Shown here: positions 1 through 64,000 of the stretch, in pieces | Layout of the letters: each line of letters begins with the position of its first letter | How positions within the stretch are numbered: position 1 is the first letter of the stretch | Assembly: GCF_036059255.1 (NCBI RefSeq) | Contig: NZ_CP107947.1 | Coordinates: 4,712,001 to 4,776,000, forward strand | From: Micromonospora sp. NBC_00389 | GTDB taxonomy: Bacteria > Actinomycetota > Actinomycetes > Mycobacteriales > Micromonosporaceae | Length of the DNA stretch: 64,000 bases | Reading direction: 5' to 3' | Made by a program: the position numbers and the translations under genes | Notes under the pieces: generated by a model | The model's database searches: none | The model's input: only the letters and a program-made list of their open reading frames with translations | What the model was told of the DNA's origin: nothing

Positions 1-464
1 CCGTCGCGGTCCGGGACGTACCCGGGGGCGTACGACTCCACCTTGGCCTTGCGCTCGGCGTCGTCGTAGAGCGGCAGGCCCTGCAGGATCAGCCGGTGCA
101 CCCGGGCCGGGGCGAGCAGTGCCGCCTCGGCGCCGATCGTCGCCCCGGTGTGCTGCCCGAGCAGGTGTACGGCGCCCAGCCCCAGCGCGTCCGCGACCTG
201 CCACACCGCGTCGGCGTACTCGGGAATCGACCACGGCCGTGGCGGTGCGTCGGACATCCCGAACCCGGGGGTGTCGACGACGATCGTCCGCACGCCACGC
301 TCGGCCAGCGGCGCGATCACGGCGTCGTACGTCGCCGACGACAGCGGCGACTGGTGCAGCACCAGCAGCACCGGCTGGTCGGCCGTACCGCCGTGCCGGT
401 AGTGCACCTGCCCCCAGGGCAGGTCGACGTATCCACGCTGGGCAGTGCCCCGGATCCTGCTCAC
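1..464 (-). CDS. alpha/beta-fold hydrolase, C-terminus cut by window edge
   Basis: N-terminal 154 residues of an alpha/beta hydrolase; the rest lies beyond the window start. It has the typical opening strand (GQVHYRHGG), an LHQSPLSS loop in the oxyanion-hole position and a DTPGFGMSD segment. The nucleophile elbow reads LLGQHTGA, so the usual Ser of G-x-S-x-G is His. Such G-x-H-T-G variants occur in a subset of actinobacterial homologues (recollection of the family, not checked). The GTG start at 464 overlaps the stop of the upstream M20 gene by 4 nt, so the two are translationally coupled as the promoter-distal end of the operon. It probably acts on an ester, amide or C-C bond of the operon's substrate, but with His at the nucleophile position the chemistry cannot be assumed. 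Confidence 0.8.
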   Translation of the reverse strand, partial: MSRIRGTAQRGYVDLPWGQVHYRHGGTADQPVLLVLHQSPLSSATYDAVIAPLAERGVRTIVVDTPGFGMSDAPPRPWSIPEYADAVWQVADALGLGAVHLLGQHTGATIGAEAALLAPARVHRLILQGLPLYDDAERKAKVESYAPGYVPDRD

Positions 465-1843
465 GCCGTCACCTCGCTTCGCTCGGCACTGGCGGCCATC
501 GCTGCCATTACCTCGATGACGTGCCTGATGCCGGTGCGGTAGTCGTCCAGCCGGATCTGTTCGTTCGGACCGTCCACACCGGAGTCGGCCCGGGACACCC
601 CGATGCCGACGATCGGCCGGCCGGGCAGCACGCCCTGGTTGCCGATCCACTGGGTGTACGGCTCGATCACCGGCTCGTTGCCGTACGCCCGGCGGGCCGC
701 GTCGGCGACCAGGGTGACGAACGGGTCCCGGTGGTCGGTGATGTTCGGCCGGCTGGTCGCCATCACCTCGATGTCGACGTCGCCGAAGCCGCTTTCGGCC
801 AGGTGCCTGCGCAGCGCGTCCAGGACCCGCTCCGGGGCCTGGCCGGCGATCAGCCGGATCTCCACCTTGGCCCGGGCCAGCGACGGGATGCCCAGGGTCA
901 CGTCGTCGCGCATGTCGCCGCCGTCGAAGCCGGCCACGGTGAGCGTGGGCACGGTACGGATCGCCACCGCGGCCGCCCGGTCGTCCAGCCCGCCGAGGAA
1001 CCCGTCGACGCCGGCGCGGGCGCGCAGGAAGTCACCGTCGAAGGCGACCTGGGCCAGCAGTTCGCGTTCCGCGTCGGTCACCGGGCGGGCGCCGGCTGCG
1101 AAGCCGGGGACCAGCACCGTGCCGTCCGGGTCCTGTAGCGCGGCCAGCGCGGCGGCGAGCCGGATCGTGGCCGATGCGAGCAGGGCGGTGTTCTGGCTGG
1201 TCAGGTCGCGGGGCAGGGTCCGCAACGACAGGCGCAGGTAGAGCACGCCCTTCTCGCTGAGCTTGAGCAGTGGCCGGCCGTCCGCGTCCAGCCAGGAGTT
1301 CTCCCACAGCGTCCCGTCGCTTTCCAGCCGGTCGGCGTGCGCCTCGACGAACGAGCCGAGGCCGGGGCTGTGCAGCCACTGCTTGCCCTCGATCAGGAAC
1401 CGGCTGGTGACCGGGGGCGCGAGACCGGCCAGCCGCCAGGCCGCGGCGGCGTGGATCCGGGACATCAGCGCGCCCTTGTCGTCGGCGACGCCGCGGGCGT
1501 ACAGCCTGCCGTCGTGGATCTCCGCTGCGTACGGCGGGCTGATCCAGTCGGCGTCGTCCCCGGCCGGCTCGACCTCGACGTCGTAGTGGTTGAAGTGCAG
1601 CAGCGAGCGCGGCCCGCCGGCGAGTTCGCCGAGCACGTACGGGTGCGAGTCGGCCCAGGGGACGACGTCGGCGGTGCCGCCCCAGCGGCGTACCGAACCG
1701 GCGAGGAACTCGGCGGTGGCCGCCATCTGGTCCGGCTCCTGCCGGCGGCTGCGGATCCGGCACAGCTGTTGCAGTTCCTCGACGAAGGTGTCGAAGTGCT
1801 CGTCGACCGCGTCGAGGACCGCCTTGATATCCGGCGATGACAT
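461..1843 (-). CDS. M20-family metallopeptidase-like protein with altered catalytic motif
   Basis: 460 aa, normal length for M20 dipeptidases/deacylases. The first zinc motif is present (HFNHYDVEVEP, His86/Asp88), as is the bridging-Asp region (ARGVADDKG, residues 117-124). The next signature, normally EGEEEIGSP and supplying the catalytic Glu and a zinc-binding Glu, reads EGKQWLHSP at residues 152-160. The general base and one ligand therefore appear lost. The lid/dimerisation domain and C-terminal half look intact, so this is not simple decay. It follows the SDR gene after 28 nt and overlaps the next gene by 4 nt. It may be a non-hydrolytic binding protein, an enzyme with different chemistry, or inactive. 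Confidence 0.85.
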   Translation of the reverse strand: MSSPDIKAVLDAVDEHFDTFVEELQQLCRIRSRRQEPDQMAATAEFLAGSVRRWGGTADVVPWADSHPYVLGELAGGPRSLLHFNHYDVEVEPAGDDADWISPPYAAEIHDGRLYARGVADDKGALMSRIHAAAAWRLAGLAPPVTSRFLIEGKQWLHSPGLGSFVEAHADRLESDGTLWENSWLDADGRPLLKLSEKGVLYLRLSLRTLPRDLTSQNTALLASATIRLAAALAALQDPDGTVLVPGFAAGARPVTDAERELLAQVAFDGDFLRARAGVDGFLGGLDDRAAAVAIRTVPTLTVAGFDGGDMRDDVTLGIPSLARAKVEIRLIAGQAPERVLDALRRHLAESGFGDVDIEVMATSRPNITDHRDPFVTLVADAARRAYGNEPVIEPYTQWIGNQGVLPGRPIVGIGVSRADSGVDGPNEQIRLDDYRTGIRHVIEVMAAMAASAERSEVTA

Positions 1844-1871
1844 GGTGGTAGCTCCTCTTGGGAGGTCGGGC

Positions 1872-2630
1872 TCAGTGGATGGTGACGCCGCCGTCGACGA
1901 AGATCGTCTGACCGGTGGTCATGGCCGCGGCGTCGCTGAGCAGGTAGGCGACCGCGTTCGCGACGTCCTGCTCGCCGGCCATCCGGCCCAGCGGGATGGT
2001 GGCCAGCTTGGCGGCCAGGTAGTCCGGGTCGCCGCGCAGGTCGCTGGTCATGTCGGTGGGCACGATGGTCGGGCCGACCGCGTTGACCCGGATCTGGTCG
2101 GGCGCCCATTCCAGCGCCAGCACCCGGGCCATGTGCATCACCCCGGCCTTGCTGACGCAGTAGCCGAGCGTGTCCAGCACCGCGATGTGCCCGTTGGTGG
2201 AGCCGATGTTGACCACGGCTCCACCCGCCCGGCGGAGGGCCGGGTACGCGGCCTGGCACATCCGGAACGTGCCGGTCAGGTTGATGTCGAGGACGTCAGT
2301 GAAGTCCTGTTCGGACATAGTGGCCGCCGGTCCGCGCCGGACCACGCCGGCGTTGTTGACCAGCAGGTCGAGCCGGCCGTGCCGGTCCAGTACGGCCGCC
2401 GCCAGGTCGGTGCAGGAGGCGGCCGACCGGACGTCGACGTGGTGCCGGCTGTGCGCGCCGGCCAGCTCGGCCGCCGCCCACCCGTCGGGCTCGACGACGT
2501 CGGCCTGGGCGACGGTCGCGCCGCGTTCGGCCAGGGTCGCCGCGATCCGCGCCCCGATGCCCCGGGCCGCGCCGGTGACCAGCGCGACCCGCCCGTCGAA
2601 GCGATTTGGGTCGGCCCCCGGCCGGCTCAC
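1872..2630 (-). CDS. SDR-family NAD(P)-dependent oxidoreductase
   Basis: 252 aa, the usual length for classical short-chain dehydrogenases. The Rossmann motif is VTGAARGIG near residue 18. NNAG is present, and the catalytic Tyr-x3-Lys is YCVSK with a preceding Ser (NIGSTNG). An Asp after the second strand (VAQAD) hints at NAD(H) preference, which is inference. The GTG start at 2630 overlaps the permease stop by 4 nt. Position inside the uptake/catabolic operon suggests oxidation of a hydroxyl intermediate of the imported compound. Confidence 0.9.
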   Translation of the reverse strand: MSRPGADPNRFDGRVALVTGAARGIGARIAATLAERGATVAQADVVEPDGWAAAELAGAHSRHHVDVRSAASCTDLAAAVLDRHGRLDLLVNNAGVVRRGPAATMSEQDFTDVLDINLTGTFRMCQAAYPALRRAGGAVVNIGSTNGHIAVLDTLGYCVSKAGVMHMARVLALEWAPDQIRVNAVGPTIVPTDMTSDLRGDPDYLAAKLATIPLGRMAGEQDVANAVAYLLSDAAAMTTGQTIFVDGGVTIH

Positions 2631-3490
2631 GCGCCGATGACTTTCGTGTCCTCGGCCCAGAACGCGACCTTGCGCTGGATGAGCCGGATCACGAAGTGGG
2701 CCAGCAGGCCCATTACCGACAGCACCACCAGCACGGCGAACATGCCGGCGATGTCGAAGTTGTAGTTGGTCTGTAGGAGCAGGTAACCCAGCCCCTCCTT
2801 GGCGCCGATGAACTCACCGACCACGGCGCCGAGGATGGCGAAGACGATGCCGATGTCCAGCCCGGCGAAGATGAACGGCAGGGCACTGGGCAGCCGGACC
2901 ATCCTGAAGATCTGCATCTTGTTGGCGCCGAACACGGTCAGCATCTGGATCTTGTCGGCGTCGGCGGCCCGCAGCCCCTCGATCACGTTGACCAGCATCG
3001 GGAAGAAGGAGATCACCGCGGCCATCACGATCTTGCTGGTCAGGCCGAAGCCGAACCAGACCACGAACAGCGGGGCCAGCGCGACCTTCGGCACCGTCTG
3101 GAAGGCCACGATGTACGGCATCAGGGTGGCTTCGACGATCTTGATCTGGGAGATGAACGTGCCCAGCAGGACCGCCGCACCCACCCCGATCGCGAAGCCG
3201 ACCAGCGACTCCTGGGTGGTCACCCACAGGTGCCCCCAGAACAGGTCGTCGTTGAGTTGCAGCCAGAGCGCGTCGACGATCTGCGTCGGGCGCGGCAGCA
3301 CGTACTCGTCCACGCCGAACACCTGTACGCCGTACTCCCAGGCCAGGACGACCACGACGAAGACCGTCGGGACCAGCCAGAGCTGGGGGCGGTCCCGCAG
3401 GTCCAGCTTTGGCCAGGCGGGTTTCGGCGCGGGCGCGGGCGACCCGGTACGCGGGCGGACCGGATCCTTTACCGGATTGGTGGTAGCCAT
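2627..3490 (-). CDS. ABC transporter permease (nitrate/sulfonate/taurine type)
   Basis: 287 aa integral membrane protein of the BPD_transp_1 family (SsuC/TauC-like) with about six hydrophobic segments. The EAA-type loop is visible around EGLRAADADKIQMLTVFGA, the contact site for the ATPase. A Pro-rich cytoplasmic N-terminus of ~40 residues precedes the first membrane span. The ATG at 3490 fits the family length; an open frame continues upstream through the ATPase gene but has no homology. It lies 11 nt after the ATPase gene and overlaps the SDR gene by 4 nt. With the ATPase and lipoprotein it forms one importer for an anionic or small aromatic solute. Confidence 0.92.
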   Translation of the reverse strand: MATTNPVKDPVRPRTGSPAPAPKPAWPKLDLRDRPQLWLVPTVFVVVVLAWEYGVQVFGVDEYVLPRPTQIVDALWLQLNDDLFWGHLWVTTQESLVGFAIGVGAAVLLGTFISQIKIVEATLMPYIVAFQTVPKVALAPLFVVWFGFGLTSKIVMAAVISFFPMLVNVIEGLRAADADKIQMLTVFGANKMQIFRMVRLPSALPFIFAGLDIGIVFAILGAVVGEFIGAKEGLGYLLLQTNYNFDIAGMFAVLVVLSVMGLLAHFVIRLIQRKVAFWAEDTKVIGA

Positions 3491-3501
3491 GACGAACCCC
3501 G

Positions 3502-4326
3502 TCAGTCGATAACGCCGGCGGCGTTGAAGTGTCGGCGGATGCGTTCCACGTAGACGCCGGCGCGGTCCGAGGACATTACGCCGAGCTCCCGTGGCCGCTC
3601 CAGGTCGATGGAGATGATCTCGGCGATCCGGCCGGGCCGCGGGCTGAGCACGACCACCCGGTCGGACAGGAAGACCGCCTCCGGGATCGAGTGGGTGACC
3701 AGAACCGCCGTCTGCCCGCTCTCCCGCCAGATCCGCAGCAGTTCGACGTTCATGTACTCGCGGGTCATCGCGTCCAGCGCGCCGAACGGCTCGTCCATCA
3801 GCAGTACGGCCGGGTCGTGCACCAGTGCCCGGCAGATCCCGGCGCGCTGCTGCATGCCGCCGCTGAGCTCGTGCGGGTACTTCTGCTCGAAGCCGTCGAG
3901 ACCGACCATCTCCAGCAGTTCCTGGGCCCGCTTTCGGTGCCGGGCCGGGTCCAGCTTCTGGACCTCGGCCGGCACCATCACGTTCTCGAAGATGGTTCGC
4001 CAGGGCAGCAGCGTCGGGGCCTGGAAGACCATCCCGACCTGGGGGAGCGGCTTGGTCACCTCCTGGCCGGCGATCCTCACCACGCCCTGCGACTTCGGGC
4101 TCAGCCCGGCCAGGATCTTCAGCAGGGTGGTCTTGCCGCACCCGGAGGGCCCGACGACCGAAATGAACTCGCCCCGCCGTACGGAGAAGCTGACGTCGCT
4201 CAGGGCCAGCGTCGGATCGGACTTCTTGGGTTGATAGAGCTTGTGCAGGCCATCAACCTCGATCCAGGTGCTTTCCTCGACCACTGTGGGCGTCGGTAGT
4301 TGGCGGGCCGTTGTTCGGTAGGCCAT
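3502..4326 (-). CDS. ABC transporter ATP-binding protein (SsuB/TauB-like)
   Basis: 274 aa ATPase that powers the importer. Walker A is GPSGCGKTT, the signature is LSGGMQQRAGICRAL, Walker B is VLLMDEPFGALD and the switch His is in VTHSIPEA. The C-terminal PREL and RRHF stretches are typical of the nitrate/sulfonate/taurine subfamily. A 25-residue N-terminal extension precedes the nucleotide-binding domain. It sits 27 nt after the lipoprotein gene and just before the permease, the common order for this importer class. Confidence 0.95.
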   Translation of the reverse strand: MAYRTTARQLPTPTVVEESTWIEVDGLHKLYQPKKSDPTLALSDVSFSVRRGEFISVVGPSGCGKTTLLKILAGLSPKSQGVVRIAGQEVTKPLPQVGMVFQAPTLLPWRTIFENVMVPAEVQKLDPARHRKRAQELLEMVGLDGFEQKYPHELSGGMQQRAGICRALVHDPAVLLMDEPFGALDAMTREYMNVELLRIWRESGQTAVLVTHSIPEAVFLSDRVVVLSPRPGRIAEIISIDLERPRELGVMSSDRAGVYVERIRRHFNAAGVID

Positions 4327-4353
4327 CGGGTATCCCTCCGCGTGTCCGGTCGG

Positions 4354-5460
4354 CTACTTCGCGGTGTAACTGGTGGCCTGCTGCAGGACAGCGGCCTTGT
4401 CGAACTCGTTGGCGCCGGCGAGCAGGCTCGGGTCCCACACCTTGCTCAGCTCGACCTCGCCGGTGATCTGGCCGGCTTCCTTGGTGTACGCCTGGGTCTT
4501 GGCCCACTCCTGGTCGCTGATCGCGCCCCAGGCCGGGAAGTCCTCCGGCGTACCGGTGGCCGGGGTGGCCGTCTTCAGCCAGGCCTGCAGGCTCGCGGTA
4601 TCCGCCGCCAGCCGCGACTCGACCGACTGGCCGGCGAGGATCTGCGGGAAGACCTTGTAGCCGATCCGCATGGCCGCCTCGGGGTTCTTCGCCGAGAAGA
4701 GCATCGCCTTGTACGACGCCCGCAGGAACCGGGTGTTGACGTCGCTGTTCTCGTTGCGCGAGCTGACCGCCCACGACAGCGACCGGATGCCGGTCAGCGA
4801 GTCGGGGTTGGGCAGGTACTTCAGTGTGGTGCCGGCGTTCTCGATGACCGTGTACGCCTGGGTGTAGAGCGCCAGCATGTCGACCTGGCCGCCGTTGAGC
4901 GCGGCCGCCGCCGGCGCACCCACACCGACCGGGAGCAGTTCGACGTCCTTCTCCGGGTCGAGCCCGGCCGCGCGGACGAAGGCCCGGGCGTACGGCGCGG
5001 AGCCCGACGCAAGGCTGATCACGCCGATCTTCTTGCCCTTCAGGTCGGCCCCGCCGGTGATCGTGCTGTCCGGCTTGACGGCGATCACCCAGGGCCAGTT
5101 CTGCACCAGCCCGCCAACCGCCTTGACCGGCACGTTCTTCTCCACCGCGCCGAGGATCGAGCCGCTGTCGGCGGCGGTGACGCTGCCGCTGCCGCTGGCG
5201 ACCGCCTGCAGCGCGGCGACCGAGCCGTCGGTGTTGATGGTCTCGACGGTCAGCTTCTCCTCGGCGTAGTAGCCGAGTTCCTTGGCGACCGCGAACGCGG
5301 CCACCTCCTCCTTCGGCCCGATCACCGCGGAGGCGATGGCGAAGGTCAGCTTGGCCGGCTCACCAACGGCGCCGTCGCCGCCGGAGTCGCCGCTGTTGCA
5401 ACCGGTCAGTACCAGCGTGGCGGCCATGGCCCCCACGAGCACCCGTAGTCCATGTCTCAT
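4354..5460 (-). CDS. ABC transporter substrate-binding lipoprotein (NMT1/SsuA-like)
   Basis: 368 aa solute receptor of the NMT1/THI5-like or SsuA type. It has an N-terminal signal ending in a lipobox (ATLVLTGC), then a Gly/Ser/Asp linker typical of actinobacterial lipoproteins, so it is anchored outside the membrane. The ATG at 5460 is preferred because GACGAGG lies about 9 nt upstream; an in-frame GTG at 5478 would put charged residues ahead of the signal. Motifs such as AADSGSILGA and KGKKIGVISLASGS resemble the ligand-binding hinge of sulfonate/pyrimidine-precursor receptors. The actual ligand is unknown. Confidence 0.92.
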   Translation of the reverse strand: MRHGLRVLVGAMAATLVLTGCNSGDSGGDGAVGEPAKLTFAIASAVIGPKEEVAAFAVAKELGYYAEEKLTVETINTDGSVAALQAVASGSGSVTAADSGSILGAVEKNVPVKAVGGLVQNWPWVIAVKPDSTITGGADLKGKKIGVISLASGSAPYARAFVRAAGLDPEKDVELLPVGVGAPAAAALNGGQVDMLALYTQAYTVIENAGTTLKYLPNPDSLTGIRSLSWAVSSRNENSDVNTRFLRASYKAMLFSAKNPEAAMRIGYKVFPQILAGQSVESRLAADTASLQAWLKTATPATGTPEDFPAWGAISDQEWAKTQAYTKEAGQITGEVELSKVWDPSLLAGANEFDKAAVLQQATSYTAK

Positions 5461-5487
5461 CTCGAAATACCTCGTCACAAGTCGGGA

Positions 5488-5880
5488 TCAGATGCGGCTG
5501 GTCGGAAGGTCGACCGCCAGGTCGTTGTAGACGTGTTGCTCGGTGATCAGCCCGTCCTGTAGCAGGAACACGTCCGCGTAGCGGATCCGGTCGAAGGGCG
5601 ACCCGTCGTTGTCCTCGCCGTAGAGCGTGCCGAGCGAGGTCACCGAGGTCCGGTCGCCGCCGGCCTCGGTCCCGACCAGGTAGCGGTCCCGGTGCTTGCG
5701 TACCCAGCGGTACCGCCCGGTGGCCGCCGCGGCCATCTCGGTGAGCGAGCCGAAGACCCGACCACCCGGAAAGACGATCAGTACGCCGGGGGCGAGCAGC
5801 CGGCTCGCCTCGGCCAACTGCCGGTCCTCGCACAACTGCAGGTAGCGGTCGATCAGGCCGGCCGGATCTTCGGTGCCCAT
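5488..5880 (-). CDS. SnoaL-like / NTF2-fold protein
   Basis: 130 aa, one NTF2-like domain. The pattern (LIDRYLQLCEDRQLAEASRLLAPG, later LGTLYGEDNDGSPFDRIRYADVFLLQDGLI) matches the SnoaL/DUF4440 group, which includes isomerases, hydratases and small-molecule-binding proteins. Its ATG overlaps the stop of the upstream gene by 1 nt (TGATG) and it is 27 nt before the lipoprotein gene. A role as an isomerase or dehydratase in the operon's pathway is plausible but unproven. Confidence 0.8.
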   Translation of the reverse strand: MGTEDPAGLIDRYLQLCEDRQLAEASRLLAPGVLIVFPGGRVFGSLTEMAAAATGRYRWVRKHRDRYLVGTEAGGDRTSVTSLGTLYGEDNDGSPFDRIRYADVFLLQDGLITEQHVYNDLAVDLPTSRI

Positions 5881-6194
5881 CAGCGGCTGCGCGTCTCGAT
5901 GGCCGCTTCCCACTGGTTGCGCAGCGGGTGCTCGGCGGGGCCGTCCTCGGTGAGGATCCGGAGCAGGCGGGCCTGCAACCCGTCCCGGTCGGCGTTGAAC
6001 GCCGGCTGCTCGGCGGGCGTCGCGGTGAACCCGTCGACGGCGTCGCCGTCGAGATGCCCGCCGCGGACCAGCAGGGCCTCGACCGCCCGCAGCCGCTGCC
6101 GGGTCACGTGCAGGTCGGTGGCGAGCTGCAGGACCAGGTCGAACAGCTTGCTGGACTTCGCGTCGCCCAGGTAGTCGAATTCGGTGCTCATCAT
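5880..6194 (-). CDS. hypothetical protein, 104 aa, operon partner of the methyltransferase
   Basis: No family recognised. The protein is mostly helical with a DLVLQLATDLHVTRQRLRAVEALL stretch that could form a short coiled coil. It starts with ATGA overlapping the methyltransferase stop by 4 nt and ends overlapping the next start by 1 nt, so it is certainly translated with its neighbours. The size and tight coupling suggest a small subunit or chaperone of one of the flanking enzymes; this is inference from position only. Confidence 0.75.
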   Translation of the reverse strand: MMSTEFDYLGDAKSSKLFDLVLQLATDLHVTRQRLRAVEALLVRGGHLDGDAVDGFTATPAEQPAFNADRDGLQARLLRILTEDGPAEHPLRNQWEAAIETRSR

Positions 6195-7264
6195 GCCTCC
6201 GGCTTGGTGGCGGACAGGACCGCCCACGGGAAGTGCCACTCGAACCGGTCGCCCCAGCCCTCCGGCCGTACGCCGTGCATGCGCTCGTCGAACGGGGTCC
6301 AGGAGGCCTCGGTGAGGCCGGCCTCGGCGCAGATCTGCAGCAGGTCGCTGCCGAACAGCGCGTGGAAGAAGGGTTCGTTGTTGCGTTCGGCGTGCTCGTA
6401 GACGGTCGCGTCGCGCAGCGGGTCGCCGGTGAGCTGAAACTCCAGGAACCGCAGCGCACCGCCGGGCTTGAGCAGCCGGGCCGCCTCGACGATGGTTTCC
6501 CTGATCGCCTCGGCCGGCATCTCGTGCAGCACCATCGTTCCGGTGACCACGTCGCAGGAGTCCGCGTCGATGCCGGTGTCCCGGCCGTCGGCCTGCCGGA
6601 AGTCGATGGCCAGTTCGGCCGCCTCGGCCTCGACGTGCGCCAGCCGCAGCCCGGGGGCGGCGAAGTCGACGCCGATCACCTCCGCGTCCGGGTACTTGCC
6701 GACCAACGGGCGGGTGCTCTTGCCGAACCCGCAGCCGATGTCGACCACCCGGGTCGCCGCGGGCACCTCCGGCAGGGCGGTGCTGGTGAACAGCGAGTGG
6801 AACTTGTATCCGTCGTTGTCGCGCAGCATCACGATGCGGGCGCCGAACTCGTACACATAGGCCGACATGTCGTCGGAGAAGAATCCGCCGGGCTGGATGT
6901 GGATGTCGTAGTCGGTGTACCAGCCGGGCAGGTCCAGGTCGGCGTCCAGCTTGAGCGCGCCCTTCGGCCGCGCCGGCTGGGCCAACTGGTCCACCAGCTC
7001 CGTACGGCGGCTCAGCACCGCGTCGCCGGCCAGCTTCCACAGCATCTTCTGCTGCACCCGCTCCAGGTGGCTGAACCACGGATAGAGCGGCAGCTCGCGC
7101 AGCCGGGTCTCGGCGTCGGCGATGGTCGTCGCCGGTTCCCCGACGGCGTTGAACTCCTGGCGCAGCGCCGGGTAGACCGTGTCGGCCCACCGCTTGCGCA
7201 GATTGAGTACGAAGTCGACGGCGGAACGCTCGTCCAGGGTGAGCCGTTCCTCGACATCGAACAT
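6191..7264 (-). CDS. class I SAM-dependent methyltransferase with extra N-terminal domain
   Basis: 357 aa. The SAM-binding motif I VVDIGCGFGKST lies near residue 172, followed by motif II (VIGVDFAAPGL) and a motif around FRQADGRDTG. The C-terminal half is a Methyltransf_11/25-type fold. The first ~165 residues are a separate Trp/Tyr-rich helical domain, not part of the minimal fold, perhaps for substrate recognition. It is second in the operon, 56 nt after the oxidoreductase. O-, N- or C-methylation cannot be distinguished. Confidence 0.87.
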   Translation of the reverse strand: MFDVEERLTLDERSAVDFVLNLRKRWADTVYPALRQEFNAVGEPATTIADAETRLRELPLYPWFSHLERVQQKMLWKLAGDAVLSRRTELVDQLAQPARPKGALKLDADLDLPGWYTDYDIHIQPGGFFSDDMSAYVYEFGARIVMLRDNDGYKFHSLFTSTALPEVPAATRVVDIGCGFGKSTRPLVGKYPDAEVIGVDFAAPGLRLAHVEAEAAELAIDFRQADGRDTGIDADSCDVVTGTMVLHEMPAEAIRETIVEAARLLKPGGALRFLEFQLTGDPLRDATVYEHAERNNEPFFHALFGSDLLQICAEAGLTEASWTPFDERMHGVRPEGWGDRFEWHFPWAVLSATKPEA

Positions 7265-7320
7265 GTCGGTCTCCCTTGGTTGATCGATCGGTTTGGTCGT
7301 CCGGCCAGGTGGAAGACGAG

Positions 7321-9339
7321 CTAGTGGGCGAGCAGCACCCGGCGGGCCGGCTCGGTGTCGTACTGGCCGAGGAACGCGCCGGCGAGGCGTCCCTCGTAGA
7401 TGGCTTCGAAAGCGGTGCGGGGTGCGTTGGCGTCGCCGACCAGGTGTGTCCGGGGGCCGTCCGGTCGGGCCTCCAGCGCGCGGTAGAGCTCGTCGTCGGC
7501 GATCGCCGAGCCGGCGTCGACGACGGCGCTGACCCCGTCCACGCGTACGGCGTCGCCGCTGAGCACGTCGACGAACTCCACCGTCGACCCGTCGACGCCA
7601 CGGACCGTGCGCATCGGCTGGGCCCGTACGCCCAGCTCGGCGAACCGGCGCAGCAGGGCGAGCTTGGAGTAGGTGGTGATCCGGGCGCAGACGCTCGCGG
7701 TCGGCGAGACCAGGTGCACCCTGGCCCCGAGCCGGGCCAGCTGCTCGGCGACCGACGCCGCCGCCCAGGTGCCGTCGTCGTCGAGCACCACGACGGTGCC
7801 GGTGACCGGCCCGGCCGGCTCGATCAGGTTCGCCACCGCGTCGGCCAGGTCGAGCACCGGCGGGCCGCCGGGCAGTTCGCGGCGGGCCGGCCGGGCACCG
7901 GTCGCCACGATCACGTCCTGGAAGTCGCCGGTCATTACCGTCGCGGCGTCCACCCGTTCGCCGAGCCGTACCTCGATCCCGGCCGCGGTAACGTCCCGGA
8001 CCAGGTCGTCGGTGAGCAGCCCGAGGCGTTCCCGGCCGGGTACGCGGGCGGCCAGTTCGACCTGACCGCCGAGCCGGTCGGCGGCCTCGACCAGGGTCAC
8101 CCGGTGGCCGGCCCGGTTCGCGCCGAGCGCCGCCGAAAGCCCCGCCGGACCGCCACCGATCACCAGTACCCGCCGTACGGCGGGCCGGTCCGACCAGGCC
8201 GCGGCCCACTCGCGTTCCGCGCCCACCTCGGGGTTGACCACGCAGGAGATCGGCAGCCCGGTCTCCAGCCGCCCGATGCAGCCCTGGTTGCAGGCCAGGC
8301 AGGAGCGCACCTCGTGCTGCCGGCCGGTCATCGCCTTGCGGACCAGGTGCGGGTCGGCGATGTGCGGGCGGGCCAGGCCGACCAGGTCGGCGTCGCCGGC
8401 CGCGACCAGTTCGGCCGCCTCGGGCAGGCTGTCCAGCCGGCAGACGGCCAGTACGGGCAGGTCGGCGAACTCCCGCTTGAACAGGGCGGCGTGGTGGCGG
8501 AACGGGGCGTGCCCGAAGCTCATGTCGGCCATCTGCGTGGCCAGCGAGTAGCTGCCGTGGTAGGCGGAGTGGCTGACGTGCACGAAGGCGAGCGGGAACT
8601 CGGCGCGGAGCTGGGCGACGATCTCCACCACGGCCCGCGGGTCGAGGCCGCCGGGCAGGAACTCGTCGGCGCTGACCCGCAACCCGACCGGCAGGTCGCC
8701 GGCGGTGGCGAACACCGCGGCCAACACCTCGCGGGTCAGCCGCAGCCGGTTGGCCGGGCTGCCGCCGTACCGGTCGTCGCGCAGGTTGGTGCTGGGGGAG
8801 AGGAACTGCTGGAGCAGGTGGCCGTGTCCGGCGTGGACCTCCAGCCCGTCGTAGCCGGCCGCGCGCATCCGGCGGGCGGCGGCGGCGAACGCCTCGACGA
8901 CCACCGCGATGTCGTCGTGGCCCATCGCGTGCGGCACGTGCGCGCCGGCGGCCCACGGCAGCGGCGACGCGGACCAGGCCGCGGTCCGGGTCGCGTCCCC
9001 GTTGGCCTGCCGGCCGGCGTGCATGATCTGGGCGAAGATCGCCGCCCCGTGCTCGTGTACGGCCGTCGCCACCGCCGCGTAGGCGGGGATCGAGGCGTCG
9101 TCGAAGCTGCCGAGGCTGATGTGCCGGCCGGCGCTGGTCGGGTGCACCCGGACGGCCTCGGTGATGATCAGGCCGACGCCGCCGCGGGCCCGCTCGGCGT
9201 GGTACGCGACATGGCGGTCGGTGGGCTGGTTGGCCCGCCCGAAGTTGGTGGTGTGTCCGGGCACGAAGACCCGGTTGCGCAGCGCGACCTGGCCGAGTTG
9301 GACCGGCGCGAATAGACGGTGTAGATCATCGATGGCCAC
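7321..9339 (-). CDS. FMN/FAD/4Fe-4S oxidoreductase (2,4-dienoyl-CoA reductase / trimethylamine dehydrogenase type)
   Basis: 672 aa and two modules. An N-terminal old-yellow-enzyme TIM barrel carries the active-site-like stretch HAGHGHLLQQFLSP and a D-RYGGS motif. It is followed by the iron-sulfur cysteines CLACNQGCIG...C (C-x2-C-x3-C-x11-C). A C-terminal FAD/NAD module starts with VLVIGGGPAGLSAAL. This is the architecture of 2,4-dienoyl-CoA reductase, trimethylamine/dimethylamine dehydrogenase and N-demethylases. GTG 9339 is chosen because AGGAGG lies 7 nt upstream; a longer open frame to 9516 lacks family similarity. As first gene of the operon it likely performs the first reduction or oxidative demethylation. 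Confidence 0.9.
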   Translation of the reverse strand: MAIDDLHRLFAPVQLGQVALRNRVFVPGHTTNFGRANQPTDRHVAYHAERARGGVGLIITEAVRVHPTSAGRHISLGSFDDASIPAYAAVATAVHEHGAAIFAQIMHAGRQANGDATRTAAWSASPLPWAAGAHVPHAMGHDDIAVVVEAFAAAARRMRAAGYDGLEVHAGHGHLLQQFLSPSTNLRDDRYGGSPANRLRLTREVLAAVFATAGDLPVGLRVSADEFLPGGLDPRAVVEIVAQLRAEFPLAFVHVSHSAYHGSYSLATQMADMSFGHAPFRHHAALFKREFADLPVLAVCRLDSLPEAAELVAAGDADLVGLARPHIADPHLVRKAMTGRQHEVRSCLACNQGCIGRLETGLPISCVVNPEVGAEREWAAAWSDRPAVRRVLVIGGGPAGLSAALGANRAGHRVTLVEAADRLGGQVELAARVPGRERLGLLTDDLVRDVTAAGIEVRLGERVDAATVMTGDFQDVIVATGARPARRELPGGPPVLDLADAVANLIEPAGPVTGTVVVLDDDGTWAAASVAEQLARLGARVHLVSPTASVCARITTYSKLALLRRFAELGVRAQPMRTVRGVDGSTVEFVDVLSGDAVRVDGVSAVVDAGSAIADDELYRALEARPDGPRTHLVGDANAPRTAFEAIYEGRLAGAFLGQYDTEPARRVLLAH

Positions 9340-9425
9340 GACCGGACCTCCTGTCCAGGCTGTCCCACTCGACCGAACGGATCCGACACTGTTCCGATGT
9401 GCCGTACGCCGTTCGATTGAGGGGA

Positions 9426-9455
9426 ACGCTAGAGGCAGGCTTGCCGGGTAGTCAA
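9426..9455 (-). promoter_or_regulatory. candidate sigma-70-type promoter of the minus-strand operon
   Basis: On the minus strand TTGACT (9455-9450) and TAGCGT (9431-9426) are separated by 18 nt, close to the actinobacterial housekeeping consensus. The predicted start would leave a leader of about 80 nt before the GTG at 9339. No operator was recognised. Confidence 0.4.
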
Positions 9456-9598
9456 CAGTCCGTAGTTCATTAACTTTGTGTGAGCGGGTGGTAGCCGGAT
9501 TCTGGCCCGGGTTCATGAGTCAGCAAGGTTTCGCCCTGGTCAAGGGCAGGATCCCGGCAGTTGACCCGGGATGGAGGCGGGCACGTACGGCAACGGAA

Positions 9599-9640
9599 AC
9601 GACCGTGGCGCCCGCCGATTCCGGCGGGCGCCACGGTCGT
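9599..9640. terminator. strong hairpin terminator
   Basis: A perfect 19-bp stem (arms 9599-9617 and 9622-9640) with a 4-nt loop ATTC and no U tract, as is usual in high-GC actinobacteria. It lies 13 nt beyond the stop of the minus-strand qcrB remnant and upstream of the catabolic operon, so it insulates the two. Confidence 0.85.
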
Positions 9641-9653
9641 GTGTTGCGGGCGG

Positions 9654-10950
9654 TCAGCGCTTTCCGCTGATCTCCTTCTCCTTCGGAGGGGCCGAGACCG
9701 GCGGGTGGCCGGGGGAGACCGGCGCCTCGGCCAGCTTCTCGATCGGCACGAAGAAGCCCTTGATGGCCGGGCCGAGCGCGCCGAGCCGGTTCATCTTCTT
9801 CGGTACGACCCAACCGGCGTACTCCAACTCGCCGTGGCCGTGCTCGTCGGTCGCGCCGAGGGGCTGGTGCACCTCGATGAACCGACCGTCCGGCAGCCGC
9901 CGGATGATGCCGGTCTCCACGCCGTGGGCCAGCACCTCCCGGTCGTGCTGCTGCAGGCCGTGGCAGATCCGGTAGGTGACGTAGTAGGCCAGCGGCGGGA
10001 GCAGGATCAGCCCGATCCGGCCCGCCCAGGTCATCGCGTTCAGGCTGATGTGGAAATTGTCGGCGATCACGTCGTTACCGCCGGACAGGGTCAGCACCAC
10101 GTAGAACGAGATGGCCATCGCGCCCAGGGCGGTGCGGTTCGGGACGTCGCGCGGCCGCTGGAGCAGGTTGTGCAGCTCGTTGTCCTTGTTGCGCCGCGCC
10201 TCGATGAACGGATAGAAGATCGGCAACATCGTCAGGACGCCGGGTAGCGCCACCGTGGGCCAGAACAACGGCGGGATGACGTACCCGTTGCCGATCGGGA
10301 TGGTGATCTCCCACGCTGGCATGAGGCGGGTCGAGCCGTCGAGGAACATGACGTACCAGTCGGGCTGGCTGGCGGCCGAGACCACCCACGCCTCGTACGG
10401 GCCGAACAGCCAGATCGGGTTGATCTGGAACAGGCCGCCCATCAGCGCGATGACGCCGAAGACGACCATGAAGAAGCCGCCCTGCTTGATCGCGTACCGG
10501 GGGAACATCCGTTCGCCGACCACGTTGCTGTTGGTCCGGCCGGGCCCGGGCCACTGGGTGTGCTTCTGCTTGAAGACCAGGCCCAGGTGGGCGGCTGATC
10601 AGCGCGAGCAGGAGACCGGGGATGAGCAGCACGTGGGCGATGAAGAAGCGGCCCATGATGACCTCACCCGGGAACTCCCCGCCGAAGATCGACGAGGTGA
10701 CCCACGAGCCGATCACCGGGATCGACAGCATGATGGCGGAGGCGATCCGCAGACCGGTGCCGGACAGACCGTCGTCGGGCAGCGAGTAGCCGGTGAAGCC
10801 GGCCAGGAAGCCGACCCAGAACAGCAGGCTGCCGATGATCCAGTTGAGCTCACGCGGCTTGCGGAACGCGCCGCTGAAGAACACCCGCATCATGTGCACC
10901 ACGATCGCGGCCATGAACAGCAGCGCTGCCCAGTGGTGCATCTGCCGTGC
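9654..10950 (-). pseudogene. qcrB: truncated, frameshifted cytochrome bc1 cytochrome b subunit (qcrB remnant)
   Basis: The translated pieces are clearly actinobacterial Qcr[35 protein letters not shown] and [17 protein letters not shown], down to a normal Lys-rich C-terminus. Two lesions are visible. The homology begins abruptly at the RQ-MHHWA segment, so roughly the first 120-130 residues (first transmembrane helices) are missing. A 1-nt insertion at about 10593-10594 also shifts the frame inside [15 protein letters not shown], where a heme-ligand helix lies. QcrA, normally encoded just upstream, is absent. Since QcrB is usually needed for respiration, a complete copy presumably exists elsewhere and this is a relic duplicate. 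The 5' break coincides with a sequence resembling the boundary repeat described below. Confidence 0.88.
10938..10947 (+). repeat. boundary-repeat-like sequence at the qcrB break point
   Basis: GCATCTGCCG, followed by a GCGACGCG-containing stretch, resembles the second half of the boundary repeat. It sits exactly where QcrB homology stops. Native qcrB likely reads GCATCTGGCG here (inferred from the conserved RQ-x-HH residues), so similarity alone could have guided recombination. Confidence 0.35.
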
Positions 10951-11194
10951 GGGGCGACGCGCCCGATCAGACCTGGGATGACCTGATCATGCGCTGCGTC
11001 GGAGGTACCTTCCCGGTGATCACTAAGCTTGTCGTTTAAGTGCGCCACGACCGGGCGAGGATCGCAACACGCGCCGAACGTGACCACGGTACCGGCCGCC
11101 CTCGGCACCGACATCGCGGCTGCTGAGACCGGAGAAGGGCGCCCTGCCGGCGTTGACAACCTCACCACCCTTCGCTGTAACCGTCCGCGGCCGA
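10951..11194. other. intergenic, no recognisable gene
   Basis: About 240 nt between the qcrB break point and the next possible gene. Short open frames exist on both strands but lack similarity, ribosome-binding sites or convincing codon bias. Confidence 0.4.
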
Positions 11195-11449
11195 TCAGGC
11201 GGCGGTCTCCTCGTCCGCGAGCTGGTAGCGGTAGCGTCGATCGGGGGTCGTAAAGGCGTGGAAGATACGCCCTTGGTGCTGGCGGCGTTCCACCAGCGTC
11301 GCGTTGCTGAGCCAGACCACCATCGTGCCCAGGTTGACCCGCTGCCCGCCGACCGGGACGGTTAGGGGCAGCTTGATCCCGAGCGTTCGGTCGTCTCGTC
11401 GCTCGTACCCCTCGGCCATTCGGTGGTGTCGACGGTATGAGCGGGTCAT
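11195..11449 (-). CDS. hypothetical protein, 84 aa
   Basis: Unrecognised small basic protein. The middle part (IKLPLTVPVGGQRVNLGTMVVWLSNATLVERRQHQGRIFHAF) has a protein-like alternation of hydrophobic and polar residues, and the frame is open to a normal stop. No clear Shine-Dalgarno precedes the ATG at 11449, so the call is weak. The next 310 nt on the + strand (11450-11762) contain no gene I can support. Confidence 0.35.
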   Translation of the reverse strand: MTRSYRRHHRMAEGYERRDDRTLGIKLPLTVPVGGQRVNLGTMVVWLSNATLVERRQHQGRIFHAFTTPDRRYRYQLADEETAA

Positions 11450-11762
11450 GTCGCGAAGGAGGCTGTGCGGGCTAACAGCACCTCACACGACCTGACACGA
11501 CCTCACAACCGCAGGTCACTGGCCTCCATGCCACGGCGAGTGCGGTGCCCGCGTCTGGAGGCAGCGGAGGCGGTGGTGATCGCGGGCCGTGGCCGACGGC
11601 CTTCGTGCAACGGCACTGGCGTTCGCGGCGCTGATCCAGTAGCGGGGAAACGCCGACCGTCCCAGCGCGGATGGTCGGGCCGGCTACAGCCGGCGGTCAC
11701 CGCGACGTGATGGATCAACACGGAGGCGTGCCGGTGACGGCCAGCCTGGACTGGGGGCGCTC

Positions 11763-12245
11763 GTGGCCGATCTGTCGAAGCTGGCACGGGAGCGGGCGAC
11801 GCTGGCGACCGTCGCTGACGCGATCGTCGCGGCCGCGGTCGGCAAGGAACTGCACGTGGATGTGGCCTGCCCCGATTCGCAGGCCGCCTTCGCCGGCCAC
11901 CTGACGCGCGCTCTGCACGCCCGTGGCCGTGCCTGCCGCTGCCTAGCAGCCAACCCCAGCCCCTCAACTCCTACGGGACTCTGTTCAGCTCGTTACGAGG
12001 CAGGCGACCAGACCGTCATGGTGATCACCAGCGGGACGCACGCGTTGAGCGATGCCGAGGTGTGCCGCGTCAGTATTCACGTGACCACGGAAAACTCCAC
12101 GACCACCGCGACCTCGCGATCCGACACCAGCGGTGGGCCGATGGAGGATCACCACGGACCGGACATCGTCATTGACTATCACGATCCATGCGGGCCGAAG
12201 ATCCGCCACATGCTGCCGCGGCTGGCGTCGCCAGCCAAGGGGTAA
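11763..12245 (+). CDS. hypothetical protein, distant uridine-kinase-like
   Basis: 160 aa from a GTG start. The N-terminal helix (MADLSKLARERATLATVADAIVAAA), a strand-loop-helix (LHVDVACPDSQAAFAGHLTRAL) and the end (DIVIDYHDPCGPKIRH) recall actinobacterial proteins annotated as uridine-kinase-like. The loop where a P-loop Gly-Lys-Ser/Thr should be reads ACPDSQAAF, so ATP binding is unlikely. Alternative: an unrelated conserved hypothetical. It precedes the first boundary repeat of the array. Confidence 0.45.
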   Translation: MADLSKLARERATLATVADAIVAAAVGKELHVDVACPDSQAAFAGHLTRALHARGRACRCLAANPSPSTPTGLCSARYEAGDQTVMVITSGTHALSDAEVCRVSIHVTTENSTTTATSRSDTSGGPMEDHHGPDIVIDYHDPCGPKIRHMLPRLASPAKG

Positions 12246-12401
12246 CGAGTACGAATGCGCCTGCCCCAGCCAGCCGGCATCAACGACCCCGTCGCGCCGC
12301 ATTCGCCGCCCCCGGCCAGTCCTGACTCGCGACGCACGCATCCTGGCCGACCGTACGTCGAGCGTCGGCAAGGTCTGTCACTGAACGTAACGCGCGGATC
12401 G

Positions 12402-12417
12402 CGGCATGTCCGGATGT
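12402..12417 (-). repeat. boundary repeat copy a
   Basis: The minus strand reads ACATCCGGACATGCCG, followed by CGATCCGCGCGTTACG. It lies between the 11763 gene and the DinB gene. Inverted relative to copies d-j. Confidence 0.6.
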
Positions 12418-12503
12418 CAACGGGACGGCGTAGAGAGTGAAACTCGTCTGGGCCGCGCTCGCGACGACGGCGGCCTGTCGCAGGGCGCGGCTAAAGTCCG
12501 GCC

Positions 12504-13292
12504 ATGGCTGACTTCACGGGGGACAACCTGAGCGGCTCGCGTTTCGCGCGTGTCGACCTGGCCGATGCCGAGTTCCGTGCCGTCGACCTCTCCCGCGCCC
12601 GGTTCCGCGGCGTCGACTTGAGCGGGGTGGTGATGCGCGGCGTCGAGCTGGTCGACGTCCGGATCGACGGTGAGATCCAGAACCTTGTGGTCAACGGGGT
12701 CGACGTCGCGACTCTGGTCAATGCGGAGCTCGACCGGCGCGACCCCGTCCGAGCCAGGATGCGCCCCACCGACCCCGGCGGCTTCCGGGAAGCGTGGGGC
12801 ATCGTCGAGCGGCTCTGGGACGGCACCGTCGAGCGGGCTCGCGGCCTGGACCCCGGGCTACTGCACGACTCGGTGGACGGCGAGTGGTCGTTCATCGAGA
12901 CCCTGCGCCACCTGGTGTTCGCCACCGACGCGTGGGTGCGGCGGGCCATCCTCGGCGACCCCTCGCCGTGGGACCCGCTCGACCTGCCGTGGGACGAGAT
13001 GCCGGACACCCCGGGGATCCCGCGGGACCGCGAGGCCCGCCCCTCGCTCGAGGAGGTCCTGGCGCTGCGCCGCGACCGGATGGCGACCGTGCGCACGGTG
13101 GTCGACGGCCTGACCGACGAGTCCCTGGCCAGCCGCACCGAGCCCATCGAGGGGACCGGCTGGCCGCCGCCAGAAAGCTTCCCGGTACGCGAGTGCCTGC
13201 TGATCGTCCTGAACGAGGAGTGGCACCACCGGCAGTTCGCCGAACGGGACCTCGACGCCCTGCAGACAGGCGCGGCACGGAAGGCGACCTGA
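12504..13292 (+). CDS. pentapeptide-repeat / DinB-family protein
   Basis: 262 aa. Residues 1-50 form pentapeptide-like repeats (NLSGSRFARVDLADAEF and so on), a right-handed beta helix. Residues ~90-250 form a DinB_2 four-helix bundle with candidate metal-binding histidines (TLRHLVFATDAW, EEWHHRQFAERD). DinB-fold proteins include metal-dependent thiol transferases and damage-inducible proteins; the substrate is unknown. The ATG at 12504 fits the start of the repeat domain. It is a single-gene unit bounded by repeat copies a and b. Confidence 0.88.
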   Translation: MADFTGDNLSGSRFARVDLADAEFRAVDLSRARFRGVDLSGVVMRGVELVDVRIDGEIQNLVVNGVDVATLVNAELDRRDPVRARMRPTDPGGFREAWGIVERLWDGTVERARGLDPGLLHDSVDGEWSFIETLRHLVFATDAWVRRAILGDPSPWDPLDLPWDEMPDTPGIPRDREARPSLEEVLALRRDRMATVRTVVDGLTDESLASRTEPIEGTGWPPPESFPVRECLLIVLNEEWHHRQFAERDLDALQTGAARKAT

Positions 13293-13344
13293 TCGACGTC
13301 GGACCGACTGCCCGGTCCTCGGCATGTTGGCCGCGCACCATCAG

Positions 13345-13360
13345 CGGCAGATCAGTGCAA
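13345..13360 (-). repeat. boundary repeat copy b (degenerate)
   Basis: The minus strand has ATCTGCCGCTGATGGTGCGC, the second half of the repeat; the GCATCC half is replaced. It lies between the DinB and DUF2750 genes. Confidence 0.45.
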
Positions 13361-13438
13361 GTGCGTGTAGATCCGACGCGTAGGCAGGATGAGGATCAGG
13401 TCATCCCAGTCGATCTCGGTGCTGCTAGCGTCCCGCGC

Positions 13439-13822
13439 ATGAGTCAAAGTGCAAGCCAGGCGGCGGCGTTCTTCCGGGAGGTAGCACGTCACCGGATTGT
13501 CTGGTATGTGCGGGACGATGACGGAAGCCCCGCGCCGAAAACTTCCAGCGGAGAGCGAGCCTTCCCGTATTGGTCCTCGCAGGCTCGAGCTGAGCGAGCG
13601 GCTGAAATCTGGGGCGGCGGCCTGCGCGCCGCCTCCCTCCCCTTCGAGGCTTGGAGAAGCGGAGAGCTGCCCGAACTCAGCGATGAGGGCTATCGGATTG
13701 GGATCAACTGGACCGGACCGCGACTGGTTGGCTGGGATTTCACCGTCCCCGAGGTTCTCAATCGCCTTGCCCATGCCCTGCGTGAAGGCCCGTATTCCGA
13801 TGAGAGCGCTCCTGGCAGCTAG
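13439..13822 (+). CDS. DUF2750 family protein
   Basis: 127 aa. The signature of DUF2750 is visible: VWYVRDDDGSPAP, the ERAFPYWSSQARAERAAEIW block, LPFEAWRSGELPEL and a C-terminal GYRIGINWTG-VGWDFTVPEVL. Members are small stand-alone proteins, often near toxin-immunity loci, of unknown function. The ATG at 13439 is the only start consistent with family length. It is a single-gene unit between repeat copies b and c. Confidence 0.85.
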   Translation: MSQSASQAAAFFREVARHRIVWYVRDDDGSPAPKTSSGERAFPYWSSQARAERAAEIWGGGLRAASLPFEAWRSGELPELSDEGYRIGINWTGPRLVGWDFTVPEVLNRLAHALREGPYSDESAPGS

Positions 13823-13927
13823 GTCGGCGGTCTGGGCGTTCGAGCCGGCGGAGTTGGCACGCTGTTCTCGGCAAGACCGAGCGCCGTCTTGGTCGTCCAA
13901 CGGTAACGCTGCGTGACGCGCGGTCAG

Positions 13928-13943
13928 CGGCAAATGAGGATGC
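13928..13943 (-). repeat. boundary repeat copy c
   Basis: The minus strand reads GCATCCTCATTTGCCG, then CTGACCGCGCGTCACG. It lies between the DUF2750 gene and the RecD remnant. Confidence 0.6.
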
Positions 13944-13970
13944 CGCTAACCCGCCTGTCATCTGACGAGG

Positions 13971-14278
13971 CAGACCCTGACCGTGCGTACCGACGAGGAC
14001 GAGAGCATCGACTACGACTTCGACGAACTCGACGAACTCACCCACGCCTACGCCATGACCATCACCGCTCCCAGGGCTCCGAATACCCGGCAGTGGTCAT
14101 CCCGCTGACCACCAGTGCGTGGATGATGCTGCAACGCAGCCTGCTCTACACCGCCGTCACCGGCGCCAAGAAACTCGTCGTCCTCGTCGGCTCCCACCGG
14201 GCCCTCGCCGCCGCCATCCGCACCGTCAGTGCCGGCCGCCGCCACACCGCCCTCGACCACCGACTCACCCGCATGTGA
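13971..14278 (+). pseudogene. C-terminal fragment of a RecD-like (RecD2-type) DNA helicase
   Basis: Codons from 13971 read QTLTVRTDEDES, then YDFDELDELTHAYAMTI, and after a frameshift SQGSEYPAVVIPLTTSAWMM, LLYTAVTGAKKLVVLVGS and so on. This is the UvrD_C_2 end of a RecD2-type helicase, with the conserved SQGSEYP and TAVT-AKK motifs. One base is missing near 14061 (ATCACCGCTCCCAG instead of ATCCACCGCTCCCAG), and the Arg of the TR-AKK motif is Gly. At least 600 upstream residues are absent. It is a dead fragment within the cassette-like array. Confidence 0.8.
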
Positions 14279-14372
14279 CACGGCCGTTGACATCGGTGCC
14301 GATGGGGTACCGCTTGGGTCGGAGACTCGTACGCCACGTCCCGGCGCTGATGGGTTGCGTACGGTCGAGGAC

Positions 14373-14570
14373 GTGGACGTGCTGCTACGCGGCGGACCGG
14401 GGGACGGCCAGGTCGTGTCCGGCGGCGGGGAGACCGTCGTCTGGCAGGCCTGCCTTTACGAGATCACGCCCGAGTACGGCCGCCGGCACGGACGCGACCT
14501 GCGCGTGTACCGGCACCGCCCCGACTGCTGCGAGCCGTACGGCCGAGGCGCCGAGGACCGCTGCGAGTGA
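14373..14570 (+). CDS. small conserved protein, 65 aa (copy 1)
   Basis: GTG start at 14373. Sequence features: VLLRGGPGDGQVV, WQACLYEITPEYG, then DLRVYRHRPDCCEPYGRG with a CC pair and a final CE. A clear paralogue of the same length is encoded at 57161-57358 on the other strand, and the conservation of both copies supports a real gene. Function unknown; the adjacent Cys residues could bind metal. The following 380 nt (14571-14951) carry no gene but include repeat copy d. Confidence 0.75.
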   Translation: MDVLLRGGPGDGQVVSGGGETVVWQACLYEITPEYGRRHGRDLRVYRHRPDCCEPYGRGAEDRCE

Positions 14571-14844
14571 CCTGCCGGTCCGGATGCGCGCAGCAGCGCG
14601 TCCACCCACCCCGGGCCTATAGAACATGCGTACGATCGCCTCGTAGAGGAGGTGGCCCGGCGGTGGTGGATCGGGTGCGACTGGGCACGTTGATAGCCGT
14701 TGGGCAGCGCAGTTGGCCGCATGATCATTTGTGGTGGCTCCGTCCGACTGGCAGGCGCCGTTGATCCAGTAGTCGGAATTCCCCTCATCAACGCCGTCAG
14801 GACGACGCTCTGTCACGGGCGGAGACCTGTGCCGCCCGCGCCGA

Positions 14845-14860
14845 GCATCCGCATCTGCCG
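14845..14860 (+). repeat. boundary repeat copy d
   Basis: GCATCCGCATCTGCCG, followed by ATGACCGGATGTGCCG, which partly mirrors the core. It lies about 90 nt before the DUF1349 gene. Confidence 0.65.
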
Positions 14861-14951
14861 ATGACCGGATGTGCCGTGCTGAGCGTCCTTCGAGATTGGA
14901 CGGCGTCGTAAGGGTCTGCGCGGGGGCCGCCTGGCGATTACGCTCTCCGCC

Positions 14952-15521
14952 GTGCTGAAGAACATGTCGTGGTTGAACGAGCCGCGTGACTGGTCACTGG
15001 AGGACGGCGTCCTCCGCGCAGTCACGGAACTGAGGACCGATTTCTGGCGCGAGACGTTCTACGGCTGGACCACCGACAACGGGCACTTCTTCTACCAGCC
15101 GACGACTGGTGACTTCACTGCCGAGGTCATCGTGTCTGCCACGCATACGACACGGTTCGACCAGGCCGGCATGATGATCCGAGCCGACGAGCGCAACTGG
15201 CTGAAGGCCGGCTTGGAGGTCACGTCGGACGCTGTGCAGATCAGCACGGTCTTCACACGTGATTTCTCAGACGTGTCGATGGCGCCGATCGCGGGGGTTC
15301 CCAGCGAGGTCTCGATGCGAGTCACCCGCTTCGGCGCCGCAGTGACCGTGCACTGCCGCAGCGGCGACGGTCCCTGGCAGTTGTTGCGCCTTGGTTATCT
15401 CGACCTTCCCGCCACTGTGGACGTCGGCATCATGTGCTGCTCGCCGGAGCGTGCCGGTCTGCGAGCTACATTCCGGGACCTTCGGATCGGGCCGCCGATC
15501 TCACGGGAAAACCTCGAGTAG
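14952..15521 (+). CDS. DUF1349 domain protein (concanavalin A-like fold)
   Basis: 189 aa from GTG 14952. The whole length matches the DUF1349 / yeast REE1-like lectin-fold family: DFWRETFYGWTTDNGHFFY, GDFTAEVIVSATHTTRFDQ, AGMMIRADERNWLKAGLE and the C-terminal VDVGIMCCSPERAG-ATFRDLRIG. Members are stand-alone cytosolic proteins, with binding to a carbohydrate or enzyme suggested but unproven. It is a single-gene unit between repeat copies d and e. Confidence 0.9.
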   Translation: MLKNMSWLNEPRDWSLEDGVLRAVTELRTDFWRETFYGWTTDNGHFFYQPTTGDFTAEVIVSATHTTRFDQAGMMIRADERNWLKAGLEVTSDAVQISTVFTRDFSDVSMAPIAGVPSEVSMRVTRFGAAVTVHCRSGDGPWQLLRLGYLDLPATVDVGIMCCSPERAGLRATFRDLRIGPPISRENLE

Positions 15522-15637
15522 TTCGGGCACGCTCGTGACGCGAGAAGCGAGATGGGCTTGTGCCCGTCGTCAACGTGGCCTCACGCCATACCCGTGAGCC
15601 AGCTTGCTACGGACGGTGGCCCTTGACCCGCAGCTGA

Positions 15638-15653
15638 GCATCCGCTCATGCCG
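15638..15653 (+). repeat. boundary repeat copy e
   Basis: GCATCCGCTCATGCCG. It lies between the 3' ends of two convergent genes, so it cannot be a promoter element for either. Confidence 0.55.
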
Positions 15654-15744
15654 CCCTGTGTGCGCGCCAGTCGTCGGTGCGTTGCCACGGTCGGTGACCC
15701 CAGATGCCGCGGCACACGCCTGGGCCGATGGCGATCGCCGACTC

Positions 15745-16029
15745 CTACTCGCCGGCCGAGTGCCAGGCACATTCGAACTCGTCTCGGCCGATCATGTGCG
15801 CGCTCCAGTCCTCCTCCGGGTCATCAAGACTGACCTGACCCAGACCTCCATACTGGTCTTCCTCACGGTCGGGCCCGTAGCGGAGTACAGCGCCAGCGTC
15901 GTAGGCCTCCACTTGGCGGACAGGCCAGCCGCCGTCGTCGACCTCGAAGTACCAGACGGAGTGTCCCCAACCGTCGAACTCGTCGCCTCGCGAGTCATCC
16001 CAACGACGGCGAAGGTAACGGCTCGGCAT
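15745..16029 (-). CDS. conserved hypothetical protein, 94 aa
   Basis: Starts MPSRYLRRRWDDSRGDEFD, continues WGHSVWYFEVDDGGWPVRQVEAYDAG and ends DPEEDWSAHMIGRDEFECAW. This layout recurs in many actinobacterial hypothetical proteins of ~95-100 aa (recollection of the family). It is rich in Trp, Tyr and Asp/Glu, typical of small immunity-like or adaptor proteins. The open frame extends to 16083, but the ATG at 16029 marks the conserved start. It is a single-gene unit between repeat copies e and f. Confidence 0.75.
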   Translation of the reverse strand: MPSRYLRRRWDDSRGDEFDGWGHSVWYFEVDDGGWPVRQVEAYDAGAVLRYGPDREEDQYGGLGQVSLDDPEEDWSAHMIGRDEFECAWHSAGE

Positions 16030-16109
16030 GACGAAAGCGTACGGCGGCTCCGGCACGCTGATCTGGCGTGAAGCGCTCGTCACGCAAGGTACTCAGCTCA
16101 CGGGTGCAT

Positions 16110-16125
16110 GCATCCGGACGTGCCG
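16110..16125 (+). repeat. boundary repeat copy f
   Basis: GCATCCGGACGTGCCG, followed by ATGTCCGCGCC. It lies between divergent genes. Confidence 0.6.
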
Positions 16126-16205
16126 ATGTCCGCGCCTCGGCGGTCTCGTCCGGTAGAACGGTGAGCGACCGCGACTGGTGTGGGCGAAGGAGCAGGTGAG
16201 TTGTT

Positions 16206-16658
16206 GTGGAGAACCCAGACGTGGGTGCGGCTGCCATATCGCGGGTTTACGTCGACATGGTTGGAGACCTGTTCCACGCGGGCCACGTGTCGCTCCTCCG
16301 GGAGGCGCGCCGCCATGGTGACTGGCTGGTCGTCGGCGTGCTGTCCGACGACACCGCAGCCTCCTACAAGCGTCGTCCCATCATGACCCTCGCCGAGCGT
16401 GTCGCCGTGATCGAGTCGTGCAGGTACGTCGACGAGGTGATTGAGGGCGCCCCGCTCCAAGTGACCGAAGAGTTTCTTGCCGAGCACGGCATCACCGCCG
16501 TGGTGCACGGCGACGACTTGTCGCCCGAGGGGGCCGAGTTCGTATACGGGCCCGCTGCAGCAGCCGGGAAACTCACTTACGTTCGGCGTACGGGAGGAAT
16601 CTCAACCACCCAGTTGATCCAGCGGGTGCTCGACGCGGCCGCCTCGCGAAATGAATGA
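16206..16658 (+). CDS. cytidylyltransferase-family nucleotidyltransferase
   Basis: 150 aa. The HxGH nucleotide-binding motif is present (DLFHAGHVSLLREARRHGDW), and so is the C-terminal GGISTTQLIQR, equivalent to the ISTT-[DE]-L-I signature of glycerol-3-phosphate and phosphoethanolamine cytidylyltransferases. Such enzymes couple CTP to a phosphorylated alcohol to give a CDP-activated headgroup. The GTG start at 16206 fits the family. As an isolated single gene its substrate is not indicated by its neighbours. Confidence 0.88.
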   Translation: MENPDVGAAAISRVYVDMVGDLFHAGHVSLLREARRHGDWLVVGVLSDDTAASYKRRPIMTLAERVAVIESCRYVDEVIEGAPLQVTEEFLAEHGITAVVHGDDLSPEGAEFVYGPAAAAGKLTYVRRTGGISTTQLIQRVLDAAASRNE

Positions 16659-16661
16659 CGG

Positions 16662-16680
16662 GATCTGCCGCACTGCGCGC
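16662..16680 (+). repeat. boundary repeat copy i (partial)
   Basis: GATCTGCCGCACTGCGCGC resembles the second half of the repeat. It starts 3 nt after the cytidylyltransferase stop. Confidence 0.4.
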
Positions 16681-16766
16681 GCTCATGCCGAGTTGCGTGC
16701 GCGGATTCCCGGTCTCCTGCGGAGGTCGGCGCGGCATCGTGAACGACCGAGAAGGAGACTTGGGCC

Positions 16767-17342
16767 ATGTATACCGCCTCGTCCACCTCAGCCAGCTCAG
16801 CGCCGCCTTCCCCCATCTGGATCGAGTCGATGGGCGGTCCTCTGATCGTGGTGCCGGTTTCGGCATTGGAAGAGTGGTGCGGCAGCACTGGGGTAGGGCT
16901 TGTCGTCGGCGCCGGGGATGTTCCGGACGACTATGACCGTGCATGCGAGGTGGACGGCCTGGCAGGGGTGATTGCCATTGGTGAGAAGGGTCGGCAAGGA
17001 CTTGTTCTGGCGGACGAACCGGCCACAACCTGCTATCTACCGGAGCACCGGGCCTTCGTCCGCTGGCTCGGAGCCGACTCCGCCGCTGCATTGATCGAGG
17101 CCGCCATGGTCGTTCTCCGCGACCCTGCTGCCGATTGGGAGGAATGCGGCTTCTGGGAGACGGACGGCCAAGCGGTACTCATGGACTCTGTCAGTGCGGG
17201 GAGCGAGTTGCACATTGCGTACCCCGACGGGGAGATGCCCGCGCACGCACCCATCCCGATACCAGCGACCCGCTGGAAGGTGCGCGCCGTCCACACCTGC
17301 GTGAACGAGACCTCGGTGGGTGTGGTGCACCTCTTGCCGTAG
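16767..17342 (+). CDS. Imm21 family immunity protein
   Basis: 191 aa. The N-terminal signature WIESMGGPLIVVP and the DDYDRACEVDGLAGVI, VLADEPATTCYLPEH and FVRWLGADS segments match immunity protein 21, which neutralises secreted polymorphic toxins of neighbouring bacteria. The ATG at 16767 has GAAGGAGA about 10 nt upstream. No cognate toxin is next to it, so it is an orphan immunity gene, consistent with an array protecting against foreign toxins. It is bounded by repeat copies i and j. Confidence 0.87.
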   Translation: MYTASSTSASSAPPSPIWIESMGGPLIVVPVSALEEWCGSTGVGLVVGAGDVPDDYDRACEVDGLAGVIAIGEKGRQGLVLADEPATTCYLPEHRAFVRWLGADSAAALIEAAMVVLRDPAADWEECGFWETDGQAVLMDSVSAGSELHIAYPDGEMPAHAPIPIPATRWKVRAVHTCVNETSVGVVHLLP

Positions 17343-17396
17343 CCACAGACCTGATCAACACGCCAACTTGCCGCTGGTGGCTCACTGGTCAAAGCC

Positions 17397-17414
17397 GGAT
17401 GCACGCTTCTGCCG
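17397..17414 (+). repeat. boundary repeat copy j
   Basis: GGATGCACGCTTCTGCCG, followed by CTGACAGCGCGGG. The second half matches the extended consensus well. It lies between the Imm21 gene and the next gene. Confidence 0.45.
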
Positions 17415-17478
17415 CTGACAGCGCGGGTGGCCGCCTGGCTCGCCATCTGTGTTCCGTGCCGCATGTGATGATCGGTTC

Positions 17479-17880
17479 GTGAGCCTTCGTGAGTGGCAGC
17501 GCCTGACGCATATCGAGCGGGCTTTCTTCATCAACTCGTTCGAGATGGACCTCCTGCCCGGCGTGTTCGGTGACCTGGACCCCGCCCAGCCGGAGCCGTC
17601 GTTGTCCGAGCTGGCCTCCGTCCTGCTGAACTTGGTGGACCGCGGCTGGATGGAAATGCGCCGCTACGTGCGGCGGGTTGCCAATGACGGCCGGGAGGGC
17701 TTGGCGCACGGCGATCCTGTGCCGAGGGACCAGCTGCCGGTGCTGCTGGCAGACCCCGCCAGTTGGGAGTACCCGGATGATCCGAGTTGGATTGGTGCGC
17801 TGACGCTGGTGGAGACCGAAGCCGGCAGGACGATCAGCCGGATGTCCGCCGACGAGATTGCCACACGCGACAACGTATAG
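17479..17880 (+). CDS. hypothetical protein, 133 aa (immunity-like)
   Basis: GTG start at 17479 (VSLREWQRLTHIERAFFINS). The protein is acidic, with LSELASVLLNLVDRGWMEMRRYV followed by PRDQLPVLLADPASWEYPDDPSWIGALTLVETEAG. This helix-rich, WxY/acidic composition is typical of small cytosolic immunity proteins, but I do not recognise a named family. It is a single-gene unit between repeat copies j and g. Confidence 0.65.
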   Translation: MSLREWQRLTHIERAFFINSFEMDLLPGVFGDLDPAQPEPSLSELASVLLNLVDRGWMEMRRYVRRVANDGREGLAHGDPVPRDQLPVLLADPASWEYPDDPSWIGALTLVETEAGRTISRMSADEIATRDNV

Positions 17881-17905
17881 GCGAGCGGCTCGAAGTCCTG
17901 TAACC

Positions 17906-17921
17906 GCATCCGCATCTGCCG
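17906..17921 (+). repeat. boundary repeat copy g
   Basis: GCATCCGCATCTGCCG, identical in core to copy d and followed by CCGAGCGTGCGTCACG. It lies between convergent gene ends. Confidence 0.65.
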
Positions 17922-17984
17922 CCGAGCGTGCGTCACGTTCCGTACGGATGTCGGTGCTGAAGAACCTCGGCGGGCCGTCCTTCC

Positions 17985-18218
17985 TCAGAAACCTTTCCCT
18001 TGCCGGATGACCGCGACGCCGCTTACCTCCGCGCACTGCCACAGATCGAGTTGATACCGGAAGTGCGGACCCTCCTCCAACGCCTTCACCGGCACTGGTG
18101 GCGGGCCGCACGGCACGTGCGAGACCCGGATCCGGTACTGCCCGGCAGGGATCTCAACTCGGTGCTCAGGCCCGGGAAGTTCCATGCAGCCGAAGACGTG
18201 GACCACGCCACTCGGCAC
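17985..18218 (-). CDS. hypothetical protein, 77 aa, possibly 5'-truncated
   Basis: Reads VHVFGCMELPGPEHRVEIPAG, then YRIRVSHVPCGPPPVPV and HFRYQLDLWQCAEVSGVAVIRQG. The end resembles the C-terminal part of longer actinobacterial proteins with a Y-x-x-R-V-S-x-x-P motif and a final D-L-W...V-x-R-Q-G (recollection). No good ribosome-binding site precedes 18218, so the gene may have lost its start. The 340 nt to its right hold no gene until the tRNA fragment. Confidence 0.4.
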   Translation of the reverse strand: MPSGVVHVFGCMELPGPEHRVEIPAGQYRIRVSHVPCGPPPVPVKALEEGPHFRYQLDLWQCAEVSGVAVIRQGKGF

Positions 18219-18429
18219 TTGACCGACGCGGGCCCAGCGAGGGGCCCGCTAGCAGGCCGGTACCCGCGCATAGTGTCTCTTTCGGGCGACCGTGGTGAGC
18301 TGCCGGATCGCGCTCTGGCGGTGGCCCCGCAGGTCAGTTGATCCCTGTCGCTCTGCTCGGAATCTGCTCGGTGAGTCGTGGGCACTCCCGGGCAGTCTTG
18401 GTCAGCGCTAGGCAGTGACGGGCACGGAA

Positions 18430-18599
18430 CCCGGGCGGTCGACGATCGCATGCTCCATGTGTGCTCCGCCGGTCGGCAAAACGGCAGCCCACACCGGTGG
18501 GCACGGGAGCGCACTCCTGGATACTCGTAGGTATCTGCTGGCAGGTAAGCTATCCCCTCGCGCCCTCGTAGCTCAGGGGATAGAGCATCGGTTTCCTAA
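18430..18599 (+). repeat. direct repeat, tRNA-Arg 5'-half locus, copy 1
   Basis: About 170 nt related to 36366-36535. The last 44 nt are identical and the upstream ~125 nt are similar with scattered differences. See the tRNA fragments. Confidence 0.7.
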
Positions 18600-18605
18600 A
18601 CTGAT
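18562..18605 (+). tRNA. tRNA-Arg(CCU) 5' half, incomplete
   Basis: Acceptor 5' strand GCCCTCG, D arm GCTC...GAGC, anticodon stem TCGGT/ACTGA and loop TTCCTAA (anticodon CCT) are all present. The T arm and 3' acceptor strand do not follow, so this is not a functional tRNA. tRNA-Arg genes are frequent attachment sites for actinobacterial integrative elements, and breakage near the anticodon loop fits that. The ~380 nt to 18987 contain no supported gene. Confidence 0.7.
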
Positions 18606-18987
18606 GCTGGTCGATCGAATTAAGCCGCGTGACCTGCTGATCCGTCTTCTTCCGTGCCACTTGACGGGTCGCATCCGCGATGACTCTGCTCGGTCGGTCG
18701 GTTTGCGGTCTGAGGACCGCCGAGAGTGCTGCCGTTGGATCGACCGGGTTTTAGGTGCGGGCGCAGCGGGTCCGCACACGGCGGAATCAGCGGACCGGTT
18801 GACGTCAGCGGCTGCCACGTCGCGTGACGGACAACCGGGAGCGCTTCCGGTAGCAGTTCCGTTACGTCGACACGCCGCTCCGTTGCATTGATGTTCATCA
18901 CCCTTGTTCGCCGTCGAGATGTCTTGTTGTGTCGTGAAGGGCCCGTTTAGCCTGGGCGCGCGCTCGAAGGTCAACGGGGGGCGGCAT

Positions 18988-20855
18988 ATGCAACTGGGGA
19001 TTCGGCTTCTGGCAGTGTAGAGCTGAGCGTCGACGGTCAGGTCGTCACGCCGGGCGCGGGGAACCGACGGGCGGTGCTCGCCGGGCTTGCACTGGCGGCG
19101 AATCGGTCCGTGTCGTTGAGTCGGCTGGCCGAGATGGTCTGGGCCGACGACGCACCGGCGTCCGCCGTGGCAAATCTTCGTTCGCACGCCGCCGGGCTTC
19201 GCCGGGTGCTGGGCGACCGGTTGGTCGCCCGCCCGAACGCGTACGAGTTGCGGCTGGCGCCGCACGAGCTGGACGTCATCGAGTTCCAACGGCTGGCGGA
19301 AGAAGGTCGCAGCAGGCTGGCCACTGAGGATCCGATGGGCGCCATTCCGACGCTCACCACAGCACTAGCGCATTGGCGCGGCGCGGCCGGCGACGGCCTG
19401 CCGCGCGGCACCGCGCTGGACAACCGCTGGGCGAGCCTGGACGAGCAGCGGCTCCAGGTCTTCGAGGAGTTGGCCGAGGCGCGGCTGGCTGCCGGGAAAC
19501 ACGGCGACCTGCTCTCCGAGCTGCGCGGACACCTGGCTGTCCACCCGCTGCGGGAGCGGGCGTGGGGGCAACTGATGCTTGCGCTCTACCGCTGCGGGGA
19601 CGTCCCGGCCGCGCTGACCGTCTATCGAGACGCGCGTGCAACATTGGACGAGCAGCTTGGCATCGAGCCCGGCGATGAACTGGCAGCCCTGCACCGGGCG
19701 ATTCTCGACCGGGCACCCGAAGTCTCGTACACCCCGCCGACCGCCGTGATCGCCACGGCGCAGGCGCCACCGCCGGCCGCCGAGGCGAAGCCCGCCGGCG
19801 TTGTCGGCTGGACGGTGCCGCGCGAGCTGCCGGCGGACCTGGTCACCTTCATTGGGCGTACCGCGGAGACCGCGGACGTCGTGGCGACGGTGACCGCCGC
19901 TACCCCGGCCGTCATGGTCGTCACCGGCCCGGCCGGCAGCGGCAAGACGGCGGTCACCGTGCGCGCCGCCCACGTGGCGGCCACCGACTTCCCCGACGGG
20001 CAGGTATTCATTGACCTCGGGTACCGGGCCTCGGTGACGCCGGGCGAGGTGCTGGCCCGGGTGCTGCGCGCACTGGGTGTCGCGCCGGCTGACGTGCCGG
20101 ACGGCGCCGACGAGCGGGCCGGACGGTTCCGCTCACTCGCCGCCGGACGCCGGCTCCTGCTGGTCGTGGACGGGGTCACCCGGGCGGCCCAGGTGCGGCC
20201 GCTGCTGCCCGCCGGACCCGGTCCGGCCCTGATCGTGGTCGGTCAACGGCACCTGGGCAGTCTCGACGGAGTACGGCGGGTCGCCCTCCCGCCGCTGGGC
20301 GCCGCTCGGGCCCGTGACCTGCTGGCCACCCTCGCCGGACCGGACCGACTGGCAGCGAATCCGGCCGCCACCACCGAGCTGGTCCGGCTCTGCGCGGGGT
20401 CGGTGCTCGCGCTGCGGATCGTCGGTTCGAGGCTGGCGAGGTGGCCGGGGATGTCGGTGGCTGCCCTGGTCGGCCAGCTGGGGGATGGCCGGGGCCGGCT
20501 GGACCTGCTGGCCTACGAGGACCTGTCGGTGCGGGCCAGCCTGGCGATCGGTGTCGCGGTGGTCCGCTCTGAGGACGAGGTGGCAGGTCGGCTCTTCGAA
20601 CTGCTGGGCGCGTCCCCGGAGGCTCCAGCGGTGGTGGACCGGGCCGCCACGCAGCTCGGCGTCTCTAGCCAGCGGGTGCGCCAGGCTCTTGAGGACTTGG
20701 TGGAGGCGCATTTGCTCTACCGGGACGGGCCAGGTGGCTACCGACTCCCCGCATTGGTCGGCGAGTATGCCGCCGAATTGGCCGCCGTGCCGTTCCCGTT
20801 GGCGCACCCACCGGTCAGCGGCACGCCCATCACCCTGCTGCCCAGATCGGCGTAA
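18988..20855 (+). pseudogene. SARP-family transcriptional regulator (AfsR/DnrI type), frameshifted near the start
   Basis: About 622 aa if corrected. An N-terminal OmpR-like winged helix (ELSVDGQVVTPGAGNRRAVLAGL) is followed by the bacterial transcriptional activator domain (LRGHLAVHPLRERAWGQLMLALY, IEPGDELAALHRAIL) and an NB-ARC-type P-loop module (VVTGPAGSGKTAVT). This is a pathway-type activator of secondary metabolism. The natural start is ATG 18988 behind a GGGGG Shine-Dalgarno, giving MQLGIRLL. One G is missing at about 19011 (CTTCTGGCAGT where CTTCTGGGCAGT is expected), so the start frame ends at a stop after 10 codons. An internal GTG at 19074 would lose most of the DNA-binding domain. 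It may be real inactivation or a sequence error. The next 515 nt to 21371 hold no gene. Confidence 0.8.
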
Positions 20856-21371
20856 GGCCGGGTCGTGACACCTGTTGCCCATGTTCGTGGTGGCCCGATC
20901 TCCACCTCGCGTCCGGTCAACAGCAAGGAGTGACATCTCAGCCACCTGGCTAAGGCCAGAGCGGGGCGGTGCCCTGGGCTCAACCGGGCGGGTCTGGGCT
21001 GCGATCTGGCCGTCATCGAGGCAGGCGAGGTTCCCCCCGTTACCCCCCCGGGGCGCTCCTCGTCATGACCACTGCTGGTGTCGCACCGACGTTCGTGCCA
21101 CCGCTTGATCGCGCCGGTCGTCGACTACCGGTACGACCGAGGAGTGCGTGCGCGCGGGCGCTCCTGCGGGCCAGGTAACGACCATCGCCGATATCGTGAC
21201 GATCCGCCTACTGTCATACCCGCTGGTACTGAAGGCCATAAGAACGTGGACGGTTTCAACATCGACAGGAATAGCACTCGCCATCAATCAAATATCTCCA
21301 ATATAGGAGATCGTGTATGACCCCTTGGAATCCTTACCCATCGTGTCTACCTGAAGACCGGAGGGTGACGG

Positions 21372-24300
21372 GTGAAGAAGATAGCGAGAGGTCCCCTGAT
21401 CGGGGGGCTGGTGCTGGCCTTGGTGGCCACGCTCGGCGGGATGGAGGCGCTGCCGGACAAGGATCCGGGCAGCGTCGATCAGACGGCGAGCAGTCAGGAG
21501 GATGACGGCGGCCTTCTGTCCCGGCTCGGTCGAGCGGCGGGCGGTCTGGTGGACGGTGGGCCGCGTAAGGCGAAGCCGGAGGTGGTCAGCGCCGGGCTGG
21601 CGGTGAACGAGAAGCCGCCGGCGGCGAAGAAGTGGCCGCCGCAGAAGCGGGTCAAGGAGTTGACCGGCAAGCGGACCGCCAACGGCAAGGTCTACCAGCT
21701 CTCGGACGGTCGAACGCAGGCCGAGATCTCGATGGTGCCGCTGCACTACCGCGACGCCAAGGGCACGTTGCAGACCATCGACACCCGGGTCCGTCCGGTC
21801 AAGGACAAGGGCTACGTCCAGGGCAACCGGACGAACACCTTCACCAGCCTGTTCGGTGACAGCTCGGATGAGCTGGTCCGCTTTGAGCAGGGTGGGCAGA
21901 GCATCGAGCTGGGTCTGCAGGGCGCGGCGAAGGGCGTGACGCCGACGGTGTCTGGCTCGACGGTGACCTACGCCGGTGTGGCGGGTGGCGCGGATGTCGT
22001 TTATGACGTCACCTCCACGGCGTTGAAGGAGAAGATTGTCCTGCGCCGGGCCCCGAGCGGGCCGGTGTCGTACACCTTCACCCTCGACACCGCTGGTCTC
22101 ACCGCGCAGCAGCGGGCGGACGGCTCGATCGCGTTCGTCCCGCGCGCCGGCGGCGAGCCGGCGTTCGTGATGCCGGCGCCGTTCATGTTCGACGCGAAGG
22201 ACGACAAGGCGTCACCGGTCGGCAAGGTGTGGAGCGACAAGGTCACACAGACGGTGAGCCAGTCCGGCGGCCGGTCGACGATCACGGTTGCCGCCGACGG
22301 CGGCTGGCTGGCCGACCGGGCGCGGGTCTACCCGGTGGTCATCGACCCGACCATCAAGGTCCAGCCGGTGCCGACCGACGCGCAGGACGTGCAGATCTAC
22401 TCCGCCGACCCGGCCCACGCATACGGGCAGGACGTCACCAAGTGGCCGTTGCACGTCGGCACGTCGGGCGCGGGCAAGTGGCGCTCGTTGGTCAAGTTCG
22501 ACACCAGCCTGGTTCCGGCGAACACCACGATCGACGACGCGCGCCTGGAGATGTACTACTCCCAGACGCACACCGCTTGGCAGTACGACGTGCCGATCGA
22601 GGCGCGTCGGGTCACCGCCGAGTGGGACGAGGACTCCGCGACCTGGGACTCGATGTACAACAAGGTCGACACCGGACCGGCGGGCAACTTCGTGACCGTC
22701 GACGACGGTAACACCGGCTCGTCGGCGCAGGGCACCTGGACGGCGTCGACGAGCCCGCTGACCTCGGAGGCGGTCGGTACCGACTATCGAGTGAACAAGG
22801 ACGCGGTGACCGGGGAGACCTACACCTGGACGCCGACCATCACCGAAGCCGGTGACTACAAGGTCGAGGTGCACTACGTCGGCGCCTTCGACCGGACCGA
22901 CACCGCCACCTACACCGTCCACTCGTCCGGCGGCAAGAAGACGGTGCACCCCGCGATCGACCAGCGGACGCCTGACGAAAAGGGCGCCTGGAAGACCCTC
23001 GGCACCCACCACTTCGACGCCGGCACCACCGGCAAGGTCGTGCTCGGCGACGTGGCCAACGAGGTCGTGATCGCCGACGCTGTGCGGTTCAGCAAGCAGG
23101 GCGCGGTGAAGGACGCGGCGAAGTCCAGCGCCTGGCTGTCCTTCCCGGTGCGCAACGTGGTGCAGCAGTGGGTCAACAAGACCCAGGCCAACTACGGCTT
23201 CTCGCTGCAGGCGAAGAACGAGACGACCCTCGGCCAGGGCGGCCCGGTCTTCGAGGCGTCAGAGTACGCCTACGCCAACGACCGGCGGGACTACAACCTG
23301 CCGAAGCTGGTCGTCACCTACGGCCGGCCCGGTGTGGCGGTGAACCCGCCGACGACGGTCACCTCGACCGGCGCCGTGCTGACCTGGCCGGCATACGGTG
23401 ACCCGACGCCCGCCACCGCCGACAACGACGACGTGGTCGAGTACCAGGTGCACCGCAGCGTGCACCAGAACTTCACGCCGTCCGGCACGACGCTGATCGC
23501 GCCGGTCTCGTCGAGCACGCTGACGTACCAGGACACCACCGCGGTGCCGACGGCGGCGGACAACACCGACCCGATGGACCGCAAGTTCTACTACTACATG
23601 GTCGCAGTCAAAACCCGGGGCGGGCAGATCTTCGCCGGTCCGACCCAGCCGGCGATGCTGCCGAAGGCCGGCCAGATCACCCGGATCTACCGGACCGCCG
23701 GCACGAACGCGACCGGCACCGACGGCGTCATCGACACCACGCTGTCGAAGACCCGCTCGACCGAGAACGTCGACGTCTACGACGGTGACCCGTACGTCAG
23801 TCCGGGCAACAACTCCGACTACTACGGCGACACGCGGGGCCTGATCAAGTTCCCCGCCCTGGCCGGCATCCCGACCACCGCGCAGGTGGTCGACGCGCAG
23901 CTGAGGATGTACAACACCTACCTCTACCCGGGCACCGACACCGACGAGTACGTCGACGTCTACAAGATGACGACGGCCTTCGACGAAACCAAGGCGACCT
24001 GGAACACCAGCAACGGCACCACCGCGTGGCTCACCACGGGTGGTGGCGGTGACTACGACACCAGCTGGAAGGCGAGTTTCAACGGGTTCACCAACGACCC
24101 GGAGTGGGAGAACTGGAACGTCATGCCCGCAGTGCAGGGCTGGCTCACCACGCCCAGCAGCAACAAGGGCTTCCTGCTGCGCCAGCGGGACGAGACGAAC
24201 CTTACGGCGCGGGCGATGCTGCTCTCCTCCGAGGCCGAGGAGCCGCTGCTACGGGCGACGCTGGAGGTCACCTACCTCGAGCAGACCGCCGAGTCGACGT

Positions 24301-27300
24301 ACTACGCGGCGTCGACGCCGCAGGTGGTGACGCCGAACGCCACGTACACCGTCCCGGTGACCGTGTCGAACCCGACCCTCGCCGCCTGGAACACCACGGA
24401 CTGGGAGCTCTCCTACGACTGGAAGCGGGCCGACGGGACCGACCTCGACGATGAGAGCTACGAGCTGCGTACCCCGCTGCCGAAGAACGTGGTGGCCGGT
24501 GGCACGGTCGACATCACCGCACAGGTGAAGACCCCACCATCGTCAACGGAGGGCAACAAGCGCACCGAGTACGTCCTCAACTGGGACCTGCGCCGCAAGC
24601 TCGACGGCGCGAAGCTGTCGGCGTCCTCGCCGATCAAGGCGCTTCCGCAGAACGTGGCGGTGGAGGAGCCGACCTCCGACCAGCTCGGTCTGGAAAAGTT
24701 CTACTCCTACGCGGGGAAGAACACCGGCGCCGGCGGCACCCTGATGAACAACCTGTACGCCGGCAACACCGTCTGGTCGTACAACCCGTTCAACAACCCG
24801 TCCCAGGGCCTGTCGACGTTCGTCCGCATGTCCTACAACTCCCTCGACACCACCGACTCGGTCGCCGGGTACGGCTGGTCGCTGCAGGCGTCATCGATGA
24901 TGCGCCTGGGCACCCCCTGGACTTCCACCCCAACCCGAACCCCACCAAGGTCACCTTCACCGATGGTGACGGCACCAGCCACTGGTTCACCTGGGATCCG
25001 GCGACCTCGCAGTGGAAGAGCCCGAAGGGTGTTCACCTCTACCTGGAGAAGGTCACTGCGCTCGACTGCAAGCCGAACACGCAGGAGCGGCGGGCCTGGC
25101 GGCTGACAAAGCCGGACCGCACGCAGTTCTACTACGACTGCGAGGGCTTCCTCTCCAGCACTGTCGACAACAACGGCAACGAGATGCTGTTCACCTACGA
25201 GGAGCGCAAGTCCAACAACAAGCCGACCAAGTTCCTGCGCTACCTCACTGACGCGGCCGGCCGCAAGACCCTGACCATCGACTACTACGCCAAGGGTCAG
25301 GCCTACGACTACATCAACGACACCACCTGGGCGCGGACGCCGGCGACCAACCTGACCAACCCGAAAATCATCGACCACGTCTCGCAGATCACCGACATCT
25401 CCGGGCGGAAGCTGACCTTCAACTACACGGACAAGGGTCTGCTCGGTGAGCTGATCGACGGCGCCGGCTCCACCAACGGCACACCGAAGAAGTTCCAGTT
25501 CCGCTACGACATGACGCAGGGGAACAAGAACGTCAAGCTGGTCAAAGTCACCGACCCGCGCGGCAACGCCACGGACCTGGCCTACCACTATCCCCAGACC
25601 GGCGACGACCCGAAGTGGCACTGGCGGACCAAGCACTACACCGACCGGAACGACAAGGCCAACCTGACCCAGTTCGCCTACGCCGACCCGGACGCCACCA
25701 ACAACATCCGTACCACGGTCACGGACGCGGAGAACCACTCCACCGTCTACCTTCAGGACGGCTACGGCCGGCCCGTCCAGACCACCAACGCCAAGAACCA
25801 GACGACCAAGCTCGGCTGGGACGACGACCACAATGTCACCCGGCTCGAGGAGAACAACGGCGCGGTCTCGACCTGGCAGTACGACCAGAAGACCGGCTAC
25901 CCGACCGAGATCAAGGACCCGGAGGCGGTCGAGAACGGCACAGCGGGCACGGTGCTGACCTACCAGCTGCAGCTCAACGGCTACGTCGCCGAACTCGTCG
26001 AGAAGACCAGCCCAGAGGGGCGCAAGCACACCTTCGGGTACGAGCCCGACGGCGACCTGTCGTTCGTGGTCGATCCGATCGGAAACACCACATCGGACCC
26101 CGACGACCACAAGACCTCGTACACCTATGACGCGTGGGGTCAGCTCATGACCGCCACCGACGCCAACAACAACACGACTAAGAACCTCGAGTTCCACGCG
26201 TCGGGATACCCGCAGGCGATCGAGGACGCCGCCCAGAAGACCACGCGGTTTGGCTACGACGTGCGCGGCAACGTCCTCAAGGTCACCGACCCGTTGCTGC
26301 ACTACACGACCCAAGGCTACGACGTGTTCGGCCGGCCGACGACCTCGACGGTGCCCAAGGACCAGACCGCGGGTGAGTTCATCACGACACCGGCACCGGT
26401 CTACGACGGCAACGACAACATCACCGCGGCCACCACGGCCACGGGAGAGGTGGCGACGGCCATCTACGACGCGGCCGACCAGGTCATCCACATGCTGACG
26501 CCAATCGACAAGCCGGGAGACCCGGAACGCAGGTCGTCGTTCACCTACGACAAGGTCGGCAACCTGCTGACCGCGGTCGAGCCGAAGGGGAACCTGAGCC
26601 CGACCGCCGGGGACTTCACCACCATCAACGCCTATGACGAGATCTATCAGCTGACCGACGTTGTGAACGCCGGCGGCGACAAGATGTCGTACTCGTACGA
26701 CGACGTCGGGAACGTCGTCAAGGTCGTCGATCCGGTCAAGAACGCGACCGCGGATCCGGCCGACTACATGTCCCGGTTCGAGCACGACTCCGCGCACCGT
26801 GTCGTCAAGGTGATCGACGCCACCGGGAAGTTCACCACGACGACCTACGACAAGGACGGGCTGGTCACCGCGTCGACCGACCAGCTCGGCAACAGCACGC
26901 TGATGGTCCTTGACCGCAACGGCAGGCCCGAGCAGGTCAAGGTCCCGCACAAGAACGTCAACGGGACGCTCACCCACCGTGTCACCGGCTACGGGTACGA
27001 CGAAGTGGGCAACCGCACGAAGGTCACCAGCCCGCGCGGTATGGCGACGGCCAACCCTGACGATTTCGCACAGGTGTCGGTGTACGACTCGCTCAACCAC
27101 GTCAAGGAGAGCCGCACCGAGTACGACCCAAACGACGCGCGTTACTCCACACCGGACAAGACCACCTTCGAGTACGACGACGCGGGCCGGCTGACCATCG
27201 TTTCCCAGCCGCCGTCGTCCGGTGAGACCGACCGGAACGAGACCACCAACACGTACTGGGACAACGGCTGGACGCGCAGCTCGACCGATCCGTGGAACAT

Positions 27301-30046
27301 CGCCACCAGCTACGACTACGACAACGAGGGCGCGCAGACCCTGCGCAAGGTGAGAAGCGCCGACGAGGACTCGTCCAGCCGGACGATGTCCTGGCAGTAC
27401 TTCCCGGACGGCAAGGTGAAGGCACGCGCCGACGACGGCGTTCCGGTCGGCCGCAACGTCGTCCTCGTCGACAACTCCGACAGCCAGAACGTCTCCGTCA
27501 CAGGAACCTGGCCCGCGGCGACGTCGGCGACGAACAAGTACGGTCCCAACTACGCCACACACGCCGCCGGGACTGGGACCAACGCGTTCACGTGGAACCT
27601 CAACATCCCGAAGTCGGGCACTTATCAGGTGTACGCCCGCTACCCGACGGTGTCGGGCGCGGCGACCAACGCGGAATACACGGTCCGGCACGCGGCCGGC
27701 TCGGCAGTCGCCACCGTCAACCAGTCCGCCAACGCCGGCACCTGGGTGTCGCTGGGCTCGTTCAGCTTCACCGAAGGCAACACGCAGAAGATCACGTTGT
27801 CAGATCGGTCGGGCGGCACGGTCGCGGCCGACGCGATCAAACTGGTCCGCGACAACGGCGGTGAGACCGACGCCGAGAAGTACGACTACACGTACGGATA
27901 CGACCCAAACGGCAACCTGACGAGCATCGCCGACTCGTCACCGGGCGCCCGCATCGACTCGTACGCGATCACGTATACCGGCCTCAACCAGGTCGAGGAG
28001 GTGCGGGAGAAGCTCGCCGGCGTCGAGAAGAACAAGACGGTCTACGGCTACGACGACAACGGCGCACCGACCAAGGTCAGCAACAGCAAGCAGCACTCCC
28101 TGTTCGAGTACGACGTCCGCAGCCTCCTTCACAAGATCACTAACGGGAAGACGGCGACGGACCCGGACGCGAAGGTCACGACGTACTCCTACAACGACCG
28201 AGGCGACCGCACCCACGAGGTGAAGGGCAACGGCAACACCGTCGACAGCACCTACTACCTGGACGGGTTGCTGCGCACCCAGGTGGAGAACAAGCCTAAC
28301 GGCACGCTGGTCTCCGAACACACGATCGACTACGACCTCAACGCCAACCGCCTGCGCGACGTCAGCAGGAAGATGAACGCCGACAACCGCTCGGCGTACC
28401 TGGACTCGACAACGGACTACGGCTACGACCCGCGGGACCGGATCGCGACCTCGACCATCTCGGGCCACGGCGCGGGCACGGAGACCTACGTCCACGACGC
28501 GAACAACAACGTCATCTCGCAGACGGTCAAGGACGTGTCCACCACGTACGACTACGACCGCAACCGGCTCGTCGGTGCGACGACGTCCGGGATCACGGCG
28601 TCCTACAACTATGACCCGTTCGGCCGCCTGGACACGGTGACCGCGCTGGGACAGGTGTTGGAGCGCAACGTCTACGACGGCTTCGACCACGTCATCGAGA
28701 ACCGCAAGACGTCGGGCGGCACGACCTCGACAACGAAGTTCACGTTCGACCCGCTGGATCGCACCGCGTCGAAGACCGATGGCGCCGGCGGCGCGGACGA
28801 GAAGACCACGACGTTCAACTACCTGGGCCTCTCCGGTGAGGTGCTGGACGAGCAGGTCGCGGGGGAGATCACCAAGTCCTACCGATACTCCCCGTGGGGA
28901 GAGCGGCTCTCCCAGGTTACGCACGAGACGGACGGCACCGAGGAGAGCTCCTACTACGGCTACAACCCGCACACCGACGTCGAGACGTTGACCGACGCCG
29001 CAGGCGACACCAAGGCGACGTACGGATACACCGCCTACGGCAACGACGACACCAACCAGTTCACCGGCATCGACAAGCCCGACTCCACCGATCCGACCAA
29101 GGAGCCGTACAACGCATACCGCTTCAACTCCAAGCGGTGGGATCAGGCATCCGGCACGTACGACATGGGCTTCCGCGACTACAGCCCAAGACTCAACCGG
29201 TTCCTCACCCGGGACATGTACAACAGCGCGCTCGCCGACCTCGACCTCGGCCTGGACCCATGGACCAGCAACAGGTACGCGTTTGGTGGCGGCAACCCGG
29301 TCTCGGCGGTCGAGCTGGACGGACACCGGCCGTACGAGGACCCGCCGGACACCAGCTGGATGAACTACTACACGCAGAACGTCACCAACAAACCGACGAC
29401 CGGACAGTACGTGCCTGGCTTCGGCTGGGGCATCACCAGCGAGACGTTGTTCGGCTCGGTGTCGGTCTACGACGCGGACGGCAACCTGATCGCGGCGGAG
29501 GCGACGATCCGCAGTGGTGGTGGGCTGCTGCCAGGTGAGAGCGGCCGGCCCCTGACCGACCAGGACCTCGAGCAACGCGCGCTCAAGTGGGCCGAGCGGG
29601 AGGGCCTGCTGCAAAAGGGGAACACGCTGCGGATCGACGTGGACAAGCCGGATACGCCGCCGTGCAACAACTGCGGTGCCCACATGCGTCGCGCGGCCGA
29701 GACGCACGGCATGCGGATCTGGTACACCTCGCAAGGGACCACCACGGTCTACGGCGATGAGTTCTCCTCGGCACACCTCAAGGGCGCGGGCATCAAACCC
29801 ATCACGCCCAAGAGCTCGCAGGGCACGTTGTTCGAGCTGCCACCGACCAAGCCCAACGGCGGCACCGGCAAGCCGGGTGGACCGCGCGGCGGTGGCGCCG
29901 CCCGCGGGATGAACGGCACCGGAAACGCACTGGGCCTGCTTGGCTTCGGCGCGGACATGTACTTCTACTACAAGTACGGCCCGTGCGGGGTGTTCTACTA
30001 CGAAGTCGCCAACCCGGGGGCGTGTCAACCACAGATGACCGCCTAG
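21372..30046 (+). CDS. secreted RHS-repeat polymorphic toxin with DNRLRE and golvesin-like domains; one frameshift
   Basis: About 2,891 aa if a 1-nt loss is corrected. Order: signal-like helix at residues 1-26; a DNRLRE module near 330-450; a golvesin C-terminal-like module near 460-570; a second DNRLRE module near 780-980; RHS/YD repeats from about 1180, with another golvesin-like insert; and the RHS core motif (FNSKRWDQASGTYDMGFRDYSPRLNRFLTRD). A ~280-aa toxin region follows. Its end has VYDADGNLIAAE, then DLEQRALKWAE and PPCNNCGAHMRRAAE, the layout of Pput_2613-type deaminases: Glu and P-C-x2-C conserved, but Asp where the zinc-binding His is expected. GTG 21372 has GGAGG upstream. The frame shifts in the C run 24913-24917 (SMMRLGTP to LDFHPNPNPTKV). 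Confidence 0.87.
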
Positions 30047-30063
30047 CGCGGCGGCGCAACAGT

Positions 30064-30095
30064 GGAGACCCCGGCCGGCGTCGGCCGGGGTCTCC
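30064..30095 (+). terminator. hairpin terminator after the RHS toxin gene
   Basis: A perfect 14-bp stem (30064-30077 / 30082-30095) with loop GCGT, 17 nt after the toxin stop. It separates toxin transcription from the partner gene, whose own ribosome-binding site follows. Confidence 0.85.
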
Positions 30096-30147
30096 CGCGC
30101 CACCACAGGTAAGGTCCCGTCGGGGGCGACGCAGGAGGAGGGTGCAC

Positions 30148-31092
30148 GTGGATGCTGCGCAGTGGTGGGCCCTAGACGACGCCGGTGCGCGGCGGTCGGC
30201 GTCGTCGATCGCCGACCGCCTTGGCGTGCGTCTGGTCGAGGTCCGGTCGCACGAGTTCGCCGGGCGGCGGGGACCGGTGGCCCTGTTCGACGTCGCCGGT
30301 GCGCGGTTCGCCTTCGTTCCCGGCGGCCGCACGAGCGTCGGCTTCGACGGCGCCCGGTTCGCGCCCACTGAGGGGCAACGGCGCAGCTTCTCGGACAGAG
30401 CCGAGCAGCTCAACGTCGCGGACGACATCCAGGCCTACGTCGACGCGATGACCTCGCCGCCGCGTACGGTCGTCGTGCCCTCGCTGCTGGTCAGCGTGGC
30501 GGCGGTGGACGTGGCGGCGGTACCGGTTCCGGTCGACGACCCCCAGGTGGTCAGTTTGGTCACCAACGCGCGCGCCACGGGCGGTGGCCTCGGCGGTTCC
30601 CAGCCCCGGAGGGTGGAGTCGGCGGGGCGGGCCGTCGCGGTGCTCGGCGACGACTGGGCGATCGAACGGGCGTGGTTGATCCGGACGCCGACGCACGCCG
30701 AGGTTGTCGAACGGCTGGCCCAGCGGGGGCAGCGGCTGCTCTCCGCGCATGAGTGGGAGCACGCGTGCGGCGCGGGAGCGTCTACGCTCTTCCGGTGGGG
30801 CGACGTCGAACCCGAGGGTGTCGTGCACACGCTGGCGGCCGGCCCGCACCGGGAAGCCAACCTTTTCGGGCTTCAGATCGGCCAGAACCCGTACGACGAG
30901 GAGTGGACAGCTGAGCCCGCCGTGGTCCGGGGCGGCGACGGCGGCAGCATGGCGCATTCCGGCATCGGCGGGTTTCCCAGCTGGCTTGCCCTGGCGACGG
31001 CCTACCGGGACCCCCACTACGAGCAGTGGTTACGCACCGACAGCGACATGCTCGACCGGGTGCTGGTCAGACCGGCGATCCTGGTGCCGTAG
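30148..31092 (+). CDS. FGE/SUMF1-like fold protein, candidate immunity partner of the RHS toxin
   Basis: 314 aa. GTG 30148 is chosen because AGGAGG ends about 9 nt upstream; a GTG 6 nt earlier is too close. The N-terminal half (WWALDDAGARRSASSIADRLGVRLVEV, FAFVPGG) is unassigned. The C-terminal half contains LLSAHEWEHACGAGASTLFRWGD and later MAHSGIGGFPSW. This resembles the formylglycine-generating-enzyme/sulfatase-modifying fold (R-L-P-T-E-A-E-W-E-Y-A-C-R-G, W-G-D). The two active-site Cys of true FGE are not evident, so it is probably non-enzymatic. Its place directly after the toxin tip suggests immunity. Confidence 0.65.
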   Translation: MDAAQWWALDDAGARRSASSIADRLGVRLVEVRSHEFAGRRGPVALFDVAGARFAFVPGGRTSVGFDGARFAPTEGQRRSFSDRAEQLNVADDIQAYVDAMTSPPRTVVVPSLLVSVAAVDVAAVPVPVDDPQVVSLVTNARATGGGLGGSQPRRVESAGRAVAVLGDDWAIERAWLIRTPTHAEVVERLAQRGQRLLSAHEWEHACGAGASTLFRWGDVEPEGVVHTLAAGPHREANLFGLQIGQNPYDEEWTAEPAVVRGGDGGSMAHSGIGGFPSWLALATAYRDPHYEQWLRTDSDMLDRVLVRPAILVP

Positions 31093-31277
31093 CCCGCCTG
31101 GTCGATCCCGACGTCGCCTGTCAAGCGTGACGCACGTCGACTCCGTCACACGGATACGCCGTACGCACCCATTGATGCTCGTCGCCAGCGCGGAGGTAAC
31201 GGTCGTGTTCCAAGGGCACGTGCCGAGTCGCGATCGACGCGCTCTCGGTCGGCACCTGCACCACGGTCGTTTCAAGA

Positions 31278-32073
31278 TCATGTGGTGAGTTGGAGGATGG
31301 TGAAGGGTCGGTGCATGTCGCGGCTGGCCCAGCGGGTGGCTTCGGTGATGTCGTGGCGTCCGGCCAGGCGTATTGCTCCGATGGCGAGGTTGCGCAGGGT
31401 GGCCATGATGCGGGGGCCGGAGCGGGTTCGGGTGGTGGAGGCGTCTTCGGCGTAGAGGGTGTCGCGCAGCCAGTGCAATGACTCGACGCCCCAGTGGCTT
31501 TGGGTGTAGCCGGCCAGGTCGGCGGGGCTGGCGATGGTGGCGGGTAGGTTGGTGACGCCGAGCGCGGCGGCGGCGCTGGGGTGCCCTCCGGCCAGGTCGG
31601 TGACGTAGCGTTCGACGAGGTAGACCTGTGCGGCGTGGGGGGAACGGCAGGTCGGGCGGCGCGGGAAGCACCCGGATCGTGCGTCGGGTGATCCGGGCGT
31701 GGCCGATGTCGGTGTGGCAGTACGCGATCGGGGTCTGCGACCAGGGCAGGGCGTTGACCGCGGTGTAGAGGGCTTGACGGTTCTCCTTGACGGGCAACAC
31801 GTAGAAGCCTTCGCGGGCGTGGATGTGCGCCGCGGTCGCCTTGACGGTGTGTAACGCATCGGCGGTGACCACGGCATCGCGTAGATCCTGGATCTGGTCC
31901 AGAACCTCGGTGGCGTGCGGCACCTCGTTGGACTTGGTGTCGATCTGGGTTTGCGCGGCGACGACGGTGACGTCGCCGGGCCGGCCGGCCAACGCCGCGA
32001 GGAGGTGAACCTGGGTGCCGTCGGCGTCGGTGGCGCCGCGGACCACCTTGCCGTCGAGGCGTACCTGCATCAA
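31278..32073 (-). pseudogene. ISAs1-family transposase, truncated and frameshifted
   Basis: Pieces read VRLDGKVVRGATDADG, VVTADALHTVKATAAHIHA, YVLPVKENRQALY and, in another frame, YTQSHWGVESLHWLRDTLY then EDASTTRTRSGPRIMATLRN. These are the catalytic core and C-terminus of an ISAs1/H-repeat DDE transposase. The frame shifts near 31650. The N-terminal ~100 residues are missing because another IS begins at 32074. Nothing else is recognised between 31093 and 31277. Confidence 0.8.
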
Positions 32074-33254
32074 CCTGTTGGGCTCGTAAATTCGGTTCGG
32101 TGGCTGTGACGTGCGGCTTTGTGCGAGGTCGGTCCAATCAGGGCGGCGACGATCCAAGGTATGGCAGCCTCGCTGGTGTACCTGCTCCTGCGTCAGGTCC
32201 TGCAGATGCTGACCCAGCTCGCCTGGGACGGCGGCGCGAAGGACGTCGAACTCCTGGTCTTACGGCATCAGGTGGCGGTGCTGCGCCGGCAGGTGCACCG
32301 ACCCGATCTCCAGCCCGCGGACCGGGCGGTGCTGGCGGCGTTGTCGCGGCTGCTGCCTCTCGGCAACACTGGGCGGCGTTCTTCGTCACCCCGGCGACCC
32401 TGCTGCGCTGGCATCGACAGCTGATCGCACGACATTGGACCTACCCACACGCGCGACCCGGCTGGCCACCCGTAGACCGCGGGATCCGGGAACTGGTCCT
32501 GCGCCTGGCCGCGGAGAACCCGACCTGGGGGGCATCGCCGGGTGCAGGGTGAGCTGGCTCGTCTGGGCTACCGGCTCGCGGCCAGCACGGTATGGAAGAT
32601 CCTGCACCAGGCCGGCGTCGACCCGGCACCCCGCCGAACGGGACCGACCTGGAAGCAGTTCCTGACCGCTCAGGCACACACCATCTTGGCCTGCGACTTC
32701 TTCACCGTCGACACCGTGCTCCTGAAACGGATCTACGTACTGTTCTTCATCGAGCTCGCCACGCGGCACGTCCACGTCGTCGGTGTCACCGCACACCCGA
32801 CCGGCACCTGGGTCACTCAGCAAGCACGGAACCTGCTCATGAGCGTCGACCAGCGCGCCGATGGGATCCGGTTCCTGCTCCGCGATCGCGACACGAAGTT
32901 CACCGCCGCCTTCGACACGGTCTTCACCGCAGCGGACATCGACGTGATTCGAACACCGCCACAAGCGCCGAGGGCGAACGCCTACGCGGAACGGTGGGTC
33001 GGCACGGTGCGGCGCGAGTGCACTGACCGGATGCTCATCGCCGGCGAACGGCACCTGTCGAGCGTCCTGACCGAGTACACCAAGCATTACAACGGCCACC
33101 GGCCACACCGATCACTCGGCCAGCGACCACCGAACCCGCCACCGCAGGTCGTTAATCTCAGCAGTGCTCGCGTCCAACGACGCCCGATCCTGGGCGGATT
33201 GATCAACGAATCCTCGCAGGCAGCGTAGGCCGAATCTGATTTACGAGCCCGGCA
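32074..33254 (+). mobile_element. IS element with rve-type transposase
   Basis: The terminal inverted repeats match: left GGGCTCGTAAATTCGGTTCG, and the right end in reverse complement GGGCTCGTAAATCAGATTCG. The element inserted into, and cut off the 5' end of, the ISAs1-type gene. No target duplication was identified. Confidence 0.75.
32161..33228 (+). pseudogene. integrase-core (rve) transposase, IS3/IS481-like, two frameshifts
   Basis: About 355 aa when repaired. It begins MAASLVYLLLRQVLQMLTQL, with an N-terminal HTH region ([14 protein letters not shown]...WHRQLIARHWTYPH). The rve catalytic core has ILACDFFTVDTV (first Asp), FLLRDRDTKF (second Asp) and AYAERWVGTVRREC (Glu). The frame is broken by a 2-nt CT insertion near 32357 and one extra G in the run at 32526-32531. 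The catalytic half is intact from ~32542. A shorter relative is at 46946-47226. Confidence 0.8.
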
Positions 33255-33256
33255 GG

Positions 33257-33598
33257 TTAGGCGTCGGTGTAGTACCCCCATTCCTCTGCGCCAAGGGACC
33301 GGAAGCCCGCCAGTCTGGCCTTCGCGTTCATCCAAGACCGAGGCCCCCAAGAGTCGAGCCACGCAGGTGGGGTTCTGTCAGGCGGTTGGTAGCCGGCCCA
33401 CGGGTCCTCCTCGGCCTGATCCTCTGGGGCTCCGCTTTCATTGTCCTCGCCAGCGCGACCGTCCGAACTCTCGGTCGACTGGTCGACCCCGCCAAGGTCC
33501 GCATCGCCGCCAGTCGGCGGGGTTCCCTCATCTGCGGAATCAAGATCGTCAACAGCCATCTTGCCATTCTCGCCAAGAACCCCCTCGGCCGCATCCAC
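33257..33598 (-). CDS. hypothetical acidic Pro-rich protein, 113 aa, probably truncated
   Basis: Contains a long Asp/Glu/Gly/Pro-rich stretch, then PPAWLDSWGPRSWMNAKARL and AGFRSLGAEEWGYYTDA, plausibly the natural C-terminus of a larger protein. Its upstream part would run into the IS5 element at 33763. A 130-aa frame on the opposite strand (33386-33778) covers the same DNA and cannot be excluded. Low confidence. Confidence 0.35.
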   Translation of the reverse strand: MDAAEGVLGENGKMAVDDLDSADEGTPPTGGDADLGGVDQSTESSDGRAGEDNESGAPEDQAEEDPWAGYQPPDRTPPAWLDSWGPRSWMNAKARLAGFRSLGAEEWGYYTDA

Positions 33599-33762
33599 AC
33601 TCCGGGGCTACTCGACGTCGCTGGCCTTCGAACACGGATCGAGATGCTTGGCGACGAATTCAACCCTGGTCAACTGAATGTCGAGATCCTCCGTTACATG
33701 GCAATTGCGGAGTGCTCCGCAGTCCTGTCAGGCTGGTCGTCTGGGCCGGAGGCCGAGGCTCT

Positions 33763-34652
33763 AAGGGACGTCTCGTAACTGGGTGAAGGTGTTGCCCGGC
33801 GCCAGACCGGCGATCAGCCGGCGAGGATGATGTTGTGGAGGTTGGCGATGCCGGAAGCGGCGTCGGCCAATGTGTGAGCGGCGCGGCGGTAGTCACGCAG
33901 GATCTTGAAGCACTTCATCCTGGCCAGGGCGTGTTCGACCCCTGCACGGACCCTCCGGTGTTCGACGTTGAGGGCTTCTTTCCAGGCCGGCAGGTCACCG
34001 CCGTCGGCGGGCTTGCGGTACGGGATGATCACCTCGGGGTTGCCGCGGTAGCCGCCGTCGGCCATCACCGGCCGCCCGGCGAGTTTCTCCTCGATGCCGC
34101 TGGTGCGGTAGACGATCGTGTCGTTGCGGTTGCCCGGCTGTGGGTCGCCGACGGCGATGACCAGGCGGGTGCTGGCGTCGATGGCGACCTGCAGGTTCGT
34201 CGAGTACCGGTAGTTCTTGCTGCGGGCGGCCAGTCGGTGATCGCGGGTGGGAATCAGGGTGCCGTCGACGATGGCGATCTGCTCGACCGGCCGCCGCAGC
34301 ACCGGCGCGAGGGCCAGCAACGGGCCGAGAGTGTCGATGACCCGGTGCGCGGCCGAGTGCGACACCCCGAACAGCGGCCCGATCTGGCGCATCGTCAGGT
34401 TCGTGCGCCAGTAGGTGGCCACCAGCAACACCCGATCGGGAAGGTCCAAGGCCCACTGCCGGCCCGGCCGGCCATCGGCGATGCCGTCACCGCCACGCTC
34501 GGCGACCACGCGGACCAGCTTGCGGAACTGGGCGGGCTGCAGCCCCGTGAACGGAAAGATCCACTCCGGGCGGGCCGCGGTGATCACCTGCACCCAGGCA
34601 TCCTGACCGACCATCCACAACGGACAGACACCGGGGTTACGAGACGTCCCTT
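33763..34652 (-). mobile_element. IS5-family element, copy 1
   Basis: Inverted termini AAGGGACGTCTCGTAAC / GTTACGAGACGTCCCTT are flanked by TA on both sides, consistent with a short target duplication. A second copy with the same ends lies at 50313-51202. Its right end almost abuts the left end of the next IS. Confidence 0.88.
33814..34620 (-). CDS. IS5-family transposase, copy 1
   Basis: 268 aa as listed from TTG 34620; ATG 34614 is an equally good start. An N-terminal HTH (LTMRQIGPLFGVSHSAAHRVI) is followed by a DDE_Tnp_4-type core: IAIVDGTLIPTRDHR (first Asp), VMADGGYRGNPEVIIPYRK (second Asp) and VEHALARMKCFKILRDYR (Glu). The frame is intact, so the element may be active. The protein is close to its plus-strand paralogue at 50345. 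Confidence 0.9.
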   Translation of the reverse strand: MWMVGQDAWVQVITAARPEWIFPFTGLQPAQFRKLVRVVAERGGDGIADGRPGRQWALDLPDRVLLVATYWRTNLTMRQIGPLFGVSHSAAHRVIDTLGPLLALAPVLRRPVEQIAIVDGTLIPTRDHRLAARSKNYRYSTNLQVAIDASTRLVIAVGDPQPGNRNDTIVYRTSGIEEKLAGRPVMADGGYRGNPEVIIPYRKPADGGDLPAWKEALNVEHRRVRAGVEHALARMKCFKILRDYRRAAHTLADAASGIANLHNIILAG

Positions 34653-34655
34653 ACG

Positions 34656-35704
34656 ACCTCGTGCATGGTTGTGGGTGCTGGGTGGGATGATCTTCGGATG
34701 GTTCGGTCCACTGTGGTGTCTCATCGTCGTGTGACGGGCTTGTCCGTGGAGGTCCTCGCCGAGCTGGTGGCCGAGTTGGGTCCGGTGTGGCAGGACCGGC
34801 AGCAGGCCCGGTTGACTGCCCGGACCCGGCGGCGGGCGGTGGGTGCCGGTGCCCGCTACCGGCTGGTCTTCGTTGACCGGCTGCTGGCCACCCTGGTCTG
34901 CCTGCGCCACGGCGTGACCCACGATGTGCTGGCGGCGTGGTTCGGGGTGGACCGCTCCACGATCAGCCGTGCGGTGGGCGAGATCCGACCGCTGCTGGCC
35001 GAGCGGGGCTGCCGGGTGCCAGGCGGCGTGCGACTGCGCACCCTGGCCGACGTGGTCGCCTACCTGGATCATGTGCGGGCGGCGGCGTTGATGGACGCCA
35101 CCGAGATCCGCGTCCGCCGTCCCAATGCCGGCCGGGCCGGACGACAGCGGTTCGTGTCCGGGAAGTCGCGCACCAACGCGATCAAGGCCCTGGTCCTCAG
35201 CGACACACACGGGCGGTTGTTGTTCTGCGGCGCCACCGCGCGCGGCAGCACCGCCGACATCACTCAAGCTCGCCAGGCCGGTCTGACGCACTGGCTGGAC
35301 CACACCGTCGGGGTGCGCATCCTCGCCGACGCCGGCTATCAGGGCCTGGGCGCCCAGACAGGCGGCCAGGTGATCACCCCGACACTGCGGCACCACAAGA
35401 AAGCCCTGGAACGCCTGCCTGGCATCGCCGAACTACGCCAAGCCCAGCGCCGCGAACACGCCCGCCGCCGGGTGCGCGTCGAGCACGCCATCGCCCACCT
35501 GAAGAACTGGCGCAGCCTGACCCGCCACCTCGGCCGCCGCGACAGCCTCGACACCACCATCCGCGCCGTCGCCGGCCTGCTGTCCGACCACCAACACACC
35601 GACCGCGGCAAACCCATCGCCGCCATCACCGCCGGCCCCGCCGTGTGAACCCTTACCCGAGGCCGAGGGCACTCCCACACTGCGGACAACCATGCACGAA
35701 GTCG
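34656..35704 (+). mobile_element. IS5-superfamily (IS112-like) element
   Basis: The left end CGTGCATGGTTGT and the right end in reverse complement CGTGCATGGTTGT form inverted repeats around one transposase gene. It lies directly beside IS5 copy 1. Confidence 0.75.
34698..35648 (+). CDS. IS5-family (IS112-like) transposase
   Basis: 316 aa. The HTH region (LATLVCLRHGVTHDVLAAWF, then GVDRSTISRAVGEIRPLL) is followed by the DDE core: ALMDATEIRVRRP, ILADAGYQGLG and VEHAIAHLKNWRSLTRHLGR. The ATG at 34698 follows the left end by ~40 nt and gives the family length. The frame is complete. This group is common in Streptomyces and Micromonospora. Confidence 0.9.
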   Translation: MVRSTVVSHRRVTGLSVEVLAELVAELGPVWQDRQQARLTARTRRRAVGAGARYRLVFVDRLLATLVCLRHGVTHDVLAAWFGVDRSTISRAVGEIRPLLAERGCRVPGGVRLRTLADVVAYLDHVRAAALMDATEIRVRRPNAGRAGRQRFVSGKSRTNAIKALVLSDTHGRLLFCGATARGSTADITQARQAGLTHWLDHTVGVRILADAGYQGLGAQTGGQVITPTLRHHKKALERLPGIAELRQAQRREHARRRVRVEHAIAHLKNWRSLTRHLGRRDSLDTTIRAVAGLLSDHQHTDRGKPIAAITAGPAV

Positions 35705-36129
35705 TTAGCAACGGCTTCGGCAGCCCTATCCTCCGCACGGCCTTTATGGCTCGAAGACACCAACCTCCCTCTCGCGCCTGCGTACGGACACTCCTTGAGC
35801 AGACGTGCCGGGCGCGAGCATGGCGCATCGGGCCCACACGGGCTCGACGGGTGGAAGCAGCACCAGCCTTGTCCAGTCCAGCGCGATGGATCGACGCTGC
35901 GGGGTGGGGACGAGCACGGACCATCGGCAAAGCGCTCGGCGAGTTCTCTCATGTCAGTCTGAAGCCCTGTGGGAGGGCGCCCGTGACTTCCTCGTACAAC
36001 TCTCCACCGAGCCCGACGATCTGGTGCGTCGTCATACCGCACGCGGGCACGTCATCGACCTTGTGGCATACATGCTCGGCCACGCACCGGCGCAGCGACC
36101 AGGGCACACTCGAAGAACAGGCGGACTAG
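35705..36129. other. no confident gene
   Basis: About 425 nt between the IS112-like element and the KAP remnant. Short frames on both strands, one ending ARDFLVQLSTEPDDLVRRH, look partly protein-like but match nothing I recognise. Likely decayed coding DNA. Confidence 0.4.
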
Positions 36130-36378
36130 GCCAGCAAAGCGCTGCATGCGCTTGCCCGTCCGACGCTGGTCGTCATCGACGACGTCGACCGGCTGCAGCC
36201 CGAGCAACTCCTGGCGGTGTTCCGGGCTGTGCGTGTGCTGGGCCTGCTGCCGCACGTGCACTATGTCCTCGCCTCGTTCTACAACACCTCGAACTACTCC
36301 TTCGCCAACCTCCTGGCTGACGCCGATGGGCTGGCGGACAACCTGGCCAGCAGAGGGTTACCGACGGTTGCTGGGTGA
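36130..36378 (+). pseudogene. KAP-family P-loop NTPase fragment
   Basis: Open frame without a start: ALARPTLVVIDDVDRLQPEQ, then LLAVFRAVRVLGLLPHVHYVLASFY. This is the Walker B and sensor region of a KAP NTPase, a family seen in membrane-associated and phage-defence systems. The Walker A half and the C-terminus are gone. A stop precedes it in frame at 36127. Confidence 0.7.
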
Positions 36379-36535
36379 TGATCGCTTGCTCGGTGTGTGC
36401 TCCAGCGGTCGGAGCAACGGCGGGTGACAGCGGTGGGCGCGGCTGGGCCCTCCTGAGCACTCGTGGCAAACCGCTGGCAGGTACCCTAGGGCCTCGCGCC
36501 CTCGTAGCTCAGGGGATAGAGCATCGGTTTCCTAA
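36366..36535 (+). repeat. direct repeat, tRNA-Arg 5'-half locus, copy 2
   Basis: The counterpart of 18430-18599 in the same orientation. The last 44 nt (through the anticodon loop CCTAA) are identical; divergence starts immediately after the loop. Confidence 0.7.
36498..36535 (+). tRNA. tRNA-Arg(CCU) 5' half, incomplete (second copy)
   Basis: Identical to copy 1 from the acceptor strand GCCCTCG to the anticodon loop CCTAA. The anticodon stem cannot close here (GACGG follows) and no T arm exists. The next 440 nt (36536-36976) are less GC-rich in places (T-rich 36540-36600). They hold no gene, apart from a 10-bp inverted repeat AAGTGCCTTC/GAAGGCACTT at 36905/36962 ahead of the IS1380 gene. Confidence 0.7.
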
Positions 36536-36976
36536 GACGGTGCTCTATCTGTTTTTTCGGGCTCGATACCTGCTGTTTCCCATTTTCGTCTCTTGTTTAC
36601 TGGTCGCACCGGCATGTTGCTGTGCTCGCTTGCTGAAGATCAGCAGGAGGAACTTCAGTCCTGTTTAGACCGCAGTTCGGGTGGTCCGGTGTGTCGTTGC
36701 TACGGTCTTCCGATTTCCCCGCGCTGCGTCAGTTTCGGGATGCCGCGAGAGCTTGGGTCAGCAGCGCGGCCAGCTTGGCTGCGCGTGCCGGGTGGTGGTG
36801 GTGACCGATCCAGGTGACTCGTCCGATGAGGTGTTCGGCGAAGGCGGGGTGGCTAGCCTCGGCCCTTCGTTAAGGGCTGTCCACGGGCTGGGCAGGAAAC
36901 AAAGAAGTGCCTTCTGATCAGGGAAAATAGGGCTTGTCGAAGGTCCCATGTTCCTGTCACGGAAGGCACTTGCTGG

Positions 36977-38374
36977 GTGAAGGCTACCGGAACACGTCCG
37001 AAGATCATGGTGACCGGGGACGGGCGAGGCGTGGTCGGTCACGCCGGTGCCCGACTACTCGCCGATCTTGCCGATACGACCGGCCTGACCAGCGCCTTCA
37101 GTCAGGCACTGGCCGGCCTGCGGCAACGGCAGGGCGGACACGACCCGGGTCGGATCGCCGTGGATGTGGCGGTGATGCTGGCCGACGGCGGTGAGGCCAT
37201 CGCGGATCTGGCGGTGCTGCGTGACCAGCCCGGCTTGTTCGGGCCGGTCGCCTCGGATCCGACAGCGTGGCGGCTGTTGTCGCAGCTGGACGAGCCGATG
37301 CTGGCCGAACTACGTGCCGCGCGGGCCCATGCTCGTGAGGTCGCCTGGGCCCAGCACGCCGAGACCCGCGGCGACCTGCCGCAGGTGACCGCGGCCGGCC
37401 GCCCGGTCGACGGCCTGGTCCTGGACATCGACGCGACGATCGTGATCTGCCACTCCGAGAAGGAATCCGCGACCCGCACCTGGAAGAAGACCTTCGGCTT
37501 CCACCCGTTGTTCTGTTTCCTGGACAACACCGGGGAAGCACTGTCCGGGCTGCTACGCGAGGGTCGGGCCGGATCGAACACCACCGCCGACCACATCACC
37601 GTCCTCGACCAGGCCCTCGCCCAGATCCCCGATGCCCACCGGCACGGCACCCCGATCCTGCTCCGCTCCGATTCGGCCGGTTCCAGTCACGGCTTCCTCG
37701 CCCACCTCCGTGGTCTGCGCCGGCAGCACCTGGACATCCGGTTCTCCGTCGGCGCCGCGATCACCGAGCCGCTGCGGCAAGCGATCCGCGCCGCAACCGA
37801 CTGGTGTCCCGCCGTCGATGCTGGTGGTGACCTGCGGGAACACGCCGAGGTCTGTGAGATCACCGGCCTGTTCGACGCAGCCGGCTGGCCCGAGGGCACC
37901 CGGTTCCTGGTCCGCCGGGAACGCCCGCACCCCGGCGCCCAACTGTCGCTGTTCGACACCATCGAAGGCTGGCGGCACCAGGTCGTCGCCACCGACACTC
38001 CGCCCGGGCACGGCAGCATCCAGTTCCTCGAGGCCCGCCACCGCGGCCACGCCCGGGTCGAGGACCGCATCCGCTGCGGCAAAAACACCGGCTTCGGCCG
38101 GTTCCCGTCCCGCGTCTTCGCGATCAACCAGGCCTGGCTGCAACTGGCCCTGACCGGCATCGACCTACTCGCCTGGACCCAGACCCTGCTCCTGGACGGT
38201 GACCTCGCCGCAGCCGAGCCGAAGAAACTGCGTTACCGGCTGCTGCACGTCGCGGCCCGCATCACCCGCACCGCCCGACAGACCCGCCTCGCCATCGCCG
38301 CGAACTGGCCCTGGACCAACGAACTGACCAGCGCATTCAACCGCCTCGCGGCGCTACCCCAGCCCGCCGGCTGA
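36977..38374 (+). CDS. IS1380-family transposase
   Basis: 465 aa. Full-length DDE_Tnp_1 transposase of the IS1380 group: VDGLVLDIDATIVICHSEKE (first Asp), LLRSDSAGSSHGFLAHLR (second Asp), VEDRIRCGKNTGFGRFPSR (Glu) and the C-terminal LLHVAARITRTARQTRLAI. The GTG at 36977 (VKATGTRPKI) matches typical family starts. Exact element ends were not resolved; downstream DNA to ~38490 is probably its right flank. Confidence 0.92.
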   Translation: MKATGTRPKIMVTGDGRGVVGHAGARLLADLADTTGLTSAFSQALAGLRQRQGGHDPGRIAVDVAVMLADGGEAIADLAVLRDQPGLFGPVASDPTAWRLLSQLDEPMLAELRAARAHAREVAWAQHAETRGDLPQVTAAGRPVDGLVLDIDATIVICHSEKESATRTWKKTFGFHPLFCFLDNTGEALSGLLREGRAGSNTTADHITVLDQALAQIPDAHRHGTPILLRSDSAGSSHGFLAHLRGLRRQHLDIRFSVGAAITEPLRQAIRAATDWCPAVDAGGDLREHAEVCEITGLFDAAGWPEGTRFLVRRERPHPGAQLSLFDTIEGWRHQVVATDTPPGHGSIQFLEARHRGHARVEDRIRCGKNTGFGRFPSRVFAINQAWLQLALTGIDLLAWTQTLLLDGDLAAAEPKKLRYRLLHVAARITRTARQTRLAIAANWPWTNELTSAFNRLAALPQPAG

Positions 38375-38493
38375 CCCCACGGCCTCACACCCCGACCAAC
38401 GCACGGAGGAACCCGGCCCCGCGCCGGGCCTTCAACATGCCAGCGAACCGATGCACAGCACACAACGCCTGGCCATCGAGGAGCCACTATGAA

Positions 38494-38780
38494 TCAGCGG
38501 CCAAGCGAAAGACGGAGGCTAGTCTGGTTTTGCACGTCGAGGCCCGTGCGGGCAGCGTTGTGGAGGATGGAGCGGAGCCGGTCGTAGTCCTCGCGCGGTG
38601 TGGCGGGGCGTTGGTTGACGACGAGTCCGGCGAGGAGTTGCCGGTCGGCGTGGCCACGTACGTGCGTCTTGTCTGGGTGGATTCGGAAGCCCCGTCGCGG
38701 ACTGCGGCGGTGACAGCAGCGATGAGGTCGCGGACCCGGCGGGTGGTGAGATCGCCGGAGAAGGCGAGATCGCAGTTGCT
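38494..38780 (-). pseudogene. reverse transcriptase C-terminal fragment (retron/bacterial RT type)
   Basis: The minus strand reads DLAFSGDLTTRRVRDLIAAV, then TAAVRD, and after a 1-nt loss RGFRIHPDKTHVRGHADRQ, LLAGLVVNQRPATPREDYDR and LRSILHNAARTGLDVQNQTS. This is the region after the catalytic YxDD in bacterial reverse transcriptases, whose conserved pattern is DLxFSG, F-x-I-N/H-x-x-K-T and V-x-G-L-V-V-N. The Y-A-D-D motif itself is destroyed and the N-terminal two thirds are missing. Many such stand-alone RTs serve in phage defence, but this piece is dead. Confidence 0.75.
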
Positions 38781-38860
38781 CCGACTCGACCACCCCGCAG
38801 CACCAGGATCCCGCCGCCTGGCCCGCGCCGGGACGCCAGCAGACGACGTGGGCGTCGCCC

Positions 38861-39222
38861 ATCAGCATCATCCACGGTGACGCCTTCCGGGTGAGAGCCC
38901 AGGGCAGCGTCCAGATCGACGCGTGGGGCACCACCAAGAGCATCGCCGGCGAGCTACCGACCGCTCCGACCACCGGCGGATGGCCGGCACCCGGTGCCCC
39001 CCGGTACGCACTCATAGCCCGGGTCACCACGGGCTCCATGTGGTGAAGAAGACCAGCCGGATCTACGGACCCAGCTCCTGGTTCCCGGTCGGCACCGACA
39101 GCGACTGCATGCTGTTCTCCAGCAACGGCGATCCGGCGCCGCACCTGGTCTTCACCTTCAACGACAACAACCTGGGCGACAACAGCGGCGGCGCGGGGGT
39201 CGTCGTACGGCAGTGGTTCTGA
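38861..39222 (+). pseudogene. LecA/PA-IL-like lectin domain, frameshifted fragment
   Basis: Reads ISIIHGDAFRVRAQGSVQID, continues AWGTTKSIAGELP and YALIARVTTGSM, and in the next frame SSWFPVGTDSDCMLFSS and LVFTFNDNNLGDNSGG, ending VVVRQWF. The FND-N-LGDNSG segment matches the calcium/galactose site of PA-IL (LecA)-type domains, common at the ends of secreted actinobacterial proteins. One base is missing near 39042 and no start codon is present, so this is the tail of a lost protein. From 39223 to 39849 I see no gene. Confidence 0.65.
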
Positions 39223-39849
39223 ACAGGCGGGGGTAGAGCAGTCGAACAGCCACGAACCCGATCATGCTTCAACTCGGTCAAACTCCAGCTCACAACCTGT
39301 GCGTCGAGTTCTGGCACGGTACAGGTGGCGACATCCCCGATTTTTTCGGCAGATCGTTGGATCCGCTTGACGACCACCTCATCCGTCCAAGGCATCCTCG
39401 CTGGTGTCGCAGCTCGCGCGGTCCGTCCTGCGATCGCCGCAGGTCTCGGTTTCTCGTACGGCTGAGGCCGCCCGAGGTGGAGGTCACCGGGCCGCGCAGT
39501 CCGTCGTTTTCCTTTCTGGAGATTCCGGTAAACGCGGTGGCGGTGGGGCCGGTCGAGCGGTTCCAGGCTCAGTGATGTGGCGGGCCGGGATCGTCCCAGG
39601 AGATGACCACGGGTTCTGCCGGGCTGATCGGCGAGTACCAACACGCCGCTTGTCTCAGAAGACTGCAGCTCAGGGCCGGAATCGTATTTCAAGCGCCACA
39701 GGAGTGGATCGACGTGTGGACGGGCCTTTCCCTGAACGGCGGCCGGTGGTCACGCTGCCCGCGCCCATCGACCGCCGGCCCGCCCGCGCTGTGCACGGCC
39801 GGGCGCTGGCCGGAGCTGTCGCCCGCCTTCGGGGAAAGGCCCGCCACGG

Positions 39850-42800
39850 TTATCTCAGGGTGAAGGCGCGGACGGTGGTCTGCTTGATGGTGTTGCCTGC
39901 CTCGTCCCAGGCCTCGACCTTCAGGGTGACGGCGCCCTTGGCGGCCCCGTAGCGGGCCTTCGCCGTGTAGGTGCCGTCCTGGTCACGCTTGACATCGACG
40001 GGGGTGTAGGTGGCGCCGTCGTCGGTGCTGGCCCAGAGCTTCAGGCCGGCGATGTCGGGCATCTTGGAGGCGGACGGGGAGTGATAGGGGGAGACGGTGA
40101 AGGTGTGCGTGCGGCCCGCACGCACGCTGTTGGCGGCGTCCAGGGTGTCGCCCAGGTCGTAGCTGACGAACACGACCGGGGCCGGCTTGCAGGGCTTGGC
40201 GGTGCCGTACAGCACTTCGAGGGAGCAGAACGATCCGGGCAGGGGGTCGGCCGCCACCGGGGTGGTGAAGGTCCACTCGGTGTCGTGCTGGGCGTTCTTG
40301 GCGGTCAGCCGGTAGCTGCCCGGGCCTTCCGGCATGGTGAAGAGCGGGAGGACGTCGGTACCGGAGACCGGGGTGCGCGGGATCTCCTTGCCGTCCCGGA
40401 AAAGGCTGACGTCGATGCCGGGCTCGAAGGGGTTGGCCCAGTAGTCGGCATTGTACTGCCTGGTGCCAGGCGAGCCGTTGCTGAGCTCGAACTCCGCCCA
40501 CAGGCTGTCGCCCTGGACACAGATCATGCACCGGAAGCTCCAGCCGAGGTTCGCGCCCGGCTTGGCGAGCTTGTAGAGGCTGTCCGGGCCGGTCGCGGCG
40601 CCGGGCGTGAAGGGGGCGGTCAGCCACGACTGCCGAGTGCGGATCGGCTTGTCGAACACCTCCAGGGCCCACTGCGATCGCGCATCGGAGAAGCGCAGCG
40701 GATCGGGTATCTCCCACATGCCGTGCGAGCTGACGACCTCGGGGTCGAGCGGTCCGACCCAGTCACGCCGGTTCGGCAGGGTGAGCCTGGGGGTGCCCCA
40801 CTCTGAGGGCTGCGACACCAGCGGGAGGAGGTCGTCGGTCTTCCACGCGTACCGCCAGTCGCTGTAGCGCTGCGGTGCGACGGTGTGGATGTCCATGTCG
40901 ATCCGGGCCAGGTCCCGCTCGGTGAAGGTGTAGTGCAGCGAGCGGGGCACGCGGCCCTCTTCGTATGGGGCGAAGGTGTAGGTGTAGGGCGACTCCTCGG
41001 TGCCGGTCACCCGGATGGTGAGCCGATTCCCGCCGCTGAGCCGCTCGCGTAGGTCGAGCGCCTCGCGGGAAGGCAGAGACACGTTGGGGATGCCGACCGG
41101 CTTAGGGGGGCCGGTGAACGGCTTCTGCGCGAGGCCGAGCGGGATCGCGCAGTTGCTCCCCGGCTTCGGGAAGTGCGCGATCGCGGCCGCGCCCGCGTCG
41201 CGGATTGGGCCGATCCGCTCGATTTGGGCTCCGCAGACGTCGCCGAACAGGCCCGCCGCCGTCGGCGCCTCCATGAGGACGAGCTTGCCGCGCAGGTCAC
41301 GGCCAGCGATGTCCTCGGGCCTGCCCTCGCCGACGTCGACGACGTCCAGATCACGGGTGCCGGTGAACGGCCGGAAGTCAGGGAAGATGTCCTGCTGTAG
41401 GTGATTCCCGTAGACGTCGAAGCCGTGCATCGGGGCCGCCGGGTGCAGGGCAGGTGCGCGAGGCGTGCGCACGCTCATGGCGACCTCGCTCCGGCCGAGG
41501 GTGAAGCGGGTGTGGAAGCGGAACCCGCCCTTGGTGACCGTCTTCGTGGGCAGGGCCCATAGCCGGGCCCACGAGCCGATCGGCGTGTTCGTCGAGATGG
41601 CACCCATGTAGGAGGTGCCGTTGGACACGGTCCGCTGGTAGGCCATGGTGGGGGAGTTGTTCAGCGGTTCAGCCGGCTGCGGGGTGGTGAAGCGCACCTC
41701 GGACAGTTTCCGGGCGTCGAGCGTGATCTCCGTGTCGCCGGTGACGGTGATCTCGGGCTGGAACAGGAAGGCCAGGTTGTGCCGGTCGTCGCCGTCGACC
41801 CAGATCAGCCCCTGCGTCACGCTGACGACGCCCTGCGGAACGCGGGTGACCGTGGTCCCCACTTTGCTCAGCAGGGTGCCGCCGATGACGCCCTTGCCGC
41901 CGGACACGTCGATGGTGTCCTGGCCCCAGGGGCTGTACGGCTTGCCGTCCCGGCCCAGGGTGTGGATGGTGAGCGTGGCCTTGGGCGCCTCGCGCACCGC
42001 ACCGGCGGGGGTGCGCAGCTGGACGCCGTCGGCGGCCGCGGTCACCACGCCCGTGTAGGTGTCCAGAGCCAGGCCCTTGGAGTCGAGGCTGACGGTGGTC
42101 GTCGCGGTCGCCGAGGCGGGCACGGTCAGCGTCGCGTCGGCCACGCTGAGCGCGCCCTCCACCACGCTCCCGTCCGATTTGCGCAGGCCAGGGGTGAGGG
42201 TCAGGGTGACCGGCTGCCCGCTCAGGTTGGTGTAGGTCAGGTCCCGGCTCGCGGGCCCGCTCTCCTCCGTGAGGGCACCGAAGTCGAGCCCCGAGGTGGT
42301 GGCGAAGACCTGCTGGGTGTACGCCCTGGCCACGTCGACCCGGCCCGCGCCCTGCTTGTACACGCTGATGTCGTTGTCCTTGGACGTCGACATCAGCGCG
42401 GCCTTGATCTGCTGGCCGGTCCAGTCCGGGTGCTGCTGGGCCAGGATCGCCGCAGCTCCCGCGACATGTGGCGTGGCCATCGAGGTACCGCTGGCTGCTG
42501 TGTAGTGCTCGTCGAACGGGGTGCCCATCATGGTGCCCCCGGCACGCGCGGCGGTGATCGCCACGCCGGGGCCGGCGATGTCGGGCTTGAGCCCGCCGTC
42601 ACCGAAGCGCGGCCCCTGGCTGGAGAAACTTGCCCACTTGTCCTCCTTGTCGACCGCGGCCACGGTCAGCGCGGCGTCGGCCGCACCGGGGGAGGAGACC
42701 GTCTCGGCGCCGGCGGCGCCGGAGTTGCCTGCGGCGATCACGAACAACGCGCCGCTGGAGGCGCTCAGCGCGTTGACCGCCTGGCTCGCGGGGTCGGTGC

Positions 42801-43884
42801 CGTCGGTGGGGCTGCTGCCCAGGCTCATGCTCACCACCTTGGCGCCGCTGGCGACGGCCCACTCCATGCCCTCGATGGCACCCGAGTCGGTGCCGGAGCC
42901 GGAGTTGTCGAGCACCTTGCCGATGATCAGCTGGGCACCCGGGGCGACGCCCTTGTACCTGCCGTTCGCCGCCGCGCCCGATCCGGCGACGGTGGAGGCC
43001 ACATGGGTGCCGTGCCCGTGCCCGTCCTTGACGTCCTCGCCGGGCATGAAGGACTTGCTGGCGACGACCTTGCCGGCCAGATCGGGATGGGTGGCGTCGA
43101 TGCCGGTGTCCAGGACGGCAACCTTCACGCTGGTGCCGTCGTGCCCGCCGGCCCACGCCTGCGGCGCGCCGATCATCGGCACGCTGACGTCCAGGTCGGC
43201 CTTGACCTTGCGGTCCAGCCACACCTTGGCGATGTCGCCGCGCAGCATGTCCGGCGTGTTGGCCAGCCCGGCCAAGCCGCTCGCGTCCTTCTTCTCGGGT
43301 ACGGCCCGCACCGCCTGCCAGAACGTGCCCGCCTCAGCCTTGGTGACCTTGACCGCGGCGGCGTTCACGCTCTCCAGGGTGAGGGCGGGCTCGCTGGCCG
43401 GGATCGCCTGGGCCGCGGCGGCGACGGACGCGTCGCTGCGCTGCGCGGGGTACTGCACGATGACCGGCAATTGCTTGGTCTTGTCGTCGGTGTAGCCGTT
43501 CTCGGCCAGGTAGGTGACGTTGAACAGCTCCCGGTCCAGGCGGCCCGCCTGGATGGCCGGCATGGCGTCGCTGGGGGTGACGTAGATCCCCTTCGGGAAG
43601 GCCAGCGTGGACAGCAGCGCCCGGGTGCCGTCGGGGCGGGGCGTGGCCTCGGCCTTCACGGCGTACTTGCCGCCGCCGGCCTCGACGAGGCTGACGACGT
43701 CGCCGGTGACCAGGGTGATCATCTTGGAGCCCGGGCTCAGCCCGGCCAGGGGAATCGGACCGGGCGTGGAGGGCTGGAGGGCTGGGGCGGCCAGCGCGGG
43801 AGGTGCGCCCGGCGCGACTAGGGTGCTGAGCACCAGGATCGAGGCCGCCAGGAGCGATGGGCCGCGGGATCTGCGTGGAGACAT
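39850..43884 (-). CDS. secreted S8-family subtilisin-like serine peptidase
   Basis: 1344 aa. A Sec signal (MSPRRSRGPSLLAASILVLS...ALAA) is followed by a pro-region and the S8 catalytic domain: Asp in VAVLDTGIDATHPD (~251), His in DGHGHGTHVASTVAG (~291), Asn in VIAAGNSGAAG (~383) and Ser in ASGTSMATPHVAGAA (~467). All residues are intact. About 850 C-terminal residues form several beta-rich domains and end in a repeat-like TVKVEAWDEAGNTIK segment. It is an extracellular protease. The gene lies 37 nt after a 35-aa ORF and close to the LAL regulator; the three are codirectional and probably one transcription unit. Confidence 0.93.
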   Translation of the reverse strand: MSPRRSRGPSLLAASILVLSTLVAPGAPPALAAPALQPSTPGPIPLAGLSPGSKMITLVTGDVVSLVEAGGGKYAVKAEATPRPDGTRALLSTLAFPKGIYVTPSDAMPAIQAGRLDRELFNVTYLAENGYTDDKTKQLPVIVQYPAQRSDASVAAAAQAIPASEPALTLESVNAAAVKVTKAEAGTFWQAVRAVPEKKDASGLAGLANTPDMLRGDIAKVWLDRKVKADLDVSVPMIGAPQAWAGGHDGTSVKVAVLDTGIDATHPDLAGKVVASKSFMPGEDVKDGHGHGTHVASTVAGSGAAANGRYKGVAPGAQLIIGKVLDNSGSGTDSGAIEGMEWAVASGAKVVSMSLGSSPTDGTDPASQAVNALSASSGALFVIAAGNSGAAGAETVSSPGAADAALTVAAVDKEDKWASFSSQGPRFGDGGLKPDIAGPGVAITAARAGGTMMGTPFDEHYTAASGTSMATPHVAGAAAILAQQHPDWTGQQIKAALMSTSKDNDISVYKQGAGRVDVARAYTQQVFATTSGLDFGALTEESGPASRDLTYTNLSGQPVTLTLTPGLRKSDGSVVEGALSVADATLTVPASATATTTVSLDSKGLALDTYTGVVTAAADGVQLRTPAGAVREAPKATLTIHTLGRDGKPYSPWGQDTIDVSGGKGVIGGTLLSKVGTTVTRVPQGVVSVTQGLIWVDGDDRHNLAFLFQPEITVTGDTEITLDARKLSEVRFTTPQPAEPLNNSPTMAYQRTVSNGTSYMGAISTNTPIGSWARLWALPTKTVTKGGFRFHTRFTLGRSEVAMSVRTPRAPALHPAAPMHGFDVYGNHLQQDIFPDFRPFTGTRDLDVVDVGEGRPEDIAGRDLRGKLVLMEAPTAAGLFGDVCGAQIERIGPIRDAGAAAIAHFPKPGSNCAIPLGLAQKPFTGPPKPVGIPNVSLPSREALDLRERLSGGNRLTIRVTGTEESPYTYTFAPYEEGRVPRSLHYTFTERDLARIDMDIHTVAPQRYSDWRYAWKTDDLLPLVSQPSEWGTPRLTLPNRRDWVGPLDPEVVSSHGMWEIPDPLRFSDARSQWALEVFDKPIRTRQSWLTAPFTPGAATGPDSLYKLAKPGANLGWSFRCMICVQGDSLWAEFELSNGSPGTRQYNADYWANPFEPGIDVSLFRDGKEIPRTPVSGTDVLPLFTMPEGPGSYRLTAKNAQHDTEWTFTTPVAADPLPGSFCSLEVLYGTAKPCKPAPVVFVSYDLGDTLDAANSVRAGRTHTFTVSPYHSPSASKMPDIAGLKLWASTDDGATYTPVDVKRDQDGTYTAKARYGAAKGAVTLKVEAWDEAGNTIKQTTVRAFTLR

Positions 43885-43921
43885 GCGGAACTAGCCCTTC
43901 GGGTGTGGGGGATGGGGGGTG

Positions 43922-44029
43922 TCAGACCGGCTCGAAGCCGTCCGGGGGTTCTTCCGGAGCCTCATCGGGGGTGGGGGCCGGCTCTGCGTCGTCCGGGTTC
44001 GGGTCACCCGGGTCGTCGGATTCGGACAT
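43922..44029 (-). CDS. 35-aa acidic Pro-rich peptide between LAL regulator and protease
   Basis: ATG 44029 with GAGG about 8 nt upstream encodes MSESDDPGDPNPDDAEPAPT and ends PPDGFEPV. It contains no Cys, no membrane segment and no signal sequence. The gap between the two large genes is 178 nt, and this ORF fills most of it in the same direction. The good ribosome-binding site and compact fit support translation. Function unknown; it could be a signal or precursor peptide linked to the protease, which is speculation. Confidence 0.55.
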   Translation of the reverse strand: MSESDDPGDPNPDDAEPAPTPDEAPEEPPDGFEPV

Positions 44030-44062
44030 ACCGCAAGCCTCGCCGTCGCGGGTACGCCGGGA

Positions 44063-46888
44063 CTATGGGGCAGATCCCCCATTCAGCGCGCCCGAGCCCC
44101 CAAGCGCGGCGCGGGAGCGCAGCCCCAGCTTGCGCAGCACGGCGCTCAGATGCTTCTCCACCGTCTTGGGGGACAGGAACAGCTCCTTGCCGATCTCCCG
44201 GTTGGTCAGCCCGGCGGCTGCCAGCTCGGCCACCTCGCGTTCCCGGGGCGACAGCGCGGGACCGTAACCGTTCGGGCCGCCCGGGTGGCGCCCCTTCACC
44301 GCCACGCCGTGCCTGCGCGCTGCCTGCGCCGCGCGGTCCAGATCCCACCGGGCGCCGAGCTCCAGGTAGGCCGCGTGCGCCGCGCGCAGGCTCTCGCCGG
44401 CGTCCGGGTCCCCGGCCCCGAACAGCGCCTCGGCCGCCTGCTCGCGCGCCTGCGCCGCCTCGTACGGCGCGCCCAGCCGGTCATAGGCGTCGGCCGCCGC
44501 GGCGAACTCCTGGGCGTCGCCGCTCAGCTGGGCACGCGCGTACGTCAGGGCGGCGGCGGCCAGCGGGGCGTCCAGCCCGTCCAGCGTCACCGAGAGCCGG
44601 GCGACCAGGGCGACGGCCTCGTCATGCCCGCCGGTCCCGGCCATCGCGGCGGCCAGCGCGGGCAGCACGCGTACGGACAGCGGCCACAAACCCTTGGTGT
44701 CCCAAACCTCGATCGCTGCCCGGGCCACGCCCGGCTCCGCCGACAGCCGCAGCAACGCGGTCACCGACAGCGGCAGCAGCTCGTATCCACCCAGCGTGAT
44801 GGTGCGCCGTACAACGGCGGGCAGGTCGCGCCTGGCGGTGTCCAGGTCGCCCCGCGCCAGGGCCAGGCAGGCCGAGACAGTCTCGGCGGTGATGCGGTCG
44901 AACGGCCGCCCGTCGTACTCCTCCAGCAGCTCCGCCACCTGGTCGTCCAGCCCCTCCCACCGGCCCCGGCCGTAGGCCAGCAACAGGCCGACGAGGCGGC
45001 ACCTGGCCAGCGGCTCGCCGTCGTCGGCGGCGCCCAGCGTGGCGGCCGCCAGCAGCCGGTCGGCGATCTCGAAGTGCCCGGCGCAGCAGGCGTTCTCCGC
45101 GATGGACCGGTAGGCGTTGACCTCTTGGCGGTGCCGGGGCCGGTCGCCGGTCCGCCGCCGGATGTCGCCGGCCAGCTCCGCCCAGCGCGGGTCGCCGATG
45201 CAGATCAGCGACATCGCGACCTTCCCTAGCACGAAGACTTCGGCGACCGGGTCGCCGATGGCGGGCACGGTCTCCAGCGCGCGGTCCAGCCAACGGGCGT
45301 GCTCGGCCACGGACACGGTGGGATCCATCGGCCGGCCGAGCGCCGCCATCACCCAGGCCGCGAGGTCCGGACGCTCGCCGAGGTCCTCGACCGCGGCCGC
45401 GAGGGCGTGGCGCTGCACGGCGGGGTCGCCGCCGAGCCGTTCGTGCAACATGCTGATCAGGAAGTGCAGCTGCCCCCGCTTCAGGCCGGGGCCGGCCGAC
45501 TCCAGGGCGTCGGAGAGCAGGTCGACCACGGCCGGAGGCCGCAGCACCTGGGCCGCCGCCCAGCCCAGGCGTACGGCCAGCTCTCCTCGCCGCTCCGGCT
45601 CCAGAGGCGCGCTGCGCAGCACGTCCTCCAGGATCCGCACCGCCTCCGCGTCGTCGCCGAGAGCCGACGCCTGCTCAGCGGCCCGCTCGGCGATCCCCGC
45701 CCACTCCGCCAGCAGCCCGGCGCGGCGCAGGTGGTGCGCCAGCTGCCCCAGCGGCACCGGCTCCACCGCGCGCACGGCGGCCGACGCGCGCTCGTGCAGG
45801 TCCTGCCGCCGGCCCAGCGGGATCCCGCCGTACACCGCCTGAGCGGCCAGCACGTGCCGGAAGACCACAAGCCCGTCCCGCTCGGTCAGCAAACCGGACA
45901 CCAGCAGCTCGTCCAGCCCGGCCACCGATTCCGCCTGGGCGAGGCCGGCCACCTCCCTCAGCGTCGGTACGGCCACCGGCACCTGCAACACCGCCGCCGC
46001 CTCGGCCACCCCGCGCGCCACCTCGGGCAGCCTGGCCACCCGCTCACGCACCGAGTCGCGCACCCCGCGCGGCACGTCCAGCTCCTCCAGCGCCCGGCGC
46101 GCCCACCGGCCGCCGCGCAGCCGGATCAGCGCGCCGCGTGAGCGCAGCAGCGCCAGCAGTTCCTGTACGGCCAGCGGCAGCCCCGACGACAGCGTGTACA
46201 GATGGGCGCCGAACTCGGTGGTGACCCCCTCCTCCTCCAGGATGGCGGCCGCCAGCACGCGGGTCTGCTCGAGGTCGAGTGGCTCCAGCACGAGGTGCTC
46301 GCGCACGACGGCGTCGGCCGGCCGTCCCGTCATCTCCCTGATGCCGGCCGTGGCCTCCTCGCCCCGGTAGGTGACCACAACCGACGCCGTGGCCGGCGCT
46401 ACGGCTAGCAGGTAGGCCAGGAACTCGATCGTCTGGTCGTCGGCCCAGTGCAGGTCCTCCACGACCAGCACCGCCGGCCCGAGCGCGCCCAGCACGTCGG
46501 CCAGGCCGCGGAACAGCCGGTGCCGCTCGGCCGCACGGTCGTCCAGGGGCTCCAGCAGAGGCGGCAGCACCGCCGCCAACTCAGGCAGCAACCCGCGCAG
46601 CGCGCCGGCGACCGGCGACAGCTCGGCCGTCGCGAGTGCCGCGCCGGTGCCGCGCAGCGCTTCCACGACCGGGCCGAGTGGGAACGGCTCGCGGATGCGC
46701 CGGCACCCGCCGGTGAGCAGCAGCCGGCCGGCCAGTTCCGGATGCGCGACCATCTCCGCGACGAGCCGGCTCTTGCCGATGCCCGCCTCGCCCTCCACCA
46801 CGACGACGGCGGGCGGGCGGGTCACCGCGGACACCAGACGTCGTAACTCCTTCTGGCGTCCCACCAGAACCGTGCCGTCCAGCGCCAT
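44063..46888 (-). CDS. LAL-type LuxR-family transcriptional regulator (AAA + HTH)
   Basis: 941 aa. The N-terminal AAA_16 ATPase has Walker A ([11 protein letters not shown], ~33-43) and Walker B ([12 protein letters not shown]). A long TPR-like helical middle follows, then a C-terminal LuxR HTH ([36 protein letters not shown]). ATG 46888 is selected because GGAGG lies about 8 nt upstream; a longer frame to 46918 lacks a site. LAL proteins are large ligand- and ATP-responsive activators. With its stop about 180 nt upstream of the S8 gene and the small ORF between, it probably controls the protease. Confidence 0.93.
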
Positions 46889-46945
46889 CGTGCCGCCTCC
46901 GCTCGCCTCTGCGATCATTCAAACAGGTCCTCGTATGACAGAGCG

Positions 46946-47226
46946 CTGCTGGTCGAGGTCCTCGCGCTGCGGCATGAGGTGGCGGTGCTGCGCCGCCAGG
47001 TTCCGGGCCGGCCGCGGCTGTCCTGGCCGGACCGGGCGATCCTGTCCGCCCTGGCCCGCCTGCTGCCCCGCCGGATACGGGCACGTCGAATCGTCACCCC
47101 GGCGACGTTGCTGGCCTGGCACCGTCGCCTGGTCGCCAGACGCTGGACCTACCCGAACCGACCCGGCCGGCCACCCGTCAGCGACGAAATCCGTGACCTG
47201 GTGCTACGGCTGGCCCGCGAGAACCC
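46946..47226 (+). pseudogene. N-terminal fragment of an IS3/IS481-like transposase
   Basis: Reads [20 protein letters not shown], then [20 protein letters not shown] and [13 protein letters not shown], ending [15 protein letters not shown] at ~47226. It is related to the transposase at 32161 but cut off before the rve core. It lies between the LAL gene and the next IS fragment. Confidence 0.75.
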
Positions 47227-47361
47227 TGTGGGTGCCGAAAACCTCATCCCTCCTGCTCAGCGGTTGTCTTGATCACGGCGATGAGGTCGCGGGTGTATTG
47301 ACGAGCGCTGTCCTGGACGCGGCGGTGATCGACGTTGCGTGCTGCGCGAGGATGACTGGCT

Positions 47362-47723
47362 GTGCTGTTTCGACTGGCCTACCTCGGTGTGACGAACGCT
47401 CTCGCGCTGCTGCGGCTCCTGCCGATGAGCGACCGGGACAAGGATGCCGAGATCCTGGCGCTACGCCACCAGGTCATGGTCCTCGAGCGGCAGCTGGGCG
47501 GCGAACGGCTGCGGTTCACCCCCGCTGACCGGGCGTGGCTGGCCGCACTGCTGCACCGACTGCCACGCGACGTGTTGCGCAACCTGCGGCTGCTGGTCCG
47601 TCCGGGAGACCGTGCTGCGCTGGCACCGTGACCTGATCGACCGCAGGCACGCCAGGTTCTCCCGACCCCGTAGGGCCGGACGGCCACGAACCGTGCGGTC
47701 GATCCGCCGGCTGGTGCTGCGCC
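47362..47723 (+). pseudogene. second transposase N-terminal fragment, cut by IS6
   Basis: Starts VLFRLAYLGVTNALALLRLL, then AEILALRHQVMVLERQL and, after a 1-base G insertion near 47605, RPETVLRWHRDLIDRRHARF to RSIRRLVLRRLR. This is the same HTH/coiled region as other actinobacterial rve transposases. It ends abruptly at the IS6 left terminus. Confidence 0.75.
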
Positions 47724-48534
47724 GGCTCCGTTGCGTTGAGCGTTGGCACGATCGAGGCAGACTTGAGCAGTGAGGTCATCGAGCCAGCCTGACCCGTGGC
47801 TGCCGCCGAAGTCGGCGTTCGCCGGGTTCCGGTTCCCGCCGGAGGTGATCGTCGTCGCGGTCTGCGGTTCAACCTCTCCTATCGCGATGTGGAGGAGCTG
47901 CTGGTCGAACGTGGCGTGGAGGTCGATCACGTCACCGTGTACCGGTGGGTGCAGCGGTTCACGCCGCTGCTGGCCGACGCCGCCCGCTTCTGCCGGCACT
48001 CACCAGGCGATAGGTGGCACGTCGACGAGACCTACGTCAAGGTCAACGGAGTCTGGCGGTACGTGTACCGGGCAGTCGACCAGGACGGGCAGGTCATCGA
48101 CGCGCTGGTCTCGGCCCGCCGCGACGCCGGCGCGGCGCGGCGGTTCTTCCGCCGGGCGCTGTCGACGTTGAAGGTGACACCCGCAGAGGTGGTCACCGAC
48201 GCAGCGCCGGTCTACCCCGGCGTGCTGGATGAGCTGATCCCGTCCGCGTGGCACCACATCGAGCAGTACGCCAACAATCCAATCGAGGCTGATCACAGTC
48301 AGCTCAAACAGCGGTTGAGACCGATGCGCGGGCTACGAACGGACAAGGCAGCGCAGGTGGTCATCGCCGGCCACGCGTTCATGCAGAACCTGCGCCGCGG
48401 ACACTACGAACTCGCCGTTGACGCCCCGCCCGCTCTGCGGGTCGCCGCGGCGTTCACCGAACTCGCCCAAGCGATCTGACTGCGGACCCGACACGGGTTC
48501 AACACGTCCGCCGATCCGACAACGCAACGGCGCC
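47724..48534 (+). mobile_element. IS6-family element
   Basis: Ends GGCTCCGTTGCGTTG / CAACGCAACGGCGCC form ~15-bp imperfect inverted repeats around one transposase gene. The interrupted fragment on the left does not resume on the right and no 8-bp duplication is seen, suggesting a rearrangement after insertion (common for IS6). Confidence 0.8.
47770..48479 (+). pseudogene. IS6-family transposase with internal deletion
   Basis: The main part is intact: LRFNLSYRDVEELLVERGVE, WHVDETYVKVNGVWRYVYRA (first Asp), VVTDAAPVYPGVLDELIPSA (second Asp) and VEADH-like QYANNPIEADHSQLKQRLR (Glu). The N-terminal PPEVIVVAV segment from GTG 47770 is in another frame. About 10 nt, including the usual R-W-Y codons, are missing near 47862. 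A 227-aa product from 47796 could be made but lacks the natural start. Confidence 0.82.
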
Positions 48535-48620
48535 TACGGGGCCGACCCTGTTAATCCTCATCGCCGCCACGGTCTTCCTGGTCCGCCTCGCAAGACCCTG
48601 ACCGCCTGCCTCGACCCCCA

Positions 48621-48648
48621 GGGAAGATAGTCGATGGGCTATCTTCCC
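48621..48648. terminator. short AT-richer hairpin
   Basis: A perfect 10-bp stem GGGAAGATAG/CTATCTTCCC with an 8-nt loop. It lies between the IS6 element and the lipoprotein gene; it could be a terminator or an operator for the gene starting at 48777. Confidence 0.5.
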
Positions 48649-48776
48649 TAGCTAGCCGCGATCCGCCGGCCCTCCCGGCCGTCGGTAGATGTCCCCGAAG
48701 GTCGTCCTTGGCTGGGCGTCGAGGCGCGGCCGATCGGCAGTACATCGATCGTCAAGCTGAGCATAGGAGCAAAAGG

Positions 48777-49331
48777 GTGCACTTGAGGCAGACCATGATC
48801 CCCGCCATCGCGGTCGCGGTGGCCATGACAGTGGCGGGATGCGGAGGAGCTACCGAGTCCGGCGCGGCGAGCGCTCCGAGCCAAAGCGCCAGCGCGGTCC
48901 CATCGACCCCGCCGCCCTCGGCACCCGCAGGGAACAAGCTTGGCGATGCGATTCCCTTTGACGAGAACACCTCGACCATCACGTTCTACGGTTACAAGCA
49001 CAACGCCACGCAATTCGGAAAGCCATCAGACAGTGCCTATGTCTATGGCGCGATCGACCTCAAATACTGCCTCAAAAAACTGCCCAAGGGATACTCCGCT
49101 GTCTCGATTGGCACCTCAAACTGGGTATTGAAATTCGGGGACGCTTCAATCAAGAGCACTGGCCACGCTGGCGGCAACGGCATGAAGCCCGAGTATCCCG
49201 ACCGGAAGGAAATCAAGGTCGGGACCTGCGTTCGTGGTTGGCTTGAGTTCGAGGTACCCAAGGACGGAAAGCCGACTGCGGTGGAATATACGCCAGCAGG
49301 GGCTCCCGAACCAATCACTTGGACTCCGTGA
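48777..49331 (+). CDS. putative lipoprotein, unknown function
   Basis: 184 aa from GTG 48777 with AGGAG 8 nt upstream. The signal (MIPAIAVAVAMTVAGC) ends in a lipobox, followed by a Ser/Pro/Ala-rich linker, so it is a surface-anchored protein. The ~130-residue mature domain (STITFYGYKHNAT, KYCLKKLPKGYSAVSIGTS, VGTCVRGWLEFEVPKDGKP) resembles DUF4352/telokin-like beta sandwiches of actinobacterial lipoproteins, with one Cys pair. It is less GC-rich than its neighbours, suggesting separate origin. Confidence 0.8.
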   Translation: MHLRQTMIPAIAVAVAMTVAGCGGATESGAASAPSQSASAVPSTPPPSAPAGNKLGDAIPFDENTSTITFYGYKHNATQFGKPSDSAYVYGAIDLKYCLKKLPKGYSAVSIGTSNWVLKFGDASIKSTGHAGGNGMKPEYPDRKEIKVGTCVRGWLEFEVPKDGKPTAVEYTPAGAPEPITWTP

Positions 49332-49450
49332 CCTTACCGTTCCAGCACCTGCGGCTGAGAGCCGGCCGAGGCACCCGGCCCGACACGGGCGCGAATCATC
49401 GACCTGACCCGGACGACCCCACCATGAGATTGTTTACTTGGGGCAGGTGT

Positions 49451-49498
49451 GTTTGTGAACAGTTATTGCGGTTGGGGCAGCAATAACTGTACACAAAC
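49451..49498. repeat. 19-bp AT-rich inverted repeat
   Basis: Arms GTTTGTGAACAGTTATTGC and GCAATAACTGTACACAAAC with one mismatch and a ~10-nt loop. The base composition is unlike the surroundings. It lies between the lipoprotein stop and the truncated VOC gene, so it may be a terminator, an operator or the end of a small mobile element. Confidence 0.6.
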
Positions 49499-49535
49499 CC
49501 CTACTAGGCCCAGGTCTTCGCCAAACAGCTGGTTG

Positions 49536-49805
49536 TCAGGTGTTTGCCGGGGCATCCTTCGGCTCGGCGCTGATCGCCTTCGGGGTGTGGAACAATGCCA
49601 GATCGATGCGGCCGTGACCGTCCGGGGTCCGCAGCATCGCGTCGTCCTGCCGGACGTCGTCAATCCCAATGATGACGCGCTCCACCCAACGTCCCTCGAT
49701 TGGCCCCTTGCCCTCCAGCTTCATGCCAAGTTCGACGAAAAACGAGATAACAGCGTCAAGGTCGTCGACAACGATGAGGACGTTGTCCATCCGCTGACTC
49801 GTCAT
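49536..49805 (-). pseudogene. VOC-family (glyoxalase/bleomycin-resistance fold) protein, C-terminally truncated
   Basis: ATG 49805 starts MTSQRMDNVLIVVDDLDAVI, then FFVELGMKLEGKGPIEGRWV and MLRTPDGHGRIDLALFHTP, ending at APANT with an immediate stop. Family members usually continue ~45 residues with a second beta-alpha-beta unit (G-I-R-R-I-M-F...D-I-D). The break lies just before unrelated DNA next to the inverted repeat. It probably cannot form the paired metal site. The 500 nt to its right (49806-50312) hold no gene. Confidence 0.7.
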
Positions 49806-50312
49806 GCCGGGCTTCCTTGGCGTTGTACGGCCACGGTGGCCGCATCCACTTTTGAGACGGAGCCGCCAAGCCATTCTCGGCATCCTTGCAACATTTTCTT
49901 CGGGAACCTCTTGACGCGGCAGCGCCCGTCACACGCCGGTCGTACCACTTCGGACGAAACACCGCAGGTCAGAGAGCCTTTCGCTACTTTGCGGAGCCAA
50001 CACTGACGCTCAGCCGGGCCTTGAAGCCCATAAGTAGCAAACCTCGTCGGATCGTCGGTGTGTACTCATTTGCCGCGAGCCGCGCAACGAGTGGCCCTTA
50101 CCGATCGACCTGCCACCCAACTCCGGTAGGCGGACGACCGTGATCGACAAGGTGTTTGACGATCATGAGGGCCTGTCCCAGCGGGACTGTATCCCGGTCG
50201 TCGTAGGTATCGTGCTGGTCCGTTGCTCAGCACGTACCCGCCCTGCTGGCCACTTGCCGTTGGGTCGGTCGCGTGCTCGCCAGCGTCGCCGGGCTCATTG
50301 AGGATCATGACT

Positions 50313-51202
50313 AAGGGACGTCTCGTAACCCCGGCGTCTGTCTGTTGAGGACGATCATCGAGGATCTCTGGGTGCAGGTGATCACCGCGAGGCACCCGGA
50401 GTGGATCTTTCCGTTCACTGGACTGCAGCCCGCCCAGTTCCGCCGGCTGGTCCACCTGGTCGCCGAGCGTGGCGGTGTCGCGATCGCTGACGGCCGGCCA
50501 GGCCGGCAGTGGGCTCTCGACCTGCCGGATCGGGTGCTGCTGGTCGCCGCGTACTGGCGCACGAACCTGACGATGCGCCAGATCGGCCCGCTGTTCGGGG
50601 TGTCGCACTCCGCCGCCCACCGGGTCATCGACACCCTCGGCCCACTGCTCGCCCTGGCCCCGGTTCGCCGACGCCGGGTCGACCAGATCGCGATCGTCGA
50701 CGGCACCCTCATCCCGACCCGGGACCACCGCCTGGCCGCCCCGAGCAAGAACTACCGCTACTCGACGAACCTGCAGGTCGCCATCGACGCCCACACCCGC
50801 CTCGTCGTGGCCCTCGGCGACCCACAACCCGGCAACCGCAACGACACCATCGTCTACCGCACCAGCGGCATCGACCAGAAGCTGGCCGGACGGCCGGTCA
50901 TGGCCGACGGCGCCTACCGCGGCAACCCAGAGGTGATCATCCCGTACCGCAAGCCAGCCGACGGCAGCGAGCTACCCGAGTGGAAGGCAGACCTGAACAG
51001 ACAGCACCGCACCGTCCGAGCACAGGTCGAACACGCCCTGGCCAGGATGAAGTGCTTCAAGATCCTCCGCGACTACCGCCGCGCCGCCCACACATTGACC
51101 GACGCTGCTTCCGGCATCGCCCATCTCCACAACATCATCCTCGCCGGCTGAACCACCAGCCCGGGCGGGGCAACACCTTCGGTGAGTTACGAGACGTCCT
51201 TT
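50313..51202 (+). mobile_element. IS5-family element, copy 2
   Basis: The same terminal repeats as copy 1 (AAGGGACGTCTCGTAAC; right end GTTACGAGACGTCCTT) with TA on both sides. It lies in the opposite orientation to copy 1 and inserted at the 3' end of a small minus-strand gene. Confidence 0.88.
50345..51151 (+). CDS. IS5-family transposase, copy 2
   Basis: 268 aa, intact. The motifs match copy 1: LTMRQIGPLFGVSHSAAHRV, IAIVDGTLIPTRDHRLA, VMADGAYRGNPEVIIPYRK and VEHALARMKCFKILRDYRRA. Divergence is spread along the protein, so the two copies arrived separately or have been apart for some time. An upstream frame on the opposite strand is antisense noise. Confidence 0.9.
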   Translation: MRTIIEDLWVQVITARHPEWIFPFTGLQPAQFRRLVHLVAERGGVAIADGRPGRQWALDLPDRVLLVAAYWRTNLTMRQIGPLFGVSHSAAHRVIDTLGPLLALAPVRRRRVDQIAIVDGTLIPTRDHRLAAPSKNYRYSTNLQVAIDAHTRLVVALGDPQPGNRNDTIVYRTSGIDQKLAGRPVMADGAYRGNPEVIIPYRKPADGSELPEWKADLNRQHRTVRAQVEHALARMKCFKILRDYRRAAHTLTDAASGIAHLHNIILAG

Positions 51203-51426
51203 AGCAACCGCTGGCGAGCAGCCTCAAGGAGCTGCACGTAGTCGGGGCTGAATATGCCGACCAGAGACTTGTCGAGGGTGCCGCTGATGGTGTGCAGCGC
51301 AGACCAGACGGCCCGGTCGTCGACCACTTGAGCGAAGGTCCGCGAGGATTCCATGCGGTCAAGCCAATCCGAAAGCACCAGCGCTTGGTCGTGGCTCAGC
51401 TTCAGGACGACCTCTCCACCGCTCAT
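51187..51426 (-). CDS. hypothetical protein, 79 aa, 3' end altered by IS5
   Basis: ATG 51426: MSGGEVVLKLSHDQALVLSD, WLDRMESSRTFAQVVDDRAV, then LHTISGTLDKSLVGIFSPDY and AARQRLLKDVS. It resembles small actinobacterial helical proteins with an L-S-x-D-Q/E-A-x-V-L-x-D-W-L opening. The last five codons and the stop come from the IS5 right terminus, so the original C-terminus is replaced. It may still fold, since the loss is near the end. Confidence 0.65.
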   Translation of the reverse strand: MSGGEVVLKLSHDQALVLSDWLDRMESSRTFAQVVDDRAVWSALHTISGTLDKSLVGIFSPDYVQLLEAARQRLLKDVS

Positions 51427-51597
51427 CCTGGCAACGTAGCGCAGCCGGATCGGAATCAGGGGAGTGTGACGTGCCCGTTGCGTGCCCGATGGGACGGGAC
51501 CCCAGGGTCAACCCCGGTCAGCTCCTGGACGTGGCTGCCGGCGTGGCGAGGCAGGTCAAGCCAGGTCACTGTCGTCCGACTATCGGCCGTGACCACA

Positions 51598-51641
51598 CTT
51601 CCTAAACCGTGTGCCGTAGGTTCGAGTCCTCTTCGGAGCGT
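51598..51641 (+). tRNA. tRNA 3'-half-like sequence with CCT anticodon loop, incomplete
   Basis: CTTCCTAAACCG, then GTAGGTTCGAGTCCTC and CGGAGC look like anticodon loop, T arm with GTTCGAGTC and a 3' acceptor strand. No matching 5' half precedes it. The acceptor strand (CGGAGC) would not pair with GCCCTCG of the two 5' halves, so it stems from a different tRNA or from an element's attachment region. Confidence 0.45.
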
Positions 51642-51860
51642 TCTGCAGACCAACAGATCACGTCCGCTGCAATCGAGCAAATGCGTCGACCGCCGGCGCT
51701 GTGCCTGACCGCGACAGTCCGTCAGGTCCCGAGCCTGACGTGCTTGCAATCGTTAAGGCTCGTTCGGACGAGGCTCAAGGCGTCGGGGCGTCTTCTCAGG
51801 GAAACATAGTGACCCCTTGTGTTTCCGCGGCGTCGCGGTGGTCGTGTTGCGGGGTAGGCC

Positions 51861-52130
51861 TTGCCGGGCCGCCCCAACAGCGAGCGAGCGACACCAGCGG
51901 GAATCTCGGCTGGGTGGCCCGACCACGTCGGCGCCGGCAATGAGCGCCGCGATGGCGGTTGCTACTGCGTGCCTGGGTCGGGGATGCACGAGACGCACGA
52001 GATCCGGCTCGTACTCGGCGGCCGCGATCACACCGAGTCGAGGCATCCCGACGATCGTCGCCCACGACCCTGCCGCCATCGGCACCGCCAGCAGCACGTC
52101 GTCATCTGCAGATTTGGCAGCGACCGTCAA
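51861..52130 (-). pseudogene. ImuA'-like (RecA-related mutagenesis accessory) fragment
   Basis: The minus strand reads LLAVPMAAGSWATIVGMPRL, GVIAAAEYEPDLVRLVHPRP and AVATAIAALIAGADVVGPP. This resembles the central part of the RecA-like protein encoded with ImuB and DnaE2 in actinobacteria (pattern G-S-W-x-x-V-V-G-x-P-x-L-G-x-x-A-A-A-E). Both ends are missing and the neighbours are unrelated. Moderately uncertain. Confidence 0.4.
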
Positions 52131-52171
52131 GCCATGGCCTGAGCCTCCCCAGCAGCGGGCGGTCGGTCAGG

Positions 52172-52807
52172 TCAGCGTCGGATGAGGCCGAGCTGGGTTG
52201 CGGTTGCGACGGCGGCGGTGCGGGACTCGACGCTGAGCTTGGTGTAGATGCGGGCGAGGTGGGACTTGACTGTGCCTTCGGTGAGGTGAAGCCGGGAGCC
52301 GATCGCTTGGTTGGACAGGCCGTCGGCGACCAGGGTGAGGACTTCGGTCTCGCGGCGGGTCAGGGCGGTGCGGGGGTCGCGTAGCCGACTCATGAGCCGG
52401 TCGGCGACTGCGGGGGCCAGGGTGGTGCGGCCGGTGGCGGCGGTGCGTACGGCGGCGGCGAGGTCTTCAGGTGGAGCGTCTTTGAGGAGGTAGCCGGTGG
52501 CGCCGGCTTCGATGGCGGGCAGGGTGTCGGCGTCGGTGTCGTAGGTGGTGACGATCAGTACGCGGGGTGCGCCGGGGCGTGCGGTAATGGCGGCGGTGGC
52601 CTGAGCGCCGTTCATTCCTTTGCCGAATTGCAGGTCCATGAGGACGACGTCGATGTCACCGCGGCCTGCGCGGGTGACGGCTTCCTCGGCGGTGGCGGCT
52701 TCGGCCACGACTGTGATGCCGGGTTCGGTTTCCAGTACGGCGCGCAGCCCGGCCCGGACTATGGGGTGGTCGTCGGCCAGGAGCAGGCGGATGGGGGTGT
52801 GGGTCAC
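52172..52807 (-). CDS. NarL/FixJ-family response regulator
   Basis: 211 aa from GTG 52807, overlapping the kinase stop by 4 nt. The receiver domain has acidic pair LLADDHPIVRAGL, phospho-acceptor Asp in VVLMDLQFG and Lys in YLLKDAPP. The C-terminal LuxR HTH reads LTRRETEVLTLVADGLSNQA, GTVKSHLARIYTKL. With the kinase it forms a complete two-component system, most likely controlling the divergent ABC exporter. Confidence 0.95.
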   Translation of the reverse strand: MTHTPIRLLLADDHPIVRAGLRAVLETEPGITVVAEAATAEEAVTRAGRGDIDVVLMDLQFGKGMNGAQATAAITARPGAPRVLIVTTYDTDADTLPAIEAGATGYLLKDAPPEDLAAAVRTAATGRTTLAPAVADRLMSRLRDPRTALTRRETEVLTLVADGLSNQAIGSRLHLTEGTVKSHLARIYTKLSVESRTAAVATATQLGLIRR

Positions 52808-54024
52808 GAGTTTGCCTCGACGCTGTTGTCGGCGGGGGAGGCGAGGGGTAACTGGGCGGCCAGGGCGGTGCCGTGGCCTGGGGCGGATTCGACGGTTAGG
52901 GTGCCGCCGAGGGCCAGGACGCGGGCGCGCATCGCGGGCATCCCGAATCCGCCGTTCTGGGCGTCGGGTGTGGGAAGCCGGTGAGGGTCGAAGCCGTGCC
53001 CGTTGTCGATGATGTCCACGGCGACGTGGTCGCCGAGGTAGCTGAGGGTGACGTCGGCGGTGGTTGCCTCGGCGTGGCGCACGGTGTTCGCGAGGGCGGA
53101 CTGGACGATGCGCAGCAGGGCTGCCTCGTGCTCGGTTGGCAGCGGCCGGGGATCGCCGGTGAGGTGGAAACGTGCGGTGAGCCGGTGGCGAGCGCTGGTG
53201 GTGGCGCATAGTCGTTCCAGGGCGCCAGCCAAGGTTGTGTCTTCGAGGTCAAGTGGGGCGAGGGCGGCGACGAAACGGCGAGCCTCGGCGAGGTTGTCAA
53301 CGGCGGCCTGGCGGGCCTGCTCGACGTAGCGGGTGGCCTTCTGCGGTGTGGAGGGCAATGCCCGTTCAGCGGCGCGCAACAGCAGTTGGATGCTGGATAG
53401 GCCTTGAGCGAGGGTGTCGTGGATTTCCCGGGCGAGGCGCTCGCGTTCGGCGAGCACGCCGGCGGTGTGCTGTGCCGTGGCCAAGTCGGTGCGGGCCGCA
53501 ATGAGCTCGTCGATCAGCTTCCGGCGGTGTTCGCTCTCGCGGTACAGGGCCTGGTACCCCCATACCACCGCGATCGACACGGCGGCGCCGAGCGCCGGGC
53601 CGATCGCCATCGCCGGGCTGACGGAGCTCTGGTGAGCGCCGAAGCCTGCGATGGCCGCCGCCGCGGTGATCACTACGGCGGCCAGGCCGCCGCGGCGTGA
53701 CAGCAGGTGCAGTTGCAGGAAGTAGAGCGGGAAGGCCACCCACACCGCGTCGGCCGATAGGACCAGCAGCATCAGCCACAGGGCGACCACGGCGGTCAGC
53801 CATACCGCGGCGGCGCGCCGGGAGCGGCTGATGCGGGCCAGGAAAGGTCCGGCCGCGTAGACCAGCCCACACGCTGCGGCCGCAGCGATGACCGTCCCGG
53901 CGTGCGGACGGCTGTTAACTACCGCCCGTCCGGCGGTCAGGGCGAGCAGGCCGACGACCAACACGTGCACACACCAGGTCAGGGTGCGGGTGGCGGGCGT
54001 CATGCCCGTAGCAGTCATCCTCAC
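52804..54024 (-). CDS. NarL-type sensor histidine kinase
   Basis: 406 aa from GTG 54024 (ATG 54018 also possible). About five hydrophobic segments fill residues 15-160, with almost no extracellular domain, typical of membrane-stress sensors. A HisKA_3 dimerisation helix follows with the phospho-His in LAREIHDTLAQGLSSIQ. The HATPase domain has NTVRHAEATTADV and DIIDNGHGFD...GGFGMPAMRARV. It is coupled by a 4-nt overlap to the regulator. Confidence 0.93.
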   Translation of the reverse strand: MRMTATGMTPATRTLTWCVHVLVVGLLALTAGRAVVNSRPHAGTVIAAAAACGLVYAAGPFLARISRSRRAAAVWLTAVVALWLMLLVLSADAVWVAFPLYFLQLHLLSRRGGLAAVVITAAAAIAGFGAHQSSVSPAMAIGPALGAAVSIAVVWGYQALYRESEHRRKLIDELIAARTDLATAQHTAGVLAERERLAREIHDTLAQGLSSIQLLLRAAERALPSTPQKATRYVEQARQAAVDNLAEARRFVAALAPLDLEDTTLAGALERLCATTSARHRLTARFHLTGDPRPLPTEHEAALLRIVQSALANTVRHAEATTADVTLSYLGDHVAVDIIDNGHGFDPHRLPTPDAQNGGFGMPAMRARVLALGGTLTVESAPGHGTALAAQLPLASPADNSVEANS

Positions 54025-54195
54025 AGTTCTTCCAGCCTAGGCAGTCAGCTGCCGGAACGGCCTCGATCAAAAGTTAGAACCGGCGTGCAGCCTTTCGACG
54101 CACCAGGAGCTGCCCTGCGCCAGACGCGGACTCAGAGGGTGCGCGGCGACGCTAGAGACCTACCGCTTCCACCCCATGAAGGGCAGGTCAAAGCC
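54025..54195. promoter_or_regulatory. divergent promoter region between two-component system and ABC exporter
   Basis: 171 nt separating divergent starts. I could not assign clear -35/-10 boxes. Binding of the response regulator here is likely by analogy with related modules (inference). Confidence 0.4.
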
Positions 54196-55284
54196 GTGTT
54201 CGTCGCCTGGAGAGATCTGAAGTTCGCCAAAGGGCGTTTTGCCCTGATGGGAGCCGTCATCGTGCTGATCACCCTGATGGTCGGGCTGCTGTCCGGGCTG
54301 ACCGCCGGCCTCGGTCAGCAGAACATCTCCGCGATCACCGGCCTGGCGGCCAACAAGATCGCTTTCAACGCGACGGGCACCGGTGAGAAGCTGTCGTTTT
54401 CGAACTCCACCGTCACCGAGAACCAGTGGCAGCAGTGGGCCCGGACCCCGGGCGTGCAGAACGCCCAACCGCTGGGCATCACTACCACCAAGGCCGCCGC
54501 CGGCGACAAGACCATCGGGGTCTCCGCCTTCGGCGTCCAGCCCGGCTCGACGCTTGCCCCAGCAAGCAACAAGATCAACGAACGCGCGGCGGTCCTGTCC
54601 ATCACCGCCGCTGACAACCTCGATGTAGCCATGGGCGACACCTTCACCCTCGGCGGGCAGCAGGTGACCGTCGCCGCCGTGCACGGAGACGCCTCCTTCA
54701 GCCACACCCCCGTCGTCTGGACCAGCCTGGACCTGTGGCAGAAGCTGACACCTCCCACCGACAAGCCCAACGGGCCCACCGCCACCGTCATCGCCGTGAA
54801 CACCACCACCGACGCCGACGTACGGGCCGCCGACAAGGCCACCGGCACCACAACGGTCGCCAAGACCAACTCACTGTCCGCGATCGGCTCCTACACCTCC
54901 GAAAACGGCTCCCTGCAGCTCATGCGCGGCTTCCTGTTCGCGATCTCCGCACTCGTCATCGGCGCCTTCTTCACCGTCTGGACCATCCAGCGCAGCGCCG
55001 ACCTCGCCGTACTCAAAGCCCTGGGCGCCTCCACCACCAACCTGCTCAAGGACGCGCTCGGCCAAGCCGTCGTCCTGCTGACCGGCGGCACACTGCTCGG
55101 CACCGGCCTCGCCGCCGGCCTCGGCGCCCTCGTCGCCGGCGCCGCCGTGCCCTTCATCCTCACTCCCGCCACCATCCTCGTCCCGGCCGCCGTGATGATC
55201 GCGCTCGGAGCACTCGGAGCCGCCCTGTCCATCCGTCGCATTACCTCCGTCGACCCGCTGACCGCCCTGGGGAGCGCCCGATGA
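54196..55284 (+). CDS. MacB/FtsX-type ABC transporter permease
   Basis: 362 aa from GTG 54196. One N-terminal membrane helix (ALMGAVIVLITLMVGLLSGL), then a ~200-residue extracellular domain, then three C-terminal helices (GFLFAISALVIGAFFTVWTI, VVLLTGGTLLGTGLAAGL, ATILVPAAVMIALGALGAAL). This is the FtsX/MacB fold of exporters and mechanotransmission proteins for antimicrobial peptides or lipoproteins. Its stop overlaps the ATPase start by 4 nt. The frame is open upstream to 53902 but that region overlaps the kinase gene. Confidence 0.9.
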   Translation: MFVAWRDLKFAKGRFALMGAVIVLITLMVGLLSGLTAGLGQQNISAITGLAANKIAFNATGTGEKLSFSNSTVTENQWQQWARTPGVQNAQPLGITTTKAAAGDKTIGVSAFGVQPGSTLAPASNKINERAAVLSITAADNLDVAMGDTFTLGGQQVTVAAVHGDASFSHTPVVWTSLDLWQKLTPPTDKPNGPTATVIAVNTTTDADVRAADKATGTTTVAKTNSLSAIGSYTSENGSLQLMRGFLFAISALVIGAFFTVWTIQRSADLAVLKALGASTTNLLKDALGQAVVLLTGGTLLGTGLAAGLGALVAGAAVPFILTPATILVPAAVMIALGALGAALSIRRITSVDPLTALGSAR

Positions 55285-55964
55285 GCCTCAACGTGCACGA
55301 CATCACCCTCACCTACCCCGACGGCGACACCCGCCTGACCGCCCTCGACCACGTCACCCTGAACGTGCCCAAGGGCAGCCTGACCGCCGTCGTCGGCCCC
55401 TCCGGCTCCGGAAAGTCCACCCTGCTCGCCGTCGCCGCCACCCTCATCAGCCCCGACGCCGGCACCGTCACCATCGACGGCACCACGACCACCGGCCTGA
55501 GCCGCCGAGAACTGACGACCCTGCGCCGGAACAAGATCGGCATCGTGTTCCAGCAGCCCAACCTGCTGCCGTCGCTCACCGCAGCCGAACAACTCCAAGT
55601 CATGGCACACCTCGACGGACGCTCCCCGGCCAAGGCCCGCAGCCGAGCCATGGAACTGCTCGACAACGTCGGCCTTACCGCACAGGCAGAGCGGCGCCCC
55701 CACCAGCTGTCCGGCGGCCAGCGCCAGCGCGTCAACATCGCCCGGGCGTTGATGAACGACCCCACCGTGCTCCTAGTCGACGAACCCACCAGCGCCCTCG
55801 ACCACCAAAGAGGTGCCGCCATCATCGACCTGATCACCCGACTCACCCATCAACAGGCCACCGCCACCGTGCTCGTCACCCACGACCACACCCGCCTCGC
55901 CGCAGTGGACCAGATCGCCGAGGTCCACGACGGCCGACTCAAAGTGCCCACACTGATGCCGTAA
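55281..55964 (+). CDS. MacB/LolD-type ABC transporter ATP-binding protein
   Basis: 227 aa. Walker A is GPSGSGKSTLL, Q-loop is QQPNLLPSLT, signature is LSGGQRQRVNIARAL, Walker B is VLLVDEPTSALD and the H-loop is VLVTHDHTRL. Length and motifs are those of LolD/MacB ATPases that drive FtsX-type permeases. It is translationally coupled (ATGA) to the permease and ends the operon. Confidence 0.95.
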   Translation: MSLNVHDITLTYPDGDTRLTALDHVTLNVPKGSLTAVVGPSGSGKSTLLAVAATLISPDAGTVTIDGTTTTGLSRRELTTLRRNKIGIVFQQPNLLPSLTAAEQLQVMAHLDGRSPAKARSRAMELLDNVGLTAQAERRPHQLSGGQRQRVNIARALMNDPTVLLVDEPTSALDHQRGAAIIDLITRLTHQQATATVLVTHDHTRLAAVDQIAEVHDGRLKVPTLMP

Positions 55965-56105
55965 CCACTGTTCTCGAGACGCCCACAGCAGGCCGGATTC
56001 CAAGACGTGCTCCACCAAGATGCGGACCTGACCGCCGCCCACAGCATCCCCCGCGCGACCGTGACCGCCGTCAGCTCACAAGCCCCGGGAGTCTGGTCTG
56101 TAGTC

Positions 56106-56732
56106 GCTCGAAATCGAGCAGGCTGCGGCAAGGTCCGGCGAGTGCACTCCCGCGACCGGAACGGCCGACCCCGATGCGTTGCCTGCCGACGTGACGACCA
56201 GGACGCGACCGACACGGTGGTCGGTATCGTTGCCCGGATCGACCCCGATCTGCCGGTCGACGTGATCGCCCCCTGCGGTCATCGCGGCGGTGAGCCAGCC
56301 CGGGCAACGCCAGCAACTCGCCGACGACCAGATGGTCCGACTGCTCCTCGGCGACGAGCCCGTCGAGCTGTCCGAACCTCTCACCAGCCTCGTCCTGCAC
56401 CTGATTGCCGCCCGCCGAGGGCACGCCCGGCTCGGTCGCCGAGGCGCCTCTCAGCGGCTGTTCCCCGAAGGCGAACCCGAGCGACACGTCAGCTCCTTCC
56501 ACCTCACCGAACGGCTCCGCCACCTCGGGCTCCGGCCCAGCCACGACCGATCCGCCACGCTGTTCCACTCAGCACCGAACTCCCAGCCGCATTACTCGCC
56601 CGCATGCTCGGCTTCGAGGACTGGCGAGCTGCCCCCCGACTCCACGTCACCGTCACCGTCGCCTGGCAATGCGCCTCAGCAGGAGACTGGCTGCCGACGT
56701 GGCAGAGGTCAGCCGCCGATGAAGACGAATGA
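56106..56732 (+). pseudogene. decayed actinobacterial tyrosine-recombinase-like integrase
   Basis: Frame pieces: CGKVRRVHSRDRNGRPRCVA with a C-x2-C zinc-ribbon end; IVARIDPDLPVDVIA; in frame 2 VSQPGQRQQLADDQMVRLLL, LVLHLIAARRGHARL and SSFHLTERLRHLGLRPSHDR; and back in frame 1 TELPAALLARMLG, VAWQCASAGDW. This layout is that of actinobacterial site-specific integrase-like proteins. Two indels (near 56262 and 56575) and a missing N-terminus make it inactive. Confidence 0.65.
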
Positions 56733-56836
56733 CGACGTCAAGTAACGACGGATGATTCAGGCGGCATTCGGATTTGCCGACCACAGTGCACTGAGCGTCC
56801 CGCCGGGACCGTCGCTAGCTCTGATAGAACGGCTGC

Positions 56837-57094
56837 ATGACCAGCGCCGAGGATCTGCCGGCTTTGACCGCTGCCGACCTGCTCGCCGGCTCGGTCGCTG
56901 TCAACCTCGGCGCCGCGATGCGGTCGGTGATCCCGCACGGGTCCCTGTCGGCCGGCGGATTCGTTCTCCTGCAAACCGCTGGCAGATACACACCGCTGCT
57001 CACCGCCGTCGCCACCTGCTGCGCACTCGCCGCCATCGGCATGACCATCCGAGCGACAACCCCTGCGCCACAACCCTTCACCGCCCAGACCTGA
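56837..57094 (+). CDS. hypothetical 85-aa protein with hydrophobic segments
   Basis: ATG 56837 follows a short non-coding stretch. Two hydrophobic segments (LLAGSVAVNLGAAMRSVIPH; YTPLLTAVATCCALAAIGMT) flank a Gly-rich loop, recalling the last helices of MFS transporters. It may be a transporter remnant or a small membrane protein. No Shine-Dalgarno is obvious. Confidence 0.35.
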   Translation: MTSAEDLPALTAADLLAGSVAVNLGAAMRSVIPHGSLSAGGFVLLQTAGRYTPLLTAVATCCALAAIGMTIRATTPAPQPFTAQT

Positions 57095-57160
57095 GACGAT
57101 CAACCATTCGCGCCCGGACCGAGCCGTTACACGGCCATACGGGCGTCGGGTCCGACAACG

Positions 57161-57358
57161 TCACTCACATTTGTCGTCGGACCCTCGCCCGTGCGGCTCG
57201 CAGCAATCGGGACGGTGTCGGTACACCCGCAGATCACGCCCGTGACGGAGTGCTGCCTCGGACGTGACCTCGTACAGGCACGCCTGCCACAGGACGTTCC
57301 CCCCGCCGCGGCGGACCACTTGGCCGTCACCCGGCCCGCCGCGCAGCAACACGTCCAC
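57161..57358 (-). CDS. small conserved protein, 65 aa (copy 2)
   Basis: Paralogue of the gene at 14373: identical length, same opening (VLLRGGPGDGQVV), same WQACLYEVT and DLRVYRHRPDCCEPHGRG, ending CE. Differences are concentrated in the middle (RRGGGNVL, SEAALRHG). GTG start at 57358. Function unknown; two diverged copies in one window indicate a family maintained by selection or transfer. Confidence 0.72.
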   Translation of the reverse strand: MDVLLRGGPGDGQVVRRGGGNVLWQACLYEVTSEAALRHGRDLRVYRHRPDCCEPHGRGSDDKCE

Positions 57359-57549
57359 TCAAGCGACGGTACGTGGTTCCTAGGCACCTGGTGGTACGAC
57401 CGGTCCGGCCGCCTTTCCCCGTAAGGGCTGCGGGAGCAGGGTTGGAAACCGTAGGCTGCCGAAGCTCTATGCGCCAAGTCGGCAATTCCGGCGCGGCCTG
57501 GAGCTGGTCCGTCGGCTGGCAAGCAGCTGGCAGCGGGTTCGTGGCGGCG

Positions 57550-57651
57550 TCAACCGCGCGGCGCGTACATGATCACGGCGACGCCGATCAGGCAGATCAC
57601 CCTGCCGGTGACGTCCCACTGCCCTTCACCCAGGGCCTTCTTCTCGGTCAT
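57550..57651 (-). pseudogene. YnfA/UPF0060 membrane-protein C-terminal fragment
   Basis: 33 codons ending [23 protein letters not shown], matching the last transmembrane helix and C-terminus of UPF0060 (YnfA) small membrane proteins ([20 protein letters not shown]). The first three helices are absent. The next 300 nt (57652-57952) hold no gene. Confidence 0.6.
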
Positions 57652-57952
57652 GCTCCGACGGTAGACCCGTACCTAGATACAGGATGCAAGCCGTTCGCGC
57701 GAGTTGCCGGAGACAACCGGCGCGGTCTCCGCACAGCCGTTCGTTTGACAGACCCGGACCGGGGACACGGGCGAAACGAACGCCGAGCCCTACGGGTCGC
57801 ACCCTGCGACGACAGCCTGTTCCCCGGCGCCCGGCAAGTCTTCCGGCTACGCCGCGACACGGGCAGACTACCGCCGCCGAAATCGGAGGAATGTCCTGCA
57901 GGGAAGCGGGTACCCGGCGACGCCAAGTTTGGGCCGAACAGCGAGGTGTGTG

Positions 57953-59533
57953 ATGCGATCAGCACGGCTACTCCCACTTCTCGCATTGACCACCTTGGCG
58001 GCAGCGGCGGAGGCAGGGGCGATGAACGTGGCCGGCTTCGAACGCACCAGGGCGATCGCACCTCAATTCGCCGCTATCTGGCCGTACGGCATGTTCCACG
58101 ACCTGCGTTGGGTATTGGTCTACCACGACAGCTGGTTCAGTTTCGGCATCGGGCTGGCCTGCGCGGTCATCGTACGAGGGCTGTTCTGCGCTGGATGCGT
58201 CGCGCTTGCCTGGCCCACGGCAATCCCGCGGCCGCCACTGCGCCGGCTCATCGGACGTAGCCTGCTCTTCGCCGTGTTCATCGCCGTGATTCTGCTGCCC
58301 TGGGCCACGGTCGCGGTTGCCACCGCCCAATTCGCGTTGGCCGGGATCCTGCTCCTCGAACTGCTGCCAGTGCTGATCCTGGCCCCGCTCGTTTCCCGCG
58401 GCGGAATCGTGCCCGACTGGTGGCGTGGCCTACCCACGCTCCGACTGGCCGGCTGGTCGCTGCTCACCTTCACGTTGCTCACCGTGGGTGGCGCCGCAGT
58501 GGCTGCCACTCCAGGCTGGAGCGTGGTGGCAACGGCAGGCGGGATAGGCGCGATCAATGGTCTACTTTGGCGACAAATGGTCCACGCCGCCCTCCGTCAG
58601 AAGCCAGCGCACTGGCGACTGGCGCCGGTAGCTCCGCTCGTCGCCGTCCTGGCAGTCGGCAGTCTGTATGCCGTCGATATTGCCTCGACGCGGGTCAGCA
58701 GCACGCGGCCCGTACCGGCATCGTCGCTGCCCGACCTACCTGCCGTACCCCAGGCTGTGATCTACCTTGCTGGCTTCAACTCCGCCTACCCCGGTGATCC
58801 CGCGCCACCGACCGGACCGGTGATCCGCTTCTCCTACCGGGGCATCGATGCCGACGGCCGGGCTCGGCCGTACGGACCCGTCGACACCCATCAGTCGATC
58901 GTCGACAGCGCCCACCTCCTTGCCGAGCAGGTGGACCGGGCCCATGCCACTACAGGCCGCCGGGTGGCACTTGTCGGAGAGAGCGAAGGGGCAATGGTCG
59001 TCCACTACTACCTCCGCCGACTGCGGAAGCCGGCGGTGACAAGCGCCGTCCTCACCGACCCGTTGATCCGGGCCGGCCGCACCTACTACCCACCGCCGGA
59101 CGCCGAAAGCGGGTGGGGAATCGCTACCGGCTGGTTGATACGCACCTTGCTCGCAGTGCCCGGCGGAGCCAGCTCGGGCGCCCCGGACCAGCCGTTCCTG
59201 CGTTCACTTCTGGACAACGCGCCGCTGTTTCGCAACCACCTGCTCTGTCCGGTGCCCGGGGTAACGACAATCTCGTTCCTGCCGACCATCGAAACGATAG
59301 TCCTCCCGCCCTCGGGACGGACCGTTCCGCAGATTCCCCTAGTCGAGGCCAGCGGTATCCACGGACAGCTCACCAAACGGCCATCCGTGCAGCGCGCCAT
59401 CGGCGCCTTCCTCAACGGCCAGCCACCGGTCGACCCACAGCTGCATCGCTACCGCCGCGCCCGACTGGACTTCTTCGTAGCGTGGCAAGCCCCAGCCCTC
59501 CCGCTGAGACTAAACCCGACGTGGCGGACGTAG
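57953..59533 (+). CDS. membrane-anchored alpha/beta-hydrolase-like protein
   Basis: 526 aa from ATG 57953, with GCGAGG upstream. Residues 1-240 hold about six hydrophobic segments (LLPLLALTTLAAAAEAGAM; GIGLACAVIVRGLFCAGCVA; LLFAVFIAVILLPWATVAVA and others). Residues ~265-500 form a hydrolase domain with a nucleophile elbow VALVGESEGAMVVHYYL (G-E-S-E-G, Ser near 340) and a late His in EASGIHGQLTK. A lipase or esterase acting at the membrane surface is plausible. It stands just upstream of the DedA remnant and the PAP2 fusion, both lipid-related. Confidence 0.8.
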   Translation: MRSARLLPLLALTTLAAAAEAGAMNVAGFERTRAIAPQFAAIWPYGMFHDLRWVLVYHDSWFSFGIGLACAVIVRGLFCAGCVALAWPTAIPRPPLRRLIGRSLLFAVFIAVILLPWATVAVATAQFALAGILLLELLPVLILAPLVSRGGIVPDWWRGLPTLRLAGWSLLTFTLLTVGGAAVAATPGWSVVATAGGIGAINGLLWRQMVHAALRQKPAHWRLAPVAPLVAVLAVGSLYAVDIASTRVSSTRPVPASSLPDLPAVPQAVIYLAGFNSAYPGDPAPPTGPVIRFSYRGIDADGRARPYGPVDTHQSIVDSAHLLAEQVDRAHATTGRRVALVGESEGAMVVHYYLRRLRKPAVTSAVLTDPLIRAGRTYYPPPDAESGWGIATGWLIRTLLAVPGGASSGAPDQPFLRSLLDNAPLFRNHLLCPVPGVTTISFLPTIETIVLPPSGRTVPQIPLVEASGIHGQLTKRPSVQRAIGAFLNGQPPVDPQLHRYRRARLDFFVAWQAPALPLRLNPTWRT

Positions 59534-59619
59534 GCCCGCGCTGACGCCCTGTTCCAGCCGGTGGGCTGCCAGTCCTGACACCTGCCGCGACGACACCGCA
59601 CCGCACGACCCGGTGCAGC

Positions 59620-59815
59620 GTTTCGAGCGCCGCCGCGAACACCAACGCCCGCAGCGGCCCCGCAGCGTGCGCTGCCAGCCCGCCGATCAGGATCGCCGTC
59701 TCGCCCGGTATGACCAGCCCGAGCAGGGTCAAGGACTCCAGCGCCGGCAACACGAGCACCAGGGCCAGGACGAGGCCCGGCGGTAACCGCTGAGCACCGC
59801 GATTAGCTCGTCCAC
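59620..59815 (-). pseudogene. DedA-family membrane protein N-terminal fragment, frameshifted
   Basis: GTG 59815 starts VDELIAVLSG; after a 1-nt loss near 59787 it reads LPPGLVLALVLVLPALESLT and LLGLVIPGETAILIGGLAAH, the first helix and E-x-L-x-x-x-x-x-P-G-E motif of DedA proteins (undecaprenyl-phosphate/lipid flippases). The rest is missing. It is divergent from the PAP2 fusion gene. Confidence 0.65.
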
Positions 59816-59935
59816 CTGCTGATTGTCGCACCTAGCGGGTTGATTTTCGGGCAAGAACCGTTCCGCCCGCGGGCGGTCCGTAGGGTTCGGACCGACAGCG
59901 GGAATCGAGCCGGATGAGGGGTCAGCCGAGGATCG

Positions 59936-62278
59936 GTGGTAACGCGGAGGCATCGCCCGTCGCCGGCGCTGCTGGTCAGCCTGGCCGTCTCGGCCGGTCT
60001 GCTGGTCGTCGTCAGCGTCTTGGTGCGGCACCGACCCGTAGCGCTGTGGGAGCGGGACCTGTTCGTCCTGATCAACCACCTACCCTCAGGGCTGACGCCG
60101 GTGCTGGTCGTCGTCATGCAGGCCGGCTCGTATGCGGCGGTGTTCGTCGTCGCCGCGACAGCCGTCATCCTGCGGCGCACCGCCGTCGCGTGGCGTTTCC
60201 TGCTGGCCGGCAACCTCGCGTACTGGCTCGCCGTCGCCGTCAAGGCCGCGGTCGCCCGGCAACGACCGGCGGCGCTGCTGACCGAACTGACCCTCCGGGA
60301 CACGATCACCGGAGCGCTCGGCTACCCCTCGGGGCACGTCGCGGTCGCCACCGCCCTGGCCCTCGTCGTGGCGCAGGCCGGCAACTCCCGCTGGCGCCGC
60401 CTGGCCTGGGCGATGATCGCTCTGGTCGCCGTAGCGCGGATCCACGTCGGCGCTCATCTGCCGGTCGACGCCCTCGGTGGGATCCTCGTCGGTTGGCTCG
60501 CGGTGTGCCTGACCCGGCTCGCCGTCGGCGAGGTCGGACCGCAGCAGTCCGCCCGCGATCTACGCGAGACGCTGCGGCGACGCGGATTCGACGTGCGGCG
60601 GCTGGAACCGATCGGCGGTGACGCCCGCGGCTCCCAGCCGTGGCAGGCGGTCACCACCGATGGACGGCGGCTGTTCGTGAAGGTGACCGGCGGCCAGCAA
60701 CGCGATGCGGACTGGGCCTACAAGCTCTACCGGAGCCTGCGCTACCGGCACGTCGCCGACGCACCGCCATACCTGAGTCCCGAGCAGCAGAGCGAACACG
60801 AAACCTACCTGACCCTGCTGGCCGAACGCGCCGGCGTCCGAGTCCCGGCCGTCGTCACGACCGCCACCGCACCCGGCGGAAACGCCCTGCTGGTGCAGGA
60901 GTTCATCGACGCGGCCCCGCTCGGCGCCGTCGTCGGGCCGGTCCCGATCGCCGCCGTGCGGGACGCATGGGGACAGGTGGCGCTGCTGCACCGGGCGGGC
61001 ATTGCGCACCGCGACCTGCGGGCCGCCAACGTGCTCGTCGACGGCGACCGCGCGTACCTGGTCGACCTCGGGTTCGGCGTCGACGACGCCCCGGCCGACC
61101 AGCGGGCCCGGGACATCGTCGAACTACTGGTCGCCCTCGCCACCCGGGTCGACTCGGCCAGTGTGGTCGCAGCCGCAGTCGACCGACTCGGCGCCGAAAC
61201 GGTCGCGGACAGCGTCCCGTTCCTGCAACCGCCGGTGCTCTCCCGCGCCGGCCGCAACGTCCTACGCGCCCACCCCGGCCTGTTGAAGTGCCTCCGCGAG
61301 GAGATCCTGCGGCGCTGCCCGGACCGGGAGCGGCCCCCGGCCAAGGTGGTCCGGGCAGCGCCGCGGGACATCCTCCTGCTGGTGGTCCTCGGGCTGATCG
61401 TGTACCTCCTGCTCCCGCAACTTGGCGAGCTACGCACCGCAATCCACCTGATGGTGCACGCAAATCCGGTGGCCGTCGTGGCAACGCTGCTCGGCTCGGC
61501 CCTCACCTACCTGCTCAGCGCCGTCGTGCTCCGGTTGGCCGCGGCCAACCGGGTACCGCTCGGCGAGGCCACTCTGGTGCAGGTCGCAGCGTCGTTCGCG
61601 AACCGGCTGGCCCCCGGCAGCCTCGGCGGTGCCGCGCTCAGCCTGCGCTACCTGCACCAGAAAGGACTCGACACCGCGGCGGCGGTCACCGCCGTGGTCG
61701 TCTCCCGCACCGCCGGCGTGGTCTCGCTCGTGGTGCTGCTGCCGATCCTGCTGCCCTTCGCGCGGCAGCCCGCCCGTACCCTCACCCACGGCGCGACCAA
61801 GGCGCTGCCGCTGCTGCTGGGCGCCCTCGTCGCGCTGCTCGTCCTCGCGGCCGTCCTCGCCGCACCCCGCATCCGGCGGCGCGCACGCGCGGCGGCCGGC
61901 CGTGTCATCGCCGCCCTGCGCACCTTGACTCACCAGCACCGTCTCCGGCGGCTCGTCGCCGCGTCCGTGACGCTCACCCTCACCTACGGCCTCTGCCTCT
62001 ACCTCGCCCTACTCGCCACCGGCCAGCCCGTCGACATCGCGCTACTACCTCCGGTGATCCTGGTCTGCGTCATCGGCGAGGGCGTCGCCTCCGCCGCGCC
62101 CACCCCCGGCGGGCTCGGTGCCACCGAGGCCGCGCTCGTCTCCGGCCTGCTGCTCTACGGAGTGCCGCTGGACACCGCCGTCGCCGGCGTCCTGATCTAC
62201 CGTCTCGCGACCTTCTGGCTCCCGGTGCCGCCGGGTTACCTGGCCCTCCGCCACATGACCCGTCACCGCTTGCTGTAA
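59936..62278 (+). CDS. PAP2 phosphatase - kinase-like - LPG-synthase-TM fusion protein
   Basis: 780 aa, three modules. Residues ~10-200: PAP2 phosphatase with membrane helices and the motifs KAAVARQRP, GYPSGHVAVATAL and ARIHVGAHLPVDALGG (all catalytic His/Arg present). Residues ~210-470: a RIO/APH-type kinase fold, with GIAHRDLRAANVLVDG (catalytic HRD-L-x-x-x-N) and YLVDLGFGVDD (DFG-like DLG). Residues ~485-775: the eight-helix flippase-like domain of lysylphosphatidylglycerol synthases (NRLAPGSLGGAALSLRYL; SAAPTPGGLGATEAALVSGL). It likely handles a polyprenyl or phospholipid phosphate: phosphorylation, dephosphorylation and flipping in one chain. GTG 59936 gives the complete first domain. 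Confidence 0.88.
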   Translation: MVTRRHRPSPALLVSLAVSAGLLVVVSVLVRHRPVALWERDLFVLINHLPSGLTPVLVVVMQAGSYAAVFVVAATAVILRRTAVAWRFLLAGNLAYWLAVAVKAAVARQRPAALLTELTLRDTITGALGYPSGHVAVATALALVVAQAGNSRWRRLAWAMIALVAVARIHVGAHLPVDALGGILVGWLAVCLTRLAVGEVGPQQSARDLRETLRRRGFDVRRLEPIGGDARGSQPWQAVTTDGRRLFVKVTGGQQRDADWAYKLYRSLRYRHVADAPPYLSPEQQSEHETYLTLLAERAGVRVPAVVTTATAPGGNALLVQEFIDAAPLGAVVGPVPIAAVRDAWGQVALLHRAGIAHRDLRAANVLVDGDRAYLVDLGFGVDDAPADQRARDIVELLVALATRVDSASVVAAAVDRLGAETVADSVPFLQPPVLSRAGRNVLRAHPGLLKCLREEILRRCPDRERPPAKVVRAAPRDILLLVVLGLIVYLLLPQLGELRTAIHLMVHANPVAVVATLLGSALTYLLSAVVLRLAAANRVPLGEATLVQVAASFANRLAPGSLGGAALSLRYLHQKGLDTAAAVTAVVVSRTAGVVSLVVLLPILLPFARQPARTLTHGATKALPLLLGALVALLVLAAVLAAPRIRRRARAAAGRVIAALRTLTHQHRLRRLVAASVTLTLTYGLCLYLALLATGQPVDIALLPPVILVCVIGEGVASAAPTPGGLGATEAALVSGLLLYGVPLDTAVAGVLIYRLATFWLPVPPGYLALRHMTRHRLL

Positions 62279-62391
62279 CCGCGACTGCGCAGAACGAGAC
62301 GACGACCAGCGCTGCGGCCTACACTCGACGGGAGCGGACCATCAAGGGCACACGACACCAGGGCAACGTTGCACTGGTGCGATGTCCGGGT

Positions 62392-62970
62392 TCAGCGGCC
62401 GCGCCTGCAGCGCACGGCCACCCGATCGGCTGCGGCGAACAGCCACCCGTGGTGCGCGTCGTCGGTCTCCTGCCGCGCCCGGTGGTGCATCTTCTCGAAC
62501 ACCCGCGGCACGGCGAGAATGAACGTCGGCTGATATTCGCGCAACTGGTCCAGCACCCCTGCGAAGTCGGAGCTGCGCACCATTGTCGCCCGTGTCTGGA
62601 CCATTCCCACCTGGATCAGTCGCGCGAACGCGTGCGCCAACGGCAGAAACAACACCGTTGCTGCACCCGGGTGCAGCAGCTGGGGCAACACCGCCACCGC
62701 GCTGGTCGTGTCGCACATGATGTTGCGGTGGGTCAGCACGCAACCCTCCGGACGCCGGGTCGTACCGCTGGTGTAGACGATGGTGGCCACATCGTCACCA
62801 GACACCCGCCGGCGCCGCGCGTCGACGTCGGCATCGGCGACCCCACGGCCCAGCCCCGCCAGGGCGATCAGCCCTCCGGCATCCATCTGCCACACGTCAC
62901 GCAGGCCCGGCAGATCCCCGCGCACCGCCTCGACCAGACCACCCGGAACTGACCACCGGAGAGCCGTGTG
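62392..62970 (-). pseudogene. acyl-CoA synthetase (FadD15-like) internal fragment
   Basis: Contains the AMP-binding signature VATIVYTSGTTRRPEGCVLT with HRNIM, then VLFLPLAHAFARLIQVG and FILAVPRVFEKMHHRARQE, of long-chain fatty-acid-CoA ligases. The N-terminal ~140 and C-terminal ~270 residues are missing, and the frame runs out into unrelated codons at both ends. Key Thr/Ser/Gly of the P-loop are present, but the adenylation site is incomplete. Confidence 0.75.
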
Positions 62971-63123
62971 TCTGGGAAACCGGCCAGCCACGGTTCGGGA
63001 AGTGGCCGACAGAAAAGGACCCAACCCCTGGGCACCGCGCTGGCGGCCCACTTCACTCTGAGGGGGCGGCGGCGCAGCAATGCGCCGTCGGTACCCGGCC
63101 GAAGCGAGTGGGCTTGCACGCCC

Positions 63124-63765
63124 TCAGCGATCGTCTCCAGCAGGGATAAGGAGCCAGCGCGCAAAGCAGCTTTCGTCGTCCAGCTCGGTGTACCACCGGA
63201 TCTTGAACCGATACGCTGTGGTGTCACCCGTCTGGATCAGCATGCCCGGGTCAGGCTCACGCTGCGGTGGACCGTGAACGATTGGCACCGGCCCTGGCCG
63301 TGCCGGCAACAACGGAGCCGAGTACTCGCCGGCGCCGTCGATTGCTGTGCTGAAGATCGCCAGTTCACCACTGCCGACGGCGAGGTCATCACCCTCGTCG
63401 TCCTCGTCGTCCGGATACTCCAGTGCTGCAGCGAGCACACGCGGGTAGTCGGGCCCAGATGCCTGCACGAAGGCGAGCGTGCCGCCCTCGGACTGGAAGA
63501 CCTCAACCCAACTGTCGTCGCGGACAACCCCGTCCCCGCCGACCAGAGCCGCCCTGCCAGCCCCGACGACGATGGCGGTGTCCTCCGTCGCCATGTCAAC
63601 GACCCGTTCAAAGTCGTCGTTGCTGTAACCGCACCATTCGCTCCGACGCATGGCGTCGATAGCGAGGAACGGTTCACCGTTGGTCCACAGCCGGCCGACA
63701 TGAACCCATGATCCTCGCACTGACCCAGTATCACTGCCGCGTACGAGGACCCAGCAGGGGGGCAT
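63124..63765 (-). CDS. hypothetical acidic protein, 213 aa (immunity-like)
   Basis: ATG 63765: MPPCWVLVRGSDTGSVRGSW, VHVGRLWTNGEPFLAIDAMR and a later YPDDEDDEGDDLAVGSG stretch, ending YRFKIRWYTELDDESCFARW. It is strongly acidic and Trp-rich, all cytosolic, like immunity proteins. I do not recognise a named family. The frame is open to 63870, but the ATG 63765 fits the composition change. A copy of the boundary repeat lies 83 nt upstream, linking it to the 12-18 kb array. Confidence 0.6.
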   Translation of the reverse strand: MPPCWVLVRGSDTGSVRGSWVHVGRLWTNGEPFLAIDAMRRSEWCGYSNDDFERVVDMATEDTAIVVGAGRAALVGGDGVVRDDSWVEVFQSEGGTLAFVQASGPDYPRVLAAALEYPDDEDDEGDDLAVGSGELAIFSTAIDGAGEYSAPLLPARPGPVPIVHGPPQREPDPGMLIQTGDTTAYRFKIRWYTELDDESCFARWLLIPAGDDR

Positions 63766-63847
63766 CTCGTGGCCATCGCCCCAACCAGCCCTACCGGTCC
63801 GTCGATGAGCCATTCGGGCCCGCGTCCGACTCGCATCGCCCGCCACG

Positions 63848-63863
63848 GCATCCGGACATGCCG
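63848..63863 (+). repeat. boundary repeat copy h
   Basis: GCATCCGGACATGCCG, followed by CTGACATGGCGCACC. It lies upstream of the immunity-like gene at 63124-63765, 46 kb from the main array. Beyond it, 63871-64000 holds no gene I can support. Confidence 0.6.
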
Positions 63864-64000
63864 CTGACATGGCGCACCGACAGCTCAGTTGCCATCACCG
63901 TTGATGTCGCCCTCGCCGTTACCCGCCCGGCCGGGCCATCCTCGTGGCCGCAGATCAGCGCCAGCATCATGGAGTTGGCGTCACTCAACGTGACTGCCGG

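Follow-up and report, generated by a model that had tools for sequence, protein, structure and literature searches.

The array at 12.3–18.3 kb of the window (the whole stretch of 64,000 nucleotides analysed) very probably belongs to a mobile actinobacterial gene-cassette system, in which a dedicated simple tyrosine recombinase would act at dif-like sites. The sites, their clustering, their linkage to the recombinase, and the duplication and exchange of units with breakpoints in the site centre can be read from the sequences themselves. The original prediction, that this region is a cassette-like array of small, unrelated genes separated by a recurrent repeat, was upheld with regard to unit borders, variable content and a linked recombinase.

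The repeat is a 28-bp site consisting of an 11-bp arm, a 6-bp centre, TGCCG[C/A], and an inverted 11-bp arm, i.e., the 11-6-11 layout with a homologous 6-bp centre by which Xer/dif modules are recognized. Arm symmetry is moderate, with about 5 of 11 positions pairing within single sites, and short palindromes are present in some sites. With a weight matrix that had been optimized over 456 kb of the chromosome, and whose training set included the copies in the window itself (threshold, 12 bits), we recovered the repeat at all nine places where it had been predicted, the copy at 13345 being present but weak; the same matrix gave two matches on the reversed 456 kb. The repeat described earlier, with core GCATCC...TGCCG, is real, but its most conserved part is TGCCG rather than GCATCC. 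The list of nine copies likewise stood, except that the copy placed at 16662 is in fact two sites 20 bp apart (16655 and 16675), and that it lacked two partner sites, one at 13869, at a distance of 59 bp from 13928, and one at 16053, which is 57 bp away from 16110. The reported inversion of copies a–c relative to d–j is genuine (Table 1). The 12.3–18.3 kb region holds 13 matches above 12 bits, compared with three in the remainder of the window.

Table 1. Sites, genes and units of the window array (window positions; C or A class denotes the sixth base of the centre).
Feature	Position	Strand	Remarks
Site a	12390..12417	-	C class; 37.7 bits, top score in scanned 456 kb; left end of unit 95% identical in G010
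Cassette gene, pentapeptide repeats + DinB_2 (unit a–b)	12504..13292	+	Pfam
Site b	13333..13360	-	C class, weak (18.8 bits); right end of G010 match, where G010 has no over-threshold site
Cassette gene, DUF2750	13439..13822	+	Pfam
Site c'	13857..13884	-	A class; paired with c, 59 bp away
Site c	13916..13943	-	C class
ORF without Pfam match	14229..14570	+	Between c and d, where site direction flips
Site d	14845..14872	+	A class; second overlapping match at 14861; left breakpoint of duplicated DUF1349 unit
Mobile unit d–e (DUF1349)	14856..15653	+	Copy in main array, chromosome 4485328-4486125
Cassette gene, DUF1349	14952..15521	+	Pfam
Site e	15638..15665	+	C class in window; A class in the unit's other copy
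Cassette gene, DUF6881-like	15745..16083	-	Opposite to its sites; 24.4 bits, under Pfam cut-off of 27
Site f'	16053..16080	+	Centre TGGCG; 57 bp from 16110; end of stretches common to L094 and L122
Site f	16110..16137	+	A class
Cassette gene, cytidylyltransferase-like	16206..16658	+	Pfam
Site g'	16655..16682	+	C class; overlaps stop codon of preceding gene
Site g	16675..16702	+	A class
Cassette gene, Imm21	16767..17342	+	Pfam
Site h	17399..17426	+	C class; left breakpoint of stretch common with G032
Cassette gene, 143 aa, no Pfam match	17449..17880	+	In stretch 99% identical in G032
Site j	17906..17933	+	C class
Start of further unit	17934..18218		Common with G032 up to 18218, then broken off
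Isolated site-like match	50060..50087	+	16.9 bits
Isolated site-like match	56764..56791	+	23.8 bits
Isolated site-like match	63848..63875	+	25.1 bits

A fixed motif (GCATCC, three to six bases, TGCCG) matched 21 times in 456 kb, compared with four times in the reversed sequence; the pattern GCATCCGNANNTGCCG with two mismatches was swamped by chance (742 matches, and 976 in the reversed control), with its best matches clustered. An actinobacterial dif pattern, allowing three mismatches, had zero matches in the genome. The sites avoid genes, 12 of 97 lying within called genes where 71 were expected by shifting, as the idea of sites at gene-unit borders had anticipated, and their strand is uniform regardless of gene direction. 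Neither random positions nor equal density in core-gene spacers, either of which would have spoken against the array, was found, and in a phylum-wide draw of 296 genomes the motif was at control level, this genome excepted.

A recombinase gene was found nowhere in the window. The linked recombinase that had been anticipated lies about 282 kb away, at chromosome 4441625, inside a main array that lies 222 kb upstream in the same chromosome and extends over 170 kb (4.334-4.503 Mb), with 99 matches above 12 bits, all on one strand. This array carries two copies of the gene, one of them shortened; four shortened or broken matches occur in the genome, and the site that directly precedes the intact copy is a weak one (10.7 bits). 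Around 79 loci encoding relatives of the protein, from organisms of 34 genus names, we counted 422 sites on the same strand as the gene, 37 on the opposite strand and 12 in the reversed control, with at least one same-strand site at 76 of the 79. Sites above 10 bits lay within 250 bp upstream of the recombinase gene at 40 loci, downstream at 42 and on both sides at 21, the flanks at the remaining loci being limited by contig ends; as judged from these positions, the recombinase gene in many cases forms a unit of its own, with a site on either side. Ornithinimicrobium and similar loci scored lower with the Micromonospora-type matrix, and site counts there are therefore probably lower bounds. 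Within the genus, a degenerate pattern matched 995 times in 61 genomes (74 for the reversed pattern). The median was 29 matches in the 13 other genomes with a recombinase (partial genes included) and 6 in the 47 without one at E<=1e-50 (one-sided p 1.6e-4), many of which nevertheless had a few matches (maximum, 31).

The 305-aa protein is a XerC/D-like tyrosine recombinase, predicted from its sequence to be of the simple (arm-less) type and to catalyse exchange at the sites. Its catalytic domain (PF00589) scored 84.5 bits, and, in 26 aligned sequences from the 79 loci, K183, H247, R250, H273 and Y282 were invariant and R157 was conserved in at least 90%; we take these to be the catalytic-type residues (R-K-H-R-H-Y) of tyrosine recombinases. 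The best-scoring models were those for general tyrosine recombinases, XerC, XerD and XerA, all below their cut-offs. Sequences of solved structures matched by the protein include XerD, XerA and XerH, as well as IntI4 (E 3.3e-5, residues 226-285). An AlphaFold2 model built from the 26 sequences was poor (mean pLDDT 66; residues 243-305 below 50). Among the matches listed from 50,697 phage records, the closest annotated relatives were actinophage integrases, at about 38-48% identity over at least 90% of the protein, while an unannotated 6.7-kb record of the phage set, MT837522, was 60.5% identical over 56% of the query. Viral contigs yielded one distant relative (31% identity), and plasmid records none at E<=1e-60.

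Comparison of loci indicates that units recur within this genome and across species, the breakpoints lying in the TGCCG centre. Between the DUF1349 unit of the window and its copy in the main array, 797 of 798 bases are identical, and both breakpoints fall in TGCCG. Single window units were also found in other species: the DinB stretch (12391-13358) stands alone in G010 at 95% identity, and the DUF6881 stretch is present in Micromonospora sp. KC606 at 90% identity, bounded by a site on either side, and in G044 at 92%, where a site is detectable at one end; the second end of the common unit lacks a detectable site in both G010 and G044. The cytidylyltransferase-like gene is 85-87% identical in two other species, with no detectable sites nearby. 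As had been proposed, the content between sites differs whereas the neighbours are constant; for instance, L048 and L056 differ in the sequence enclosed by one and the same pair of neighbours. When recombinase stretches were masked and 85% identity was required, 21 of 101 ends of common stretches coincided with sites in the two sequences compared (0.04 expected), although 72 fell at no site in either, several of them resembling insertion-sequence copies. We used this masked comparison because the unmasked ends, 194 of 1063 of which lay at a site in both sequences, were dominated by the recombinase gene, which had been the basis for choosing the loci. In site pairs with one common flank, identity ends between positions 11 and 16; the arms of exchange partners differ, yet exchange halts in the centre.

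Most units are small. Among 69 units of at least 250 bp, 40 hold one called gene and 13 hold two, and large units, up to 24 kb, hold many. Array contents include GNAT, glyoxalase, NUDIX, HAD and immunity proteins, and Pfam confirmed the names first given to the window genes as DinB_2, DUF2750, DUF1349, cytidylyltransferase-like and Imm21. An integron-type single gene orientation relative to the sites was not found: in units below 3 kb, a GC-frame gene caller placed 37 genes along and 41 against the site direction, and of the Pfam-matched units (21 of 40), 12 run along and 9 against.

We infer that the recombinase is the agent, that its substrates are double-stranded, that there is a circular intermediate, and that partners are chosen by a two-class rule. 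A cassette would comprise one or a few genes, in either orientation, between direct copies of the 28-bp site; one arm-less protein of about 305 aa would bind both inverted 11-bp arms and exchange strands across the 6-bp centre, so that the cassette comes out as a circle bearing a single site and goes into a site whose centre matches. C or A at the sixth centre base would define two preferred partner classes. Downstream of many genes lies a short linker that starts at a C site and ends at an A site. Window site e is an exception to the two-class rule, which may partly reflect inherited left and right arm types. The window would represent a recombinase-less satellite array that the gene at 4441625 could serve in trans.

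The order within close site pairs, where the first site is of the C class in 27 of 32 and the second of the A class in 27 of 32, would also suit a divergent true integron, whose 59-bp pairs would be attC sites with a folding single strand and whose recombinase would be a distant IntI. In part of the array two simple sites at each cassette end do resemble attC halves, and the contents are integron-like. An attC-like hairpin was our first idea from the sites paired 59 bp apart; it was given up after the covariation test. The arms of 46 C..A pairs show no covariation (1L-1R z 0.25, 2L-2R z 0.89; limited power), single matches predominate (432, against 65 pairs), GTTRRRY boxes, counted on one strand up to 60 bp from 97 site cores, are not enriched (4 found, 5.1 expected), and gene strands are about even. 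RNAfold folding of site pairs, run without shuffles, was not distinctive. IntI-family models matched best over residues 221-285 only, at 43.7 bits for TIGR02249 (cut-off 265) and 33.9 bits for NF011946 (cut-off 435). The earlier statement that the repeat is no classical attC agrees with these data, and we regard a divergent integron as distinctly improbable. Comparably improbable, if by a shade less so, is that the sites are dif-like modules run by the housekeeping XerC/XerD, as proposed for Acinetobacter plasmids, with the array recombinase a passenger. The layout and centre length are those of dif, and the best models of the recombinase include XerC and XerD; however, site number follows the dedicated recombinase, next to whose relatives sites are nearly always found, and the motif is at control level in the genomes drawn across the phylum, though Xer is expected in nearly all of its genomes. 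Linkage favours the dedicated recombinase over the chromosomal pair as the agent.

Terminator-like or REP-like repeats spread by other means, with units moved by homologous recombination, would account for the intergenic position of the sites and their occasional palindromes. Exchange that ends in the centre despite differing arms is unlike homologous recombination, and both the single strand of the sites whatever the gene direction and the control-level counts in the phylum-wide draw make this reading very unlikely. That every unit represents a decayed integrative element equipped with an integrase of its own, the sites being residual att sequences of unrelated insertions, seems scarcely credible: the large multigene units and the broken recombinase matches would fit, but all units share a single site consensus and most hold one or two called genes.

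The cassette system preferred here resembles integrons in several respects: small genes of mixed function form long arrays in which each unit has a recombination site, the recombinase is a tyrosine recombinase, units are common singly across species, and the recombinase-less satellite clusters are reminiscent of CALIN. Unlike integrons, it has an Xer-like recombinase that is often a unit inside the array, 28-bp sites with a TGCCG centre rather than GTTRRRY hairpins, genes in both directions, and, as far as contig ends allow, no recognized attI platform; strictly speaking, it is no integron. In the pdif modules of Acinetobacter plasmids, too, genes are flanked by 28-bp sites built of 11-bp arms around a 6-bp centre. 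Those sites alternate in orientation, whereas ours are direct, GC-rich and different in sequence, with the recombinase encoded in a chromosomal array of about 100 matches. Simple integrases of Arthrobacter and Gordonia phages (presumably arm-less, as in Brujita) are similarly small and close in sequence, but phages integrate as a single element rather than as cassettes, and two phage integrase regions (L120 and L121) held no such site (best 5.2 bits; reversed control up to 14.1). XerA and XerH share the use of one protein for both arms; their role is to resolve chromosome dimers, at a single dif site on each chromosome.

Actinobacteria have been described as without complete integrons (PMC9024848). 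In searches of open PMC papers, we found no description of this cassette system. The odds lean slightly towards a third, independently evolved system of gene-cassette capture, with double-stranded dif-like sites, two overlap classes, the recombinase as a cassette, arrays of up to about 100 sites and many host genera. If so, it would be an actinobacterial counterpart of the integron that IntI/attC-based tools would miss; it would also bear on integron origins, because a plain Xer-like enzyme without attC folding would suffice as the basis of a cassette array. Integron-like shuffling of gene units, apparently by a dedicated XerD-like recombinase, would let actinobacteria of the named genera exchange single adaptive genes, and could account for the scatter of orphan immunity and acetyltransferase genes. 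The 28-bp motif allows cassettes and exchange events to be catalogued in existing genomes, and the system would offer a new recombinase acting on short sites of two classes.

Two details concern individual window genes. Pentapeptide repeats, which the names first given did not include, accompany DinB_2, and in the DUF6881-like gene an in-frame ATG at about 16031 would leave site f' outside the gene.

The original prediction placed nine copies of a repeat between 12.4 and 18.0 kb of the window, at most of the gene borders there, and they are indeed one kind of site. The nine places align with one another and share the centre TGCCG, although the GCATCC proposed as part of the core is just one variant of the left part. 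We scanned the window, which spans 4,712,001-4,776,000 of this 7.87-Mb chromosome, and 392 kb upstream of it (456 kb in total), and a fixed motif yielded 21 copies, 18 of them in + orientation, compared with 4 after reversal of the sequence. These copies, all from the 456 kb of this one chromosome, were used to refine a weight matrix, which gave 116 matches above 12 bits, and 2 in the reversed sequence. Written as a pattern, the conserved positions (RYRYNCKSWYN TGYCGM NRWSMGNGC) split into 11, 6 and 11 bases, and the two outer parts are roughly inverted copies of each other; simple tyrosine-recombinase sites such as dif are laid out in this way. Further small site clusters lie at 1.315-1.333 (on the - strand), 1.547-1.549, 1.940-1.951 (with a broken recombinase gene) and 4.160-4.173 Mb of the chromosome.

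Sites and recombinase genes (chromosome coordinates unless the window is named; sites by weight matrix)
Feature	Position	Site strand	Sites >12 bits	Length	Remark
Main array	4.334-4.503 Mb	all +	99		
Lone site	4,598,862		1		
Window cluster	window 12.3-18.3 kb		13		
Rest of window			3		
Intact recombinase gene	4,441,625-4,442,542			305 aa	inside main array
Shortened recombinase copy	4,416,745-4,417,479			244 aa	inside main array
Broken recombinase pieces	4,352,818-4,353,536 and 1,943,629-1,944,537				

With genes called blind to site positions, only 12 of 97 site centres (>15 bits, 4.330-4.505 Mb) fell inside a gene, against a mean of 71 and a minimum of 58 in 1000 shifts of the sites. In the window, none of the 12 site centres compared lay within the eight listed genes, provided that the DUF6881 gene starts at an in-frame ATG near 16031 and not at 16083. 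The description of the region as a cassette-like array of unrelated small genes holds. Forty unit proteins of the main array were chosen from 76 candidate genes in units shorter than 3 kb, and 21 of them had a Pfam match; these included acetyltransferases, glyoxalases, NUDIX, HAD, alpha/beta hydrolases, a SUKH-3 immunity protein, PadR, a sigma factor, inositol monophosphatase, YunG and DUF1801, among others. Gene direction relative to the sites was about even (37 with, 41 against; 12 and 9 among the Pfam-matched proteins).

Whole units were found in more than one place. The DUF1349 unit of the window (14856-15653) agrees at 797 of 798 bases with main-array positions 4,485,328-4,486,125, the likeness ending at once on the right and dropping to that of a site arm on the left. 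Within the main array, 4,349,097-4,349,920 and 4,422,869-4,423,692 differ at 6 of 824 positions, and 4,344,799-4,347,034 is 98% identical to 4,423,688-4,425,920, both pairs with both ends at sites. In other species, the DUF6881 unit has a 90% match in Micromonospora sp. KC606 from site to site, and a 92% match in G044 of which just one end has a detectable site; a 95% match to the DinB unit (window 12391-13358) in G010 starts at a site, its other end there lacking a detectable one. The left end of a 99% match to G032 (window 17410-18218) coincides exactly with the site h centre, and likeness between the two arrays stops near 18218. In two loci carrying recombinase relatives, L048 (Ornithinimicrobium) and L056 (a MAG labelled Acidobacteria), the same two neighbours, in shared stretches 95% identical, flank 1.2 and 0.7 kb that have no BLAST match to each other. 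The presence in L056 of both the recombinase and these Ornithinimicrobium-like stretches perhaps reflects a binning error. The flip in direction between sites c and d of the window (13916..13943 and 14845..14872) points to either an inversion or two separate insertions.

We also compared the main region, L021-L099 and L101-L103 with one another, recombinase masked. The 52 shared stretches (≥200 bp, ≥85% identity) had 101 ends away from contig ends, of which 21 lay at a site in both sequences (0.04 expected), 8 in one and 72 in neither; several of the 72 resemble insertion-sequence copies. Three near-identical 1.04-kb insertion-sequence-like repeats occur in the array (L006:18921-19964, L008:8890-9936 and chromosome 4,496,593-4,497,629), as does a 24-kb stretch between two sites (4,362,970-4,387,319; L003, L004) with many - strand genes and, by eye, a serine-recombinase-like ORF, perhaps another integrated element. 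The cytidylyltransferase gene of the window has 85-87% matches in two species that are barely wider than the gene, and no site was detectable in the 4 kb fetched; these matches suggest that ordinary genes become cassettes.

Site pairs with only the upstream flank in common are alike through position 16 and then at background level (22 pairs), and those with only the downstream flank in common are alike from position 11 onward (25 pairs); the main region alone supplied 19 and 14 pairs. Because likeness switches between positions 11 and 16, exchange is located within TGCCG[C/A]. When sites with a common upstream flank were clustered, the sixth centre base, which defines C and A classes, was consistent in 16 of 17 clusters (chance 0.52), the exception being site e of the window. 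The first site of a close pair was C in 27 of 32 cases and the second was A equally often (27 of 32); over all loci, 46 of 65 pairs were C then A. Most short linkers thus lead from C to A (19 of 24); gene units ran from A to C in 28 of 65 cases and from C to C in 23. Gene-less linkers recur with different genes on either side at 4,388,600, 4,425,895 and 4,463,635 (80-81 bp each) and at other close site pairs.

Two of the 28 tyrosine-recombinase matches in the genome lie within the main array, and a weak site (10.7 bits) begins 59 bp upstream of the intact gene. The window array has no recombinase gene of its own; its first site is 222 kb from the end of the main array and 282 kb from the intact gene. 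One genome from each of 84,980 species gave 179 relatives, from a large family (of 7,998 candidates scored, 5,390 proteins reached E≤1e-60). The 79 distinct loci kept carry 34 genus names in their titles, among them Micromonospora, Actinoplanes, Dactylosporangium, Terrabacter, Nocardioides, Kribbella, Kineococcus, Tessaracoccus and Amycolatopsis, and include some MAGs, one labelled Acidobacteria. Using a matrix derived from this single genome, we found 422 sites on the recombinase strand, 37 on the opposite strand and 12 in the reversed control, with at least one same-strand site in 76 loci and at least two in 72. The signal was about equally strong within Micromonosporaceae (32 loci, assigned by name: 208, 13 and 4 in 490 kb) and outside it (47 loci: 214, 24 and 8 in 722 kb). 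Sites above 10 bits lay within 250 bp upstream of the recombinase gene in 40 of the 79 loci, downstream in 42 and on both sides in 21, so that in many cases the gene itself forms a unit with a site at each end.

Across 61 Micromonospora genomes, including this one, the pattern had 995 matches with at most one mismatch, against 74 for its reverse, and 14 carried the recombinase (E≤1e-50, partial genes counted). With this genome left out, the median was 29 matches (4 to 126) in the 13 genomes with the recombinase and 6 (0 to 31) in the 47 without (one-sided p 1.6e-4). In a phylum-wide draw of 296 genomes, 125 had a match and none but this genome more than five, the same as controls, so the motif is no common GC-rich word.

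In its action the system resembles integrons and the dif modules of Acinetobacter. It lacks tested defining features of integrons, however: the integron-integrase model gives the recombinase 44 bits against a cut-off of 265, and, in keeping with the prediction that the repeat is no classical attC, GTTRRRY is not enriched at the sites and the would-be paired arms of an attC hairpin show no covariation in 46 pairs. General tyrosine recombinase, XerC and XerD models score 109, 106 and 103 bits, all under their cut-offs, and the solved structures closest by sequence are XerD and XerA. In Acinetobacter dif modules, sites alternate in orientation and are not known to come with a recombinase of their own, whereas here the sites are direct and accompanied by one. 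Among the matches listed, the closest annotated phage relatives are Arthrobacter and Gordonia phage integrases (about 38-48% identity), and an unannotated record is 60.5% identical across 56% of the query; two such phage loci carry no site of this kind, their top score being 5.2 bits while the reversed control reached 14.1. The Arthrobacter phages Seahorse and Karkharias (L120, L121) each have two annotated tyrosine integrase genes face to face, one being the relative. No description of this system was found in open PMC literature. We place it among cassette systems, as a new variant; a bolder reading would make it independent of those known.

At the level of sequence comparison, the site, its polarity, its linkage to the recombinase, exchange at the centre and the copying of complete units, both inside one species and between species, are demonstrated. 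The array recombinase would perform the exchange, presumably on double-stranded sites; a unit may be released as a circle that carries a single site and re-enter wherever a site has a matching centre.

Beyond the array, window 18566-18630 resembles, by eye, the beginning of a tRNA gene, then broken off; ARAGORN called no tRNA gene in the window. A second, qcrB-like (by eye) cytochrome b copy at 9654-10941 is 93% identical over about 715 bp to chromosome 7,475,146.
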